Both the position numbers and the translations under genes were made by a program. The notes under the pieces are model-generated. The model saw nothing but the letters and a program-made list of their open reading frames with translations, did no database searches and had not been told where the DNA came from. Shown here one piece after another: positions 1 to 64,000 of a DNA stretch of 64,000 nt. Origin of the DNA: Sodalis ligni (lineage in GTDB: Bacteria > Pseudomonadota > Gammaproteobacteria > Enterobacterales > Enterobacteriaceae); contig NZ_CP075169.1 of NCBI RefSeq assembly GCF_016865525.2, positions 5,518,337 to 5,582,336 on the forward strand. Direction: 5' to 3'. Position 1 is the first letter of the stretch, and the number at the start of each line of letters is the position of its first letter.

Positions 1-171
1 GTATTGTTGCAGTTCGGCCACCAACGCCTGCTGTCGTTGTCGTCCCTCCTCGTTATCGCGGCCGTTTATCGCCACGTTAAAACCGGCCCGCGCCAGGGCG
101 ACGGCGCAGCTTTTCCCTATCCCCCGGGTAGACCCGGTGATAAAGGCGACCGGTGGACCGGCATGGTTCAT
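1..171 (-). CDS. Short-chain dehydrogenase/reductase, N-terminal part only
   Basis: The reverse strand is open from an ATG at 171 to the window edge (57 codons), with a GGAGGT ribosome site about 8 bases upstream. The visible product starts MNHAGPPVAFITGSTRGIGK, which contains the TGxxxGIG dinucleotide-binding motif of classical SDR oxidoreductases at residues 13-19, followed by a short helix and a second strand ending VAING. The family uses NAD(P)H to reduce carbonyls or oxidise alcohols; the substrate cannot be told from this fragment. It is divergent from the TetR gene at 383, and the 211-bp gap carries two palindromic operators, so it is probably the repressed target of that regulator. 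The C-terminal two thirds lie outside the window. Confidence 0.85.
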   Translation of the reverse strand, partial: MNHAGPPVAFITGSTRGIGKSCAVALARAGFNVAINGRDNEEGRQRQQALVAELQQY

Positions 172-199
172 CTTTTTTTACCTCCGTAAATTGAACGCC

Positions 200-221
200 T
201 AATCAACCGGATAGTTGATTA
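200..221. promoter_or_regulatory. TetR-type operator 1
   Basis: Perfect inverted repeat TAATCAAC-N6-GTTGATTA in the gap between the SDR gene and the tetR-family gene. It lies 29 bp upstream of the SDR start codon and its sequence is repeated almost exactly at 269-290. A palindrome of this length in a divergent promoter next to a TetR gene is the usual layout of an autorepressor site. Binding by the neighbouring regulator is inferred. Confidence 0.75.
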
Positions 222-268
222 GCGAAGTATAACGTTACGGGACCGTTAAAAAGATGATCCACTTCGCA

Positions 269-290
269 TAATCAACCGGGCGGTTGACTA
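269..290. promoter_or_regulatory. TetR-type operator 2
   Basis: Second copy of the palindrome, TAATCAACCG-GG-CGGTTGACTA, with 10-bp arms and one mismatch. It starts exactly 69 bp after operator 1 and lies about 93 bp upstream of the tetR-family start codon. Each divergent gene therefore has its own site in one control region. Confidence 0.75.
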
Positions 291-382
291 AGGACCAGGC
301 GCGGGCGCAATATCGGCGGCAACCCATGGCATAGAGTGCCGATAGCAATTCATCGTTACGCATCATTTAGTGAGGAAATAAC

Positions 383-1039
383 ATGTCGGCTGACATCGGC
401 AGCAAACGCAAACGCGATCCCGCCCTGACCCAAAGCCGCATTCTGGCGGCGGCCCGCGAAGAGTTTGCCCAGAAGGGTTTCGACGGCGCCCGTGTGGAAA
501 AAATCGCCGCCGTCGCACAGGTCAATAAGCAACTGCTCTATCACTACTTTGAAAACAAAGACCGTCTGTTTACGCGGGTGCTGGAAGACGCCTACCGCGA
601 TATCCGGCAGCAGGAAGCCGCCCTGGCGCTGGATCATTTACCGGCGGATCAAGCGGTAATGGCGCTGGTGGAATTTACCTGGCGCTATTACCTGGCCCAT
701 CCGGAATTCATCCGTTTGCTCAACAGCGAAAATCAGATGCAGGCCCGTCATCTCAACCACTCCGCCGACGTGCTGCACATCAACGCCAGCTGGCTGGCTA
801 TCGCCAAAAACCTCCTGGCGCGCGGCCGCAGCGAAGGAACCCTCCGAGACGATATAGACGCCATGCAGCTGAATATCAACATTTCGGCGCTGGGCTTCTT
901 TTACCTGATCAACAGCGCCACCCTGTCCCTGGTCTATCAACGGGACCTGACCGCCGCGCAGGCCCTGGAAGATCGCCTGGCGGTGATGAAGGATACTGTC
1001 CGCTGCTGGCTAAGACCCATTAGCCGGGCGCAGGCTTGA
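383..1039 (+). CDS. TetR/AcrR-family transcriptional regulator
   Basis: A 218-residue protein of the length usual for TetR repressors. Residues about 14-60 form the DNA-binding three-helix domain: ILAAAREEFAQKGFDG, then the helix-turn-helix VEKIAAVAQVNKQLLYHYF, then the ENKDRLF cap typical of the family. The rest is the all-helical ligand and dimer domain, rich in aromatic residues, ligand unknown. The ATG is preceded by TGAGGA 6-12 bases upstream. It is divergent from the SDR gene, with two matching 22-bp palindromes between them, so autoregulation plus control of the SDR gene is the likely role. The C-terminal domain resembles RutR/CerR-like members, but I cannot assign a specific orthologue. 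Confidence 0.92.
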   Translation: MSADIGSKRKRDPALTQSRILAAAREEFAQKGFDGARVEKIAAVAQVNKQLLYHYFENKDRLFTRVLEDAYRDIRQQEAALALDHLPADQAVMALVEFTWRYYLAHPEFIRLLNSENQMQARHLNHSADVLHINASWLAIAKNLLARGRSEGTLRDDIDAMQLNINISALGFFYLINSATLSLVYQRDLTAAQALEDRLAVMKDTVRCWLRPISRAQA

Positions 1040-1167
1040 TAATCCCTTGGCCGGTTAACGTTGGCGCGCTTAGTGAGCGGAAACAAGGGTTACCAGAATC
1101 AAGGGCTGGTGCTTTGGCAGGGACATATCCCTATATGAGGTATTGACTCCCCTTGCCCCTCGCCATA

Positions 1168-1181
1168 TAGTTAGCAAACTA
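1168..1181. promoter_or_regulatory. SlyA/MarR-type operator upstream of the efflux operon
   Basis: TAGTT-AGCA-AACTA is an inverted repeat that contains TTAGCAAACTA, close to the TTAGCAAGCTAA consensus of SlyA sites. It lies directly before the first two in-frame ATG codons of the marR-like gene (1191, 1206), which argues that the true start is downstream of it. In E. coli slyA is adjacent to the homologous ydhIJK efflux genes. Confidence 0.6.
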
Positions 1182-1190
1182 CCTAATTAT

Positions 1191-1697
1191 ATGCTACGCA
1201 TAATCATGACCTTGCCAAAAAATCGCGAACAGGCATTAATGACCCTCACCGTCGCCCTGGGATTATTGCAGCGGGCATATCGGGCTAAGGCCGACAAAGT
1301 GGTGGCGCCGCTGGGCCTGTCAACCGCCATGGCCTGGCCGCTGGTGCTGATTGGCCGTCATCCGGAAGGCATTCGCCCCGGCGGCCTGTCGGAAGAGTTG
1401 GGTATCGAAGGGCCCTCGCTGGTGCGCTCGCTGAATCAGCTGGTGGATGCCGATCTGGTCCTGCGCCAGGAGGATAAGGTAGACAAACGCGCCAAAATTC
1501 TGTGCCTGACGCCTGCGGGCAACGCCATTCGGACCCGGATCGAAGACCTGCTCAACGAGCTGCGCGCCGAATTGTTCGATGGGGTATCCGACGAAGACGT
1601 CCAGGCCTGTTTGCGTACATTTTGTGTGCTTGAGAAACGTTTAGGTATCAATGGTTCCTCTTCCATCGATGCCGAGAAAATGACAGATACGCCCTGA
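1191..1697 (+). CDS. MarR/SlyA-family transcriptional regulator
   Basis: About 168 residues with the winged-helix order of MarR proteins: an N-terminal dimer helix (LLQRAYRAKADKVVAPLGLS), the recognition region GGLSEELGIEGPSLVRSLNQ, and a wing with the family signature VDKRAKILCLTPAG. MarR proteins repress adjacent efflux genes and let go when they bind phenolic compounds. The reading frame is open back to a TTG at 1143, but a SlyA-like operator sits at 1168-1181, so I start at ATG 1191; ATG 1206 is equally possible and neither has a strong ribosome site. The stop abuts the ATG of the FUSC gene (TGAATG), so this is the first gene of a five-gene efflux operon that it probably regulates. Confidence 0.88.
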   Translation: MLRIIMTLPKNREQALMTLTVALGLLQRAYRAKADKVVAPLGLSTAMAWPLVLIGRHPEGIRPGGLSEELGIEGPSLVRSLNQLVDADLVLRQEDKVDKRAKILCLTPAGNAIRTRIEDLLNELRAELFDGVSDEDVQACLRTFCVLEKRLGINGSSSIDAEKMTDTP

Positions 1698-3800
1698 ATG
1701 ACGATGACCATGCCGACGATTAAGCTGTTCTCTCGCGCCGAGATCATCTATTCCCTCAAAAGCTTTACCGCTGCCATGCTGGCGTTATATCTGGCCAGCC
1801 GCGCCGGGCTGCCCAACAGTTTTTGGTCATTATTGACGGTCTATGTCGTAAGCCAGCCGCTGGCGGGCATGGTGCGCTCAAAAGCGGTCTATCGCCTGTG
1901 CGGCACCTTTATCGGCAGCACCGCGACGGTGTTTCTGATCCCGACGCTGTCCAATGCTCCGGTGCTGTTATCCCTGGCGATGGCGCTGTGGGTTAGTGTC
2001 TGCCTGTTTGTGTCCCTGATGGACAGGACCCCCCGCTCCTATACGTTTATGCTGGCCGGTTATACCGCGGCGTTAATCGGTTTTCCCACGGTACAAACGC
2101 CTGATCTGATTTTCAACACCGCCGTGACCCGCGTGGAGGAAATCAGCCTGGGCATCCTGTGCGCGACCCTGCTGCACAGCGTGGTGCTGCCCACCGGCTT
2201 GACCAACAGCGTGATGGGCCTGCTGGATAAAACCCTGACCGATACCCGGCGCTGGCTGAAGGATATCTTTTCCACCGAGGCACCGGTTCCCAAGGAAGAA
2301 TATGACGCTATATCCGCGTCCCGTCTGCGGCTGTCGGTGGATATCACCCAATTACGCCTGCTGGCCACCCATATCCCCTACGATACGGGAAACCTCACCT
2401 GGACCGCGGGGGCGGTTCGCGCCATGCAGGACCGGGTGGCGGAACTTATCCCCACGCTCTCGGCTGTGGAAGACCGGCTTAAGGCGCTGTACAAGGCCGA
2501 AGGGAGCTTCAGCCCGGACGTCGTGGCGGTGGTTGACCGCATCAGCCAGTGGCTGATGGAGCACGATCCGCTGACCGCCGGCGTTGATCAGGCCCAACCT
2601 CTTACCGCGGCGGAGTTTAACGATCAGCGCCTGCAATTAAGGGATGCCATACAGCGGCTGGAGTCTGGTTCAGAGCAGACGCCATGGTCGCGGGCGCTGA
2701 GGATTTCACTGGCAAGCTATCTGGAAGAACTGGTGTTGAAATGGCAGGCCTGCATGATATTGCGCCAGGATATTACCCAGGGGATGCGCCACGGGGTGAT
2801 GCCCCGCCGCCGTATCGCCGCCATCGGTAACCGGGTGCTCCATCGCGATCTCGGCATGGCGCTGCTGTCGTCGCTGGCGGCGTTTATCGCCATCGGTTTC
2901 TGCTGTCTGTTCTGGATTATGCTCGGCTGGGATTCCGGGGCGACGGCCGCCATGATGGCGGCGGTCTTTTGCAGCTTTTTCGCGGTGATGGACGACCCGG
3001 TGCCCGCCATTAACAATTTCCTGAAATACACCTTTTGGTCAGCGCCTCTCTCGGCCATTTATATCCTGGTGCTGCTGCCCATGGTGCAGGACTTCGGCAT
3101 GCTGGTGCTGGTTTGCGCGCCGCTGTTCATTGTCCTGGGCTGCTATAGCGCCCGGCCGGCCCTGCTGATGGTCGCCCTGCCGCTGCTGTTCGGCGTGGCC
3201 GGCACACTCTCGTCCCATGACACCGACCACGCGGATGTTATTACCTTTATCAACAGCACCACGGCACAACTGTTCGGCACCTTTGTGGCGGCTCGAGTGA
3301 CCCAGTTATTCCGTTCAGTGGGAGCCGACTGGAGCGCCAGGCGCATCCGCAAGGCCATCCGCCGGGATCTGGTGGTCATGTCCAGCGGAAACCGCACGCA
3401 TCAGCTGCAGATTTTCGCCGTCCGCATGGTGGACCGTATCGGGTTATTGGTGACCCGTATCGCCCAGGGGGAAGTCACCCGCAATAATATTATCGCCCGC
3501 GAAACCCTGCGGGATCTTCGTCTGGGCACCAATGTCATCGCCCTTCAGCAGGCGCGCAGAGCTTTTCCCTCCATCGGTTTTCCCGCCCTGCTGGCCCAAT
3601 TGGCCGCCCTTTTCCGCACCGCCGAAAACCAGCCCGCGGGGACCTTACTGGCCGCCATTGACGGCGCCTTGACGGAAATCCTCAGGATGCCGGAAAAATC
3701 CGCGCACTGGCGCACCGCCATCACCGCGCTGGTGGGGCTGCGCCATAATCTGTTCCCCGACGCTCCCGTCAAACTGCTCGCCGCGGGAGAAACGGCATGA
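1698..3800 (+). CDS. FUSC-family inner-membrane efflux protein (YdhK/AaeB-like)
   Basis: 700 residues, the normal length for YdhK/AaeB. Two hydrophobic blocks of about six membrane segments each (roughly residues 15-165 and 375-520) are separated by a soluble helical region, and a second soluble domain follows. This is the duplicated layout of the fusaric acid resistance/aromatic acid exporter family. These proteins export hydroxylated aromatic acids and related compounds from the cytoplasm with an HlyD adaptor. The gene follows the MarR stop without a gap and its last codons overlap the DUF1656 start (ATGA), so the genes are translationally coupled. The substrate here is unknown; export of plant phenolics would be consistent with SlyA-type control. 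Confidence 0.9.
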   Translation: MTMTMPTIKLFSRAEIIYSLKSFTAAMLALYLASRAGLPNSFWSLLTVYVVSQPLAGMVRSKAVYRLCGTFIGSTATVFLIPTLSNAPVLLSLAMALWVSVCLFVSLMDRTPRSYTFMLAGYTAALIGFPTVQTPDLIFNTAVTRVEEISLGILCATLLHSVVLPTGLTNSVMGLLDKTLTDTRRWLKDIFSTEAPVPKEEYDAISASRLRLSVDITQLRLLATHIPYDTGNLTWTAGAVRAMQDRVAELIPTLSAVEDRLKALYKAEGSFSPDVVAVVDRISQWLMEHDPLTAGVDQAQPLTAAEFNDQRLQLRDAIQRLESGSEQTPWSRALRISLASYLEELVLKWQACMILRQDITQGMRHGVMPRRRIAAIGNRVLHRDLGMALLSSLAAFIAIGFCCLFWIMLGWDSGATAAMMAAVFCSFFAVMDDPVPAINNFLKYTFWSAPLSAIYILVLLPMVQDFGMLVLVCAPLFIVLGCYSARPALLMVALPLLFGVAGTLSSHDTDHADVITFINSTTAQLFGTFVAARVTQLFRSVGADWSARRIRKAIRRDLVVMSSGNRTHQLQIFAVRMVDRIGLLVTRIAQGEVTRNNIIARETLRDLRLGTNVIALQQARRAFPSIGFPALLAQLAALFRTAENQPAGTLLAAIDGALTEILRMPEKSAHWRTAITALVGLRHNLFPDAPVKLLAAGETA

Positions 3801-4006
3801 TCGGTGAAGCCAGTTTCTACGGCCTCTATATCCCCTGGTTAATGCTGCTGTCGCTGGCCACGCTGGCGGTATTCTGGCTGGTACGGCGCCTGCTGTTTAT
3901 CGTCGGCTTCTATCGCTGGGTCTGGCATCCGGCGCTGTTCGATATCGCCGTCTATTTTCTTCTGCTCTACGGGATGACTCATGTTACTTTTTTTGTTCAG
4001 CGATAA
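3797..4006 (+). CDS. DUF1656 small membrane protein (YdhI/AaeX-like)
   Basis: 69 residues with two hydrophobic segments, at about residues 13-35 and 48-66, matching the DUF1656 family (E. coli YdhI, AaeX). Members nearly always sit between a FUSC gene and an HlyD gene, as here, and are thought to be a small accessory subunit of the pump; their exact role is not known. The start overlaps the FUSC stop by four bases (ATGA), and HlyD starts 6 bp after its stop. Confidence 0.88.
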   Translation: MIGEASFYGLYIPWLMLLSLATLAVFWLVRRLLFIVGFYRWVWHPALFDIAVYFLLLYGMTHVTFFVQR

Positions 4007-4012
4007 TTTGCG

Positions 4013-4942
4013 ATGAAATCTGAATTAATGACTTTACGCACACGCCAATTCATTCGGGTATTCATCACCTTGCTGGTCACCCTGGCGGCCATCTGGGCAG
4101 TGTTGAAACTCTGGGATCATTACGAACTGGCGCCCTGGACCCGAGATGGACGGGTACGGGCCAATGTAGTGGTCATTGCGCCGGATGTTTCCGGTCTGGT
4201 AACCGACGTGGCGATTCAGGATAACCAGCGGGTAACCGCCGGTTCGCTGCTGTTCGAGGTGGATCACAGCCGTTACGCATTGGCGGTGCGGCAGGCGCAG
4301 GTGGCCCTCGACTCGCAGCGCATCGCCATCGCCCAGGCCCAGCGCGAAGACAAACGCAACGCCCAATTGGGCACGCTGGTGCCTTTGGAGGAGCGCGAAC
4401 GGACACAAACCCGCCTGGAACAGGCGCAAAACGCCCTGGCCCAGGCCGAAGTGGCGCTGGATAGCGCTAAGCTGAACCTGCAGCGAGCCCAGATCAGATC
4501 CCCCGTGGACGGTATTGTCACCAATCTCGATCTGCGGCAGGGCAGTTACGCCACCACCGGCAAACCGGTTCTGGCCCTGGTAGACGTTGGTTCGATGTAT
4601 GTGGAAGGCTATTTTGAAGAGACCAAGCTGCCGCGCATTCATATCGGCGATCCGGTGCGGGTAATTCCCATGGGCGGCCACGGCTCCTTCACCGGCACCG
4701 TGCAAAGCGTCGCGGCGGGCATCGCCGAACGCGACCGGCTTACCGGCGACAATCTGCTGCCCAGCGTCAACCCTACATTTAACTGGGTACGTTTGGCGCA
4801 GCGGGTGCCGGTCCGGGTGAAAATCAATGCTTCGGATATCGCTCGCCAGCGTCTGGTGGCGGGCCAAACCGTCACCGTGGAAGTCACCGCCCCTAACGCC
4901 GGCGGCATCGGCGGCCTGACGTTTATCCGGCAGGGACAATAA
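4013..4942 (+). CDS. HlyD/EmrA-family periplasmic adaptor (YdhJ/AaeA-like)
   Basis: 309 residues. One N-terminal membrane anchor at about residues 12-32 is followed by the barrel-sandwich motif (VIAPDVSGLVTDVAIQDNQ, then RVTAGSLLFEVD), an Ala/Gln-rich coiled coil at about 95-165, and the returning lipoyl half IRSPVDGIVTNLDLRQGSY. This is the membrane-fusion subunit that links the inner-membrane FUSC protein to the outer-membrane channel. The length and order match E. coli YdhJ and AaeA. It lies 6 bp after DUF1656 and 2 bp before the outer-membrane gene. A second ATG at 4028 is a possible start. Confidence 0.92.
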   Translation: MKSELMTLRTRQFIRVFITLLVTLAAIWAVLKLWDHYELAPWTRDGRVRANVVVIAPDVSGLVTDVAIQDNQRVTAGSLLFEVDHSRYALAVRQAQVALDSQRIAIAQAQREDKRNAQLGTLVPLEERERTQTRLEQAQNALAQAEVALDSAKLNLQRAQIRSPVDGIVTNLDLRQGSYATTGKPVLALVDVGSMYVEGYFEETKLPRIHIGDPVRVIPMGGHGSFTGTVQSVAAGIAERDRLTGDNLLPSVNPTFNWVRLAQRVPVRVKINASDIARQRLVAGQTVTVEVTAPNAGGIGGLTFIRQGQ

Positions 4943-4944
4943 GC

Positions 4945-6474
4945 ATGCCGGATTTCGCCTGCAAGCCCACGGCCCGCCAAGCGGGCGCGTTATTAAAAAG
5001 AGCCCTCTTACCCTTGGCGCTGGCGGGATTGTCCGCCTGCGCCATGCTCCCGGTCGGGCCGGACTACCGTCCGCCCGCATCGCCGCTGCTTCATCGCGCC
5101 GGCGGCCAGCCCCTGCTGAACGCGGGGGACAATTCCCAGTCCGCTACGGCCGATGCGCAACCGCTGCCGGATCATTGGTGGCGGCTGTACCGGGATGACC
5201 GTCTGGACAGCCTGGTGCGCCAGGCGCTGGCGCATAATACCGATTTACGTATTGCACAGGCCGACCTGGAACGCGAGCTTGCACTGTTAAAAGAAGCCGG
5301 CAGCGCCCGCTACCCTGCCCTGTCGGCCAATGCCGAACCCAGCTTCGGCCACCCATCCGGCGTCGCGCTGCTGGCGCCGGATTATGTCCCGCCCAATACC
5401 TGGAACTATGACAGCGGCTTGAATCTCTCCTATCAGGTGGATTTATTCGGGCAGATACAACGGGCCATCGAAGCGGCCGATGCCGACAGCCAGGCGGCTC
5501 GGGCCGCCCTGGATCTGGTAAAAATCAACGTGGCCGCCAATACCGCCCGCGCTTACGCCGAAGTATGCGCCACCGGTTTACAGCTCCAGACCGCCCGCCG
5601 CTCCATCGACCTGCAACAGCAATCGGCGACCTTGACCGATCGACTGCTCCAGGCCGGACGCACCGGCGAACTGGATACCCTGCGGGCCAGGGCGCAATTG
5701 CAGCAGTTGCAAGCGGCGATACCGCCGCTACAGGCTAGACAGCAGAATGCCCTGTTCCGGCTGGCTACGCTCACCGGCGCCTTGGCGCAGGATTTCCCCC
5801 GGGATGTGGCGGATTGCGTTTCGCCGCCGCAGCTGACGCGGCTTATCCCGGTGGGAGACGGCGCGGCATTATTGCGCCGCCGTCCGGATATCCGCCAGAA
5901 CGAACGCCGTCTGGCCGCGGCTACCGCCCGGGTCGGCGTGGCGATGGCCGATCTTTACCCGAAAATCACCTTGGGGTTGGCCGGCAGCTCCGCCGGCTAT
6001 ATGAAAGATATCGGCGGAGGCGACACCTACGGCTGGAGTCTAGGCCCGCTGATTTCGTGGACCCTGCCCAACACCGGCGCGGTTCAGGCGCGCATCGCCC
6101 AGGCACAGGCCGGAGTACAGGGAGATCTGGCGCGCTTTGACGGTTCCGTCCTGACGGCGGTGGGGGAAGTTGAAACGGCGCTGAACAATTACGCCCGCGA
6201 GCTGGACCGGCATCAGGCCCTGCTGGCGGCCGCAGGTGAAACCCGACAGGTGGCGGAAAAAACCCGCATGCTCTATGCCAGCGGCAAAATAGGCTATCTG
6301 GATGTACTGGACGCCGAACGGGGTATGGCCGCCAGCGATGCCGCCCTGGCGCAATCATCAGGCCAACTGGTGGACGATCAGGTGTTGCTGTTCCTGGCGC
6401 TGGGGGGAGGCTGGCAAGATATCCCCGCCGCCGGCGCGCCAACACCCGCCAAGAGTGAAAAAGCGGGGGGCTGA
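4945..6474 (+). CDS. Outer-membrane efflux lipoprotein (NodT/OprM family)
   Basis: 509 residues. A signal peptide ends in the lipobox LSAC at about residues 29-32, so the mature protein is a lipoprotein, followed by the family start PVGPDYRPP. Two repeats of the TolC-type outer-membrane efflux fold follow, each with a long coiled coil; typical motifs are LRRRPDIRQNERRLAAATA and ADLYPKITL in the middle. It provides the trans-outer-membrane channel for the FUSC/HlyD pump encoded upstream. E. coli ydhIJK has no outer-membrane gene of its own, so this five-gene version is self-sufficient, like mdtNOP. The stop lies inside a hairpin that serves as terminator for the convergent gene. Confidence 0.92.
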   Translation: MPDFACKPTARQAGALLKRALLPLALAGLSACAMLPVGPDYRPPASPLLHRAGGQPLLNAGDNSQSATADAQPLPDHWWRLYRDDRLDSLVRQALAHNTDLRIAQADLERELALLKEAGSARYPALSANAEPSFGHPSGVALLAPDYVPPNTWNYDSGLNLSYQVDLFGQIQRAIEAADADSQAARAALDLVKINVAANTARAYAEVCATGLQLQTARRSIDLQQQSATLTDRLLQAGRTGELDTLRARAQLQQLQAAIPPLQARQQNALFRLATLTGALAQDFPRDVADCVSPPQLTRLIPVGDGAALLRRRPDIRQNERRLAAATARVGVAMADLYPKITLGLAGSSAGYMKDIGGGDTYGWSLGPLISWTLPNTGAVQARIAQAQAGVQGDLARFDGSVLTAVGEVETALNNYARELDRHQALLAAAGETRQVAEKTRMLYASGKIGYLDVLDAERGMAASDAALAQSSGQLVDDQVLLFLALGGGWQDIPAAGAPTPAKSEKAGG

Positions 6475-6484
6475 GCGCCCCCGC
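6458..6484 (-). terminator. Rho-independent terminator of LRR gene copy 1
   Basis: Read on the reverse strand, GCGGGGG-CGCTCA-GCCCCCCGC forms a GC-rich hairpin followed by five T residues. It lies just downstream of the LRR stop at 6493 and overlaps the last codons of the convergent outer-membrane efflux gene. Confidence 0.7.
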
Positions 6485-6492
6485 CCCTCTGC

Positions 6493-9400
6493 CTAGCCGT
6501 TTCGTATAAACATCACCGACGAAGGCAGATTGTCAGGCCTGCCCGGTACATACGTGTAACTGACATCAATTTCTTGCAGCTCCGAAGGAAATTTTTGCGG
6601 CAATCGAGAGAGTCTATTATGAGTGATGTGGAGGACTTGTAAGGACGGTGGCAGCATATCATCGGTCAGCTCGGTAATTTTATTATAATTGACCGACAGC
6701 GATGTTATTCCTGGCGGTAACATCTTGGGCAGCGATGAGATTTGGTTATTGTTCGCCCACAAAATTTGCAAATTCAACGGCAAATTGTGCGGTAGGACAC
6801 TTAACCTATTTGCAGAGACCTGCAGCTGATACAAATTTGGCGGAAAAACAATGGGTAAAAAGGTAAGGAAATTATGTGAGACTAATAACTTTTTTAAGTT
6901 TGGCGGAAGTAACTGGGGGAGTGTATCCAAATAATTATGGCAGGCATCCAAATAAACCAAGTTTTTGGACAGAACCCCTGGCAAAAAACGTAATTTATTA
7001 TTAGAGATGTTTATATGTTTAATTCCTGGCGGGATTTCAGACGACAGGCGCATCAGCCCATTATGGCTAACGTCCAACATTTCCAAATTGCTCGGCAGAA
7101 AATCCGGCAAAAGTACCAATTTATTATTGTTGGCGATAAGGCACGACAGCCCCTGAGGTAGAGGTATAGGCAATCGATGTAAATGATTAACGCTCACATC
7201 CAGATAAACCAACGACTCGGGTAAGCGAGGCAACGACGTCAGCGCATTCCAGCTCAAATCCAGATGGGTAAGTACCGAGGATTGAAGTTCGGCCACGCTA
7301 GTCAAAACGTTATGGGATGCATCCAGTGCTATCAGCGTATCGGGAAGAGGGTCTGGCAGAACATTCAGATAGTTATTACTGAGGTGAAGCCATTCCACTC
7401 CCCCCGGCAAAGGCGTATTCAAAACCTTAATACCGTTGGAGCTGAGATCGAGATGGAGAACATCATCAGGCAAAAAGGAGGGTAGATTCTAAATTGAATC
7501 CCGCCAGAGAAAGATAATGGTTACCCTGATCAAAATAAGCGTTTAGAATTTCACATGCGAACCATCGCCTGCTCTGTGGAGGGGACTCAAGCAGCCATTT
7601 TTTCCATCCGGCAGAATACTGTTCAAGCAACACAGCCAATCTTTCCTCAGCCTGGATCTTTAGACTGAATAAACCGGCATGGGTGTTAGCGTAGCGGGTG
7701 GCAATGAGCGACAAATGTTGCAATGGGCGGACGCCAAGGTGTCGGATGACGTGCGTTCTGACAACCTGTGATCGGGCAAGCAAAGAAATGACGTCGTTCA
7801 CCTCTGCCCGCGCCAATAAATTTTGCGCTCTCGCGGTCAACATGTTCGATGACGACACATAAGAGGACCAGACGCTTTCGCTCAGACCGAGCTGTTGAAG
7901 AAAGTTCTCCTTTCGCACTGGATTATTTTGCCAGATATTGTCCAGCCAACGTAGCAGATGATCCGCGGTCACCGGGGAGGCGGGTTGAACGGCCGGCGGC
8001 AGATTGCCGCTGTCCGCGGCCAGGTTTTTGGCGTATTTCGCGGCCCCGCGGCCGCTTAATCCCGTGACTAAAATATTTTTCAGATGCTGCGCCATCGGTT
8101 TGGGTACGGCATGCAAGATACCCGTGGCGGAAAGGGTATATTTCTTACCGAATACGTCCCCGGTAAGGGGATCTACCTGTGCGTAGACCGGCTGTCGATT
8201 AAACCTGCCACCCGCCAATTTCCTGATTGGTAAATCTTTATCAAGACCCGGCAGACGGCCGGTTTTGATTATATTGCCAGAAGCCGGAACGTCCTGCCGC
8301 GATAAAACGGCATCCAGGGAGGGTAAGACTTTTTTCCACGCCGGCAGCGTCTGTTTCATTATCTGGGCCGCCGCCGCAATTCGGCGGAAGGCGCCTATTC
8401 CTATCTTGCTCGTTAATTCCACACCGGGATCAATGCTTCTGAGTGCGGACAAGCCCAACTGAATCAAAGACTTACGATTCAACTCCTCCGCTGCGGGCAA
8501 TATGCCGTGACGGGTAAATTGAAGGGTGCCTTGGCGTATAGCGACTTTTAGCATTTCACGGGCGGCAAGGGAACTCATGGTTGCCCGTAACGCCATCATC
8601 CCTCCCCATACCCCTTGTTGACCGAACCGGGCAGCCAGTCCCATGCCCTGCCCAGCAAGCGGCAACAAAACAAACATGTCTATCGCGCAGGACAGCGAGG
8701 CTTCCCTTTTTTCATCCTTAATGTCGTTGATACAATTGTAAAAGGGAATTAACGAGAGCAGAAACCGTTTCGTTTTCTCAGCGCCGGTCTCTTCATATCC
8801 CAACTCATGAAGATTATTGAGGAATTTTTTTCGGTGATTCTTAATGAGCTGTCCTACCAATTGCTCTAAAGGTTCATGGGTATTTTTCAATAATTGAGCG
8901 TTATAGATATTATCGTATACCTTTAATTTATAATCTCTATCCCCATAGAGTTTCTCTTCATCAGCCATTAATTCACGATATAAACTTTCTTGGTAATCCA
9001 CCCGCAACAATCTATAATTATCGTCAATAAATTTCAATGCATAAATTCTTTTTCTCTCTTTATTGAAGGCAATAAATAAATCCACTGTGGAGGCTAACTG
9101 GACGGTATAAGCGCGCCGGGGCACTACCCGAGCAAACATCTGTTTACGGATATTATCGAATGCCGAAAATACAGCAGAGGCTGTATAAATCTTCGCCCCG
9201 CGCATAAAATCAATTTCATCTATTGCCGATTTTTCAAAAGATAATGCAACCATCAGCGTATCCACCGCGGCATATTTTGTAGCGATATCTTCATTTTGCC
9301 GATTAAAAAGCTGAGTGGCATCACCGGGTAAAGAATTTTCAGGGTAACTGTCAGCAAGGCAAAATGGGGCCGAAGTCAATTTATCAGCGGTGACAATCTG

Positions 9401-9754
9401 TGTTTTGTTCAATAAGCTTTCTTTTAATTGCGTGCGGGTACGATAATTCTCCCATGCCAGGATAAATTGATGGTAAGGGTTTTCTTCTTTCTTTTGCAGA
9501 TCGACTGCGGAAAAAAAAGCTTCCAACGCCAGCTTATTGCCCTCATCGGTATGGAAAATTTCCCTAAAGGATATAGCCGTGCCGCGTTCAGCATGATGCT
9601 TGGCATAGAACAGCTTGGCAGGGAGTTCAAATAGTTTAATCAGCTCTGGATCGGCTACACCTTCGCGCAGCATACCCTCGAAAGAAGAGCCGATTTGCAC
9701 CAATTCATCAACTGAGAATTGATGACTATTTTTGTTGGCATGATTGACAATCAT
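6493..9754 (-). pseudogene. LRR effector-like protein B, copy 1, broken by one frameshift
   Basis: Two adjoining frames, 7466-9754 (762 aa) and 6493-7473 (326 aa), together match the intact 1,112-residue protein at 12322-15657 along its length. The first frame ends in TLLFA-stop and the second continues LPDDVLHLDL; the intact copy reads LPDDVINLDL at that point. Removing one T from the T5 run at 7472-7476 (A5 on the plus strand) restores a single frame. The C-terminal part holds about 14 LPx-type leucine-rich repeats of 20-21 residues, as in YopM and IpaH effectors. The N-terminal part is a large soluble region with a hydrophobic, Gly-rich middle segment. Homology to copy 2 continues upstream of 9754 (GTVDWG is readable near 9785), but no ATG is left there, so the start may also be lost. 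AT-rich relative to neighbours. Confidence 0.85.
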
Positions 9755-9805
9755 CAGGCCGGCATGAACTAGTCCCCAATCGACAGTACCAATGTAAATA
9801 TTATT

Positions 9806-10872
9806 TTAATTTACCGTGGCATGGTTCAACTCCAGATAGGGTAATCTATCCAAAATAATTTCATGATATACATAATTTCGAGCCACTTCATTGAAAAATA
9901 GGGGGTCGTTGGTCTTGGGCGAACGCTGCAGAAAGTCGGTGGCGATATTATTTACGATGGAATTAAAAAGAGCATCGACGGACAATCTCAGCGGTTGCCC
10001 GCCATGGCATTTATTCTCTGTCATTGATCGTGAGATAATCCGGCCGATAAACTCCTCGGGGCCATTTTAAAAATCTGCGCGCTCAACCAATTTCTGACGA
10101 TGCGAAATTGCAGCCATTCTGCCAAGGCCTCCTTGTCATGGGATCCATATTCGCCAGTATGTTTAATGAGCTCACGAGAAATTTTCTTCAGCCCGTCAGG
10201 ATAGCGAATGATATGTTCGATCACCCCTCAATCACAGCACCCATATTACTACCATCAAAAGGTTTTCCGCCGGCTTGCTTCGCAAAAAAGTTTAACGTTT
10301 TCAGTTTGCGGGTCTTCCGGATCTTTTTGGTATCTTTCATCCTTTACCACGGAACGCGCGGGCGGGATTGTTGTCAGGCTTGTTGTGAAAACGGGGACGG
10401 TGGTGTCGCTGTGCAAATGCCTATTAGCCGGCGGTTTGTCCTTCGTTATCGGCTCCTCCAATGGTGTTATCATATGGCCGCCCTGGAGCCCAGGCATGCT
10501 TGTGCCGGAGTTAAAAAGACGTTCGGCTTGTAGCGGCAGTGAATGATTTGATTCATGGATAACGCCATTCGCAGGGTGGACGACCCTGAGCGCATCCCCC
10601 GGCGTTTTGGTAAAATCAACCGGACTACGCCGCCCCCGTGACTTGATAATATGATGAGCCATATGCCTGTCACTGATTGCCAATGAAATATTCGAGACCA
10701 TAAGTATTGATTGCAACATCACTTCCGCCCGTGCCCTTTTATTCGCATCGCCCGGATGTTTCGCCAGATCATTAAGCAATATTTGCTGCGCTTTTTGAGT
10801 GAGCATTTTTTCGTTTCTATTAACTTGGTAATTACCGATATTGTTTCTATAAATTTGTTGAGATATTGGCAT
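9806..10872 (-). pseudogene. Gene A, copy 1: secreted-like helical protein, multiple frameshifts
   Basis: Three reading frames, 10255-10872 (205 aa), 10021-10224 and 9806-10024, form a series that aligns with the gene A copy at 15666-16681. Shared motifs include the N-terminus MPISQQ, KRARA...LQSILM(V/I)SNISL, (Y/C)PDGLK, GEYG(S/A)H, EEFIGR and NYxxHE. Slips are needed near 10060, 10230 and 10270. The family is not one I recognise. The protein is hydrophilic and helical with a Ser/Gln/Asn-rich N-terminus, as in type III substrates. It lies directly upstream of B copy 1 and ends at the TAA where B homology begins, as in pair 2. No function can be assigned beyond being a partner gene of B. Confidence 0.75.
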
Positions 10873-11092
10873 TAAAACTCCCAGGTAATAATAAATTAAC
10901 TTAAAGAAATTTCATTATAACGGGAGAGAAAAATATAATTCCAGAGATAAAGTTAAAAAATACTGACTACCGAAGATTTGTTTTGAAAAAAAGCATATAA
11001 AATTTATGAACAATATAGCAATATGTATTAAATACATTTAACACTATCTATTCATCATTATTCTTTTGAGGATTTATTAGGGCCAAAATATG

Positions 11093-11124
11093 AAAAAAAG
11101 CGTCCGGGCGGCATGCGCCCGGAC
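11093..11124 (-). terminator. Rho-independent terminator of the alcohol dehydrogenase gene
   Basis: On the reverse strand, a perfect 9-bp stem GTCCGGGCG / CGCCCGGAC with a 5-base loop is followed by G and seven T residues. It lies about 40 bp after the dehydrogenase stop codon at 11164. Confidence 0.9.
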
Positions 11125-11163
11125 ACGTTCATTAAGAGGCCTTGAGCAAAAGTAACCGCTGTT

Positions 11164-12225
11164 TTACACCGCTTCTTTTTTCAGCGACGCCATATCAATC
11201 ACAAACCGATATTTCACGTCGCTCTTCAGCATCCGTTCGTAAGCTTGGTTGATATATTGAATATCAATCACTTCCACATCGCAGGTAATGCCTTTTTCGG
11301 CGCAAAAATCCAGCATTTCCTGAGTCTCCGGCAGACCGCCAATCAACGATCCGGCCACCGACTTGCGGCCCATGATAAGCGGCACGGTGCTGACCGCGGG
11401 ATTCAGCGCCCCCACTAATCCCACCAGCACCAAGGTCCCGTCGAGATTCAAAGTCGAGAGATAGGGATTCACATCATGCTCATAGGGCACGGTATCGATA
11501 ATCAGATCAAAATGATCCGCCACATCCTTCATTTGATCCGGGTTAGTAGACAATACCACCCCATCAGCACCCAGCCGGCGGGCTTCGTCTTCCTTACCCG
11601 GTGAACGGGTGAACAAAGTCACCTCCGCTCCCATGCCCTTCGCCAGCTTAAGCGCCATATGGCCCAAGCCGCCGAGGCCGACAACCGCGACTTTACTGCC
11701 TTTTTTCACATCCCAATGACGCAACGGCGAATAGGTGGTGATACCGGCGCAAAGAAGAGGCGCTGCCGATTTGGCATCCAGATTGTCCGGTATCCGCAGA
11801 ACGAAATCTTCAGACACGACGATCTTTTCCGAATAGCCGCCGTAGGTCGGCGTGCCGTCATGGCGATCCTTATCATTATAGGTTTGGGTCGCCACTTCTT
11901 TACAGTACTGCTCCAGCCCCTGTTCACAAGAGCTGCAATGCCGGCAGGAGTCCACCAGACACCCTACTCCCACCGTGTCGCCGACCTTGAATTTTTTCAC
12001 GCCGGCGCCGACGCTCACCACTTTGCCGATGATCTCGTGTCCCGGCACCACCGGGAAAACACTAAAGCCCCAGTCATTGCGGGCCTGATGGAGATCGGAA
12101 TGACAAACGCCGCAGTAGAGGATATCGATAACGACATCATCCTGCCGGGGATCGCGCCGGTCGATGGAATACGTTGCCAGCGCGGAACTCGCGGTTTGCG
12201 CCGCATAACCCAAAATTTTAAAGGA
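11164..12225 (-). CDS. Zinc-dependent NAD(P)-dependent alcohol dehydrogenase (YahK-like)
   Basis: 353 residues from the ATG at 12225, which has GGAG six bases upstream; a GTG 15 bases earlier is less likely. The order is that of medium-chain cinnamyl-alcohol-type dehydrogenases: catalytic zinc ligands in YCGVCHSDLH and PGHEIIG, the structural zinc set VDSCRHCSSCEQGLEQYC, the Rossmann motif VVGLGGLGHMALKLAK, and a C-terminal end YERMLKSDVKYRFVID that is nearly the same as in E. coli YahK. YahK reduces aldehydes with NADPH. The gene lies between the two A-B effector gene pairs but is itself GC-rich and intact. It has its own terminator and a 96-bp upstream gap, so it is a single-gene unit. Confidence 0.92.
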   Translation of the reverse strand, partial: SFKILGYAAQTASSALATYSIDRRDPRQDDVVIDILYCGVCHSDLHQARNDWGFSVFPVVPGHEIIGKVVSVGAGVKKFKVGDTVGVGCLVDSCRHCSSCEQGLEQYCKEVATQTYNDKDRHDGTPTYGGYSEKIVVSEDFVLRIPDNLDAKSAAPLLCAGITTYSPLRHWDVKKGSKVAVVGLGGLGHMALKLAKGMGAEVTLFTRSPGKEDEARRLGADGVVLSTNPDQMKDVADHFDLIIDTVPYEHDVNPYLSTLNLDGTLVLVGLVGALNPAVSTVPLIMGRKSVAGSLIGGLPETQEMLDFCAEKGITCDVEVIDIQYINQAYERMLKSDVKYRFVIDMASLKKEAV

Positions 12226-12321
12226 CATGTTTTTCTCCACATTTTGCTGACATATCTCATACGCTTGCCGCTAAATGGCGGGAAACGTTATGCCGAAAGA
12301 GTTAATAATAGTCCGTTTTAC

Positions 12322-15300
12322 CTAGGGATTCTGGATAAAATTAACGCCTACCGGCAAGTTGGCCGGCCGGCCCGGTATATTGGTATCACTGGCATCAATT
12401 TCCTTCATCGATGGGGGAAAGCTTCCGGGTAACCGGGCGATGGGATTGCGGTTTATGGAGAGGATTTGCAGTGCGCCGGGCAACTCTTCCGGCAGCGTTA
12501 AAACAAAATTATTAGTGAGCTGAAGGGTCTTTAATCCGTGAGGCAAATTTGGCAACACCACTTCGATAAGGTTATGATTTAACACTAATACTTTCAAGCC
12601 TGGCGGTAAATAGGGCGGTGTTGAAGCCAGCAAATTTCCTGATGCGTATAATTTACTTAATTTCGGAGGCAAATAGGGAGGAAAAAAGGTTAATAAATTT
12701 TTCGAGGCATATAATTTTTCTAAACGCGGCGGAAGTAAAAAAGGCAACTCCACTATTCGATTACCGGTAATATCTAGGGTTTTCAATCTTGTTGGCAACA
12801 TGGGCGGCAAAGAGACAAAATGATTGCTTGCAATGTCCAAAAAGGTCATTTTAGGCGGCAGCTCGACCGGCAGGCTCAGCAGCTGGTTGTTGCGAACCTC
12901 CAGCCACGACATCCCATCCGGCAGATCCGGCAGCGCCCTCAACTGATTATTATTGGCGGATAAACGGGTGAGCGATTTCGGCAGCGGCAGCGGCAGCTGA
13001 TATAAATTGTTATTGCTGACGTCCAGAAAAGACAAACAGTCCGGCAGAACCGGCATTGAAGTCAGCATATTATGGCTTAAATCAAGAAAAACCAGCCGCT
13101 GAGATAAAGACGAAGGGATTTGAGTAAGAAAATTATGACTGGCATCCAGCATAGACAGCTTGGCAGGAAGAGGGGTCGGTAGCTGGGAAAAGAAATTGGT
13201 GCTGATATCCAGGCTCAGTATATTGTCCGATAATGGCTGCGTCACACAAGACAGGCGGTTGCCGCAGAGATCAAGATTGATAACATCATCTGGTAAAATC
13301 GCGGGCAAATCGGATAGAAAAAGGTCTCTCAGGATAAGCTGAGGGTTTGGCCCGTCGAAATAGATGTTCAGCCTTTCCCATGCCAGCCACCTCTTTTCCG
13401 CCGGCAAGGATTGAGCCAGCCATGGGCCCCACGCACGGGCATATCGTTGTTGTAACGATGCCAACCTTTCTGCTGCAAACGCTCTTAAACTGGCGGCCCG
13501 AATGGGTTCGTTTACATGGGGAGGGAAAGCGCGAAGCAAATTTTGTACAGGACCGATATCCAGTTTTTGAATGATTTCCCGTTGCAGTTCAGATGATAAG
13601 GTAAACAACAAGTTATATTCATACATTCCCGCCGCCCTCATCACATTTTGCGCCGCCCCGGTCAACTCTCCCGCCGGACTGACATAATCCGACCAGACAT
13701 TTTCGCTTAACCCAAAGTGAGTTAAAAATTCTTGCCTTCCCAGCGGACTGAGGCTATGTGCATTTTCCACCCAGCGCAGTATGTGATCTACCTTTACGGG
13801 AGGCGACTTTTGCAAGGGCGGTATTCCCCTTCTGCGCTGGACGGCCATCCGCGAGGCGGCACGGCCGGCGCCCCGGCCGCTTAACCCCGACTCAAGGATA
13901 TTTTTCAGGCGCTGCGCTATGGGTTTGGGCACCGTATGCAACATCCCCATGGAATCACGCGTATATCTCTTGCCAAAAACATTGCCCGTGACGAGGTCGA
14001 CTTGTGCATAAACCGGCTGCCGCTTATATTTTGCCCCCTGCAGTTTTTTCACCTGCACATCCTTATCTATCCCCGGCAGGCGGCCGGTTTCAATATACTT
14101 AGCGGAAATCAGGGGTTCACGTTGATGCAATAATACCGCCTCCAAATCAGGCAGCACTTTTTTCCAGGCCGGAATTATTTCGTTTAGCAGGCGGCCCGCC
14201 GCAGTCATCTGGCGAAGGGCATGGGTACCGATTATGCTCGCCAATTCCACGCCGGGATCAACGCTTCTGAGTAACGTCACTCCTAGTTGGATAAATGCTT
14301 TTTTATTCAGTTCCCCGGCTGCCGTAACCATCCCGTGGCGAGCAAATTCCCTGCCAGCCTGGCGTATAGCGGTCCTTAGCGTTTCGCGAGCCACAAGGGA
14401 GCTCATGGCGGACCGGTATGCCATTACTCCCCCCTTGAAACCTTGCTGGGCAAAACGGGAGGCCAGTCCCAAGCCCTGCCCGGCCAACGGTACCAACAGA
14501 ATCATGTCCAAGGCGCAGGAAATAGGCGCATCATTTTCTTGATTAACAATGCCGCTGATGCAGTTATAAAAGGGAATCAACGATAATAGGAATCTTTGCG
14601 CCTTTTCCCCGGTCGTTTCTTCATATCCCTGCTCATGTAGCTGATGAAGGAAATTATTCCGATGTTTTTGTATAAGCCGGCCGGCCAATTGTTCAAGCGG
14701 CTCCGCCGCGCTTTTCAAAAGCTCTCGTTCATTGTTATCGTAGACTCGCAATTTATATTCTTTATTCCGACTAACCTGTATGCTGTCAGCCATCAATTCA
14801 TAATATAATTTTTCCTCATAATCGACACGATTCAATTCGTACCTTTCACCCATATATTGCAATGCATAAATTCTTTTATTTCCATCTTGGGAAGCGGCAA
14901 ACAAATCGACATTAAGCGATAAAGGGATGGTGTGGGCGCGCCGGGGTAAAATCCGTACCGCTATTTGATAGCGAATCTCATCAAACGCCGAAAAATCCGC
15001 TGATGCCTTATAAATTGTCGCCGTTCGCAAAAAGTCAACTTCATCCCGCGGCAGCTGTTCAAAGGCTAATGCGACCATCAACATATCCACCACTGCAAAT
15101 TTTGCCGCGATGTCTTCATTCTGTTCCTTGAACAGCAGGTCGGCATCGGCGTTTTCAAGAACGAAAGGACGCACTCTGCCCTGGCAAAGGGGGCCGGCGG
15201 CCTTTTCATTCAGGGCCGTCCGGTTATTGTCCACCATGACGTCCGACGTTGATAGCATTTCTCTTAGCTGGGTACGGGTACGAAAATTTCCAAGAGCCTG

Positions 15301-15657
15301 GCTTAATTGGTTAAAGGGACTTTCTTCCACCTTTTGCCGTTCACTGGCGGCAAAAAAGGCCTCTAGAGCCATTTCATTCCCTTCCACGGAGCGGAAAATC
15401 TTTTCCATCGACAGTTCCCCGCTCTGCTCGGCCTGTTGCTTGATATACAAAAGCTTGGCGGGGAGTAAAAACAGACTCACAAGTTCCGCATCAATCACCC
15501 CTTCCCGCAACATATCTTCTAAAGAACGACCAAGTTGAATCAGTTCATCGATAGAAATTTGGCTGATACCTTTTTCCGTACGTCGGGCAATAATCAGACC
15601 GACATGCAAAAATCCCCAGTCCACGGTGCCTGCATGGAGATTGTGATTATCCATATC
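12322..15657 (-). CDS. Large LRR effector-like protein B, copy 2 (intact)
   Basis: About 1,112 residues from the ATG at 15657 (MDNHNLHAGTVDWG); the frame is open 11 codons further up, but that part overlaps the end of gene A. Residues about 1-760 are a soluble region with no motif I can name securely, containing a hydrophobic Gly-rich stretch (ALDMILLVPLAGQGLGLASRF) like the middle of large toxins annotated with dermonecrotic or DUF6543 domains. Residues about 770-1112 hold roughly 16 LRRs of the bacterial LPx type (LPxxLxxLxxxxNxLxxLPxxL). The repeat runs to the C-terminus, so there is no NEL ubiquitin ligase domain of the IpaH/SspH kind. LRRs of this type bind host proteins. Delivery by a type III system is inferred; no secretion genes are in the window. 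Confidence 0.8.
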   Translation of the reverse strand, partial: DMDNHNLHAGTVDWGFLHVGLIIARRTEKGISQISIDELIQLGRSLEDMLREGVIDAELVSLFLLPAKLLYIKQQAEQSGELSMEKIFRSVEGNEMALEAFFAASERQKVEESPFNQLSQALGNFRTRTQLREMLSTSDVMVDNNRTALNEKAAGPLCQGRVRPFVLENADADLLFKEQNEDIAAKFAVVDMLMVALAFEQLPRDEVDFLRTATIYKASADFSAFDEIRYQIAVRILPRRAHTIPLSLNVDLFAASQDGNKRIYALQYMGERYELNRVDYEEKLYYELMADSIQVSRNKEYKLRVYDNNERELLKSAAEPLEQLAGRLIQKHRNNFLHQLHEQGYEETTGEKAQRFLLSLIPFYNCISGIVNQENDAPISCALDMILLVPLAGQGLGLASRFAQQGFKGGVMAYRSAMSSLVARETLRTAIRQAGREFARHGMVTAAGELNKKAFIQLGVTLLRSVDPGVELASIIGTHALRQMTAAGRLLNEIIPAWKKVLPDLEAVLLHQREPLISAKYIETGRLPGIDKDVQVKKLQGAKYKRQPVYAQVDLVTGNVFGKRYTRDSMGMLHTVPKPIAQRLKNILESGLSGRGAGRAASRMAVQRRRGIPPLQKSPPVKVDHILRWVENAHSLSPLGRQEFLTHFGLSENVWSDYVSPAGELTGAAQNVMRAAGMYEYNLLFTLSSELQREIIQKLDIGPVQNLLRAFPPHVNEPIRAASLRAFAAERLASLQQRYARAWGPWLAQSLPAEKRWLAWERLNIYFDGPNPQLILRDLFLSDLPAILPDDVINLDLCGNRLSCVTQPLSDNILSLDISTNFFSQLPTPLPAKLSMLDASHNFLTQIPSSLSQRLVFLDLSHNMLTSMPVLPDCLSFLDVSNNNLYQLPLPLPKSLTRLSANNNQLRALPDLPDGMSWLEVRNNQLLSLPVELPPKMTFLDIASNHFVSLPPMLPTRLKTLDITGNRIVELPFLLPPRLEKLYASKNLLTFFPPYLPPKLSKLYASGNLLASTPPYLPPGLKVLVLNHNLIEVVLPNLPHGLKTLQLTNNFVLTLPEELPGALQILSINRNPIARLPGSFPPSMKEIDASDTNIPGRPANLPVGVNFIQNP

Positions 15658-15665
15658 TTCATGTC

Positions 15666-16681
15666 TTAACGCCAAACAAGGCAACTCCATAAAAGAACTT
15701 CATGGATAAGATAGTTTTGGGCGGTTTTATCAAAAGAATATGCTTTTTCAATACGCTCCGCCGCCCCTCCTTGGACATACCAATTTTGCCTAAAATATAT
15801 GAAAAAGAATGTCGTTTGACAATTTCACCGGCTGCCGATCGCTGCAACCATTATTCAAAACGGTCTGAGCGATAACCCGGCCGATAAATTCGCCGAGGCT
15901 ATATTTAAATAACAGCTGACTAAGCCAGTGTCTTGTGATGCCGTATTGTTGCTCGAGGCTTAATTTTTCATTCTCATGGGCGCCATACTCTCCTGAATCT
16001 TTCACCAAAAAAGATGAAAGAGACTTTAACCCATCGGGACAGCTAATGATATAAAGGATTGTTTTGTCAATAATGCTTGCAACGTCATTTTTGATATTTT
16101 CCTTAAAATATTTTTCCAGAAATCGTCTACTCTTTTGGGTCAGCTGGAACACTGGATTTTTTTTCCGATCTTCCTGGTATTTTTTGCCCCGTTTCGTCCT
16201 GCCGGAGGTTGGAGATTCGATGTCTGATACGGATTCAGCCGACAACGCCAGGGTGGAATTCGGCTTGACCAATCGTGTTGAAGCGTAAATACCTGTGGAT
16301 TTACCCGTAGCAGCGCCGCGATTGCGCCGGCCTGCACGCTGAAAAAATGATGAATGATGATCGGCGGTAATAGCGCCGACATCGCTGTAGGCTGACGGCA
16401 ACAAGGAATAAGGCGTTTTAGCCAGGCCAGCCAGGTTACGGGTCTTCGCGGTCTTGAACGCTTGCGATCGGACCAAGGCCTCGCCGGTCGTCAGTGAAAT
16501 ATTGGAAATCATTAATATTGATTGCAGTATCAATAACGCTCTCGCCCTTTTGGCTGCGTCTCCAGGGCATTTTGACAGATCGTCCAGCATGTTTTGCTGA
16601 GCATCCTGATTGATGCTTTTTATTAATAGTGTTATGATAATTACCGACATTATTTCTAAATAACTGTTGAGATATTGGCAT
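15666..16681 (-). pseudogene. Gene A, copy 2: secreted-like helical protein, two frameshifts
   Basis: The original start is the ATG at 16681 (MPISQQLFRNN), matching copy 1. The frame slips at an A5 run near 16625 and continues in the long open frame that ends at 15790 (NDILFHIF-stop). It slips again around a T-rich run near 15800 into a frame ending at the TAA at 15666-15668, where AQNYLIHEVLL matches ARNYVYHEIIL of copy 1. Between the slips about 275 codons are intact, including KRARALLILQSILMISNISL and SCPDGLKSLSSFLVKDSGEYG. The stop lies 8 bp before the B start, so A and B form an operon. Family unknown; probably a secreted protein or a partner of B. Confidence 0.72.
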
Positions 16682-17085
16682 AGGCAACTCCGATGAATAA
16701 TATATAGACTTAGACTGATAAATTTACTGGGATGCACACAATCAAGGCGAACCAAGAATGCAGATTTTACACAAAAGCAGTTGTTTTATTAAATAATACA
16801 GAGCAGCCTAAAATAAATATTCATTTACCAGCCGTAATTCGAAAGCTGATTTAAGCTCAACAGCTTATATAATCCGTAAATAAAAGCACATTTGATTATG
16901 TTTTTGGTCAGCTCGCCTCCGTTCAAAATGATTTTTGGCCGGCTATTAACAATGTGACCCCGATCCCTACATTTTCGTTAAGATAGATTATGCTGAAAAT
17001 ACTTTATATATAAAAAGGTACCCCACCTGCCACTTCGGGTGATTTTATTGGCGACAGGTAAATAGGTCTTGAGGAGGGTGGTTAT
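16682..17085. other. AT-rich gap between divergent gene A copy 2 and the DCC gene
   Basis: No gene is visible. It must hold the promoters of both flanking genes. The leader of the plus-strand gene contains a possible stem, ACCTGCCA (17025-17032) with TGGCGACAGGT (17049-17059), around a small CACTTCGGGTG hairpin, and a good ribosome site GAGGAGGGTGG just before the ATG at 17086. I do not recognise a riboswitch class. Confidence 0.5.
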
Positions 17086-17583
17086 ATGCAAAATGCCAAA
17101 CGCAAATCTACCGTGCCGCCGCTTTATCTAATCCGTAATGAACGCCTCACGCCGCCACCGCATCTGCTGGCGGGTGAACGGGTGCTGTTATTCGATGGCG
17201 AATGCGTCCTGTGCCGGCGATTGGTGCAAACGCTTATCCGCGCCGACTGGAGAAAAAAGATCCATCTCGCGACGGTGCAATCAAAGCCGGGAAAGGATCT
17301 GTTACGTTGGTCAGGATTGTCCGATGAAAACTTTAATACTATCGCCTACATTGCCGACGGCCAGGTTTCCATTCGCTCAGACGCTTTTTTCGAGGCGTTG
17401 ATCCAGCTTGGCTGGCCGTGGCGCGCACTGCGAATCTTGCGGTTTTTGCCCCGGAAACTGCGCGACGGAATGTATAACCATGTCGCCCGCAACCGCTATC
17501 GCTGGTTCGGTAAACTGCCCGCCGGCACCCTGCCGCCGGATGACGGACAGGGACGTCGCTACCTGGACGGCGGGCGGCAATAA
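17086..17583 (+). CDS. DCC-family thiol-disulfide oxidoreductase (DUF393, YuxK-like)
   Basis: 165 residues. The defining motif FDGECVLCRRLVQ appears at about residues 35-47, with the DGxCxLC redox-like site, followed by a thioredoxin-like pattern (IHLATVQSKPGKDLL, then SDAFFEALIQLG) and the family end LRDGMYNHVARNRYRWFGK. The DCC family is widespread and assumed to act in thiol-disulfide exchange, but its physiological substrate is poorly known. The ATG has a strong GAGGAGG site upstream. It converges on the MBL-fold gene with a 9-bp gap and is not part of that operon. Confidence 0.88.
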   Translation: MQNAKRKSTVPPLYLIRNERLTPPPHLLAGERVLLFDGECVLCRRLVQTLIRADWRKKIHLATVQSKPGKDLLRWSGLSDENFNTIAYIADGQVSIRSDAFFEALIQLGWPWRALRILRFLPRKLRDGMYNHVARNRYRWFGKLPAGTLPPDDGQGRRYLDGGRQ

Positions 17584-17592
17584 ATTTCCCTT

Positions 17593-18561
17593 TCAGCGCA
17601 CCTCGCCGAAGCCCACCGGCGTCCAGCGGTAGCCCTGGCTGCCGTCGGCGCGCAGATAACCGATGCCGGGGAAGGTGATATGGGCGCCGGCAATCAGGGT
17701 TTTTTGACGGACCACCTGTTTTAGCAGCGCCTGGCGGGTTTTAATCGCCAGGGCGCTATTGGAATCAAAGCCGATACCCAGTTCGGGATGGGCAAACTGC
17801 AGCGCCGAGTAGTGGACGATATCCCCCCAGAACAATATGCTCTGACCGTTTCGCTCCAGCATAAACCCGCTGTGGCCCGGCGTATGGCCTGGCAACGCCA
17901 CTGCTTTCAGGCCGGGCAGCAGGTCTTTATCGTAGCTGAAACTGTGCAGTCTGCCCGCCGTCTCATAGGGCGCAAGGATATCCCTGGCGCGCTGGAAGGC
18001 GGCCTGCTGATCGCTGGGCGCACCGTCGAGATTGGCCTGGGAAAGCCAGTAATCCACTTCCGGTTTCGACGCCCATACCGCGGCATTGGGAAACGCCGGC
18101 TGTCCGTTGTCGGTCACCAGCCCGCCGATATGATCGCGGTGCATATGGGTCAGCAAAATCATATCCACCTGCTCCGGCCGGTAGCCGGCGGCTTTCAGAT
18201 TGGCCATGGCCTGGCCGAACCCCGGTCCCAGCAGCTTGCCGCCGCCGCTGTCGATGAGGATCAGGTGGTCGCCGGTATTGATGAGAAAGCTGTTAACCGA
18301 GCCGTTCGCTACTTTGGGAGCGTCGCCGTCCACGGCGGCAACCTCTCGTTGCAGCGTTTCGGGGGCTGCATTTTTGAATAAGGTTAAGGGAAATGTCGAA
18401 CTGCCGTCATACAGGGCGGTAACCTGGGCGCCGCCCACCATGATTTTGAAATAGCCCGGCGCTTGGTTTTTCACCAGCGGTATGGAGGCTGTGTCGGCAT
18501 CGGGGGCCAGCACAACGGCAGCCATGAGGACAGCGGCGCGGGTAAGGCTTTTTATCGTCAT
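17593..18561 (-). CDS. Exported MBL-fold metallohydrolase
   Basis: 322 residues from the ATG at 18561, which has GGAG seven bases upstream; the frame extends further but without a better start. A hydrophobic signal peptide covers about residues 1-24, ending near PDADTAS. The zinc motif LTHMHRDHIGGL (HxHxDH) follows the strand ILIDSGGGKLLG, and later HTPGHSGFML and GDIVH supply further metal ligands, as in lactonase-like or glyoxalase-II-like MBL proteins. It should act in the periplasm as a hydrolase; lactones and thioesters are candidates. It is the last gene in line with the ABC transporter and lyase genes, after a 150-bp gap, and may share their transcript. Confidence 0.85.
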   Translation of the reverse strand: MTIKSLTRAAVLMAAVVLAPDADTASIPLVKNQAPGYFKIMVGGAQVTALYDGSSTFPLTLFKNAAPETLQREVAAVDGDAPKVANGSVNSFLINTGDHLILIDSGGGKLLGPGFGQAMANLKAAGYRPEQVDMILLTHMHRDHIGGLVTDNGQPAFPNAAVWASKPEVDYWLSQANLDGAPSDQQAAFQRARDILAPYETAGRLHSFSYDKDLLPGLKAVALPGHTPGHSGFMLERNGQSILFWGDIVHYSALQFAHPELGIGFDSNSALAIKTRQALLKQVVRQKTLIAGAHITFPGIGYLRADGSQGYRWTPVGFGEVR

Positions 18562-18711
18562 TTCTTTTCTCCGGCGAAGTCGTGGATCGGATGACAATCA
18601 GGAAATGTCGCTTGCTTACGGACTTATTGACACAATGACCGGTCGGGATGAACCTGTATGTCAGCAGTCTAATCAATAGTTTCCTGAACCGCACCCCCTT
18701 TCTCGCCCGGA

Positions 18712-20247
18712 TCAGACCTCCGCGGCGCTTTCTTCCGCCAGCAGTCTCGCCAAGAGATTTTGACCGGTTATCAGCCGAGCCGCGGTACCGATATCCGGCG
18801 CCAGCCAGCGATCCGCCGTATAGGGCGCGACCTGCTCGCGCAGCAGCGACCAGGCGCGGACCGTGCCGTCGCCGCACTTTTCCGGCCCGATAAATTCCAG
18901 CGCCTGCGCCGCCAGAAGGTATTCGATAGAGAGTATCTGCGCAAGATTTTGCAAAGCGCGATCCAGCTTCAGCGCCGCGCCGGTGCCCATGCTCAGATGA
19001 TCCTCCTGCAAGCCGGAGGTCACGAAATTATCCACCACCGCCGGCTGCGCCAGTTGGCGGTTCTCACCCGTTAGGGCGGCCGCGACGTATTGCGTTATCA
19101 TCATGCCGGAATTCACGCCGGGCTCACTGACCAGGAACGGCGGCAAACCGCTCACCAGCGGATTCACCAGCCGATCGATACGCCGTTCCGCCACGCCGCT
19201 CAATTCAGCCACCGCCACCGCCAGCAAATCGGCGGCCATCGCCACCGATTCACCGTGAGGATTGGCCTGGGAGACCACGCGAAAATGCTCCGGCGTGCCA
19301 AGCACCAGCGGGTTATCGGTGGCGGAATTCAGCTCGATGCCGATATGCCGCGCGGCATGGTCTATCTGATCCCGGCAGGCGCCGTGAATTTGCGGTATTG
19401 AGCGCAGGCTGAGCGCATCCTGGGTGCGCAGGTTGACGCTTTCAGCAATATTTTTACTGTGCCGAATCATAAGACGCAGATGCCCGCCCACCTTCTGCAT
19501 GCCGGGGTGGGGCTTTAAGGCCAGGATTTCCGCATCAAAGGCATTGGCCTGCCCCCGCAGGGCCTCAAAGCTCATGGCGCCGATAACGTCGGCCCAATCC
19601 GCCAGACGCACCATATCATCCAGCGCCAGGCTGCTCAGGCCGGTCATACAAGGCGTGCCGTTCACCAGGCACAGGCCGTCCTTCGCCCCGAGCTCCGGCG
19701 GCGTCATCCCCGCCGCCGCCAGCGCTTCGGCGGCGGCGCAGCGCTGGCCGTCATAATCCACTTCACCTATGCCCATCAGCCCCAGGCCGATATGGGCCAT
19801 ATGGGTCAAATACCCCACCGAACCCTGGGACGGCACCAGAGGGGTAATATGGTGATTGAGCAGATCCAACAGCCCCGCCACCACGTCGCGCCCGATGCCG
19901 GACTTACCCTGGCTGTAGTTGGCGATGGCGGCGCAGATAATGGCGCGTGCCTGTTCGCTTCGCAGCGCCGGACCGACGCCGCAGGCGTGGCTCATCAAGG
20001 TATTGCGGGACAGCGCGGCCAGTTGGTCCTCCCGCAGCGCCACATTGCATAACGCGCCCAGACCGGTATTGATCCCGTAGGCGCGTTCGCCGGACGCCAC
20101 TACCAGATGGACGATGGCGCGGGCGTTATCGATACGCCCCCAGGCGGTCTCCGACAACGCCAGCGCCGCGCCGCCGCGGGCCACGGCGGTGAGATCGCGC
20201 CAGCTTAGCGGCCCGTCTCCGTAAACGATTGTTTTGGTTGATGACAT
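18712..20247 (-). CDS. Histidine ammonia-lyase homologue lacking the MIO triad (ergothionase-like?)
   Basis: 511 residues from the ATG at 20247. The fold is clearly that of histidine/phenylalanine ammonia-lyases: YGINTGLG (57-64), GSVG (142-145), PHPGMQKVGG, QIHGACRDQIDHAA, SATDNPLV, VNSGMMITQY and QEDHLSMG. Where active family members have Ala-Ser-Gly, which cyclises to the MIO electrophile, this protein has Tyr-Leu-Thr (residues 146-148, bases 19804-19812). QDxYSLR has also become QDALSLR. It therefore cannot form MIO. From memory, ergothionases, which eliminate trimethylamine from ergothioneine, are MIO-independent relatives, so a betaine of histidine is a better substrate guess than histidine. 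It starts 25 bp after the ABC ATPase stop, so uptake and breakdown are coupled. No hutU, hutI or hutG is present. Confidence 0.8.
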   Translation of the reverse strand: MSSTKTIVYGDGPLSWRDLTAVARGGAALALSETAWGRIDNARAIVHLVVASGERAYGINTGLGALCNVALREDQLAALSRNTLMSHACGVGPALRSEQARAIICAAIANYSQGKSGIGRDVVAGLLDLLNHHITPLVPSQGSVGYLTHMAHIGLGLMGIGEVDYDGQRCAAAEALAAAGMTPPELGAKDGLCLVNGTPCMTGLSSLALDDMVRLADWADVIGAMSFEALRGQANAFDAEILALKPHPGMQKVGGHLRLMIRHSKNIAESVNLRTQDALSLRSIPQIHGACRDQIDHAARHIGIELNSATDNPLVLGTPEHFRVVSQANPHGESVAMAADLLAVAVAELSGVAERRIDRLVNPLVSGLPPFLVSEPGVNSGMMITQYVAAALTGENRQLAQPAVVDNFVTSGLQEDHLSMGTGAALKLDRALQNLAQILSIEYLLAAQALEFIGPEKCGDGTVRAWSLLREQVAPYTADRWLAPDIGTAARLITGQNLLARLLAEESAAEV

Positions 20248-20272
20248 GAAAACTCCTGTTGCCCCACGCCCG

Positions 20273-21049
20273 CTAATGATGGCTGGAGATAAATTGCCGG
20301 AAGCGCTCGGATTCATGGTGGGTAAACAGCGCCTCAGGCGTGCCCTGCGCCTCGATATACCCCTGATGCATAAACACCACCCGGTTCGATACGCCGCGGG
20401 CAAAGCCCATTTCATGGGTGACCACCAGCATGGTCCTGCCCTCTTCCGCCAGAGCGCGCATCACTTTCAGCACCTCCCCCACCAGTTCGGGATCCAGGGC
20501 CGAGGTGGGCTCGTCAAACAGCATCACTTCCGGATCCATCGCCAGCGCCCGGGCAATGGCGACGCGCTGCTGCTGCCCCCCGGACAGCTGCGACGGGTAA
20601 TACTCCCGCCGGTCGTACAGTCCCACTTTCGCCAGCAGACGTTCGGCCTGCTCCAGGCACTCTTTGCGGGAGTTTTTCAATACGTGCAGCGGGCCTTCCA
20701 TCACATTTTGCATGGCGGTCATATGCGACCAAAGATTGAAGCTTTGGAACACCATGCCCAGCCGGGCGCGGATGCTGTCAATCTGGCGCCGGTCGGCGGG
20801 AAACTGCCGTCCCGACGGGTGGCGCTTCATCCGGATGGTTTCGCCGCCGATGGCTACCGTGCCTTCGTCGGGAATCTCCAGCAAATTGATGCAGCGCAGA
20901 AAGGTGCTTTTACCTGAACCGCTGGCGCCCAGTATGGAAATAACTTCTCCTTGCCGGGCATCCAGCGAAATGCCTTTCAGCACCTGCTGATCGCCGAAAG
21001 ATTTACGGATATCAATCATCGACAGGGTAATGGGGGCGGGTTTGTTCAT
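20273..21049 (-). CDS. Polar amino-acid ABC transporter ATPase (HisP-like)
   Basis: 258 residues with every ABC motif in place: Walker [10 protein letters not shown] at about 41-49, Q-loop VFQSFNLW, signature LSGGQQQRV, Walker [13 protein letters not shown], and the switch His in [10 protein letters not shown]. The insert after [13 protein letters not shown] residues ([19 protein letters not shown]) is typical of the HisP/OccP subgroup that serves basic amino acids and opines. It overlaps the upstream permease gene by four bases and is followed 25 bp later by the lyase homologue. It energises the two permeases encoded upstream. Confidence 0.93.
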
Positions 21050-21780
21050 TCTCTCTCCCTAAGCAGGGTGTCACTGTTATCGGCCAACGCGGGGCGAGGA
21101 CGTAAATGATGGGACAGCCGTTTTTCCCAGGCGGCGAACAGGCGCACCAGGATGAAATTCAGCAGCAGATAAATCACCGCGGCACAGACAAATACCTCCA
21201 TCGTCCTATAGGTACGCTGGATAATCTGCTGCGCGACGCCGGTGACGTCCCAGACGGTAACCAGACTGGCCAGCGCGGTGGACTTCACCAACAAAATAGC
21301 TTCGGTGGAGTAGGCCGGCAGCGCGTAGCGCAGGGCAATGGGGCCGATAATCCGACGCACCAGCACCCAGCGCGACATGCCGTTGGCCAATCCGGCTTCA
21401 ATTTGCCCGTGGGGAATGGACAGCAGGCCGCCGCGGATAATCTCGGCGGTATAGCCGGCGGTGCACAACGCCAGCGCCAGCACCGCACAGGAATAAGGGG
21501 AGCGCAATACCGGCCAGAACAGGCTTTCACGTACCAGGGAGAACTGCCCCAGCCCGTAATAAAGCAGGAACATCTGGATCAACAGCGGCGAGCCGCGAAA
21601 CACCATCATATAGCCGCGGGCAAAATAGCTCAGCACCGGATAACGGCTGACGCGCAGCGTCACTATCACCAGCGACAGCAGGCCGCCGAGGATAAATGAG
21701 CAGATAAACAGCCCAAGCGTAGTGGGCAGCGCCGCCAAAAGCTTGAGCATGGTATCGCTGAGAAAGGCAATATCAATCAT
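21046..21780 (-). CDS. Amino-acid ABC transporter permease 2 (HisM-like)
   Basis: 244 residues with about five membrane segments and the HisMQ signature: [20 protein letters not shown], then the EAA loop [20 protein letters not shown], which couples to the ATPase. It pairs with the HisQ-like subunit encoded just upstream. Its last bases overlap the ATPase start (ATGA), which suggests coupled translation. The substrate is not readable from the permease; see the binding protein and the lyase. Confidence 0.92.
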
Positions 21781-21807
21781 AATCGGGTCCCCGCGCTGGA
21801 CAAGGGC

Positions 21808-22524
21808 TTAACGGGAAGCAAAAGGCGTTTTTCCTGAGCGGCCAAGACGTTTCTCCGCGCTGCTGATCAAGGGATTGGAAAGACCGGTCAACACCAGATA
21901 ACAAAGGCCGCCGATAATATAGAAAGTGAAATACTGCCTGGTAGACCCCGCGGCCACCTGGCTGGCGCGCATCAGCTCGACGATGCCGGTTACGGACACC
22001 AGCGCCGAATCCTTCAGGCTCATTTGCCAGACGTTCGCCAGGCCCGGCAGCGAATAACGTAGCACCTGCGGCAGCAGGATCCGCCGCAGCACACAGGCTT
22101 TGGTCATCCCCATAGCGTAAGCGGCCTCCAGCTCCCCCGGCGATACCGCCATGACCGCGCCGCGATAAACTTCCCCCTGATAAGCGCCGGAAATCATGCC
22201 GATTGCCAGAGCGCCGATGAGAAACGCCGGCACTTCAATATAGCCGTCCGCGCCGAAGAACCGACCGATCACGGTCAAAAAACCCGAACCGCCGAAGTAA
22301 AAAAGATAAATAATCAGCAATTCCGGTATTCCGCGGAAAATCACCGAATAGCCGTCGCCGAAAAAACGCCACAACCGCCGGCGGGACAGCTTTGCGCCGG
22401 CCACCCAGGCGCCGAACACAGACCCCACCAGCAGCGCGGCAAAGGTCAGGCCCAGGGTGGTCAGGGCGGCCAACAGCATCATGCCGCTCCAGCCATCACT
22501 CGAAAATCCCAGCATCTCCAACAT
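21808..22524 (-). CDS. Amino-acid ABC transporter permease 1 (HisQ-like)
   Basis: About 238 residues from the ATG at 22524, which has AGGGGTGG seven bases upstream; a GTG nine bases earlier is possible. Motifs are VIFRGIPELLIIYLFYFGG and the EAA loop ELEAAYAMGMTKACVLRRIL, normal for this family. It lies 27 bp before the second permease. The 155-bp gap to the binding-protein gene carries a 42-bp direct repeat. Confidence 0.92.
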   Translation of the reverse strand: MLEMLGFSSDGWSGMMLLAALTTLGLTFAALLVGSVFGAWVAGAKLSRRRLWRFFGDGYSVIFRGIPELLIIYLFYFGGSGFLTVIGRFFGADGYIEVPAFLIGALAIGMISGAYQGEVYRGAVMAVSPGELEAAYAMGMTKACVLRRILLPQVLRYSLPGLANVWQMSLKDSALVSVTGIVELMRASQVAAGSTRQYFTFYIIGGLCYLVLTGLSNPLISSAEKRLGRSGKTPFASR

Positions 22525-22589
22525 GTTCACCACCCCTATTGCTGTTGCCGTAGAACCACCCCGGCAGGGAACTATCGATTTTCGTCCCG

Positions 22590-22672
22590 GACCGAATCAA
22601 TCCCGGCGGCGCTTTATGGCTTTGCGCCTCTGACCGAATCAATCCGGCAACGATTTATGGCTTTGCGCCCCG
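22590..22672. repeat. 42-bp imperfect direct repeat, two copies
   Basis: Two copies, starting at 22590 and 22632, share GACCGAATCAATCC, then GGC, then TTTATGGCTTTGCGCC; a third GGACCATCATGG stub follows. The repeat lies between the binding-protein gene and the first permease gene, where many periplasmic-protein operons carry RNA structures that reduce downstream expression. That role is inferred. Confidence 0.7.
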
Positions 22673-22688
22673 GACCATCATGGGATCT

Positions 22689-23546
22689 TTACGGCGTCAC
22701 ATCGGTTTTAAACCATTTTTCGCTGAGTCGTTTCACCGTTCCGTCCGCCATGGCGGTTTTAATCGCCCCATCGAACTTGGCTTTTAAATCCTGATCGCTT
22801 TTACGTATCCCCAGCGCTTCCCCCTGCCCCCAGACCGGCCCGGCGATTTTCGGGCCGTCAAAGCCTAGATCCTTGTTCTCCGGCCGGGACATGATTGACG
22901 TAAAGAAGGTCACGTCATCAAATACCGCATCGATACGCCCCGCCTGCAAATCGAGAATAGCGTCCGCCGACGCGTTATATTCCCGCACCGTGGCGATATC
23001 CTTGAAATATTGGTCGATAAACGGCGTGTATACGGTGCCGGAAGCAATACCGATGGTTTTGCCTTTCAGCGCGGCGCGTAATCCGGCAATGGCGGGATTA
23101 ATGGAGGCGGGATCGTTGGTGAGCTTGATAATAGCTTTATCACCGGTGGTTTCCGGCAATATCTTGCCGCCCACCGAGACAAAGCTGGCGGCGGTGGCGG
23201 CATAGGGCACCGTAAAGTCGATAACCTTCTGACGGTCCGGAGTGATAACGATGGCATCCATCAGCACATCGAATTTACCCGCCTGCAGACCGGCTATCAT
23301 GCCGTCCCAGTTTTGCACCACCAGCTTGCACTGCATCTGCATCCGTTCACAGAGTATCGTCATGAGTTCAGGTTCAAAGCCGCTCAGCTTGCCGCCGGGC
23401 AGCGTCAGGTTCCAGGGCTCGTAGCTGCCTTCGGTGGCGATGGTAACGGATTTCCACTCTTTACCCTGCGCCGGCAGGACCGCAAGAAATGCCGCCCCCA
23501 AAACGCCAGCCACTAACATACCGGTAAATCGATGATGATATTTCAT
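22689..23546 (-). CDS. Periplasmic amino-acid-binding protein (HisJ/ArgT family)
   Basis: 285 residues. An N-terminal signal peptide of about 28 residues ends near PAQGKEW. The mature part follows the SBP_bac_3 pattern: IATEGSYEPWNL, FEPELMTILCERM, FDVLMDAIVITPDRQKVIDFTVPY, GIASGTVYTPFIDQY and FDGAIKTAMADGTVKRLSEKWF. These proteins deliver polar or basic amino acids and opines to HisQMP-type transporters. Here the ligand is probably related to the substrate of the linked lyase homologue, such as histidine, hercynine or ergothioneine. That is inference from context. It is the first gene of the operon; a palindromic TGTATATACA lies 37 bp upstream of the start. Confidence 0.9.
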   Translation of the reverse strand: MKYHHRFTGMLVAGVLGAAFLAVLPAQGKEWKSVTIATEGSYEPWNLTLPGGKLSGFEPELMTILCERMQMQCKLVVQNWDGMIAGLQAGKFDVLMDAIVITPDRQKVIDFTVPYAATAASFVSVGGKILPETTGDKAIIKLTNDPASINPAIAGLRAALKGKTIGIASGTVYTPFIDQYFKDIATVREYNASADAILDLQAGRIDAVFDDVTFFTSIMSRPENKDLGFDGPKIAGPVWGQGEALGIRKSDQDLKAKFDGAIKTAMADGTVKRLSEKWFKTDVTP

Positions 23547-23582
23547 AGCGCGGATTCCCCGTAAAAAGTTTGATTATGTACA

Positions 23583-23592
23583 TGTATATACA
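23583..23592 (-). promoter_or_regulatory. HutC/GntR-type operator over the transporter-lyase promoter
   Basis: Perfect palindrome TGTATATACA, flanked by TGTACA, 37 bp before the binding-protein ATG. HutC and related GntR regulators recognise TGTA-N2-TACA cores. On the reverse strand a candidate promoter reads TTGGCC, 17 bp, TGTATA, which puts the operator on the -10 box; a second reading, TTGCTT, 17 bp, TACATA, is also possible. No hutC gene is in the window, so the regulator would be encoded elsewhere. Confidence 0.55.
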
Positions 23593-23779
23593 AGACCAAG
23601 CAATTAAAGGGCCAACACCGCAGGGAAGTTTAAGAAAGATTGTACCGGCGTTTCAGCGCCGGCCAACGGGATAACGCAACGCATTGTCATGCGCGACGAG
23701 ACAAGACGCCCTCATTTTGGTGCAGCGGCAAAATCCGCCGGCACCAATTTGAGGCAAAAACCCGCTAATGCAACGCTGG

Positions 23780-24050
23780 CGCTCAGGCCCGCCATCACAG
23801 AAGCTGAACCGGACGTGTTAAAGGGAGAGCGTGCCGATGGGGTCGAAGCGGGCGTGGTTTTACCGCCCGCCGGAGCACCCCATGGCGCGCTAGGGCCGCC
23901 ATCACTGAAGCTGAACCGGGCGTGTTAAAGGGAGAGCGTACCGATGGGGTCAAAGCGGGCGTGGTTTTACCGCCCGCCGGAGCACCCCATGGCGCGCTAG
24001 GCCCGCCATCACTGAAACTGAACCAAGCCTGTTAAAGTGAGACCAGCGCA
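23780..24050. repeat. 107-bp repeat array 1 (about 2.3 copies)
   Basis: The GTGTTAAAGGGAGAGCG segment recurs at 23815 and 23922, with a partial CTGTTAAAG copy at 24029, a period of exactly 107 bp. Each full unit folds into a hairpin: outer arms ATGGGG / CCCCAT extended by GCC / GGC, inner arms GCGGGCG / CGCCCGC around TGGTTTTAC. It fills most of the gap between the ABC operon and opgD. Array 2 at 26.5-27.2 kb has the same period and fold with different bases. Confidence 0.85.
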
Positions 24051-24063
24051 TCCGGCACTTCTT

Positions 24064-25716
24064 TCAGCTCATCTGCCGATCGTCAACATAACGGCGCTTA
24101 TCCGGCGGCGGCGGAAAATACTGGTACAGCCAGGTTTCGCTCAAGGCGGTAACACCGGTGCGCAAAAACATCCGCAGCTCCACCGGATCCGTCTTATCGC
24201 TGTCAGGGATCCAGTCAAACAGAATACGATAGCCGTCCATTGGTTCCACAAACAGTATTTCGATATTATCTATCCTGCCGGCAGAGGCATTGATAACCGG
24301 CTCAATACCCTTCGGCGCCGCCGCTTTAATGTCGCCGCCGACAAAATCGACGGCAAAACGGCGCGCCCAACTCGCCGGATAATGCTCCCCTGGCGCCCAG
24401 CCTTCCGGAAAGCCGCCCATACCGGTACGAGTCGCCATGACACGCGCCATCCCACTGACCACCGGCGGTTCGCCGCTCCAGTAGAGACGATAGCGATAGG
24501 TATACTCCCGACCCGCAACGATAGGTTCGGCCGGCTGCCAAAAACACACAATGTTATCCAGGGTCTCGCCGGTGGTGGGAATCTCCATCAGATTCACCGT
24601 ACCTTTGCCCCAGTTGCCCACCGGCTCAACCCACAGGCTGGGCCGCTTATTATACCAGCCAATAACATCCTGATAATCGTTGAAATCATGATCAAGCTGC
24701 AACAGGCCGAACCCCTTGGGATTCTCATCCATATAGGCATTAAATTGCAGCTTCTGCGGGTTATTCAACGGCCGACATATCCATTCGCCGTTGCCGCGCC
24801 ACATTGCCAGCCGATCGGAATCGTGGATTTGCGGATGAATGGTATCGCAGGTACGCCGTTCGTTGGTGCCGCAGCTGAACATACTGGTAATCGGAGTGAT
24901 GCCCAATTGCTTGATGGCGGTACGGGGATGGATATGCTTCTCGATATCCATCACCACCCGCTCGGCCTGGCAATCGATAACAAAACGATAGGCGCCGGTG
25001 GCGCTGGGACTGTCGAGCAATGCATAGACGGTAAATACCGTATCCGCGGCTTTCGGCCGATCAAACCAGAAAGCGACAAAATCCGGAAACTCTTCCGGTT
25101 GGCCGGCATAGGTATCAATAGCCAGGCCGCGGGCCGACAGCCCGTATTGGTAGGTGCTGTCCACCGCCCTGAAATAGCTGGCGCCGAGAAAAGAGACCAC
25201 ATCGCGCCGGGTAAGCTCCGGGGCTTTGTTCACCTTGAAACCGGCAAACCCCAGATTATCTCGGCCTACCAGCTGCGAGGTATTCACCCCGGCATGGTGG
25301 TAATTAAACAGTTCCGGCCGAAAATGGATCTCCCTGGCCTGATGAGACGCGGGATCGACGGAATACATCCGCACCCGCCGTTTGAACCCCATGCCGACAT
25401 GGAACAAATGCACATCAAGCTGGCGACCCGCTAAATCGTGCCAGAGAGAATGACTGGCATCGTATTGGATATCGTTGTAAGCCTGCGGCGTCAGCTCCGC
25501 CAGGGTTTTCGGCAGCTCCGCCGGCGGGCCGCCGAAAGGCTGGCGGGACAAATCCGCCGCCATGGATTGCAAAAGGGAGAAATCGAAAGGAGTGGCGCTG
25601 CCGTCGGCAATTTCCCCGGCGGCCAGCGCCGAACGCATAAATAACGCCGCCGAACCGGTCGTGCCGCAGTAGGCGGCCAGCGCGAGTGATGCTTTGATAA
25701 ACTTTCTTCGTTCCAT
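24064..25716 (-). CDS. opgD: Glucans biosynthesis protein D (OpgD/MdoD), Tat-exported
   Basis: 550 residues, the length of E. coli OpgD, to which it is closely similar from end to end as far as I can recall that sequence (for example [20 protein letters not shown] and the C-terminus [10 protein letters not shown]). The N-terminus [16 protein letters not shown] is a twin-arginine signal, so the protein is folded before export to the periplasm. OpgD adjusts the structure of osmoregulated periplasmic glucans, beta-1,2 glucans with beta-1,6 branches that affect envelope stress, motility and virulence. No opgGH is near. The gene stands alone between two arrays of the 107-bp repeat, together with the divergent GNAT gene. 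Intact. Confidence 0.95.
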
Positions 25717-25986
25717 GCCGGAAAAGGTTCCTGTGCTGGCAATGTTTTGATCCCATGGAGCCGGTTACCGGTCGGCGGCACACTTTACAGCACAGCGGGC
25801 ACGGCACTCCAGTGCGATTCGAAATTGTTCCCCAACGGCTCGGCCACAAGGCCGGGCGCCAATGGCAACCTGAAGAGTTTACTGCAATATCCGGTAACTG
25901 CAACGGATCGACTCTGCGAAACGGCATTCTCCGGGTTTTACGGCGGACACTCGATGCGGCGCTACCGACGTGGACAATTCTCCTTT

Positions 25987-26571
25987 ATGATTAATATTCA
26001 CTATTTTTTCGGGATAAAAAACGTGTCCGTTTCAGAGATAGTCATTGGCGATGCCGCCGAGGCAGAGGTAGCCGCCATACGGGATATTTACGCCTGGCAT
26101 GTGATTAACGGAATCGCGTCCTTCGAGACCGAGCCGCCAGGTCTGGCGGAGATGCTGGCACGGCGCGCATCGGTGTTGGAAAAAGGCTTGCCCTGGCTGA
26201 CGGCGAAACGAGACGGTCAGGTGCTGGGTTATTGCTATCTGGGCTTATACCGCACGCGCTACGCGTACCGGTTTACCGTGGAGGACTCGGTATATGTCCA
26301 TCCTGATTGGGGCGGACAAGGCATAGGCTCCCTGCTGTTATCCCAGGCCATCGGACGGGCGGAACGGGGCGGCTGGCGCCAGATGCTGGCCATTATCGGC
26401 AACAGCGAAAACAGGGGGTCCATCCGGTTGCATGAGAAGCTCGGTTTCAGCCAAACCGGCATTATGACCGCGGTGGGATTCAAGCACGGCCGCTGGGTAG
26501 ACACGCTATTGATGCAGCGTCCGCTGGGCGAAGGCCAAACCACCCTGCCCGAGCGCCCCACGGCGCGATAA
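25987..26571 (+). CDS. GNAT N-acetyltransferase, phosphinothricin acetyltransferase-like
   Basis: About 194 residues from the ATG at 25987; a GTG at 26023 with GGGAT upstream may be the true start (182 residues), and the open frame extends back to 25747 without coding character. The pattern matches Pat/YncA-type acetyltransferases: IRDIYAWHVINGIASFETEPP, then VEDSVYVHPDWGGQGIGSLLL (acetyl-CoA loop QGIGS), then NSENRGSIRLHEKLGFSQTG and GFKHGRWVDTLLMQR. Relatives N-acetylate phosphinothricin or methionine sulfoximine and sulfone. The last nine codons (TLPERPTAR) are made of the first unit of 107-bp array 2, so the C-terminus has been extended or replaced by the repeat. Confidence 0.85.
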   Translation: MINIHYFFGIKNVSVSEIVIGDAAEAEVAAIRDIYAWHVINGIASFETEPPGLAEMLARRASVLEKGLPWLTAKRDGQVLGYCYLGLYRTRYAYRFTVEDSVYVHPDWGGQGIGSLLLSQAIGRAERGGWRQMLAIIGNSENRGSIRLHEKLGFSQTGIMTAVGFKHGRWVDTLLMQRPLGEGQTTLPERPTAR

Positions 26572-27165
26572 GCCCGCGATCACCGAACGTGCAACGGGCG
26601 GGTTACAGGGAGACTGTGCCGGTGGGGTCGAAGCAGGCGTGGTTTTACCGCCTGCCCGAGCGCCCCACGGCGCGGTAAGCCCGCGATCACCGAACGTGCA
26701 ACGGGCGGGTTACAGGGAGACCGTGCCGGTGGGGTCGAAGCAGGCGTGGTTTTACCGCCTGCCCGAGCGCCCCACGGCGCGATAAGCCCGCGTTCACCGA
26801 GCGTGCAACGGGCGTGTTAAAGGGAGACCGTGCCGGTGGGGTCGAAGCAGGCGTGGTTTTACCGCCTGCCCGAGCGCCCCACGGCGCGGTAAGCCCGCGA
26901 TCACCGAACGTGCAACGGGCGGGTTACAGGGAGACCGTGCCGGTGGGGTCGAAGCAGGCGTGGTTTTACCGCCTGCCCGAGCGCCCCACGGCGCGATAAG
27001 CCCGCGTTCACCGAGCGTGCAACGGGCGTGTTAAAGGGAGACCGTGCCGGTGGGGTCGAAGCAGGCGTGGTTTTACCGCCTGCCCGAGCGCCCCACGGCG
27101 CGGTAAGCCCGCGATCACCGAACGTGCAACGGGCGTGTTACAGGGAGACTGTGCCGATGGGGCAC
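26544..27165. repeat. 107-bp repeat array 2 (about 5.8 copies)
   Basis: The CGAACGTGCAACGGGCG segment recurs at 26584, 26691, 26798, 26905, 27012 and 27119, always 107 bp apart. Units alternate between two variants (ATCACCGAACG...GGGTTACAG and TTCACCGAGCG...GTGTTAAAG), giving a 214-bp higher-order period that points to recent duplication of a dimer. Each unit has a long hairpin: outer arms GTGGGG / CCCCAC, inner arms GCAGGCG / CGCCTGC, loop TGGTTTTAC. The array begins inside the GNAT 3' end and stops about 25 bp before the end of the convergent MscS gene. Confidence 0.93.
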
Positions 27166-27190
27166 GGCACAGCCTATGCCGACCCGCTGA

Positions 27191-29644
27191 TCACCGTTCG
27201 GTTTGGTCAGGGGCCTCCACCGGCGGCGACGGCATCGGGGAGTTCTCAAAGATCATCTTCTGCGGCATTGACAGCGCGATGCCCGCCTCCCGCAGGCGTT
27301 TGAGAATCTCGAACAGCAAATCGCTTTTTACATTGGCGACAATCCGCGGGCTGTTGACAAACCCCGTCACGCTCAGCACGATTCCATTGGAGCTCAACTG
27401 GCTGAAGGTTACCGATGGCGCCGGGGCGGCCAGGATCGACTCATGATCGCGATAGGTTTCCAGCAACAGATTGCGCACCTGCTCGGGATCGATATCCAGC
27501 GGGAAGGTCAGCAGAATGGTGGCCACGCCCTGAGCATTGCCCATGGTGGCGTTACGCACATTTTGCGAGATAAACTGCGAGTTAGGCACGATTACCGTGG
27601 ACCGATCCCCCAGCTGAATTTCCGTGGCCCGCACATTGATGCGCCGGATATCCCCCTCAATACCGCTGATGGTAATCAGGTCCCCCACTTTCACCGGACG
27701 TTCAATCAACAGTATCAGCCCGGAGATGAAATTCTTCACAATCTCCTGCAGGCCGAAACCGATGCCCACCGATAAGGCGCTGACTATCCAGGCCAGATTG
27801 TTCCACTGAATGCCCAGGGTCGACAATGTCAGCAGGGTAATCAGGATATACCCGATATTGCTGAACAAAATCACCAGCGAGGCCCGCATGCCGGTTTCCA
27901 TCTTGGTTTTCGGCAGAAAATCCTTATCCAGCCAGCGCCGCGCCGAGCGCAGGACATAAATGCCGATGGCCAGGAATATCAGGGCGTTCATCACATGGGC
28001 CGGGACGATATTCAGCTTTTCAAGTCCCTTGCCGCCCCACATATCCACAGCCTTGTCAAACAGCGCCATCGGCGTGGTGGAACCGAAAGTACCGTTCAGC
28101 AAGGCCACCGCCGCCAGCAGAATCAGCACGGTTTTACCGATAGCCGACAAAAGGGTGGCGGCCTGTTCCAAATGCCGGTCGTCAAGGCCCAGGGAGTGTT
28201 TGATGCGCTGCCCCACTACCGTATGGGGTGAAAACAGGCTGTCACAAAGATCCACCACCAAATGGATCAGCAGATAAAGGCAGGAGAAAATCATGCCCAC
28301 CCACACCAGTTCATAGGTCAAAAACCGCGCCAGGGCGATATACCCGATCAACAGCGACAGCAGTATCGCAATGGACACCACCGTGGTGCTTAAATGGATT
28401 AGGCCGGCCACCGTAGAACGGGCTTCGGGCTGTCCCCCTTCGGCCATCATCTTGCGCCGGACCCGGTTGGTGCGCAGCGCCGCCATGGCGGCGGTTAACG
28501 CCACCAGCAGCGATAATATGCCGTTACCGAAAATGGTGGTGGCCAGGCTGGTGCCCACCATGCGGTTCATTTGCTCCACCGCGCCGAAAATCAAGATGAA
28601 CGCAGCCAGCGTCGGCGGCAGGGATCGCATGGCCAGCGCCACCGGGTCGGCGATGGTGGGCAAACGCCAGGTCGGACGCTGGTTGGACAAAAATGCCCGT
28701 CCCAGACCCGCGATAAGACCGGAAAACAGCGCCAGACGAAAGAGCTCATCGGCGTAATCCTGCACCTGCTGCGACACATCGGGATGGCGGATGAACAGCA
28801 TATAGATCAACTGGGCTCCCACCCCTACCGACAGTACCGTGGCCAGTGCCGTGGCGCAGGCCAGGAAGCTGCGCCGCAGACGGCCCTCGGGCAAGACATT
28901 GATACTGAACCATCCCAGCGGCTTGTCCAACAGGCGGGAACCGAACGCCCAGATGAGCAAGGCCAGCGCCAAAAATATCCCGGAACCCACTCGCCATCCC
29001 GGTTCCCAGGCCGCCAGCCAGGCGTCTTGAACGTCTTGGAAAAAATCATCCAGCCGCTGCTTGTCTTCGGACTGGGTTTGAAACAAAGGCGACCAGAAAC
29101 CGGGGGAAAGAATGCTGCCGGAGTTCAGCGCCATCTGGGTACGCAGGGCGTTACGGCGGATATCGACGATTTGCGCCGCCAGGGTGGCCGCGCTCTTGCT
29201 GATGGCTTTGGCATGTTCCACCTGCGCGTCCACCAGAGTCTTATGGGCGTTCAATGCGGTACGCTGCTGGGCGACGACGGCGGTTTCCGGCATTGCCCCG
29301 GCGGCCGGCGGCGGCCCGAGAATAGCGAGCTGCGCCTGGATCTGGGCCTGCTCCGGCTGCAGGGCGGTGGCCAGCGCATCGGCGTCCGCGGCCAGCTTCA
29401 AGGTGTCGTCATTCAGTTCCCGCAATTGATTATCCATGGTGGCGGCGGAGACTTTCTGCTTCATGCCGTCGAGCTGTTTTTGCAGCTTGACCAGCTCAGC
29501 GGCGGCATTGATTTTAACCGGCGCGGGCGGAGCGCCGGTGGACGTTTGATCGGCGGCCACGGCGGGAATAACAGGGGAAAGCGCCGCCGCTAAAAACGCC
29601 AGCAGCAGCCAGGCGGGAAATAGAATTCGTAAAAGTTTATACAT
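27191..29644 (-). CDS. MscS-family mechanosensitive channel with periplasmic N-domain (DUF3772-like)
   Basis: 817 residues from the ATG at 29644. A signal peptide covers about 1-28, then a periplasmic coiled-coil region runs to about 190 (many Ala, Gln, Leu heptads), as in DUF3772 channel proteins. About ten membrane segments follow, and the C-terminal MscS core is clear: the pore helix SALSVGIGFGLQEIVKNFISG, then the beta domain IERPVKVGDLITISGIEGDI and RRINVRATEIQLGDRSTVIVPNS. Such channels release solutes on hypo-osmotic shock. The size places it with the large MscS proteins (YbiO, MscK, MscM), but I do not assign an orthologue. Convergent with GNAT across repeat array 2. Confidence 0.9.
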   Translation of the reverse strand: MYKLLRILFPAWLLLAFLAAALSPVIPAVAADQTSTGAPPAPVKINAAAELVKLQKQLDGMKQKVSAATMDNQLRELNDDTLKLAADADALATALQPEQAQIQAQLAILGPPPAAGAMPETAVVAQQRTALNAHKTLVDAQVEHAKAISKSAATLAAQIVDIRRNALRTQMALNSGSILSPGFWSPLFQTQSEDKQRLDDFFQDVQDAWLAAWEPGWRVGSGIFLALALLIWAFGSRLLDKPLGWFSINVLPEGRLRRSFLACATALATVLSVGVGAQLIYMLFIRHPDVSQQVQDYADELFRLALFSGLIAGLGRAFLSNQRPTWRLPTIADPVALAMRSLPPTLAAFILIFGAVEQMNRMVGTSLATTIFGNGILSLLVALTAAMAALRTNRVRRKMMAEGGQPEARSTVAGLIHLSTTVVSIAILLSLLIGYIALARFLTYELVWVGMIFSCLYLLIHLVVDLCDSLFSPHTVVGQRIKHSLGLDDRHLEQAATLLSAIGKTVLILLAAVALLNGTFGSTTPMALFDKAVDMWGGKGLEKLNIVPAHVMNALIFLAIGIYVLRSARRWLDKDFLPKTKMETGMRASLVILFSNIGYILITLLTLSTLGIQWNNLAWIVSALSVGIGFGLQEIVKNFISGLILLIERPVKVGDLITISGIEGDIRRINVRATEIQLGDRSTVIVPNSQFISQNVRNATMGNAQGVATILLTFPLDIDPEQVRNLLLETYRDHESILAAPAPSVTFSQLSSNGIVLSVTGFVNSPRIVANVKSDLLFEILKRLREAGIALSMPQKMIFENSPMPSPPVEAPDQTER

Positions 29645-29684
29645 AGAATAATTAATTCCGAAAATCAACGATATCATGGCCGCT

Positions 29685-29884
<200 letters not shown>

Positions 29885-30175
29885 ATGCCGGATAATCCCA
29901 TCCTGCCCATAACCGAGCAACAATTGTTTTACCCACCAGACCTGCCGGCTAAAAACCGCCCTGCCGGAGGCAATCGGCTAATATTACACTTATTCATAAA
30001 AAACGTTACACCAACTCTACCTTTTACGTTAGAGGCTAGTTAACAGGCTCATAGTAATGGTATTCATCAATAACAAAAGAGGTTATCGTCATGGGCGATC
30101 GCCGACGATATTTTATGGGAAATTACCGGCACACGCGTTAAGACTTCTCTTGAACACGCCGACAATTGATACGTT

Positions 30176-31466
30176 ATGACTAAACAAACAGAACTGAAAA
30201 GAATTAAACGGATGGCCCTGCTGTTATTGACCGGCGCGGCGATGATATTTATCGTAACCCTGTTTATACCGCCCGGTTTTTGGCGCGATGGACTCAAGGC
30301 GGTTGCCGAGGCATCAATGGTGGGCGCCATGGCCGACTGGTTTGCCGTCGTTGCCCTGTTCAGACGCGTGCCGATCCCGTTTATCGCCGCCCAATACCGC
30401 CATTATCCCCCGAAATAAAAATAAAATCGCCGATAACCTGGGCATCTTCATACAGGAGAAATTCCTCGATACCTCGTCCCTGGTGGAGCTTATCAGACGA
30501 CAGGATCCGGCGCGGACTATTGCCGGCTGGCTGGCAGAGCCCGACAATGCCCACCGGCTGGGGCGCCAGATCCTGCAATTGATGCGCGGCTTTCTCGACT
30601 TTACCGACGATCGGCGCATCCAGGCTTTTATCCGCAGCGCCCTTGATGCCGTTATTGATAAGATCGATCTGTCCGCCTCCGTCGGCGCCATTCTGGACAG
30701 TCTGACCAAAGACGGCCGGCATCAGGATTTGCTGGACGCCGGACTGCGCCAGCTGGTTAAACTGCTGAACAAACCCTCTACCCGCGTCCTTATCGCCGAT
30801 CAGATAATCCAGTGGCTTAAGCGCGAGCATCCGCTAAAAGAAAAAGTGCTGCCCACGGAATGGCTCGGTGAACACAGCGCCGTCGCCGTGGCCAACGCGG
30901 TGAATAGCTGGCTAGATGAGATCAGCCGCGACCGCGGCCATGAGCTGCGCCGGCGTTTCGACCGGCTGGCGCTGAGACTTATCCAGCGGCTCAAGAACGA
31001 TCCCTCCACCGCCCGCCGGGCCGAGGAAATCAAGCACTACCTGAAAAACGATGCCGTATTGAATACTTACATAAGCGGCTTATGGGACGACATGCGCGGC
31101 TGGCTTAAAGAAGATTTGGATCGGCCGGATTCGGTATTGCATGGCAAGGTGACCGAAGCGGGGCTGTGGCTTAGCCAAACGCTGGCGCGGGATGACGGCC
31201 TGCGCTCCTCGCTGAACCAGCATCTGGAGCAGGCGGCTTTGCGCATAGCTCCCGACTTCTCGGCATTCCTTACCCGGCATATCAGCGATACGGTGAAAAG
31301 CTGGGACGCGCGGGATATGTCACGGCAAATCGAACTGAATATCGGCAAAGACCTGCAGTTTATCCGCATTAACGGCACGCTGGTGGGGGGTGTTATCGGT
31401 TTGATCCTGTATTTGCTGTCGTTCTCGCCCGCTTTGCCGGCCCTATTGCAGCTGTGGCTGCAATAG
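30176..31466 (+). pseudogene. DUF445 membrane protein (YjiN-like), single frameshift
   Basis: The first frame (30176-30418) reads [20 protein letters not shown]... and [22 protein letters not shown], then stops. The second frame, open to 31466, continues [17 protein letters not shown] and [19 protein letters not shown] to a C-terminal membrane segment ([13 protein letters not shown]). Together these make the usual 430-residue DUF445 protein such as E. coli YjiN, with an N-terminal and a C-terminal membrane anchor around a long helical domain. Adding one C to the short C run at 30390-30392 restores the frame ([12 protein letters not shown]). The function of the family is unknown. The rest of the gene looks undamaged, so either a very recent mutation or an assembly error is possible. 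Confidence 0.88.
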
Positions 31467-31903
31467 CCCTGAGAAGAGTTTCTTTTTCTTCATTTTGACA
31501 AGCATCTTTTGTTAAGAATATCTTGAACACCTTTTCGCTGCCCTTTCTTAATTAAGATGTTCAAATATGCCTTCAGTTCAATGCCATTATTAAATTTTGG
31601 CATCTCCTTCCGTATTTTTACATGGTAATTCTCATTGCGCTCAAATATGACTTACTGGAGATAATATGTTTAATAATACAGTCAGCCGATATAATGGCTA
31701 TTCTAAAGATGAATGTAAACTTATTGGCCGCCATACTAATTCGCTATTTAAAATAATAATTATCATGAAACAATAAAAAGATTTATAATGACCCTAATAC
31801 AGTTCTGTCCTCTTCATACTCGGTTCTAAACCCGGCCTCACCAACGCTGCATCCTATAGAAGCACCCCATGAAACCGATGAAGAAAAAACACAGGCGAGT
31901 CTT

Positions 31904-32692
31904 TTGTTCACCTGCGTGGCTTTATTTAAAAAACACCCGGAAAGTCTGTCCACCGCCGCGCCTGGAAAAAAAATCAACATCCAGATTGCGGATCAGTCTC
32001 TTATTATTGCCACGAAAAAAATCACTTTGCCCGGCGGCTATACTGCCTATGTTGGACTGGTGGCCGGCCGGTGGCTGGTTTCCGACGGAGTGTTATATCA
32101 TATTGACGGTCTGGTCAACCCGCCCAACACCTGGCTGGATACTATCGTTTATTTGCTCGGCCACCTTACCGGGGTCGTCCTGGGATACGGCGGAACCCGA
32201 CTGTTCCCGCCGTCAACCCAAGGCGCCCCCGAGCCGAGGGCGGCGATGCCAAGCCCGCCCGTAGGATTATGCAGCGGCGAATCCTTGTTATCCTCGTGGG
32301 CACGCATCACCCGGATTCCGACGCCCTTTTCGATGCTATCGCATCTGTCTGGCTTAACATGGTTTTTTCCCGTCGCTGACGGGGCGAAGGTGGAACCGCC
32401 GCCGCCGGAGGTTTTATTCCCCTGGCTTAAGATATCAGACAAATATCCCTCTTTTGCCTTAAAACGACCTCCCCGCCAAGCCGCGAATGTCACAAATTCA
32501 CATCCTGCCGCCTTGCCCTTGATATCTGACCCGCCAACAAACGAAGGCAAGAATAGTCATGAAGACGCTATTTGTGAGACCAACCTGCATATTGCCAATC
32601 ACTCCGCAAGGGAACTGTATCAGGCAATCAAGCAACAGTTTATCCCATTGACCAACAAAAATCTACTCGCTGGCATGGATGTCAGAACTTAA
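31904..32692 (+). pseudogene. N-terminal fragment of the giant effector gene
   Basis: 262 codons from the first internal ATG-like start; the frame is open back to about 31775 and joins MFNN...IIIM by one slip. The visible product includes INIQIADQSLIIATKKITLP, GGYTAYVGLVAGRWLVSDGV and a hydrophobic stretch LDTIVYLLGHLTGVVLGYGG, followed by a Pro/Ser-rich part and ARELYQAIKQQFIPLTNKNL. No known domain is recognised. It has no ribosome site of its own and should be read as the head of the 31665-37516 pseudogene. Confidence 0.6.
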
Positions 32693-34701
32693 CGTTTTCT
32701 CTATGATAAATTATTCGAAATTTATAATGATGGAACTTACTTAGATAACAAAACGCAGTATACCGATATGATAATGTTAAAAAATACATCGAAAAGAATA
32801 TCGATAATTGTGTGAATTCCAGCAGCAAAAAAAAATTGAATGATGATATACTCCGAGACTATTTTAGTGAATACAGAACGATCGCGGATTTCTTCCCGCT
32901 CTTAAATATACAAATTGAAAGAACAATTTACGATATTAATTTTAAAATGCTTCGTGAACTGATAGATTTTAAAACGGCATTTCTTACGCCGATGCAAAAA
33001 ATTTGCAGCAGCTCATCGATGAATCTCCGGCGGATAAAGCAAAATTTATAAAGAACAACTTTTATGTTGGCTATAATGCAGCAAGCCCAACATACCTATG
33101 AAAAGTTATTAATCAGCGATTCAATCCTCTGCTTGACCGGCTAATCTACTTCAATAGCAGAGAGATATTTCATGACATGTTAGATGAACGACCAATACAC
33201 CTTCGGCGAATACTGTTAAAGCGGTTTTTATTATATATTCGAATACAGCAGAAATAATGGACTTAGCATTCAGGGAATTATCTTATCATCCCCGGCGAGC
33301 TTACTGAATACAGGAGTTTGTTCGACCAGACGGAAGCGCCGTTAACCGAAACGGAGATTGCCGAGCTGGTGGCGAATCAAATCGTGGATTATATTCACGG
33401 CAGCAATAAATATCATCCACACATTGACCGGCTGATCCGAGACATTGAATATTACCGCATCCACTCAACCAACAGCGTTGATAAAGAAAATTGGTCAGAG
33501 GACAACATGCGCCCTATAAAGAGACCCTGCAGTCTCTTGATAAAAGCGTAAAACAAATCTCGAACGCATGGACAATACCCTGTACCAGCAAAATCCTCAA
33601 TGGATAAATGAGCTGGTTGATCAAGTAAAATATGATAAAGAGTGCATTTTATTATTGAGCTTTCTCGAAAAACTGCAAGCCTACCTCATTGAAATTGTCA
33701 GCGAACATCAGCACGAGCACATTCAGCTAGGCAGTAGAACAAATGAACAGCGACTGGCGGAGGCAAAAATTCAGGCTATGATAATGGCGTCCCTGGTGAT
33801 TCATTCCAGAAAACGCGGCAGGAAATACTTACTTTATATTTCACCAGCGTTACGGCGGGTGATGTTTCCTTATTGTTGAGAGCAGCAATCTACTGGTATA
33901 TTGATTATCATCGCATTCGCACTGACCAGTTGAGCGGATTGAGTGCTTTGTACATTATCAAGGAATTCCAGGCAGAAAAAGCAGATTTCATTAGACTTCG
34001 AATCACGATCCTCTGAAAATTTTAAAATCTTTGACCTGAAACCCTCGGATGAGTTTCAGTCGGCCAGGAATTTTATAATCAATTTATTCATTACAAGGAC
34101 TATTCCTTGCAGCAAGAAGCCAGGCAATTTACCTATAAAATCATTTCCCGGTCGGCATTAGATTACCTGGATATGATTTACCCCCAAAGAAGTGTACACT
34201 TTTAAAATTTACTCCAGAAATTATGTTCAAAACTCACTGGCACCCAATACAGATGTCTACTTGCCAAATAATAATTTTGGCACTTTCTCTTTAATCAAAA
34301 CCTATAGTCATAAGGTCATTATCGCCTCGACTCTTTTAGCGCGCCATTCATTAAAACCATTTCAATGGATCCGGATAATATATTTTTAATAATTTGATAG
34401 ATGAATATAAAAACCAATTTTGACATTGATTGATCCATCGGCTTAAAATTCCTGTCACCGCTAATGATATATTGGAGCTTTTGATATACCCTATGACAGC
34501 ACACAACTACGCATGTCTCCTTTAAGTCTTTTCCTGATTGAACCTGAAGAAATAATCCGAAGTATGCCAAAGCCGGATTACGTACTGGTAGCAGGTGAAG
34601 AAAAAGGGATTATCAGACGATGATTGAAATTTTAGATTATTGGAATGCCATAATGCTAAGAGAAATAGTGGATCAGCTGAAAATATCACTTCGCATTAAA
34701 A

Positions 34702-35250
34702 GTGGTGGCAAGAACTGCTTGCGCTGATACCTTTTATGAAATCTTATGGAAATATGTAAATGACGCTGACAATGAATTCAATGGGATAGAAGTTATATTC
34801 GATACCTTTGATCTGGCCTTTATGCTTGGACAATTAACCACCAGTGCCGCAAAAGGAACTGGGGTAATATACAAGCGATTAATTAATATCGCAAACATTG
34901 AAACCTTGCCGGTTAAGCAATTGAATAGAGCCATATCACAAAAGCTGGCTGAAGAATTACCTTATATCGCAAGAAAGAGTTCCGGGTCTATTTTCAGCAG
35001 TGTTATTGGCTATTTGAACCCGCTACCCATACATGCTATTTTTCAAAAAATAAAACATCATTTATCAGAAAATATGGCAACAGTGATTACATGGATGAGC
35101 AATTTCATTTTAAACAATATGGAACAAAAGATGACTAAATTTATTCAATGGTCTTCTGATATTGATAGGAACTTGTTGATACAAAGAGAGATGACGGAAG
35201 TTTTGTACTGGATCAAGGGCAAGGTACGACGCAAAATTTCATCGAAATAG
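34702..35250 (+). pseudogene. Middle fragment of the giant effector gene (hydrophobic region)
   Basis: 182 codons with a mildly hydrophobic Gly/Ala-rich stretch (DLAFMLGQLTTSAAKGTGVI), then LNRAISQKLAEELPYIARKS, SGSIFSSVIGYLNPLPIHAI and a helical tail. The order, hydrophobic stretch then LNR then a Pro-containing loop, recalls the centre of protein B (CALDMILLVPLAGQG, then AAGELNKKAFIQLG). It has no start signal of its own and is part of the 31665-37516 pseudogene. Confidence 0.55.
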
Positions 35251-35367
35251 ACGAATATTTTTTCAGGTCATCTGGGATGCAGCCATAAAGACTTGGCGCG
35301 TGGTCAAACCGACAGAGGTGATGAATTTAAACTACGCTGTTCCCATGTACAAGAATGAGAAGGGTAA

Positions 35368-35928
35368 GTGGGCGGCCTCTTCTTTTTGGATAACGATCGT
35401 TTCTCTATAACGGCCCGTTCTGGACGTAGGACAAGATACATCAATGACGATGTTGACTTTATCCATATGGAGCCAATTCGTTCCATTACTCTTCCTATAG
35501 ACCATTATAAAGATAATAAATGGATGTATATTCAAATGTTGGAACTTATGGTGAATGATTATGTTCATCATATAGAATCTTTGTTTCTCAACAACGGTGA
35601 TATGAGTAAAATGTTGACCGATTTTGTCAATTGCCTGACGAGTGAAGCTAAATTTCGCGAAGTCTTCACCCATGAGACCGACAGTAATGTAAATGTTTTG
35701 CTGCTCCAGTTTATCAAAGGATTAAGTGTGGACGGCGGCGTTAACGTCGGTTACCGAATGCAGCGCTTATGGCAAAACGAGCATGACCGTTCACCGGTGG
35801 ATCATTTGGTTATTATACTGAGAATTAATAAAAATGATTATATCGTTGATATGATACATCTGCGACCCTATGGGGCAGGGCTGATTATCGATCGCCAGGT
35901 TTTAATGAACCTGAGTGGGCTCATTTGA
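35368..35928 (+). pseudogene. Middle fragment of the giant effector gene
   Basis: 186 codons: GGLFFLDNDRFSITARSGRR, MEPIRSITLPIDHYKDNKWM, FTHETDSNVNVLLLQFIKGL and HLVIILRINKNDYIVDMIHL. After the stop at 35928 the sense continues in other frames (EWAHLTKKHKQ, then ISFDKIQRFLQNKHGYFFPL), so the stop is a frameshift product. No family is recognised. Confidence 0.55.
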
Positions 35929-36130
35929 CCAAAAAGCATAAGCAGTGATTTCCTTTGATAAAATACAAAGATTTCTCCAAAATAAGCACGGCTATTTCTT
36001 TCCCCTATCGTGAAGCCGGGCATCCGGGAAAATACATTAAAGGAGCAATCTTGCTGCGCGAGCCTATATGGTATAAAACCGTTGCGATAAAATATTATTA
36101 TCGATATGTTAAAAAGAACCTTCCAATATT

Positions 36131-37516
36131 TTGGACGCAGACTCATCAATTTTATCAGCCGCACGGACCATGATCTCTTCATATAATCATCATCACCGCA
36201 TGCAAACAGATTATAATCTGAATGTGACCTTTCCTTTTTTAATATTGAAGGAAGCGAAGGTTCTCGATGCACGTGATGCAAACGAGATGCAGCAAAGAGT
36301 CACGCTGGCCTTCGGCCAAAATTATCCTGCGCAATCATATATGTCTTCCATTCTGGAGCTGATTGATAGTACCGATCTGTTAAAACTAAAACCGGGCAAA
36401 CTGCTGGGTCTATATTACGATGATGTTTTCCTAAGCCATTTATTAATTAGCGTCGGAGAGGGCCGCTTCGCAGGCGTAGGTAATAATTTATTCGATCCGC
36501 TGTTCGAATCCGGACCCTCGATTATCGTAGCCGAAGAAATGGGCACGTTTGACGAAGGCAAGCTTGCCATGAGAGGTACGAATGAGCAATATACCGTTTT
36601 AACGGGTAATCCCGTTAACGCTCCGGCAAATGAAACCCTGATGCTGGATAAATTAGCGCTAAAAAGTTTTGCCACGAAACCTGAGGGGGACAGAGAACCC
36701 TCCGAGGAAATTGTCTATGCCTCGAGGGAAAGAATGTTGACCCAGGACAACTGGACACTGTTCGCGTCGCCGAACAGCTCATTGCTGACGCTCAAAATGG
36801 AGGCTGTCTCTCAAAACATCTATCCAGTGGCCAGCCGGGAAATGGCGCATATTATCCGCGGCATGTTTTATGCCAACAGCCAGTTTCCCGATATCGCAGA
36901 GGTAGAATGCATCGAGTTAATCACCTTATTTGATGGTTTTGCAGCGGTATCTCTTCGGGGACAGATTTTGGCCAATGATCTGAGACTGGATGTTCAATTA
37001 TGTCCTTACCTGGCCACAGACGGCATCAGGCAGCGCCAGCCCCAATGGTTTACCCGCTTTTCGCCGGCGGCACAGGAATTGGGGGATCCGTTGCATATGC
37101 CGGCAGATACACCACTGGCTAAGGAAGATTACCGCGATAACAGGAAAATAAAACATCTCGCCGATATGGTTGAAATGCTCATCACTATCAGAACATCGCT
37201 CAATAATGCACGTATCAAAAGGAATGTTGGATTGCTGCCGGCAATTTTCAGCGATCTCGCGCGTCTGGTCATTCGTGATATGAATTTTTATGAATTCATC
37301 GGACAATATCGGATGGATAAAGAGTCGGAAGAAAAACTGTATCATATCCTTAAAGAATATCAGGGTTATATTTCAGAAGGAGATGAATATTACCTGCAAT
37401 GTTATTTTGACCTCCTGCTTTCCGTTGAGCGGTTCCAACAGCTGGCCGAGACCATTTATCCCATGCCGTCCCTTGCCGCCAGCGGCACGCGGCCGATATG
37501 GCCATACATTAGTTGA
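36131..37516 (+). pseudogene. C-terminal 461-codon fragment of the giant effector gene
   Basis: The longest undamaged piece. It opens at a TTG without a ribosome site, and the coding sense continues upstream in another frame (FGRRLINFISRTDHDLF), so it is a fragment and not a gene start. The visible product includes KPGKLLGLYYDDVFLSHLLI, SVGEGRFAGVGNNLFDPLFE, SGPSIIVAEEMG and a long helical C-terminus, LAETIYPMPSLAASGTRPIW near the end. No domain is recognised. Its survival as 461 uninterrupted codons while the upstream 4.5 kb has many slips is notable. Confidence 0.6.
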
Positions 37517-37666
37517 ATGTCCATGCCAAGCGAGGCGTTCAACGCCCTCGTTTCAGGACATGGCGCCCGAACGCTCCTCAATGCCAGGGGGACGGCTTTG
37601 CCGGCACCCTGAGTCTCGTTTGCTACCAAACCAAGCCTTGCCTCTTCGTTGAAAAAAAAACATTGT

Positions 37667-38824
37667 CACGCTAAATAACTGCGCCTAATAGTAGATCACC
37701 GAAGGGAACTCAATCCGGTTTGAGCGATCTGATCAATCGCCAAACATCACAAATCACCAACCGGACTGAGTTATGCCGATCATAGCACCCATACCCAGAA
37801 ATGAACGACGCCAGATGCAAAAAATTGTCCAGAAAACGGCAGATAAGAATCATGCCAGACGCCTTATCGCCATGTTGATGTTGCACCGGGGTGAATCGCT
37901 GACTTGCGTTGCTAAAACCCTATGTGCCGCCCGTTCTTCCGTCGGACGCTGGATTAATTGGTTCACGTTATTTGGTATTGAAGGCCTGAAAAGTCTGCCA
38001 CCGGGCCGTCAAAAAAAATGGCCTGTCGACGCCATGCTGCGAATGCTCAATTTGCTTGTTCAGCGCTCCCCGCAAGATTTTGGCTATCTGCGCTCACGCT
38101 GGAGTACCGAGATGTTAACGATTGAAATTAATAAGTTATTTAACTCTACGTTGCATCCTGGCTCACTTCGCCGTTGGTTGCCAGGAGCCGGCATTGTCTG
38201 GCGCAGAGCAGCTCCGACCTTGCATATTCGGGATCCTCACAGGGAAGAAAAGCTGGCTGCAATTGATGAGGCATTGGCAAAGAACAGTGCTGAACATCCC
38301 GTGTTTTACGAGGATGAAGTTGATATCGATCTCAACCCAAAATCGGCGCGGACTGGCAGAAAAAGGTCAGCAGAAACGCATCCCTACGCCGGGTAAAATG
38401 AAAACATTACCTTGCAGGTGCGCTGCATGCTGGAACGGGCAGAGTGGATTACGTGAGTGGAACACGTAAAACTCAGGCTTGTTCATCGATATGCTATGCC
38501 AGCTGAAAAGCACGTATCGCAGCGCCAAAACGATCACCCTTATTGTCGATAATTACATCATTCACAAAAGTAAAAGACATTGAAGTGGTTGAAGAAGAAT
38601 CCAAAATTTATTCTTATTTATCAGCCGATTTACTCGCCATGGGTGAACAAAATAGAGCTCTTATGGTTAGCATTACACGAAACGGTGACCCGCAATCATC
38701 ACTGTAAAACAATGTGGGAGTTACTAAAAATGTCAGACAATTTATGAAAACCGCATCACCTTTCCCAGGCAACAAACCTGGACTAACAAAAGTGGAGCGG
38801 TAATAGGCGCAGTTATTTAGCGTG
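37667..38824. mobile_element. IS630-type insertion sequence, decayed
   Basis: Bounded by 21-bp identical inverted repeats at 37667-37687 (CACGCTAAATAACTG...) and 38804-38824. Weaker matching (AAAAAACATTG against AAAAAATGCTCAT) continues outward, so the true tips may lie near 37655 and 38838. The length of about 1.16 kb fits the IS630/Tc1-mariner group. It sits between the giant effector pseudogene and the chaperone gene and was probably inserted after the block was acquired. Confidence 0.85.
37773..38747 (+). pseudogene. IS630-family transposase, frameshifted
   Basis: The first 207 codons (37773-38396) carry the N-terminal helix-turn-helix part: HARRLIAMLMLHRGESLTCV, AARSSVGRWINWFTLFGIEG, and the start of the DDE domain, VFYEDEVDIDLNPK. 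Sense then passes through other frames: KGQQKRIPTPGK, then LFIDMLCQLKSTYRSAKTIT with LIVDNYIIHKSK (second Asp), then PIYSPWVNKIELLWLALHET (third acidic residue), ending MSDNL-stop at 38747. At least three slips separate these parts, so the transposase is inactive unless supplied in trans. Confidence 0.88.
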
Positions 38825-38912
38825 GATGAGCATTTTTTAAAGTAATCACCATTTTATGATCTAATAATCAGGAATATAATTAACACTATAAATAACTTGA
38901 TTGTTTATACTT

Positions 38913-38957
38913 ATTATTTAAATTATTTAAATTATTTAAATTATTTAAATTATTTAA
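38913..38957. repeat. 9-bp AT-only tandem repeat, five copies
   Basis: Five perfect copies of ATTATTTAA in the 251-bp gap between the IS and the chaperone gene. Because each unit contains TTTAA/TTAAA, the run is also strongly bendable and self-complementary. Such arrays vary in copy number by slippage. The rest of the gap is AT-rich and shows no gene; it probably holds the chaperone-effector promoter. Confidence 0.85.
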
Positions 38958-39075
38958 AATCAATGTTATATGCATATGCCTTATGTATGCAACTTATCTA
39001 ATACTTCACCCAAACGGCGCTTTACACCGGCGAAATGCGATTTTGCCAGGCGATACGCGGTGTTAACCACAACCT

Positions 39076-39542
39076 ATGAACAAAGGCAGCATTGTGACAT
39101 TTGAAGAATTGTTAAACTCTCTTGCTCTTGATACGCATTTAGATATTCATGATGCAACAGAAAGTGGCGGATGCACTATTCGTTTTGATCAGCATATCAA
39201 TATCACGCTAGAACGTCATGATAAATGGGTTTATCTGTTCTCTCCCGTCATGCCGATACTTCATTCCCTGCCTGAGGATTTTTCTCATCATTACTGCAAA
39301 TCCATCTTTTTGGCCTTGCAACACATCATTGCTGGTTCGGCTATGACGCGGGGGGACAACGGGTTTTATTATTCTACCCACTGGATCTTGAGTCGAGCAC
39401 TTCGGAAAACGCCATGGACCGTATTGAAACATTTGTAGACCAAGTACAGTATTGGCAAGAAAATCTTCCCAATATCGCCAGCGCATTAAAACCTCCTCAG
39501 GAAACGCGGATGGCGGCGGAACGTTTTAAAAGGAAATGGTAG
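39076..39542 (+). pseudogene. CesT/Tir-type type III secretion chaperone, frameshifted
   Basis: The first frame gives MNKGSIVTFEELLNSLALDT, then GCTIRFDQHINITLERHDKW and VYLFSPVMPILHSLPEDF. A slip near 39320-39345 leads into a second frame reading WFGYDAGGQRVLLFYPLDLE and MDRIETFVDQVQYWQENL, ending KRKW-stop at 39542. Together this is about 155 residues with the fold order of class I chaperones (helix, three strands, helix, two strands, C-terminal helix; compare CesT, InvB, SicP). These small acidic dimers bind the N-terminus of a cognate effector. The stop overlaps the start of the next gene (ATGGTAG), the standard chaperone-effector layout. This is the clearest link to type III secretion in the window. 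Confidence 0.8.
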
Positions 39543-41300
39543 ATGAAAACTGTATCTATCCCGCTTTCGGCATGCGAATCGCTGTGTATTCGGCCATCGA
39601 TAAACGCAATACTCTTAATAGCCTGGTCAACCGCATATCTGGCGGCTCTGTCAATAGAGACACTCTGGCAAAAAATAGTTTCGGATATGATTACGTTGGG
39701 GCAAGGCGTGGTCGTTAATAATGAACTATTAGGAAAGCGTAGCGCCGAAATTGTTAATTTGGGTCGTAGCATCATTTTGATAACACCCTTCAGCAGGTGG
39801 AAACAGGCGTCGCGCCCCTGATTAACCTAATATTGCAATCTAAAGGACACTCTGTATTCGCTCGACGGGTGGCATCGGATATTATCTCATTCCTTGGCCC
39901 TTCTTTGCTGCAAGACCATGCATTGGAAAAGTCTTGGCGGCGTTGGCAAAACAAGAGGGAGGAGAAAATGTCCTTAAACTCGCTCTGGATAACGTTCTCT
40001 CGGGTTTTACCGGAGGAAGATACTCTCTTCTCCGCTCATGTCTGCCCTGAAACGCGCCATTTTGGATAATACTGAATTTCAAGAAACATCTTACCTGCAT
40101 AATATGGCGGCCTGGAAACTGCATCAGTTCCTTGCGCCCGATTCCACGTTATTGCCCAATCCTCCCCTGGGATTGATAATCGCCGAAACGACCTTCAAGA
40201 CCGGTATTTTTGTTGCTACCGAGGTCTGTCGGCAATTGGATAATCTGCAAAAAGCGTTGAACATTGCACCGGGAACGCAAAAAGCCACCGATCTATTCAC
40301 CGAATGTTGGCCGAGTGATTTGGCGGTAGCCGAAACTATCACGGCCAAGAATTTTGCCAATATTGTTATTGCGGCCAAAGCGACAAAACAGGAAAACATT
40401 CTTGACGCTAATCTTGCCGCGTTACCGGACGGCGTTCGCACTTCGTTACAACAGCAATGCAAAGAACTCAGGGGGTTTTTGGCCCGATTGCCGTCGGCGG
40501 AAATCAAGGTCGCACAAAATTGGTCTGGCGGCCTGGAGTTCATAATCCTGGACCATTCGAGTCTCCACTCGCCCTCCGTTGATTTAATGAAATATTGTGA
40601 GGGACTCAAGGTTCCGGTTCATATGCCGGCAGAACATGAGGGGACCATGTTTGATGGAACCTTCCTGGATTCTTTCAAGTCAGGCATCGATCTCAACATC
40701 AATGATAACCAGCAGGATTATAGTCTATGGATCAGGGATCTTGGCGCTAGAACGCTTTATTCGGCCAAAAGTTATTTCAAGCATCAGGGCGAGCTCACGG
40801 AGCATCAGCGGCAACAATTACATAAGCTGTCGTTGATGGTTGATGGCAATCCCATGAGTATGTTGGCAATAACCCGATATTTAATCCCGGACAGCATTGC
40901 CGATTCACTGGAAAATCGGCTATTGGATCAGTTCGAGCGCCAACGACCCGATCTTGTTTATGCCGATAATTTATGGATGAAAATAGGCAAGCCGAAGGTG
41001 AGCTTTAGCGTCAATAAGGATAGTGCGGTCAATATAGACGCTACGCTTACCTGGCCGATATCGCGTTACGGCCGGACCACAGCGGTGCTGCAACCGGTCG
41101 GGGAAAATGCGGGAAGTATTTCATCCACCGTTCACATCCGTCTGTTGTGCAATGAAAAAGGTCTTGAAAATCAAACTATAACTATTAAAGATACCCGTAT
41201 TGATTTAAAAGACAAATGGACAGTCGACGCTTCGCCTAACCTCACCCTGACCACCGGCCATAACTCCATGCCGATAGATTTGCAGGAGAGTTCTGCTTAA
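39536..41300 (+). pseudogene. Type III effector-like gene next to its chaperone, several frameshifts
   Basis: The ATG at 39536 overlaps the chaperone stop (ATG at 39543 is an alternative in another frame). The sense can be followed as VSDMITLGQGVVVNNELLGK, then TLQQVETGVAPLINLILQSK, then AALAKQEGGENVLKLALDNV, then the long final frame 40038-41300 (420 codons: MSALKRAILDNTEFQ to MPIDLQESSA). At least three slips are needed. The total of about 585 residues and the position after a CesT-type chaperone point to a secreted effector. The 420-codon part has FATEVCRQLDNLQKALNIAP-like helices and a beta-rich end (NIDATLTWPISRYG). I do not recognise its activity. Confidence 0.7.
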
Positions 41301-41370
41301 ATCTTGCAACCAGCTCCTGCTGCGATGCCGTTCAAAAAAGAGCGGCATCAGACAATAGCCGGACCGGCGA

Positions 41371-42270
41371 TTATTCACTTATGTGCGGTGTAAGCAGGTC
41401 TTCCAGTCCGATACGCCGGAACAGTTCGGTGCGTACCCGGTCCGCCACGCCGTTGACCACTTCACAACCATCCTGTGAAGGGTCGATATGGCTGCGGAAA
41501 GGTCTCGTGCCAAACGGCATATCCACCACGCTGACAATGGCTTTCGCCACCTCGGCAACATCGGCATCGGCCGGTTCCAGGGCTGAAAGCCCCTTCAGGC
41601 TTTGTTCCGCCAATCCGGCATAGGGCCCCTGGTGATACTCCTCGGCGCGGGCCCGGTCGGCCGGCGATCCTGAGTGAGCGAAATGATTCGTACCCTTGGT
41701 GAAGGCCCCCGGTACGATGATAGTGGTTTCAATGCCCCAGCGGCTCAACTCTGAAGCGTAGGAAACGGCCAGTGAATCCATGGCCGCCTTGGCGGCAAAG
41801 TACGGCGCAAGATAGGGGGGCGTGCCGCCGCGGGCGCTGCTGGAGGAGATCCAGACCACCAGGCCTCGTCCCTGTTTGCGCAGTTGCGGCAGAGCGGCGC
41901 GGTTAACCCGCTGAGTGCTGAGTACATTGATATCAAACAACTGGGCATACTGTTCCGGGGTAAACGCTTCCGCCGGGCCGAAGGACATATGACCGGCATT
42001 ATGGATAACCACATCCAACCGTCCGCAGTCATCGATGATGCGGGTTATGCCGGCCTCAACCGAATCGTCGGAAGCGACATCCAGTTCCACCGCCCGCAAA
42101 TCCACCTTATTCTCGGCAGCGTAACGTTTAACATCAGCTACCTGCGGGGCGTTACGCCCGGTTGTTTCACGCATACCGGCGTAAACGGTATGTCCGGCGT
42201 CCGCCAGGGCGCGTGCGGTGAGGGCGCCGAAACCGCTGGAAGCGCCGGTAATAACGATGACTTGGTTCAT
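41371..42270 (-). CDS. Short-chain dehydrogenase/reductase, about 300 residues
   Basis: 299 residues. The cofactor motif TGASSGFGALTARALADAGH is at about 8-27, the strand DVVIHNAGHMSFGPAEAF gives the NxAG motif, and the catalytic Ser-Tyr-Lys set lies in VWISSSSARGG and YLAPYFAAKAAMD (YxxxK as YFAAK). The longer C-terminal part is typical of the retinol-dehydrogenase-like or Rv-type SDRs that act on aldehydes or ketones. The ATG at 42270 follows another SDR gene by 42 bp on the same strand, so the two form an operon opposite the LysR gene. Substrate unknown. Confidence 0.9.
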   Translation of the reverse strand: MNQVIVITGASSGFGALTARALADAGHTVYAGMRETTGRNAPQVADVKRYAAENKVDLRAVELDVASDDSVEAGITRIIDDCGRLDVVIHNAGHMSFGPAEAFTPEQYAQLFDINVLSTQRVNRAALPQLRKQGRGLVVWISSSSARGGTPPYLAPYFAAKAAMDSLAVSYASELSRWGIETTIIVPGAFTKGTNHFAHSGSPADRARAEEYHQGPYAGLAEQSLKGLSALEPADADVAEVAKAIVSVVDMPFGTRPFRSHIDPSQDGCEVVNGVADRVRTELFRRIGLEDLLTPHISE

Positions 42271-42312
42271 GATGTAACCTCGCAGATGAATATCAGAATA
42301 TTGTCTGAAAAC

Positions 42313-43053
42313 TTAAATCAAACCGCCATTGGCACGTAATACCTGGCCGTTGATCCAACTGCCGTCGGGCCCGGCCAGGAAGGCCACCACGGCGGCGATA
42401 TCTTCCGGCGTACCCAATCTTTCCAGCGGCGCCATTTTGGCCATGCGATCGATCACTTCCTGGGGCTTGCCTTGCAAAAACAGGTCGGTACCGGTGGGTC
42501 CGGGCGCCACGGCGTTAACATTGATTGAGCGGCCGCGCAGCTCTTTGGCCAGGATGGCGGTCAGGGTTTCCACCGCCGCTTTGGTGGCGGCATAAACGCC
42601 GTAGGTTTCCAGCCGCAGACCCACCACGCTGGTGGAGAAGTTGACAATGCTGCCGCCGTTGCGCAGACGCCGGGCCGCTTCACGCATGCCGTTAAAAGTG
42701 CCCTTGAGATTAATGGCCATCTGGCGGTCGAAGAGGTCGTCGCTGCTGTCGGCCAGGCTGCTCAGATTCATGATGCCGGCATTGTTCACCAGCACATCCA
42801 CGCCGCCAAAAGCCTCGTCCGCCCGGTCAAACAGCTTGGTAAAGGTTGCCGGGTCGCTGACGTCCCCTTGAGCGCTCAGGGCGCGGCCGCCGGCCTGTTC
42901 AATACGGCTAACCAGCGCATCCGCTTCCCCTTGCTGACGGGCGTAATTGATGATGACGACGTGACCGTCGCGGGCCAGCCGTTGCGCGACCGCGGCGCCG
43001 ATGCCTCTTGATGCGCCGGTGATAATGGCTACCCGTTGCGTTGATTGATTCAT
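42313..43053 (-). CDS. Short-chain dehydrogenase/reductase, FabG-like
   Basis: 246 residues, the classical SDR length. TGASRGIGAAVAQRLARDGH is at about 12-31, then DVLVNNAGIMN, then the catalytic Ser in IVNFSTSV and the pair Tyr-Lys in YGVYAATKAAVE, with the end GQVLRANGGLI usual for 3-ketoacyl-reductase or glucose-dehydrogenase-like enzymes. It has an AGGAGAA ribosome site close to the ATG at 43053. It is the first gene after the divergent promoter shared with the LysR-type gene, which probably controls both SDR genes. Confidence 0.92.
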   Translation of the reverse strand: MNQSTQRVAIITGASRGIGAAVAQRLARDGHVVIINYARQQGEADALVSRIEQAGGRALSAQGDVSDPATFTKLFDRADEAFGGVDVLVNNAGIMNLSSLADSSDDLFDRQMAINLKGTFNGMREAARRLRNGGSIVNFSTSVVGLRLETYGVYAATKAAVETLTAILAKELRGRSINVNAVAPGPTGTDLFLQGKPQEVIDRMAKMAPLERLGTPEDIAAVVAFLAGPDGSWINGQVLRANGGLI

Positions 43054-43180
43054 GTTGTTCTCCTGCCTATGTTAGCGGCCGCACACCCATTGTGGGCCGG
43101 TAGAGACAGTATGGACCTTTTTATTAGCCGCATAATTGCCTATTATTCGTCATTACCATGCGAAAATAGCGAACAATACC

Positions 43181-44074
43181 TTGGATAGATATGATGCGAT
43201 GAAAATCTTTACGCGGGTGGTGGAACAGCGCAGTTTTACCCTGGCGGCGCAGGATCTGGGGGTTCCCCGCTCCACCGCCACCGATGCGGTAAAACTGCTG
43301 GAAGCCCGGCTTAAGGTGCGTTTGCTGCACCGCACCACGCGCCACGTCAACCCGACTCTAGATGGTGAAGCCTATTATCAGCGCTGCCTGATGATCCTGG
43401 CGGCGGTGGAGGATGCGGAGACCGCCTTTGCCGGCGCCAAGCCCAAGGGCTTGTTGCGGGTAGACGTACACGGCACACTGTCCCGTCATTTTTTATTGCC
43501 GGGGCTGCCGGCTTTTTTGCAGCAGTATCCGGATATCGAATTTTTCATGAGCGAAGGGGACCGGCTGGTGGATTTGGTGCGTGAAGGGATAGACTGCGTA
43601 CTGCGGGTGGGTAAGCTCAAAGACAGCGACATGGTGGCGCGACGGTTGGGAGAATTGGCGGAAATCACCTGCGCCGCGCCGGAATATGTAAAACGCTATG
43701 GCCTTCCGGCCTCGCCGACGGATTTGGAGGGGCATCACATGGTGGGTTTCCGCTCTTCGGCCACCGGCGCGCTGATGCCGCTGGAGTTCAGCGCCGAAGG
43801 CGTATCCCGGCCCTACCTGCTGCCCGCCGCGGTATCCGTCACCGGCGCGGAGAGCATGGTCACGGCGGCACGGCTGGGATTGGGCATTATCCAGGTCCCC
43901 CGCTACCATGTCAGCGACGATTTGGCCCGCGGTACTCTGGTGCCTTTACTGACGGACTTTACTTCATCATCCATACCGGTGTCGGTGCTTTACCCCCGCA
44001 ACCGCCAGCTCTCCCCCCGGGTGCGGGTGTTTATCGACTGGATAGGACAAGAATTCGCCAGACGCAATAGCTGA
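43181..44074 (+). CDS. LysR-family transcriptional regulator
   Basis: About 297 residues from a TTG at 43181 (LDRYDAMKIFTRVVEQ); ATG 43199 is the alternative, and the open frame back to 43136 is probably non-coding. The winged helix reads FTLAAQDLGVPRSTATDAVK followed by LEARLKVRLLHRTTRHVNPT, the LysR signature. The effector domain contains LLRVDVHGTLSRHFLLPGL and GIDCVLRVGKLKDSDMVARR, as in the CrgA/DsdC-like aromatic regulators that often sit opposite SDR or oxidoreductase genes. Divergent to the two SDR genes across a gap of about 127 bp, so it is likely their regulator. Confidence 0.9.
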   Translation: MDRYDAMKIFTRVVEQRSFTLAAQDLGVPRSTATDAVKLLEARLKVRLLHRTTRHVNPTLDGEAYYQRCLMILAAVEDAETAFAGAKPKGLLRVDVHGTLSRHFLLPGLPAFLQQYPDIEFFMSEGDRLVDLVREGIDCVLRVGKLKDSDMVARRLGELAEITCAAPEYVKRYGLPASPTDLEGHHMVGFRSSATGALMPLEFSAEGVSRPYLLPAAVSVTGAESMVTAARLGLGIIQVPRYHVSDDLARGTLVPLLTDFTSSSIPVSVLYPRNRQLSPRVRVFIDWIGQEFARRNS

Positions 44075-44107
44075 GCCTCGGCCTCAATGAAAGGCGGCTA
44101 TACCGCC

Positions 44108-46066
44108 TCAGTCCTCCTCAATCCATATCCGCATTTCGCCTTCGCCGCGGTTGGCCCAACAGAAATAGGGGATAAACAGCAGTTGCCGCGACCGTCTCCG
44201 GGGAGGCTCGCCGTCATAGCGATAGAGCGGCTGTTGTCCGGCATCGGTATCTTGCACGCTATCCCCCGTGGCCTGTATCACTGTTTTCCCCGCCAATACA
44301 CCCTCGCCGGGCACCAGGGAAAAATCGCTGCCGGCGGCCAAACGCAGCTGATGTAAATTGGCGCCGTTATCGACTTGTTCAAGGCAGTATACCAACGGTC
44401 CTCGTTGCAAGGCGACTTTGCCCAGGTTCTGGCGCACCAGGGGATTGCTTCTGACCCGGCGCACCGGCATGGGCAACGTCAGCCGGATACTGTCTCCTTC
44501 CGACCAGGTCCGGGTGAAATAGGCATATCCCTGGCGGGAGCGAATCTCAACCGGCTCGCCGTTCAAGACCGCCACAGGCGCCGGACACCAGCCCGGTAAA
44601 CGCAGCGCCAGGCTGTACTGCGCCGAGGATCGGCTGGTCACTGTCAAATCCACGGTGTCGTCCCAGGGATAATTACCGGTTTGCCGCAGCGTCAGAGAGC
44701 CGCCCCCCGCCGGCACCGTCACTTCGCTGCCGATGTAGAGATTAACGAACAGGGTATCCTCGGTTTGGGTGTAAATATAATTGCCCAGCGAACCCAGTAG
44801 CCGGGCAATATTGGGCGGGCAGCAGGCACAGCCGAACCACTGCTGGCGTTCCGGTTTCACATGATCGTAAATATGGTTGCACTTAATGGCGGCCGGATGG
44901 ACCTCCAGCGGGTTGACATAAAAAAAATGCTTGCCGTCAAGGGCCATTCCCGCCAGCACGGTGTTATACAGCGCCCGCTCCATCACATCCGCATACTGGC
45001 CGTCGGCCTCCATTTGCAGCATGCGCCGGGCGAACATCATCAGGCCGATGGAGGCGCAGCTTTCGGTGTAGGCGGTATCGTTGGGCAGATCATAATCAGA
45101 GGTAAAAGCCTCACCGTGGCTTTGAGCGCCGATAGCGCCGGTTATGTACATCTGGCGCCGGGTCATATTGTCCCATAAACGACGGCAGGCAAGGCGCTTC
45201 TCTTCATCCCCGCCGATGCGTGCCAGATGGGCGACGCCGGCCAGGAGATAGACAAACCTTACCGCATGGCCCACCGCCGTCTCCTGCAGCGCAATGGGTT
45301 TATGCGCCTGGCTATAGGCCTTGTCCTTCACCATCCAGGCGGTGCCGTAATTTTGCCAGTAGGATGTGCGGCCGCGACGTTCATATTCCAGATCGTAGAA
45401 ATGGGGCTCGGTACCGCGCTGTTCGATAAAATAACGCGCCAGGGCGAGATAACGGGTATTGGCGGTGGCGTCATACAATTCCATCAGCGCCAACTCGATT
45501 TCCGGATGGCCAGGATAGCCGTGCAGCTGTTGCGGCCCGGGGCCGAACACACGATTGATATGATCGGCCAGACAGCAGACCACATTCAGCAAACGAGTCT
45601 TACCGGTGGCGCGATAATAAGCGACGCCGGCCTCAATCATATGTCCGGCGCAATAGAGCTCGTGGCATTCCGCCAGGTTGGTCCAGCGCTGTTCCGGCGC
45701 TTTAACGGTGAAGTAGGTGTTCAGATAGCCGTCGGGCTGCTGCGCGGCGGCTATCAGCTCAATGGTTTCATCAGCGGTGCGTTCCAGTTGGGCATCCGGC
45801 TGACGGCAGAGCATCCAGGCCACCGCCTCCAGCCATTTCGCCACGTCGCTGTCCTGGAATACCATACCGTAAAACTCTCCCTGACTGCGTCCGGCCGCAA
45901 TGCGAAAATTTTCAATCGCATGGCTGGGCTCCGCGTCGGCGACGCGATCGTTCAACGCTTCCCACTGGTACGGCAACACCACATCCCTGACCAGTCGCTG
46001 ATAACCCAGCCAAAAGGGGTCCGTCAGTTGGATGTGATGCAGGTCGATTTCGGATGTTTTTTTCAT
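44108..46066 (-). CDS. Glycoside hydrolase family 127 beta-L-arabinofuranosidase (DUF1680)
   Basis: 652 residues. The GH127 pattern is complete: an (alpha/alpha)6 barrel with AECHELYCAGHMIEAGVAYY, YTESCASIGLMMFARRML (the catalytic acid region) and the cysteine zinc site QQWFGCACCPPNIARLLGSL, where one Cys is the nucleophile in characterised enzymes; a beta domain follows (PWDDTVDLTV, LALRLPGWCPAP). No signal peptide, so it acts in the cytoplasm on imported oligosaccharides and releases L-arabinofuranose. It lies 20 bp after the GPH transporter gene, and an AraC regulator is divergent, a self-contained uptake and hydrolysis unit for plant arabinan-type side chains or hydroxyproline glycans. 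Confidence 0.92.
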   Translation of the reverse strand: MKKTSEIDLHHIQLTDPFWLGYQRLVRDVVLPYQWEALNDRVADAEPSHAIENFRIAAGRSQGEFYGMVFQDSDVAKWLEAVAWMLCRQPDAQLERTADETIELIAAAQQPDGYLNTYFTVKAPEQRWTNLAECHELYCAGHMIEAGVAYYRATGKTRLLNVVCCLADHINRVFGPGPQQLHGYPGHPEIELALMELYDATANTRYLALARYFIEQRGTEPHFYDLEYERRGRTSYWQNYGTAWMVKDKAYSQAHKPIALQETAVGHAVRFVYLLAGVAHLARIGGDEEKRLACRRLWDNMTRRQMYITGAIGAQSHGEAFTSDYDLPNDTAYTESCASIGLMMFARRMLQMEADGQYADVMERALYNTVLAGMALDGKHFFYVNPLEVHPAAIKCNHIYDHVKPERQQWFGCACCPPNIARLLGSLGNYIYTQTEDTLFVNLYIGSEVTVPAGGGSLTLRQTGNYPWDDTVDLTVTSRSSAQYSLALRLPGWCPAPVAVLNGEPVEIRSRQGYAYFTRTWSEGDSIRLTLPMPVRRVRSNPLVRQNLGKVALQRGPLVYCLEQVDNGANLHQLRLAAGSDFSLVPGEGVLAGKTVIQATGDSVQDTDAGQQPLYRYDGEPPRRRSRQLLFIPYFCWANRGEGEMRIWIEED

Positions 46067-46086
46067 CTTTATTTCCTTATCCAGGT

Positions 46087-47480
46087 TTATGACAACTGAC
46101 GATCCCGCAAATCGCTGGCTATACCGGCCATACGGGCGTTATCCAGCCGGCAATAGCGCAGCGCCGCCGCCAGTAATAAATGAAACATCGCCGGCAAAAA
46201 GGTTTCCATACTCCGAATGCCGTGCAGCGACGCGGGCGTTTGATTGCCGATGCCGGGGGTATAAGCCACCCAGATAAAGACCAAGCTGATGATACCGGCG
46301 CTGGATGCCCAGGCGAGTTTGATAAAAAACAGGTTAAAGGCGAAGCTCATGCCGGAAGAACGAATACGGGTTTTCCAGAAACCATAATCATCGGCAAACG
46401 CCATTAGGGAAAAATGCAGCGTCAGGGTAAAACCGAGGATAACATCGTTAATGAAAATAACCGCCAGCCACAGAGATTGAGAGCCTGGCCCGGTGGAAAT
46501 GAACCACATCAGGATACCCAAAATCGCCAAGATGATATTGGTGTAATAATACAGTCTGACCGTATCGATACGCCGGGATAATCCATTGACGATCACGGCG
46601 CCGATAATGGAGGCCACCGTGACGGCGGTAAAAAACAGCGACGCATAGCCGGGCCCGCCGTGCAGGACATAGGTAATAAAATACATATAGCCGCCGCCGC
46701 GGATATTGAACACATTGATCAGCAGAAAAGACATCAGCAGCATCAGTAACAGTTGGTCGTTTTGACGCAGCCCCCGCAGATGTTCCCGCGGTGAAAATTT
46801 ACCCATTACCGTCAAGGGCACCCGTTCACGCACCCAGAAGAAGCAGCATAAAAACATCGCCACCGCGATAACGCAGAGCACGGCAACCCCGCGTTGATAG
46901 CCCTGGGTGTTATTACCGCCCCCCAGGCTGTCCACCAGCCAGGGCAAACCCACGGAAACCAGGAACCCGGCAATACCGCACAGAACGAAACGCCAGGCCT
47001 GACAGGAGATCACCTCGCGGTGAACGCCGGTCATGGTATTGATCAGCGCGCAATACGGCACATTGATGGCGGTATAACTCATGGACAGCATGAGATAGGT
47101 GATAAAAGCCCAGAGAATTTTGACATGGGGGCCGACGTCCGGCACCGTAAAGGTCAGGACGCCGATGATGCCGATGGGCAGCGCTATCCACAGCTGCCAG
47201 GGACGAAAACGGCCCCATCGGCTGACGGTCCGGTCCGCCACCATCCCCATCAGGGGATCGGACACGGCGTCCACCACCCGCAGGACAATAAACAGGGTTC
47301 CCACCAGCGCGGGGGTAAGGCCGAAAATGTCGGTATAAAAATGTCAGGAAATTCATGATAAGGCAGGTGATTACCGTGCCCCCGCATCGCCTAAACCATA
47401 GCCGATTTTTCGCGGATGGATAAATAGCCGCCGGCGGCAATGGCCTGGTCGGCGGTATTGGGTAGAGAGGTAGTAGACAT
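46087..47480 (-). pseudogene. GPH-family sugar:cation symporter (YicJ/MelB type), three homopolymer deletions
   Basis: From the ATG at 47480 (MSTTSLPNTADQAIAAGGYL, AGGAGAA site upstream), the expected N-terminus REKIGYGLGDAGGTVITCLI, then [20 protein letters not shown], is readable only if one base is added to each of three runs: A5 at 47406-47410, G5 at 47379-47383 and T5 at 47337-47341 (given on the coding strand). From 47304 on, 405 codons are intact, with about 11 membrane segments and the motif [20 protein letters not shown] that defines GPH symporters. The cognate substrate is probably an arabinose-containing oligosaccharide, given the GH127 gene 20 bp downstream. Three same-direction run losses in 75 bp, in an otherwise perfect gene, look like a sequencing artefact as much as decay. 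Confidence 0.85.
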
Positions 47481-47741
47481 AGTATTCTCCTCGCTTCTAA
47501 CGAGTTATTGGCATGCCTTAGGGTTGAGATATTGAATAGGCAATATATAAATATTTTTATTTTCGTGAGATTAAAAGTCGCACACTGCCCCCAGGCAACA
47601 AGGTGTGGAAAAGGCATAAAAACGGTACGATTCCGACATAAATTTAAATTTGTGAAGCAGATCAATAGAGCGCAGAGAGAAGCTGAAATATCCGGCGATG
47701 TTTGCTAATGTTAATTAATTGTGCGATAAAAGTGATTAATT

Positions 47742-48566
47742 ATGCTAGATATATCAGTTAATTACCCCATCAGGATTGAAAATGGCGGACTGTTTATTTC
47801 CCGTGGATTGGGCCATCATCCCACCCGTATCCTGGAATCCTACGAACTGATTTTTGTTGAGCAGGGGATATTAGCGATTTCGGAAGACCAGCATGATTTT
47901 CATGTCAAGGCCGGGGAATCACTTTTATTATGGCCGGGGAGAAAACACGAGGGAATCGGCAATTTCCCGCCGGATTTAAAATTTTACTGGCTGCATTTCG
48001 GTATTATTGCCGCTCGTCCCGCAATTCAGTACGTATTGAAATTACCCATACCGCAATACAGTAAAATACGCGATCCTCACCGGTTTATTACGCTGTTCAG
48101 ACTGTTCCTCAGCGAACAGGAAAATCGCTCACCCCCCTCCTCTCTGGAGCTGGTTCTGCTGTTGCTGCTACAGCAAGTGGCGGACGGCTGGACCGAAAGC
48201 ACTGAACCGGCGGAACCGGGAATGGCATTGGCCTGGAAGGCGCAGCAGCTGATCGGCACCCAGTTTCATTTACCTCTCACCGCCTCTGGTTTGGCGGCAC
48301 AGTTATTTTGCAATGCCGATTATCTTGGGCGTGTATTTAAAATGACCTTCCGCATGACCCTCACCGAGGCAATTCACCGGCGGCGCATCGGCAACGCTGA
48401 AAAAATGCTGGTGGCCGACTGCGGCGCCATTGCCGATATCGCGAAACGCTGCGGCTTTCCGGATGTCGCCTACTTCCGGCGTCTCTTCCGCCGGCTGACT
48501 GGTTTAACCCCGCTGGAATACAAAAAACGCTACTGCAAGGAACATGTCAATTCGGACATAATTTGA
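47742..48566 (+). CDS. AraC-family regulator of the arabinoside locus
   Basis: 274 residues. The N-terminal cupin-like sensor domain (about 1-150) has YELIFVEQGILAISEDQHDF, then HVKAGESLLLWPGRKHEGIG. The C-terminal double helix-turn-helix has LPLTASGLAAQLFCNADYLG, then IADIAKRCGFPDVAYFRRLF and RRLTGLTPLEYKKRY, the AraC/XylS signature. It is divergent from the GPH transporter and GH127 genes across a gap of about 260 bp, so it should activate them when it binds a sugar from the substrate. Intact, which contrasts with the broken transporter. Confidence 0.93.
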   Translation: MLDISVNYPIRIENGGLFISRGLGHHPTRILESYELIFVEQGILAISEDQHDFHVKAGESLLLWPGRKHEGIGNFPPDLKFYWLHFGIIAARPAIQYVLKLPIPQYSKIRDPHRFITLFRLFLSEQENRSPPSSLELVLLLLLQQVADGWTESTEPAEPGMALAWKAQQLIGTQFHLPLTASGLAAQLFCNADYLGRVFKMTFRMTLTEAIHRRRIGNAEKMLVADCGAIADIAKRCGFPDVAYFRRLFRRLTGLTPLEYKKRYCKEHVNSDII

Positions 48567-48622
48567 ATAATTCGAGTCGCAGGAGGAGGGAAAAGCGCCT
48601 GCAACTTGAGGTATGACGAGTA
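48564..48622. repeat. Internally deleted ERIC-type element, about 59 bp
   Basis: The left end AATAATTCGAGTCGCAGG and right end CGCCTGCAACTTGAGGTATG match the two ends of the 200-bp element at 29685-29884, with nearly all of the middle lost. It overlaps the araC-type stop by about three bases and lies between two convergent genes, where its stem could also end transcription. Confidence 0.75.
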
Positions 48623-48631
48623 GATTTAGCG

Positions 48632-49744
48632 TTAAATGTCCCAATCCTCCACCAGCATCAGCCCGGCCCGTAAACCTATCGCCACGTCAGGGTTGGGAAA
48701 GAGTACCCACTCCTTTTCCTCCCGGACCCGATATTCATTACCCGTCTCCCTGGCCAGCAGTTCGCCTCGGTCAAAAGAGGTGAAATTCAGCGCGTCGGCG
48801 GGGATAAGCAGAGTGAAATCGGCCCGGGTACGGGTAATCTGCTGGCTCACGCGATAGCACTTGACCGGCGGCCCGAGACGTTCCGGCAACGCCTCGCCGC
48901 TGATAAGCGCCCACAGGGCGGCGCGGACGCCGTTGAATTGGGCGAGGTCATTTGCGCCGAACGGCAGCGCCTTGCCAAGTTCCAGCGTGACGCTGGCAGC
49001 GGAAAATTGTTCGCTGCTGTAATGGGTAAAGGTGGTACCGGCGGCGCGATGCCTGACCAGGGCATCCAACTGCGCGGCGTTGAGCCAATGGAGCAGCGCC
49101 GGGTCATGGCCGCCGGGCTGATAGGGCAGCAGACCGAAACGCACGTGGCGGGATCCCCGAATCGCCGTATGCATATCCAGGTGCCAGCGGCAGCGATCCT
49201 CCGGCAGGAAGAACCGGCCGAGATGCCGTTGCAAAAGCCGGCAGCGTAAGGTTTCGTTGCTCTGCGGCAGGGGCGCGCCCATGGGGAGCGCCGGGTCGGC
49301 ATCCGCATGACCTGGTTGCGCATCGGCATGCCGCAAAAGGCCATGGTCATTCTTTTCCGCGGGGTCCCTGCCGGCGACATTAGCTTCATCCCAGGCTTTG
49401 TCGCTGGCGCCGCCGCCGCCGAACAGCCGGTTCAAATCGTAATCAATATAACGTTTTCCAGCCCGCAGCGCCTGCGGGTTGCCTAATATCACCAGCAGAC
49501 GCGGCGCCAACAGCATCCGTCCGGTCATAAGCTCCGCCAGCAGAAGATTGATGAGCTCCACCGGCGCGGTTTCATTGCCATGTATACCGGCGGACAGCAC
49601 CAGGGACGTCGCCGCCGGCCGGCGGGGCAATAGCTCTAGCACCCCCTCCTCCAGCCACTCCCAGGTCAGCCACGGCGTTTCTCCCCAGCGTTCAGCCGGC
49701 GGGTGGCCGACCAATGTCAACTCAAGAAAGTCAGCATCAGTCAA
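48632..49744 (-). CDS. astE: Succinylglutamate desuccinylase (AstE)
   Basis: 370 residues. Zinc ligands and catalytic residues are in place: LSAGIHGNETAPVELINLL, RWHLDMHTAIRGSRHVRFG, FTHYSSEQFSAASVTLELGK, and the end VLFPNPDVAIGLRAGLML closely matches E. coli AstE. The enzyme removes succinate from N-succinylglutamate, the last step of arginine degradation by the AST pathway. E. coli AstE has about 322 residues; this one carries an extra stretch of about 45 residues after YIDYDLNRLFGG (SDKAWDEAN...PMGAPLP), rich in Ala, Asp and Pro. It follows astD by 15 bp, but astC, astA and astB are absent here. Confidence 0.93.
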   Translation of the reverse strand: MTDADFLELTLVGHPPAERWGETPWLTWEWLEEGVLELLPRRPAATSLVLSAGIHGNETAPVELINLLLAELMTGRMLLAPRLLVILGNPQALRAGKRYIDYDLNRLFGGGGASDKAWDEANVAGRDPAEKNDHGLLRHADAQPGHADADPALPMGAPLPQSNETLRCRLLQRHLGRFFLPEDRCRWHLDMHTAIRGSRHVRFGLLPYQPGGHDPALLHWLNAAQLDALVRHRAAGTTFTHYSSEQFSAASVTLELGKALPFGANDLAQFNGVRAALWALISGEALPERLGPPVKCYRVSQQITRTRADFTLLIPADALNFTSFDRGELLARETGNEYRVREEKEWVLFPNPDVAIGLRAGLMLVEDWDI

Positions 49745-49759
49745 TGAAAACGCTCCTTT

Positions 49760-51274
<1,515 letters not shown>

Positions 51275-51443
51275 TTACCGCCGCGAGAACAGCGGCCTCC
51301 CGTCAGAAAGTATCCTACCTTGATGATAGAGCCGGAACGTTGACAAATGTCCCAACGGCAATGCGCTCTCGTTATCACGCCATGGGTCTGCCTGCCAAGA
51401 GGAGGGACTTACAGAGCCGGTAGCGCAAACACCGGTGATAGGC

Positions 51444-52394
51444 TCAGTCTGACACCAGCTTCAGTTCGTCATCCGAAAGGCCGGTCACTTCTTTGATCAT
51501 GATGCGGTTCACGCCGCGCAATAAGAGCTGTCGTGCCACCTCCTGTTTCCCTTCTCTTTTGCCTTCTCTTTTGCCTTCTCTTTTGCCTTCTCTTTTGCCT
51601 TCTCTTTTGCCTTCTCTTTTGCCTTCCAACCTACCCTCATCTTTCAATTGCTGCGCTATGGTCATCATTTCTTCTTTCTCCAAAAAAAGCGGCGCTTGTT
51701 CCTTTAATTTATTAATTAATAACTGACTATCAAAAGTTTTCCCTGCCTGCAAGATATAGCGAAACAGGCTTCTACGCAGCTCAAAGGACGGTTGCCACTG
51801 GTTTATCAGGGTGCCGAGATCCTCCACCAACGTCCCTATATCCCGGATACGGATATGTTTAAGCACCAATTCCAGCATGGCAACCCGGCCATGAGTCTTA
51901 ATTTCATCATCCGGTATCATGGTGAGATCGATTACCGGAAAGGGGTGGTTGTATACCTGCCGGGCTAATTCATTATCCTCAAAACAATCAAACCAGCCGT
52001 TTTTGTAGGGATAACCTTTTCGGACCCCATGATAAAACAGTAGAGGTACCACTACCGGCAGCCGTTTATTGCCTTTGTCCAGATGCTGCTGCATGGCCGC
52101 CAGGCTGTAACGCATCAAACGAAAGGCCATCATTTTCTGCGGGCTGCTCTGGTGTTCAATCAAACAATAGATATAACCCTTGCCTCGCCGGGTCCGCACC
52201 GAATACAACATATCCGAGCAGTGATGACGCAGATTGAGTTCTATAAAAGAGCCTGAACACAATGAGAGTGTATTGAAATGACACTGGTGACGTAAAGAGG
52301 GCGGCAAATGATTATTAAAAAAATCTCGGGCGACGTCGATTTCGCCGAGAAACTTCTTGAATAAAGCATCATGATGAGAATAATTTATTATCAT
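51444..52394 (-). CDS. Rpn-family recombination-promoting nuclease/putative transposase
   Basis: About 316 residues from the ATG at 52394, with AGGA upstream. The N-terminus HHDALFKKFLGEIDVARDFF and the PD-(D/E)XK site, SDMLYSV followed by YIYCLIEHQSSPQKMMAFRL (D...ExQ), identify the YhgA-like transposase/Rpn group, followed by the family C-terminal region VEDLGTLINQW. E. coli Rpn proteins are DNA endonucleases that raise recA-independent recombination and behave as mobile or hypervariable genes. The linker near residues 262-288 is a run of EGKR repeats encoded by a perfect 12-bp tandem array at 51551-51622. The short C-terminal domain (VARQLLLRGVNRIMIKEVTG) resembles a small DNA-binding domain. 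Stand-alone gene. Confidence 0.92.
   Translation of the reverse strand: MIINYSHHDALFKKFLGEIDVARDFFNNHLPPSLRHQCHFNTLSLCSGSFIELNLRHHCSDMLYSVRTRRGKGYIYCLIEHQSSPQKMMAFRLMRYSLAAMQQHLDKGNKRLPVVVPLLFYHGVRKGYPYKNGWFDCFEDNELARQVYNHPFPVIDLTMIPDDEIKTHGRVAMLELVLKHIRIRDIGTLVEDLGTLINQWQPSFELRRSLFRYILQAGKTFDSQLLINKLKEQAPLFLEKEEMMTIAQQLKDEGRLEGKREGKREGKREGKREGKREGKREGKQEVARQLLLRGVNRIMIKEVTGLSDDELKLVSD
51551..51622. repeat. 12-bp in-frame tandem repeat inside the Rpn gene, six copies
   Basis: Six perfect copies of CTTCTCTTTTGC on the plus strand, coding Glu-Gly-Lys-Arg units on the minus strand. Because the unit is a multiple of three, gain or loss of copies changes the length of the basic linker without breaking the frame. 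Confidence 0.95.
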
Positions 52395-52645
52395 ATAGGA
52401 TATCCTTATCACTAATTTAATATTAATAATAAAGGTCAGTTATTCCAAAGAGAGTTATTTACAAATTATGCTAAACATCATAACGGACCTAAATAATAAG
52501 TCGAACAAAAACCAGCTCGATACGGTAAATAAATTTCGTATTAAACCGTATATATGAGGTTATACATTTGCGCTATGCCGTCTTAGCTTGGCGGCACGGC
52601 ATCGCCGCAAAAAAGCCTATGGATGAAATCAATCCCCTAGAATAT

Positions 52646-52675
52646 ACCGGCCGGCGGGTGTCCCGCCGGGCCGGT
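52646..52675 (-). terminator. Large palindrome after the RND efflux operon
   Basis: ACCGGCC-GGCGGG and CCCGCC-GGGCCGGT form a very stable hairpin with a three-base loop, 23 bp downstream of the RND stop. There is no clear T-run on the reverse strand, so it is either a Rho-dependent stop or mRNA-protecting structure. It lies in the 304-bp gap before the Rpn gene, which otherwise shows only an AT-rich stretch and no gene. Confidence 0.55.
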
Positions 52676-52698
52676 CGTATTCTCACTAACCATCGCCT

Positions 52699-55600
52699 TC
52701 AGACGGCGGCTTTTATCGGCGGCTTAATGCGGAACCAGGCGGCATAGAGCGCGGGCAGGAAAATCAGCGTCAGCACCGTACCGCCAATGGTGCCGCCGAT
52801 GAGGGTAAACGCCAGCGAACCCCAAAAAACCGAAAAGGTCAGCGGGATAAACGCCAACACCGCCGCCAGCGCCGTCAGGATCACCGGACGCGCCCGCTGC
52901 ACCGTGGCCTCCACCACCGCGTCGTAGGGCGTTAGCCCCTCATGCTGGTTGCTGTGTATCTGGCCTATGAGAATCAGGGTATTGCGCATGATGATACCCG
53001 CCAGCCCGATAAGGCCCAGAATGGTATTGAACCCGAACGGCTGGTTAAACAGCAATAGCGTCGGCACCACGCCCACCAATGCCAGCGGCGCGGTGAGCAG
53101 CACCATGGCCATGGCCGACAGCGAACGCACCTGGAAAATAATCGCAATCATCATCAGGATCAGCATTAACGGGAAAATCGCGGCCAGCGCGGTGTTGGCC
53201 TTGCCCGCTTCTTCCAGAGCGGCTCCGGTTTCAATGCGGTAACCCGCGGGCAGCTTAGCCATGATGGGCTGGAGGCTTTTGATGATTTGCAGCGCGACTT
53301 CCGGCGGCTGTTGACCGTCGGCAATATCTCCCCGCACGGTAATGGCGGTCATGCGATCCCGGCGATGAATAATCGGATCCTCCATGCGGATGTCTGTATG
53401 ACCGATTTGTTCAAGGGGTATCCGCTGCCCCTGGCTGCCGGTAAGGGTGAAGTCCCCGAGTTTTGCCGGATCCAGCCTTTCGCCGCCGGCGCTGCGTGCT
53501 ACTACCTCAACGGTGCGGATATCCTCGCGAACCTGGGTAACCGACACGCCGTTCAGTAAAAATTGCAATTGTTGCGCGGCGTTCTGGGAACTGAGGCCGA
53601 AGGATTGCAGCCGATCCTGATCCAGCACGAAATGGACGGTAGGCACCCGCTCGCCCCAGTCGGTATTCACCTGGCGCATGGAGGTGTTGTCCAGCATTAC
53701 CTGCCGGACCTGCCGGGCTATGTCCCGCACGATTTCCCTGTCGGACCCCATGACCCGGAACGCCACCGGAAACGGCGAGTAGGGACCGAATACCAGTTGC
53801 GTGACCCGCACCCGCGCCTCGGGGGCCAATCCGTCGGCCACCGCCTGCCGGGCGTGATACTTGAGCGTTTCCCGGGCCTGTTCATTCTCGGTGAGTACTA
53901 CGATCTTGGCGAAGGAGGGATCGGGCAATTCCGGCGACATGGCCAGATAGAACCGCGGCGCGCCCTGGCCGATGTAAGAGGTGACCAGTCTGGCTTCCGG
54001 CTGCCGCTTCAGCCACTCCTCCACTTTAGCGGTCGCCGCGCTGGTGGCCTCGATGGTGCTGCCCTCGGGCAGTTGCACTTCCAATAACACTTCCGGCCGG
54101 TCGGAGACGGGGAAAAACTGCTGTTTTACCGCCCCCAGACCAAAAAACGCCACCAGGAAAAACAGACCCACCACCAGCACTACTTTCTTATTGTGGGCTA
54201 CCGCGCGGGCGATCAGGGAACGTAGCTGTTTATAGCGCGGCGTACCGTATATCGCTTTATGACCGCCCGGAATGGGCTTGATATCCGGCAGCAGCTTCAC
54301 GCCGAGATAGGGGGTAAACGCCCCCGCCACCAGCCAGGAGGTGAGCAGGGCAAAGGCCACGATCCAGAAGATATTGCCGGCGTATTCACCGGCGCTGGAG
54401 GCGGCAAAGCCTACCGGCATCAGGCCGATGGAGGTCACCAGCGCGCCGGCCAGGCGGGGCGACGCCGTGCTGACCCAGGCCTGACCGGAGGCGTAGATGC
54501 GATCAAACCCCTCCTCCATGCGCACCACCATGGTTTCAATGACGATGATGGCATCGTCCACCAGCAGACCCAGCGCCAATATCAGCGCGCCGAGGGTAAT
54601 GCGGTCGAAGTCGCGGCCGGTGGCCAGCATAATGATAAACACGCCGGCCAGGGTCAGCGGCACCGCCGCCGCCACCACAATTCCCACTCGCCACCCAAGG
54701 CTCACCAGGCTGACGGTTATCACCACCGCCAGGGCAACGAAAAATTTCAGCATGAATTCGTTGTAGGATTCTTTGATATTTACCGCCTGATCGGTGACTT
54801 TGGTGAACGTCAGGCCCAGCGGCATCCCGGCGGAGATGTCCGCCGCTTCCTTCTCCAGCGCTTTACCCAGCACCAGCCCGTTATAGCGATCGCGCATCAC
54901 GATACCCAGCAACAGCGCCGGCTCGTCCTGATTTCGGATCAGATAGGTGGAGGGATCTTCATAACCGCGCTTGACGTCGGCCACATCAGAAAGCTTCAGC
55001 GTCCGGCCGGCGGCAACGATGGGGGTATCGCGGATTTTTTGCAGACTATTGAATGCCCCGTCCAGGCGAATCTGGATTTGCGGTCCGTTAGCGTCGATGG
55101 AACCCGCCGGCGTCACGCTGTTTTGCGCGTTGAGGGCGGTAAAAATATCCTGGGCGGAAACCCCTAGGGTGGCCAGGCGGGCATAGGAAAACTCGACATA
55201 TATCCGTTCCGGCCGCTCGCCGATGATATTGACTTTTTTGACTCCCGGCACGCCCAGCAGGCGCTGGCGCAGGGTTTCCGCCTGGCGCACCAGTAATCGC
55301 GGCGGTTCTCCCCGTGCTTTCAGGGCATAGAGGGCAAAGGTGACATCGGCGTATTCATCGTTAATGGTGGGACCGATAACACCTACCGGCAGATTGGCGG
55401 CCTCATCGCCGAGCTTCTTGCGCGCCTGGTAGAACTCCTCCTGGACCTCCGACGGAGGCGTGGAGTCTTTCAGTGTAACGGTGGTAAAGGCCAGACCGGG
55501 CCGGGTATAGGTTTCAGTCCGGTCATACCATTTCAATTCCTGCATCCGTTTTTCCAGCGGCTCGGCAACCTGATCCTGCATTTCCTGCGCGGTGGCGCCG

Positions 55601-55764
55601 GGCCAGGCGGTGACTACCGTCATGACCTTGATGGTAAATACCGGATCTTCCGCCCGTCCCAGCTTCAGGAAAGCGAAGGCGCCGGCGGCGGAAATCGCGA
55701 CGATAAGAAACAGCGTGACGGCCCGTTCACGTACCGCCAGGGCGGAAAGATTAAACCCGCTCAT
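52699..55764 (-). CDS. RND-family efflux transporter, inner-membrane subunit
   Basis: 1,021 residues, full length. Twelve membrane segments in the AcrB pattern (1 + 5, large loop, 1 + 5), with the proton-relay region DFDRITLGALILALGLLVDD followed by AIIVIETMVVRMEEG in TM4. The N-terminus MSGFNLSALAVRERAVTLFL and the motif FLKLGRAEDPVFTIK place it in the subgroup of multidrug RND pumps resembling VexK or TriC and not AcrB itself. It drives proton-linked export across the envelope together with the adaptor whose stop overlaps its start (ATGA). No outer-membrane gene is adjacent, so it probably uses TolC or the OprM-like protein at 4945. Confidence 0.92.
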   Translation of the reverse strand: MSGFNLSALAVRERAVTLFLIVAISAAGAFAFLKLGRAEDPVFTIKVMTVVTAWPGATAQEMQDQVAEPLEKRMQELKWYDRTETYTRPGLAFTTVTLKDSTPPSEVQEEFYQARKKLGDEAANLPVGVIGPTINDEYADVTFALYALKARGEPPRLLVRQAETLRQRLLGVPGVKKVNIIGERPERIYVEFSYARLATLGVSAQDIFTALNAQNSVTPAGSIDANGPQIQIRLDGAFNSLQKIRDTPIVAAGRTLKLSDVADVKRGYEDPSTYLIRNQDEPALLLGIVMRDRYNGLVLGKALEKEAADISAGMPLGLTFTKVTDQAVNIKESYNEFMLKFFVALAVVITVSLVSLGWRVGIVVAAAVPLTLAGVFIIMLATGRDFDRITLGALILALGLLVDDAIIVIETMVVRMEEGFDRIYASGQAWVSTASPRLAGALVTSIGLMPVGFAASSAGEYAGNIFWIVAFALLTSWLVAGAFTPYLGVKLLPDIKPIPGGHKAIYGTPRYKQLRSLIARAVAHNKKVVLVVGLFFLVAFFGLGAVKQQFFPVSDRPEVLLEVQLPEGSTIEATSAATAKVEEWLKRQPEARLVTSYIGQGAPRFYLAMSPELPDPSFAKIVVLTENEQARETLKYHARQAVADGLAPEARVRVTQLVFGPYSPFPVAFRVMGSDREIVRDIARQVRQVMLDNTSMRQVNTDWGERVPTVHFVLDQDRLQSFGLSSQNAAQQLQFLLNGVSVTQVREDIRTVEVVARSAGGERLDPAKLGDFTLTGSQGQRIPLEQIGHTDIRMEDPIIHRRDRMTAITVRGDIADGQQPPEVALQIIKSLQPIMAKLPAGYRIETGAALEEAGKANTALAAIFPLMLILMMIAIIFQVRSLSAMAMVLLTAPLALVGVVPTLLLFNQPFGFNTILGLIGLAGIIMRNTLILIGQIHSNQHEGLTPYDAVVEATVQRARPVILTALAAVLAFIPLTFSVFWGSLAFTLIGGTIGGTVLTLIFLPALYAAWFRIKPPIKAAV

Positions 55765-56855
55765 TTCACCGCCCCGCCGTTATCGGCCAGGCGCACGGCT
55801 TCGTCCTGATGCAGCAGATGGGCGCCGAGGGCGACAAAACGATCGCCGGGTTTCAGGCCGCCGGAGAGAATGGCGCTCTCCTCCGTCAGGCCGGAGAGCC
55901 GAACCGCCCGCCATACCGCTTTGGGTTTATCCCCCGCCACCAGCCAGACGCCGGGCCCCTGTCCTTCATCGTACAACGCCCCCAGCGGTACGCTCACCAA
56001 TCCGTCGGCGCCGGGATCGGGCAGGGCAACGGTGACGGTTGCGCCCAAGGGAGCGGTAACCATGGCTCCCGACAGGACATAACGGGCCTCGAAGGTGCGG
56101 GTCTGCGGATCGGCGGTATCGGATAGCTGGCGCAGCGTCGCCCTGCCGCTCATGGGCCGGTCGCCATACAGCCTGGCCTGCCCGGTGGTGCCAAGGAGGG
56201 GCCGCTGTGTTTCCGGCAAGTACACCACCGCTTCCCGCGGTCCGGCGTGGGCGAGCTTCACCACGGTTTGCCCGGCAGAGACCACCTGCCCCGGTTCAGC
56301 CAGAGTCTCCATCACCACGCCGTCGTCATCGGCGGTCAGCACCGAATAACCGGCCTGATGGCGGGCGACATCCTCCTGCGCCTGCGCCGCATTGAGCTGG
56401 GCACGGGCCGAATCGGCGGCGGCCTTGGCCTGATCATAGGCGGAGGCGGAGACCACCCCCTTTGCCACCAGCGTCCGATAGCGCCGCTCGTCGGCGGAAG
56501 TTTGCGCCGCCAGCGCCCGGGCGGCCATCACCGCGCCGGTTTGCGCCTGGGCGGCCAGGGCTAAATCGGCGGGATCGATTTGCATCAGCGGCTGGCCGCG
56601 GTTCACCGTCGCGCCGGCATCCACCAGACGCCGCACCACCTTACCGGCGACGCGAAAACCCAGCTCGCTCTGCACCCTGGCCACCACAGTGCCGGTATAG
56701 GCTTTTTCAGCGTGGCTGAATTCCTCCACCACAGCGGTGCGCACCAGGGGCGACCCGGTGCGGGGATCCGGCTGTTGGGCCTGGCCGCAGGCGGTCAAGC
56801 CGAACGCCAGGGGGACGGCAACAAAAACCAGAAAGGTGGAACTATTGCGAAACAT
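55761..56855 (-). CDS. RND periplasmic adaptor lipoprotein
   Basis: 364 residues. The signal peptide ends in the lipobox LTAC at about 21-24 (ACGQAQQPDP follows), so it is anchored to the inner membrane by lipid. Typical adaptor parts: VARVQSELGFRVAGKVVRRL then VDAGATVNRGQPLMQIDPAD (lipoyl half), a coiled coil at about 95-160, DDDGVVMETLAEPGQVVSAG, and beta-barrel and membrane-proximal domains to the end. It couples the RND pump to an outer-membrane channel. A palindrome at 56896-56921 in front of the gene is probably the operator for the TetR gene encoded just upstream. Confidence 0.92.
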   Translation of the reverse strand: MFRNSSTFLVFVAVPLAFGLTACGQAQQPDPRTGSPLVRTAVVEEFSHAEKAYTGTVVARVQSELGFRVAGKVVRRLVDAGATVNRGQPLMQIDPADLALAAQAQTGAVMAARALAAQTSADERRYRTLVAKGVVSASAYDQAKAAADSARAQLNAAQAQEDVARHQAGYSVLTADDDGVVMETLAEPGQVVSAGQTVVKLAHAGPREAVVYLPETQRPLLGTTGQARLYGDRPMSGRATLRQLSDTADPQTRTFEARYVLSGAMVTAPLGATVTVALPDPGADGLVSVPLGALYDEGQGPGVWLVAGDKPKAVWRAVRLSGLTEESAILSGGLKPGDRFVALGAHLLHQDEAVRLADNGGAVK

Positions 56856-56895
56856 GGTAATCCTCCGGGAAAACAGAGGAGCCAGTCTGACATCT

Positions 56896-56921
56896 AGTGA
56901 CCAAATATGTCAATAGTCACT
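56896..56921. promoter_or_regulatory. Probable TetR operator in front of the RND pump genes
   Basis: Inverted repeat AGTGAC-N14-GTCACT, 40 bp before the adaptor start. It lies in the 156-bp gap downstream of the TetR gene on the same strand. Such sites commonly repress the pump promoter until ligand is present; a direct link to the neighbouring regulator is inferred. Confidence 0.55.
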
Positions 56922-57011
56922 TAAGACGATCATTTGATACAATTTATCTATGTGAACCGACGTCAGGATAAAGAGTAACGTTAAACCTATGAGACAAATC
57001 AATACAATCGG

Positions 57012-57629
57012 CTACGGGGTCAAGCTTCGCAGTACCAGCTTGATAAGATCATCAATGGCGGCGGGGATGCCGTCAAGTTTATGCTGTAATAATAAGGGGT
57101 TAACAAACGACTCCATGGCCAGGAATATGCTGCGGCACTGATCGTCAAGAGGAGTTCGCGTTTCAAATTCACCCGTTTCCCGCCCCTGGCGGAGAATATT
57201 TTTCAGCAGTTCCCGCACCTGCCGCTCATATTCCTGGGATGAAGGCCATTTTTCTCCGGTGGAATAAATGACAATGTCATACAGCCGACGATCGGAGAAA
57301 AACAGATCGGTGCTGCCGGCGGCGATGGTGGTAAACAAGATGCGCAACCCATCGGCGGCGGTTGAGCCTTCCCCAAGCGCTTCCCGCACCTTGTCCAGCA
57401 GGCTGCTGAGGCATTTGTGGCAGATAGCTTCGCCAATGGCCTGTTTCGAATCGAAAAATTTATAAATATAGGCTTTGGAAAAACCGATGGCTTTCGCCAG
57501 ATCCGACACCGTGGTCTTGCCGTAGCCGTAGTAGCTGAAGTGCTCGTCGGCCGCCAACAGAATCTGATCGCGGATACTATGGTCCGCCGGACCCCGAACC
57601 CCGGCATGGGGGGATGCTTTTATATTCAT
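57012..57629 (-). CDS. TetR/AcrR-family regulator of the RND pump
   Basis: About 205 residues from the ATG at 57629 (MNIKASPHAG); the frame opens five codons earlier. The DNA-binding domain is at about 20-66: RDQILLAADEHFSYYGYGKT, VSDLAKAIGFSKAYIYKFFD, SKQAIGEAI. The C-terminal domain is helical, ligand unknown. It is upstream of and in line with the adaptor and RND genes, with a 156-bp gap that holds a palindromic site, so repression of the pump and possibly of itself is likely. Confidence 0.9.
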   Translation of the reverse strand: MNIKASPHAGVRGPADHSIRDQILLAADEHFSYYGYGKTTVSDLAKAIGFSKAYIYKFFDSKQAIGEAICHKCLSSLLDKVREALGEGSTAADGLRILFTTIAAGSTDLFFSDRRLYDIVIYSTGEKWPSSQEYERQVRELLKNILRQGRETGEFETRTPLDDQCRSIFLAMESFVNPLLLQHKLDGIPAAIDDLIKLVLRSLTP

Positions 57630-57795
57630 GGCCACATTATACACTGTGCAGGGAACAAAACGAAAAGGCCTCTTCGGCCGCTACGGCGCGGAAAACGATC
57701 CCTCACCGATAAAGGCTACACTATAGTTTAAGCATACACTCTTCACATCTGACGGCCTATGCGCCCGTTCTTGACATCAGGAAAGGAAATCAAGC

Positions 57796-59625
57796 ATGAC
57801 CCAACGACGCAAAACCGACGCGGCGCGGCCCATAGGCGATCACGGCATTATCGGCGATTTACGCACCTGCGCGCTGGTCGCCGTTGACGGCACCATCGAT
57901 TATTTTTGCTGGCCGGATCTCGATAGCCCGTCGATCTTCACCGCCCTGCTGGACAGCGATGCCGCCGGTATCTTCAGTCTTGCTCCACGCTGGCCCGATG
58001 CCCGGCGCCAGCAGCTTTATCTGCCGGATACCAATATCCTGCAAACCCGCTGGCTTGACGACGCCGGCGTGGCTGAAGTGACCGACTATATGCCGATCTG
58101 CGACGATCCGCGCCAAACGCCGCGGATCGTTCGCCGTTTGGCGGTATTACAGGGCGAGGCGAATTTTGAGCTGCGCTGCGGACCGGTGCATGACTATGCC
58201 CGCGCCGCCACCCGCGCCGCCCGTCATGGGGATGCGGTGGATTTCAGCGCGCCGGGACAGCCGGTGCTGCGTCTGGCGGCCGGCGTTCCGCTGCACATCG
58301 AGGGGCATGCCGCGGTGGCCCGCTTTGTACTCAAGGCCGGCGAGTCGCTGGAATTCGTTTTCGGCGGCGCCGAGGATGAGCGCGTGGCGGCGGGGGACAA
58401 TCTGGCCTGTTTCACCGCCACCCTGCAGTACTGGCGAAACTGGTGTGCCGCCGGTAATTATAAAGGCCGCTGGCGGGAGATGGTGAACCGTTCAGCCCTG
58501 GCGCTGAAACTGCTGACCTCCCTGCGCCACGGTTCCATTGCCGCCGCCGCAACCTTCGGATTACCGGAACATCTTGGCGGCGAACGCAATTGGGATTATC
58601 GCGCCTCCTGGATCCGCGATGCCTCCTTTAGCGTCTATGCGCTGATGCGCCTGGGTTATACCGGAGAGGCGACCTCCTTTATCAAGTGGGTTGCCCGCTG
58701 TCTGGAGCACAGTCAGTACCAGCCGGATAAGCTGCAGGTGATGTATCGGCTGGACAGCGAAACCGACCTGCCGGAGGAGGATTTACCCCATCTGTCCGGC
58801 TATGCCGGCTCAACGCCGGTGCGCATCGGCAACCTGGCTTACCGGCAGGTGCAGTTGGATATCTATGGCGAACTGATGGACGCGGTGTACCTGGCCAATA
58901 AATACGGTGAAGCCATATCCCATCGAGGCTGGGAACATATCACCAAGATGATCGATCATGTGTGTGAAAACTGGAACCAGGCGGATGCCGGCATCTGGGA
59001 AATGCGCGGCGAGCCCCGGCATTTTCTGCATTCGCGCCTGATGTGCTGGGTGGCCATCGATCGCGCCCTGCGGCTGGCGGCGAAACGATCCCTGCCGATG
59101 CCCTATGCGCGCTGGGATCAGGCCCGCACGGCGATCCGCGAGGATATCTGGACCCACTTCTGGAATAAGGATCTGGGCCATTTCACCGCCACCCGCCACG
59201 GGCAGGATCTGGATGCGTCCATGCTGCTGATGCCGCTGTTCCGGTTCGTCGGCGCCACCGATCCCGACTGGCTTGCCACCCTGGACGCCATTAAACACTC
59301 CCTGGTGCAGGACGGGCTGGTCCGGCGCTACAACAATGCCGATACCCCCTCCGATCCGCTGCCCGGCGATGAGGGGGCGTTCGCCGCCTGCTCCTTCTGG
59401 TACGTGGAGTGCCTGGCCCGCGCCGATCGCCTGGAGGAAGCGCATTTTGAATTTGAAAAGCTGCTCAGCTATGCCAATCCCCTCGGGCTGTATGCCGAGG
59501 AGTTCGACCGGCGGGGATATGCCCTGGGCAATACGCCTCAGGCGCTGACCCACCTGGCCCTGATCAGCGCGGCATTTTTCCTGGAGCGCAAGCTGAACGG
59601 CGGCGAGCCGCTCTGGCAACCTTGA
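57796..59625 (+). CDS. Glycoside hydrolase family 15 (glucoamylase/trehalase-like)
   Basis: 609 residues, cytoplasmic, preceded by GGAAAGG near the ATG. The N-terminal beta domain starts with IGDHGIIGDLRTCALVAVDG followed by TIDYFCWPDLDSPSIF. The (alpha/alpha)6 catalytic barrel follows, with GGERNWDYRASWIRDASFSV (acid region) and LPGDEGAFAACSFWYVECLA (second catalytic Glu), ending in NPLGLYAEEFDRRGYALGNT and PQALTHLALI. The family hydrolyses alpha-glucosides, and many bacterial members act on trehalose. Single gene, convergent with the epimerase gene. Confidence 0.93.
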   Translation: MTQRRKTDAARPIGDHGIIGDLRTCALVAVDGTIDYFCWPDLDSPSIFTALLDSDAAGIFSLAPRWPDARRQQLYLPDTNILQTRWLDDAGVAEVTDYMPICDDPRQTPRIVRRLAVLQGEANFELRCGPVHDYARAATRAARHGDAVDFSAPGQPVLRLAAGVPLHIEGHAAVARFVLKAGESLEFVFGGAEDERVAAGDNLACFTATLQYWRNWCAAGNYKGRWREMVNRSALALKLLTSLRHGSIAAAATFGLPEHLGGERNWDYRASWIRDASFSVYALMRLGYTGEATSFIKWVARCLEHSQYQPDKLQVMYRLDSETDLPEEDLPHLSGYAGSTPVRIGNLAYRQVQLDIYGELMDAVYLANKYGEAISHRGWEHITKMIDHVCENWNQADAGIWEMRGEPRHFLHSRLMCWVAIDRALRLAAKRSLPMPYARWDQARTAIREDIWTHFWNKDLGHFTATRHGQDLDASMLLMPLFRFVGATDPDWLATLDAIKHSLVQDGLVRRYNNADTPSDPLPGDEGAFAACSFWYVECLARADRLEEAHFEFEKLLSYANPLGLYAEEFDRRGYALGNTPQALTHLALISAAFFLERKLNGGEPLWQP

Positions 59626-59704
59626 TGCGCTAACGACCTTACGCAGCGGTGAGTTTGTTGACACAGTGCCCCGCCTTATTGACACCGAGAACGTTTGTCA
59701 ACCT

Positions 59705-60571
59705 TCAAGCCGCTCCTTGCTGGACGGTGCGGCTGATTTGCATGGCCAGCGTCACGGATTCACCCGGTTCCAGTATGGCCAGGCCGGGCAATCCCGGCTG
59801 GCGATGGGCATTCACCGGGTGGGTCTGCGGTTCAAGGCAGATAAAATCGCTGCCGTCAGGTTGATAGACCATCAGTATATCGGCGCTGCTGCTCAGGGTG
59901 ACGATGGAGCCGTCAAGGGCATCATGGAGCGCCGCCCTGCCCGGCCAGCCGGAGAAAGCATTATTGATCCATTTATCCCCCGGCACGCGGGGTGAGGAAA
60001 AGTTCCACCCGGCGGGCAGCGTATCACGCCAGGGCGCAGGCAGATGGTGCTCCCGTTCCGGCCAATAGCCGTTGCCCTCGAACCACAGCGTCATGGCGGG
60101 GGTTTTGGTAAAAAAGGGATGAAACCCCAGCCCGAAGGGAAAGGGCTGGTCGTCAGTATTGGTGATGCCGAGGGTAGCCAGCAGCGTCCCGCCCTGCAGC
60201 TGATAGCGCAGCCGGGCATCATACCTGCAGACCCCGGGCAGTACCGATGCCAGCGCCAGGGTGACCGAGTCGGGCTGCCGTTGCTCCAGAGTCCAGGGCC
60301 GCAGCCAGCCGTCGCCGTGCAGAAAAAAGCGCTCATCGTAGGGCGACGAAGGCAAGCTTATCCTCTTGCCCCGCCAGTGAAAAGCGTTGCCCTCCACCCG
60401 GTTCGCCATGGGCAGCATGGGAAACAGGGCGCATTCCCCCGGCGGCGCCAGGGGGTTGATGGTGGGCCGCAGAATATTGACGCCGTCCGGCGTGGCGAGG
60501 TTTAACAGCGCGCCCCCCTGCAGTCTGCACCGCAGGGAAAGCTCGTTATTATTCAGCGTGATGTTGTGCAT
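59705..60571 (-). CDS. Aldose 1-epimerase family protein
   Basis: 288 residues with the galactose-mutarotase beta-sandwich pattern: LFPMLPMANRVEGNAFHWRG, then FFLHGDGWLRPWTLEQRQPD (catalytic His), FPFGLGFHPFFTKTPAMTLW (second His), and the C-terminal Glu in FICLEPQTHPVNA. It interconverts anomers of aldoses or of related sugar derivatives. The start overlaps the end of the sugar-porter gene by 23 bp, so transport and mutarotation are coupled. No signal peptide. Confidence 0.9.
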   Translation of the reverse strand: MHNITLNNNELSLRCRLQGGALLNLATPDGVNILRPTINPLAPPGECALFPMLPMANRVEGNAFHWRGKRISLPSSPYDERFFLHGDGWLRPWTLEQRQPDSVTLALASVLPGVCRYDARLRYQLQGGTLLATLGITNTDDQPFPFGLGFHPFFTKTPAMTLWFEGNGYWPEREHHLPAPWRDTLPAGWNFSSPRVPGDKWINNAFSGWPGRAALHDALDGSIVTLSSSADILMVYQPDGSDFICLEPQTHPVNAHRQPGLPGLAILEPGESVTLAMQISRTVQQGAA

Positions 60572-61979
60572 AATCCAGCTCCGCCTGGTCGCCGAAGCGC
60601 TGTTCCAGCGCCTCCAGCGTGACGCCTTTGGTTTCCGGCACTTTACGCCAGATAAAGGTAAACCCGGCCAGGCAAATAATGCCGTACAGCAGGAAACTGC
60701 CCGAGGCCCCCAGCGCGGCGTTTAACAGCGGGAAGGTATAGGTCAGCAGGAAACAGGCCACCCAGAGGGAGAAGGTCCCCACCGCCATGGCCATACCGCG
60801 TACCCGGTTGGGAAAAATTTCCGACAGCAATACCCAGGTGACCGGCGCCAGGGTCAGGGCATAGATGGCGATGGCCACCAGTACCAGCAACAGCACCGGC
60901 ATACCCATAATGCCGAACGCATAGGCGGCGGCGATCAGGGCATAGATAATGGTCAGTCCCAGGGAACCCAGCAGCATCAGCTTGCGGCGGCCGAGCTTGT
61001 CCACCAGCGGCAGAGCGATAATGGTAAAGATAAGATTGATAAGGCCGGTGGCGACAATGGACTTCAGCGTATCGTTGATATCAAAGCCGGCGGAAGCAAA
61101 GATCTCCTGGGCATAATTAAAGATAACGTTGATGCCGCACCACTGCTGGAACACCGCCAGTACGATACCGATAATCATCACCGGCCGGACCCGGCGGGCG
61201 AACAGCTGCGGCAACCGGACCCGCCGCGCATCGTCCGCGTCCATGGAGCGGCGAATTTCCGCCAGCATCGTGCGGGCATAATCGGCGTTGCCGATTTTGA
61301 CCAGCACTTTTTCCGCCTTCTCGAAGCGGCCGACCTTCACCAGCCAGCGAGGGGATTCGGGCACCGTAAACAGCAGAATCAAAAACGCCACCGCCGGTAC
61401 CGCGCCGGAGCCGAACATCCAGCGCCAGCCCATTTGACCGTTCCATGACTGGGCAATGGCCGCCATGCCTGCATTAACGGCAACCGGCTCGGCTATCATG
61501 AGGTTCACCAACTGGGCCGCCAGCACGCCGATGACGATGGTCAGTTGATTCACCGCCACAAAGGTGCCGCGCTTTTCCGCCGGACTGACTTCGGCGATAT
61601 ACATGGGGGATAGTGCCGACGCCAGGCCGATACCGATGCCGCCGATAATCCGGAATGCCACAAACACCTCGAAGTTATGCGCCGTGGCCGCTCCCCAGGC
61701 CGACGCGGTGAACAGCACCGCCGCCAGCAGCAGCGGCAGTTTACGGCCGAAACGGTCGGACAGCGTGCCGGAGATGATGGCCCCCACCACGCAGCCGGCC
61801 AGGGCTGAACTCATCGCCCAGCCGGACTGGGCCGGATTGGTGATACCGAAATAGGCTTCATAGAACGGCTTGGCGCCGCCTATCACCACCCAGTCATAAC
61901 CGAACAGCAGACCGCCGCAGGCGGCCACCAGACAAATAGACCAGACATAGGCAAGATTAAGCTGACTTTTGTGTTTCAT
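60549..61979 (-). CDS. MFS sugar porter, XylE/GalP-like sugar:proton symporter
   Basis: 476 residues with 12 membrane segments. Sugar-porter signatures: GGLLFGYDWVVIGGAKPF (TM1), DRFGRKLPLLLAAVLF (D-R-x-G-R/K-K), RIIGGIGIGLASALSPMYIA, the PESPRWL motif, QQWCGINVIFNYAQEIF in TM7, and PETKGVTLEALEQRFG at the C-terminal end. It is clearly homologous to E. coli XylE. The likely substrate is a monosaccharide such as xylose or a relative, but the exact sugar cannot be told. It lies 10 bp after the stop of the DUF5107 gene and overlaps the epimerase gene, so it forms one operon. Confidence 0.92.
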   Translation of the reverse strand: MKHKSQLNLAYVWSICLVAACGGLLFGYDWVVIGGAKPFYEAYFGITNPAQSGWAMSSALAGCVVGAIISGTLSDRFGRKLPLLLAAVLFTASAWGAATAHNFEVFVAFRIIGGIGIGLASALSPMYIAEVSPAEKRGTFVAVNQLTIVIGVLAAQLVNLMIAEPVAVNAGMAAIAQSWNGQMGWRWMFGSGAVPAVAFLILLFTVPESPRWLVKVGRFEKAEKVLVKIGNADYARTMLAEIRRSMDADDARRVRLPQLFARRVRPVMIIGIVLAVFQQWCGINVIFNYAQEIFASAGFDINDTLKSIVATGLINLIFTIIALPLVDKLGRRKLMLLGSLGLTIIYALIAAAYAFGIMGMPVLLLVLVAIAIYALTLAPVTWVLLSEIFPNRVRGMAMAVGTFSLWVACFLLTYTFPLLNAALGASGSFLLYGIICLAGFTFIWRKVPETKGVTLEALEQRFGDQAELDYAQHHAE

Positions 61980-61988
61980 ACGACCACC

Positions 61989-64000
61989 CTATTGGTTTTG
62001 TGGTGAGCAGTCCTGCATCTCTGTGGCCAGCATGTCCGCCAACGTCGAGAATATCTGCGCTTTATCATGGTTGGGATTGCAAGCCAGCAAGGCGGCGCGC
62101 TGCTGTTGCCAGCGGGCGTCGTCCCCCAGCCCCAGATAAGCCAGGGCGCTGACGAACAGGCAATGTTGCTGATGGTTTTGCTGCGGATCGCTATCCAGCA
62201 CCACCAGGTCGGGAAGAGACACGGCAAAAAAATCCGTTTCTACCGGCCGGCTGATGGCCGCCGCCGACCAGTCCCGCATCCGGCTGAAAATGTCCCGCGC
62301 CTGTCGCCGTTGCCCCAGACGCATCAGCGCCGCGCCCTGGTAGAACAGATAGTCCACCGGCTGGTCGTTGTAATAACGGCTCTCATTCATGTCACCGCTG
62401 CCTTGGGCCGCGCGCTGAAAGTATTCCCGGGCCTGCCGGCTGTCCCCTGACCGGGTAGCGCAGACCCCCTGCCAGAAGGCGATGTCATTATCGGTCTGCC
62501 CCACCAGCCGGCCTTCCCCCAGGTTCGGCGGATAATGCAGCGCCGCATCCAGGCTCGCCATGGCGGCCTGGGGCCGCCCGTCCGCCAGCAGGGCATGGGC
62601 TTGGCGCAGCTGCGTTATCACATACTGGGCGGTGACTTTGCCCTCGCCTCCTTCCCAAGGGTGGAAGGCATGGGTATGCAACAGCTCCTGCGCTTTTTCC
62701 GGCTGCCCCAGCTGATTGTATAAACTCAGCAGCTCGGCAATGAGATCGTCGCGTTTTAGCGCCACCGGCAGATGCGCCGACAGCAACCTCAGCCGTTCGG
62801 CAGGTTGAACGCCACAGAGCTTGCGCAGGTGATCCCATTCAAACAAAAGCCGCGCATCCAGGGGCGCCAAGGTGAAGGCCTGTTGCAAACAGTGCTCGGC
62901 CTGCGCCCGGTCATGCCGCTTATTGAAATAAAACACCGCCAGATCGCGCCAGGCGCCGGCAAATGATGGCTCCAGCTCAAGGCAGCGCCGCCAGCAGGCT
63001 ACCGCCCGTTCGTAGCTGCGTTTGCTGTAATGAAAGCAGCCCAACAGATAGCAGGCGAAATAACACTCCGGCACCTGTTCCAGCATGGCCGCTTCCGCCA
63101 GCTGGTTGGGAAACCGCACCCATTGGCCGAAGTTATCCCGCGCCTGCCCGAGCAACGCCAGATACTGTTCATGGGGAATACTGTCCTTCAGCAGCACGGC
63201 GCGGAGATAAACCGGCAGGGTTTCCCGACTGTCCAGCAGATCAAGCGCCGCCAGGGCTTCTTGGCGCAGGCCGAACGACAACAGGGTATTGGCGATGGTC
63301 AGGGCGTTAATGCCCCGGCCGCCGGTGACCCGCCGCAGTTCGTCCAGGGATTCCGGCCGATTATCAAACAGGTAGCGCAAGGCAAACAGGACATAATGCA
63401 GCGGATAGGTCTGCAATTGCCCATCGATATAATCCAGGCTTTCCGCCAGGCGGCCGCTGCGCTGCAGCATTGCCGCCCGCAGGGACAGCAGTCCGTAATG
63501 GGCGCCGTTGCTCAGCAAGCCCTGATCGGCGAAGTCCAGCGCCTGCCGCCATAATCCCCGCTGGGCGGCGATACGTCCCAGGCCGAAAAATCCTCCCTCT
63601 TTGCCGTTACCGCTCCAGGTTGCCCGGTAAAAATCCTCATAGGCGTCGTCCCATTGCTCCAAACGCTCATGGGCGCAGGCGCGGATCAGACTGGCGCCGC
63701 CGTCCAGGGGATTTTTGTTCAGCCGGTGTGCCCGGACCAGCGCCATATCGGCATAGTCAATGGCCCGCCGGTACTCGGCGCGGTTGTACTCTTTCACCGC
63801 CAGCGCCAGGTTGCAGCGATAATCGCCGGCATCCAGCGCGAGGCCGCGCTGATAATAGTCGTCAGCCCCCTGGCCGGCATGGTTGTATTGATCAAGATGC
63901 TGACCGATAAACCAGGCTTCATCGGCGCTGTTGATCTCGGCGGCGGGACGCGGCGGCGTGGCGGGGGACGGCAGCGGCGCGTCCGTGGCTTGATGTTCCA
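61989..64000 (-). CDS. DUF5107/TPR-repeat protein, C-terminal part
   Basis: The reverse strand is open from the stop at 61989 to the window end, so at least 670 residues of a longer protein are present; the internal GTG at 63797 is not the start. The visible part is almost entirely helical TPR-like repeats (for example RAIDYADMALVRAHRLNKNP, SYERAVACWRRCLELEPSFA, RAQAEHCLQQAFTLAPLDAR). In the DUF5107 family such repeats follow an N-terminal domain of galactose-mutarotase type that would be off the window. It is upstream of the sugar porter and epimerase genes, on the same strand with a 10-bp gap, so the three likely form one sugar-use operon. The function of DUF5107 proteins is not well established. 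Confidence 0.85.
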   Translation of the reverse strand, partial: EHQATDAPLPSPATPPRPAAEINSADEAWFIGQHLDQYNHAGQGADDYYQRGLALDAGDYRCNLALAVKEYNRAEYRRAIDYADMALVRAHRLNKNPLDGGASLIRACAHERLEQWDDAYEDFYRATWSGNGKEGGFFGLGRIAAQRGLWRQALDFADQGLLSNGAHYGLLSLRAAMLQRSGRLAESLDYIDGQLQTYPLHYVLFALRYLFDNRPESLDELRRVTGGRGINALTIANTLLSFGLRQEALAALDLLDSRETLPVYLRAVLLKDSIPHEQYLALLGQARDNFGQWVRFPNQLAEAAMLEQVPECYFACYLLGCFHYSKRSYERAVACWRRCLELEPSFAGAWRDLAVFYFNKRHDRAQAEHCLQQAFTLAPLDARLLFEWDHLRKLCGVQPAERLRLLSAHLPVALKRDDLIAELLSLYNQLGQPEKAQELLHTHAFHPWEGGEGKVTAQYVITQLRQAHALLADGRPQAAMASLDAALHYPPNLGEGRLVGQTDNDIAFWQGVCATRSGDSRQAREYFQRAAQGSGDMNESRYYNDQPVDYLFYQGAALMRLGQRRQARDIFSRMRDWSAAAISRPVETDFFAVSLPDLVVLDSDPQQNHQQHCLFVSALAYLGLGDDARWQQQRAALLACNPNHDKAQIFSTLADMLATEMQDCSPQNQ

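Follow-up and report, generated by a model that had tools for sequence, protein, structure and literature searches.

The lyase gene and its shortened loop

The window (the whole 64-kb stretch of DNA analysed here) encodes a homologue of histidine ammonia-lyase (HAL), preceded by the genes of an ABC importer and followed by a hydrolase gene:

17593..18597, minus strand: MBL-fold hydrolase, directly downstream of the lyase gene (profile searches)
18712..20247, minus strand: MIO-less HAL-fold lyase of the HutH1 type, 511 aa, ATG at 20247 (mechanical ORF to 20415)
19792..19824, minus strand: shortened MIO-loop region GSVGYLTHMAH, residues 142-152 (alignment with HALs)
20273..21049, minus strand: ABC ATPase of the HisP/PAAT type (NCBIfam HisP 355.6 bits, below the cut-off of 466)
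21046..21780, minus strand: ABC permease of the ArtM/HisM type, overlapping the ATPase gene by 4 bp
21808..22533, minus strand: ABC permease of the HisQ/ArtQ type (profile searches)
22689..23546, minus strand: periplasmic binding protein, SBP_bac_3 (profile and closest solved relatives OccJ and NocT)

As originally predicted, the four ABC genes lie directly upstream of the lyase gene on the same strand; the ATPase gene stops 25 bp short of the lyase start, and lyase and importer share an apparent operon. The MBL-fold hydrolase gene was rejected as a member of a conserved unit, being found, among the loci compared, only in Sodalis sp. dw_96. Repeated segments were seen by eye in the spacers 23547-24063 and 22534-22688, suggesting interspersed repeats in the genome. 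Elsewhere in the window, 12322-15690 encodes a protein of 1122 aa whose C-terminal part has leucine-rich repeats; it matched LRR families only and by eye resembles secreted effectors.

The lyase matches Lyase_aromatic PF00221 with 531 bits in a profile search, which places it in the HAL/PAL/TAL fold superfamily and bears out the prediction of conserved HAL fold motifs. It scores below the cut-off of the hutH equivalog TIGR01225 (519.1 versus 539.15 bits) and above that of the NCBIfam subfamily PRK09367 (536.7 versus 524 bits), and its AF2 model has a pLDDT of 92.6. The translation contains QDALSLR in place of QDxYSLR, as had been pointed out. At 19804-19812, the minus strand reads TAT TTG ACC, that is Tyr-Leu-Thr, within GSVG-YLT-HMAHIG, and these residues had been described as replacing the Ala-Ser-Gly of HAL. 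Tyr-Leu-Thr is there, but a plain ASG to YLT substitution is ruled out: in the alignment with HALs, GSVGASGDLAPLAH stands opposite GSVGY---LTHMAH, the loop being shorter by three residues, a shortening that takes out the MIO tripeptide together with the adjacent loop Asp. Judging from the sequence, MIO chemistry is almost certainly absent and, without the MIO tripeptide, the ordinary HAL reaction should not be possible, as the original prediction had stated.

The motif GSVGYLTHMAH[IV] occurs in the query and in all of the best 120 homologues (of 7,447 found), as do Tyr146 and His149 (121/121); neither the window lyase nor any of these 120 has the Ala-Ser-Gly tripeptide of MIO-dependent HutH, and one of them is 99% identical to the window lyase. 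Among the matches listed, the homologues in Sodalis, Pseudomonas and Serratia share 67-90% identity with it. ASG is kept by the next relatives, at 14/14 loci with 40-42% identity (L031-L044). Since the loop is shortened in all homologues listed and the catalytic residues are retained, the lyase belongs, as read from these alignments, to a conserved MIO-free family; a decayed gene is ruled out by the open frame and the conservation of the sequence. Two proteins, P0010 (785 aa) and P0012 (726 aa), combine lyase and ABC ATPase domains, as a fusion or as a merged call of neighbouring genes.

Active-site residues and relationship to ergothionase

At HAL positions 53, 83, 195, 277, 280, 283, 329 and 414, all 119 window-type rows (121 minus two dropped for length) share the letters Y H N Q L R P E. 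Of the 114 Klebsiella-type rows (120 minus six dropped), 100 show Y H S Q L R G E and 11 show Y H G Q L R G E; of the 121 ergothionase-type rows (T. denticola counted twice), 112 show Y H S Q L R F E. The MIO-less rows, and with them another 14 taken from individual loci, all carry Leu or Ile at position 280; the MIO rows carry Tyr there without exception (15/15; 22/22 in the tree set). Relative to HAL, Tyr280 and Phe329 have become Leu279 and Pro330 in the window lyase and Tyr53, His83, Arg283 and Glu414 are retained; its residues Tyr57, His87, Gln276, Arg282 and Glu415 are invariant in 119/119 rows. P. putida HutH (1b8f) shares the fold and the substrate-binding residues with the window lyase, and differs from it in Ala-Ser-Gly, which the window lyase lacks, and in the replaced Tyr280 and Phe329. 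The HAL active site is tetrameric; the retained letters are presumably the residues that hold the carboxylate and the imidazole, plus the catalytic Tyr, and the changed letters those that pack against MIO.

The original prediction pointed out that the superfamily contains MIO-independent ergothionases, and the solved MIO-free relative, from T. denticola (6s7j), is indeed described as one. With 30% identity, it shares with the window lyase the HAL fold, the absence of MIO, Leu at 280 and Tyr53, His83, Gln277, Arg283 and Glu414. The expected placement with this enzyme is not supported: the 6s7j loop is one residue shorter than that of HAL (SIGEGD), as opposed to three in the window lyase, and 6s7j keeps Phe329 and has Ser at 195 and a QK motif, where the window lyase has Pro330, Asn196 and QY. 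MI-x-QY is found in 121/121 window-type proteins, versus a QK pattern in 110/120 ergothionase-type proteins. Of the traits of the ergothionase clade, the window lyase thus displays the lack of MIO with Leu/Ile at 280, but not the IGxxD loop, Ser195, Phe329 or the QK motif.

Trees were built with the loop, position 280 and the positions around 329 excluded, from 75 rows and then from 73 after removal of two long branches; a check of the MIO label in each of the 75 rows showed the tripeptide to be present in 22 and missing from 53. The window's clade comprises Sodalis, Pseudomonas, Serratia, Erwinia and a Rhodospirillaceae MAG and, together with Rhizobium, Priestia and the Klebsiella type, forms one side of a branch with support 95/85. 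Ergothionase and its kin form a separate clade (support 100), with the window lyase outside it in the best trees. A single clade of all MIO-less rows is nevertheless not rejected (p-AU 0.133), which leaves room for a single loss of MIO as well as for two, though the best tree separates the clades. With that value kept in view, the loop, the residues and the best trees speak against filing the window lyase as an ergothionase. As to function, the conversion of ergothioneine to thiourocanate and trimethylamine would agree with the reaction of 6s7j, with the Leu at 280 common to both and with a single origin of the MIO-less lineages; given the separate clade in the best trees, a loop that differs in length, Pro where ergothionase has Phe (329) and Asn where it has Ser (195), QY in place of QK and the ordinary hut genes that neighbour its relatives, we consider it unlikely. 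In the established pathway, HutU acts on urocanate.

The Klebsiella type (a plasmid-borne "aromatic amino acid ammonia-lyase", L056, and its relatives), which joins the window's clade at the 95/85 branch, has the same shortening (GSVGY[LI] in 117/120), and L056 shares QDALSLR. It is only ~40% identical to the window lyase, has Gly at 329 and, in nearly all cases, Ser or Gly at 195, and carries PPY in 113/120 and His149 in 0/120. The lyases of L056 and L065 are accompanied by an importer with an OpuAC binding protein. At L065 (Rhizobium sp. BT04), CoA-transferase, hydratase and dehydrogenase genes take the place of hut genes, a context that hints at another aromatic betaine. Four rhizobial plasmids (L054, L062, L063 and L069) encode MIO-less lyases with a loop one residue shorter than that of HAL, which group with ergothionase; that of L054 adjoins the gene of an OpuAC binding protein. 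Lyases of Burkholderia ambifaria and of an Agrobacterium vitis plasmid, beside amidohydrolases in what looks like an ergothioneine-degradation context, were set aside, as they keep ASG.

Importers and hut genes around the lyase and its relatives

The original prediction had read a histidine betaine out of the transporter genes. The nearest solved relatives of the window's binding protein are OccJ and NocT, which bind octopine and nopaline, and profile searches with it gave no match to a betaine family. The ABC genes alone therefore do not name the substrate, and it is the hut and betaine-transporter context of the relatives that favours a histidine betaine. In each of the 11 lyase-linked binding proteins compared, the MDxxxIT motif (MDAIVIT in the window) contains Asp and FDD is present, the counterparts in OccJ and NocT being Ala and LAN/LAS; the added Asp residues would fit a cation better than the second carboxylate of an opine. 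These residues argue against the lyase cleaving another N-substituted histidine, such as the opine histopine, to urocanate and an amine other than trimethylamine, which the kinship with OccJ and NocT, found also for the relative at L083, would suggest. BCCT and OpuAC-type proteins in relatives likewise indicate betaines, and on chemical grounds a secondary amine would be a poor leaving group without MIO. We consider this reading quite unlikely.

The loci of the window's clade that we compared (35: L001-L030, L048 and L083-L086) were chosen by similarity to the window protein and form an uneven sample, mostly Pseudomonas, one of them just 3.2 kb long. Their importers are HutXWV in 24, the window's type in 8, BCCT in 1 and none of these in 2. 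The transporter ahead of the G269 lyase is the BCCT (PF02028, 390 bits), and HutX of P. aeruginosa PA7 has OpuAC, a betaine-binding domain. hut genes lie nearby in 30 of the 35 and are absent nearby at L001, L020, L023, L048 and L085; an ordinary HutH gene stands beside the orthologue in 17. At L026, L083 and L084, the window-type importer and the lyase adjoin hutI, hutG, hutF and hutC, and a check in L018, L030 and L083 bore out the assignment of hutG as N-formylglutamate amidohydrolase. Outside the window's clade, two Rhizobium plasmids share the same five-gene order, a MIO-less lyase is encoded on a Priestia plasmid in the vicinity of hutU, hutI and a gene of the arginase family, and another on a Klebsiella plasmid together with HutU, HutF and an OpuAC binding protein.

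By both clade and shortened loop, the window lyase is of the HutH1 type of pseudomonads, whose orthologues are 67-74% identical to it and share the active-site letters. In most Pseudomonas loci, HutH1 is encoded within the hut operon behind HutXWV, whereas in the window the lyase and a HisJQMP-type importer have an apparent operon of their own. P. kilonensis (L018) has the order hutC-hutD-hutU-NCS1 permease-HutXWV-lyase-hutH-hutI-hutG, and hutH1 of P. fluorescens SBW25 is a probable orthologue, judged by gene order as described in PMC8871633 and not by sequence. In P. aeruginosa PA7, the orthologue (L006:8001-9533) lies between the HutV ATPase gene and hutI, while PMC12772324 gives PA5093 the name hutG.

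PMC8871633 reports hutH1, the "second histidase", as dispensable for growth on histidine, which bears on two further readings. Activity on free histidine or a near analogue, either without any cofactor or with one other than MIO, would be in line with HALs as the best solved matches and with the retained histidine side-chain residues. Yet the MIO-forming tripeptide is missing, ordinary HutH is encoded in the same genome and beside many orthologues, and hutH1 is not required on histidine according to that paper; we regard this as very unlikely. Least probable is a HutH paralogue that has lost catalysis and serves in regulation or as a structural protein: it would account for the loss of an essential cofactor and the reported dispensability, but not for five invariant active-site residues in 119/119 rows, for three unrelated importer types accompanying the lyase within its clade, or for two homologues joined to an ABC ATPase domain.

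In agreement with the original prediction, no hutU, hutI or hutG, and no hutF, hutC or hutD either, was found within the 64-kb window by tblastn (one protein each). The host genome does, however, carry a single hutU at 2.9685 Mb, adjoined by hutI, hutC, hutF, hutD and hutXWV (2.961-2.970 Mb), without hutH. Besides the window lyase, PF00221 is matched in this genome by just two genes, both for MIO-bearing HutH and both elsewhere; behind one of them (L057, G000:C1:738000-756000) lie a HisQ/HisM/binding-protein set and a hydantoinase/oxoprolinase gene. egtD was not found in the host genome, in a search whose positive control matched in 1 of 14 genomes, below the cut-off. Of 295 Enterobacterales genomes, 12 gave a match at 1e-100, five of these being MIO-less orthologues and seven ordinary HutH. 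All five genomes with an orthologue have hutU, versus 157 of the 295 overall, a weak association (chance 0.04, uncorrected for kinship). At least 16 of the 157 best hutU matches reach only ~1e-120 to 1e-125 (412-419 bits in those listed; open frames of ~670 aa) and possibly represent a second urocanase-type family.

Hercynine as the probable substrate

Hercynine is N-alpha-trimethyl-L-histidine, or histidine betaine. We infer that the window lyase, like its close relatives in Pseudomonas and enterobacteria, is probably a MIO-free trimethylamine lyase that converts hercynine to urocanate and trimethylamine. Such a role would account for a "second histidase" that is reportedly dispensable on histidine. 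The hut context of the relatives points to urocanate as the product, and hence to hercynine rather than ergothioneine; the imidazole site, the freed room in the active site, the good leaving group and the betaine transporters of relatives also support this reading. The betaine would enter the cell through the co-encoded ABC importer. With residue roles carried over from HAL, its carboxylate would be bound by Arg282, His87 and Glu415 would hold and protonate the imidazole, making it the electron sink, Tyr57 would take the beta proton, and the trimethylammonium leaving group would fill the room freed by the loss of the MIO loop and by the changes of Tyr280 to Leu279 and Phe329 to Pro330. Since trimethylammonium is already a good leaving group, an electrophilic cofactor would not be needed. 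Urocanate would then be handed on to HutU, HutI and HutF, whose genes lie in another part of the genome.

Several observations count against hercynine. In the window's own genome, HutXWV belongs to a hut operon without this lyase, so that HutXWV may simply import histidine; five of the 35 loci, and the window itself, have no nearby hut gene; the binding protein encoded in the window is most like those for opines and amino acids; and the closest MIO-free enzyme of known reaction uses ergothioneine, with a single MIO-less clade not rejected.

In the open-access literature, judged by titles and abstract openings, we found no function for HutH1 and no description of a hercynine lyase. The HutH1 family may be a second kind of MIO-free trimethylamine lyase, with a structural solution of its own and specificity for hercynine, in which a loop deletion with conserved Tyr146 and His149 takes a different path from the ergothionase solution. 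Through it, histidine betaine would enter the hut pathways found in pseudomonads, in Serratia, in rhizobia and in part of the enterobacteria, and trimethylamine would have a source not assigned before. Many proteins named histidine ammonia-lyase (at least 120 clusters) cannot use the MIO route. If the hercynine assignment is true, hutH1, the spare "histidase", gains a testable function, hut operons are linked to histidine betaine, and the HAL fold has another cofactor-free active site with which to compare ways of elimination without MIO.
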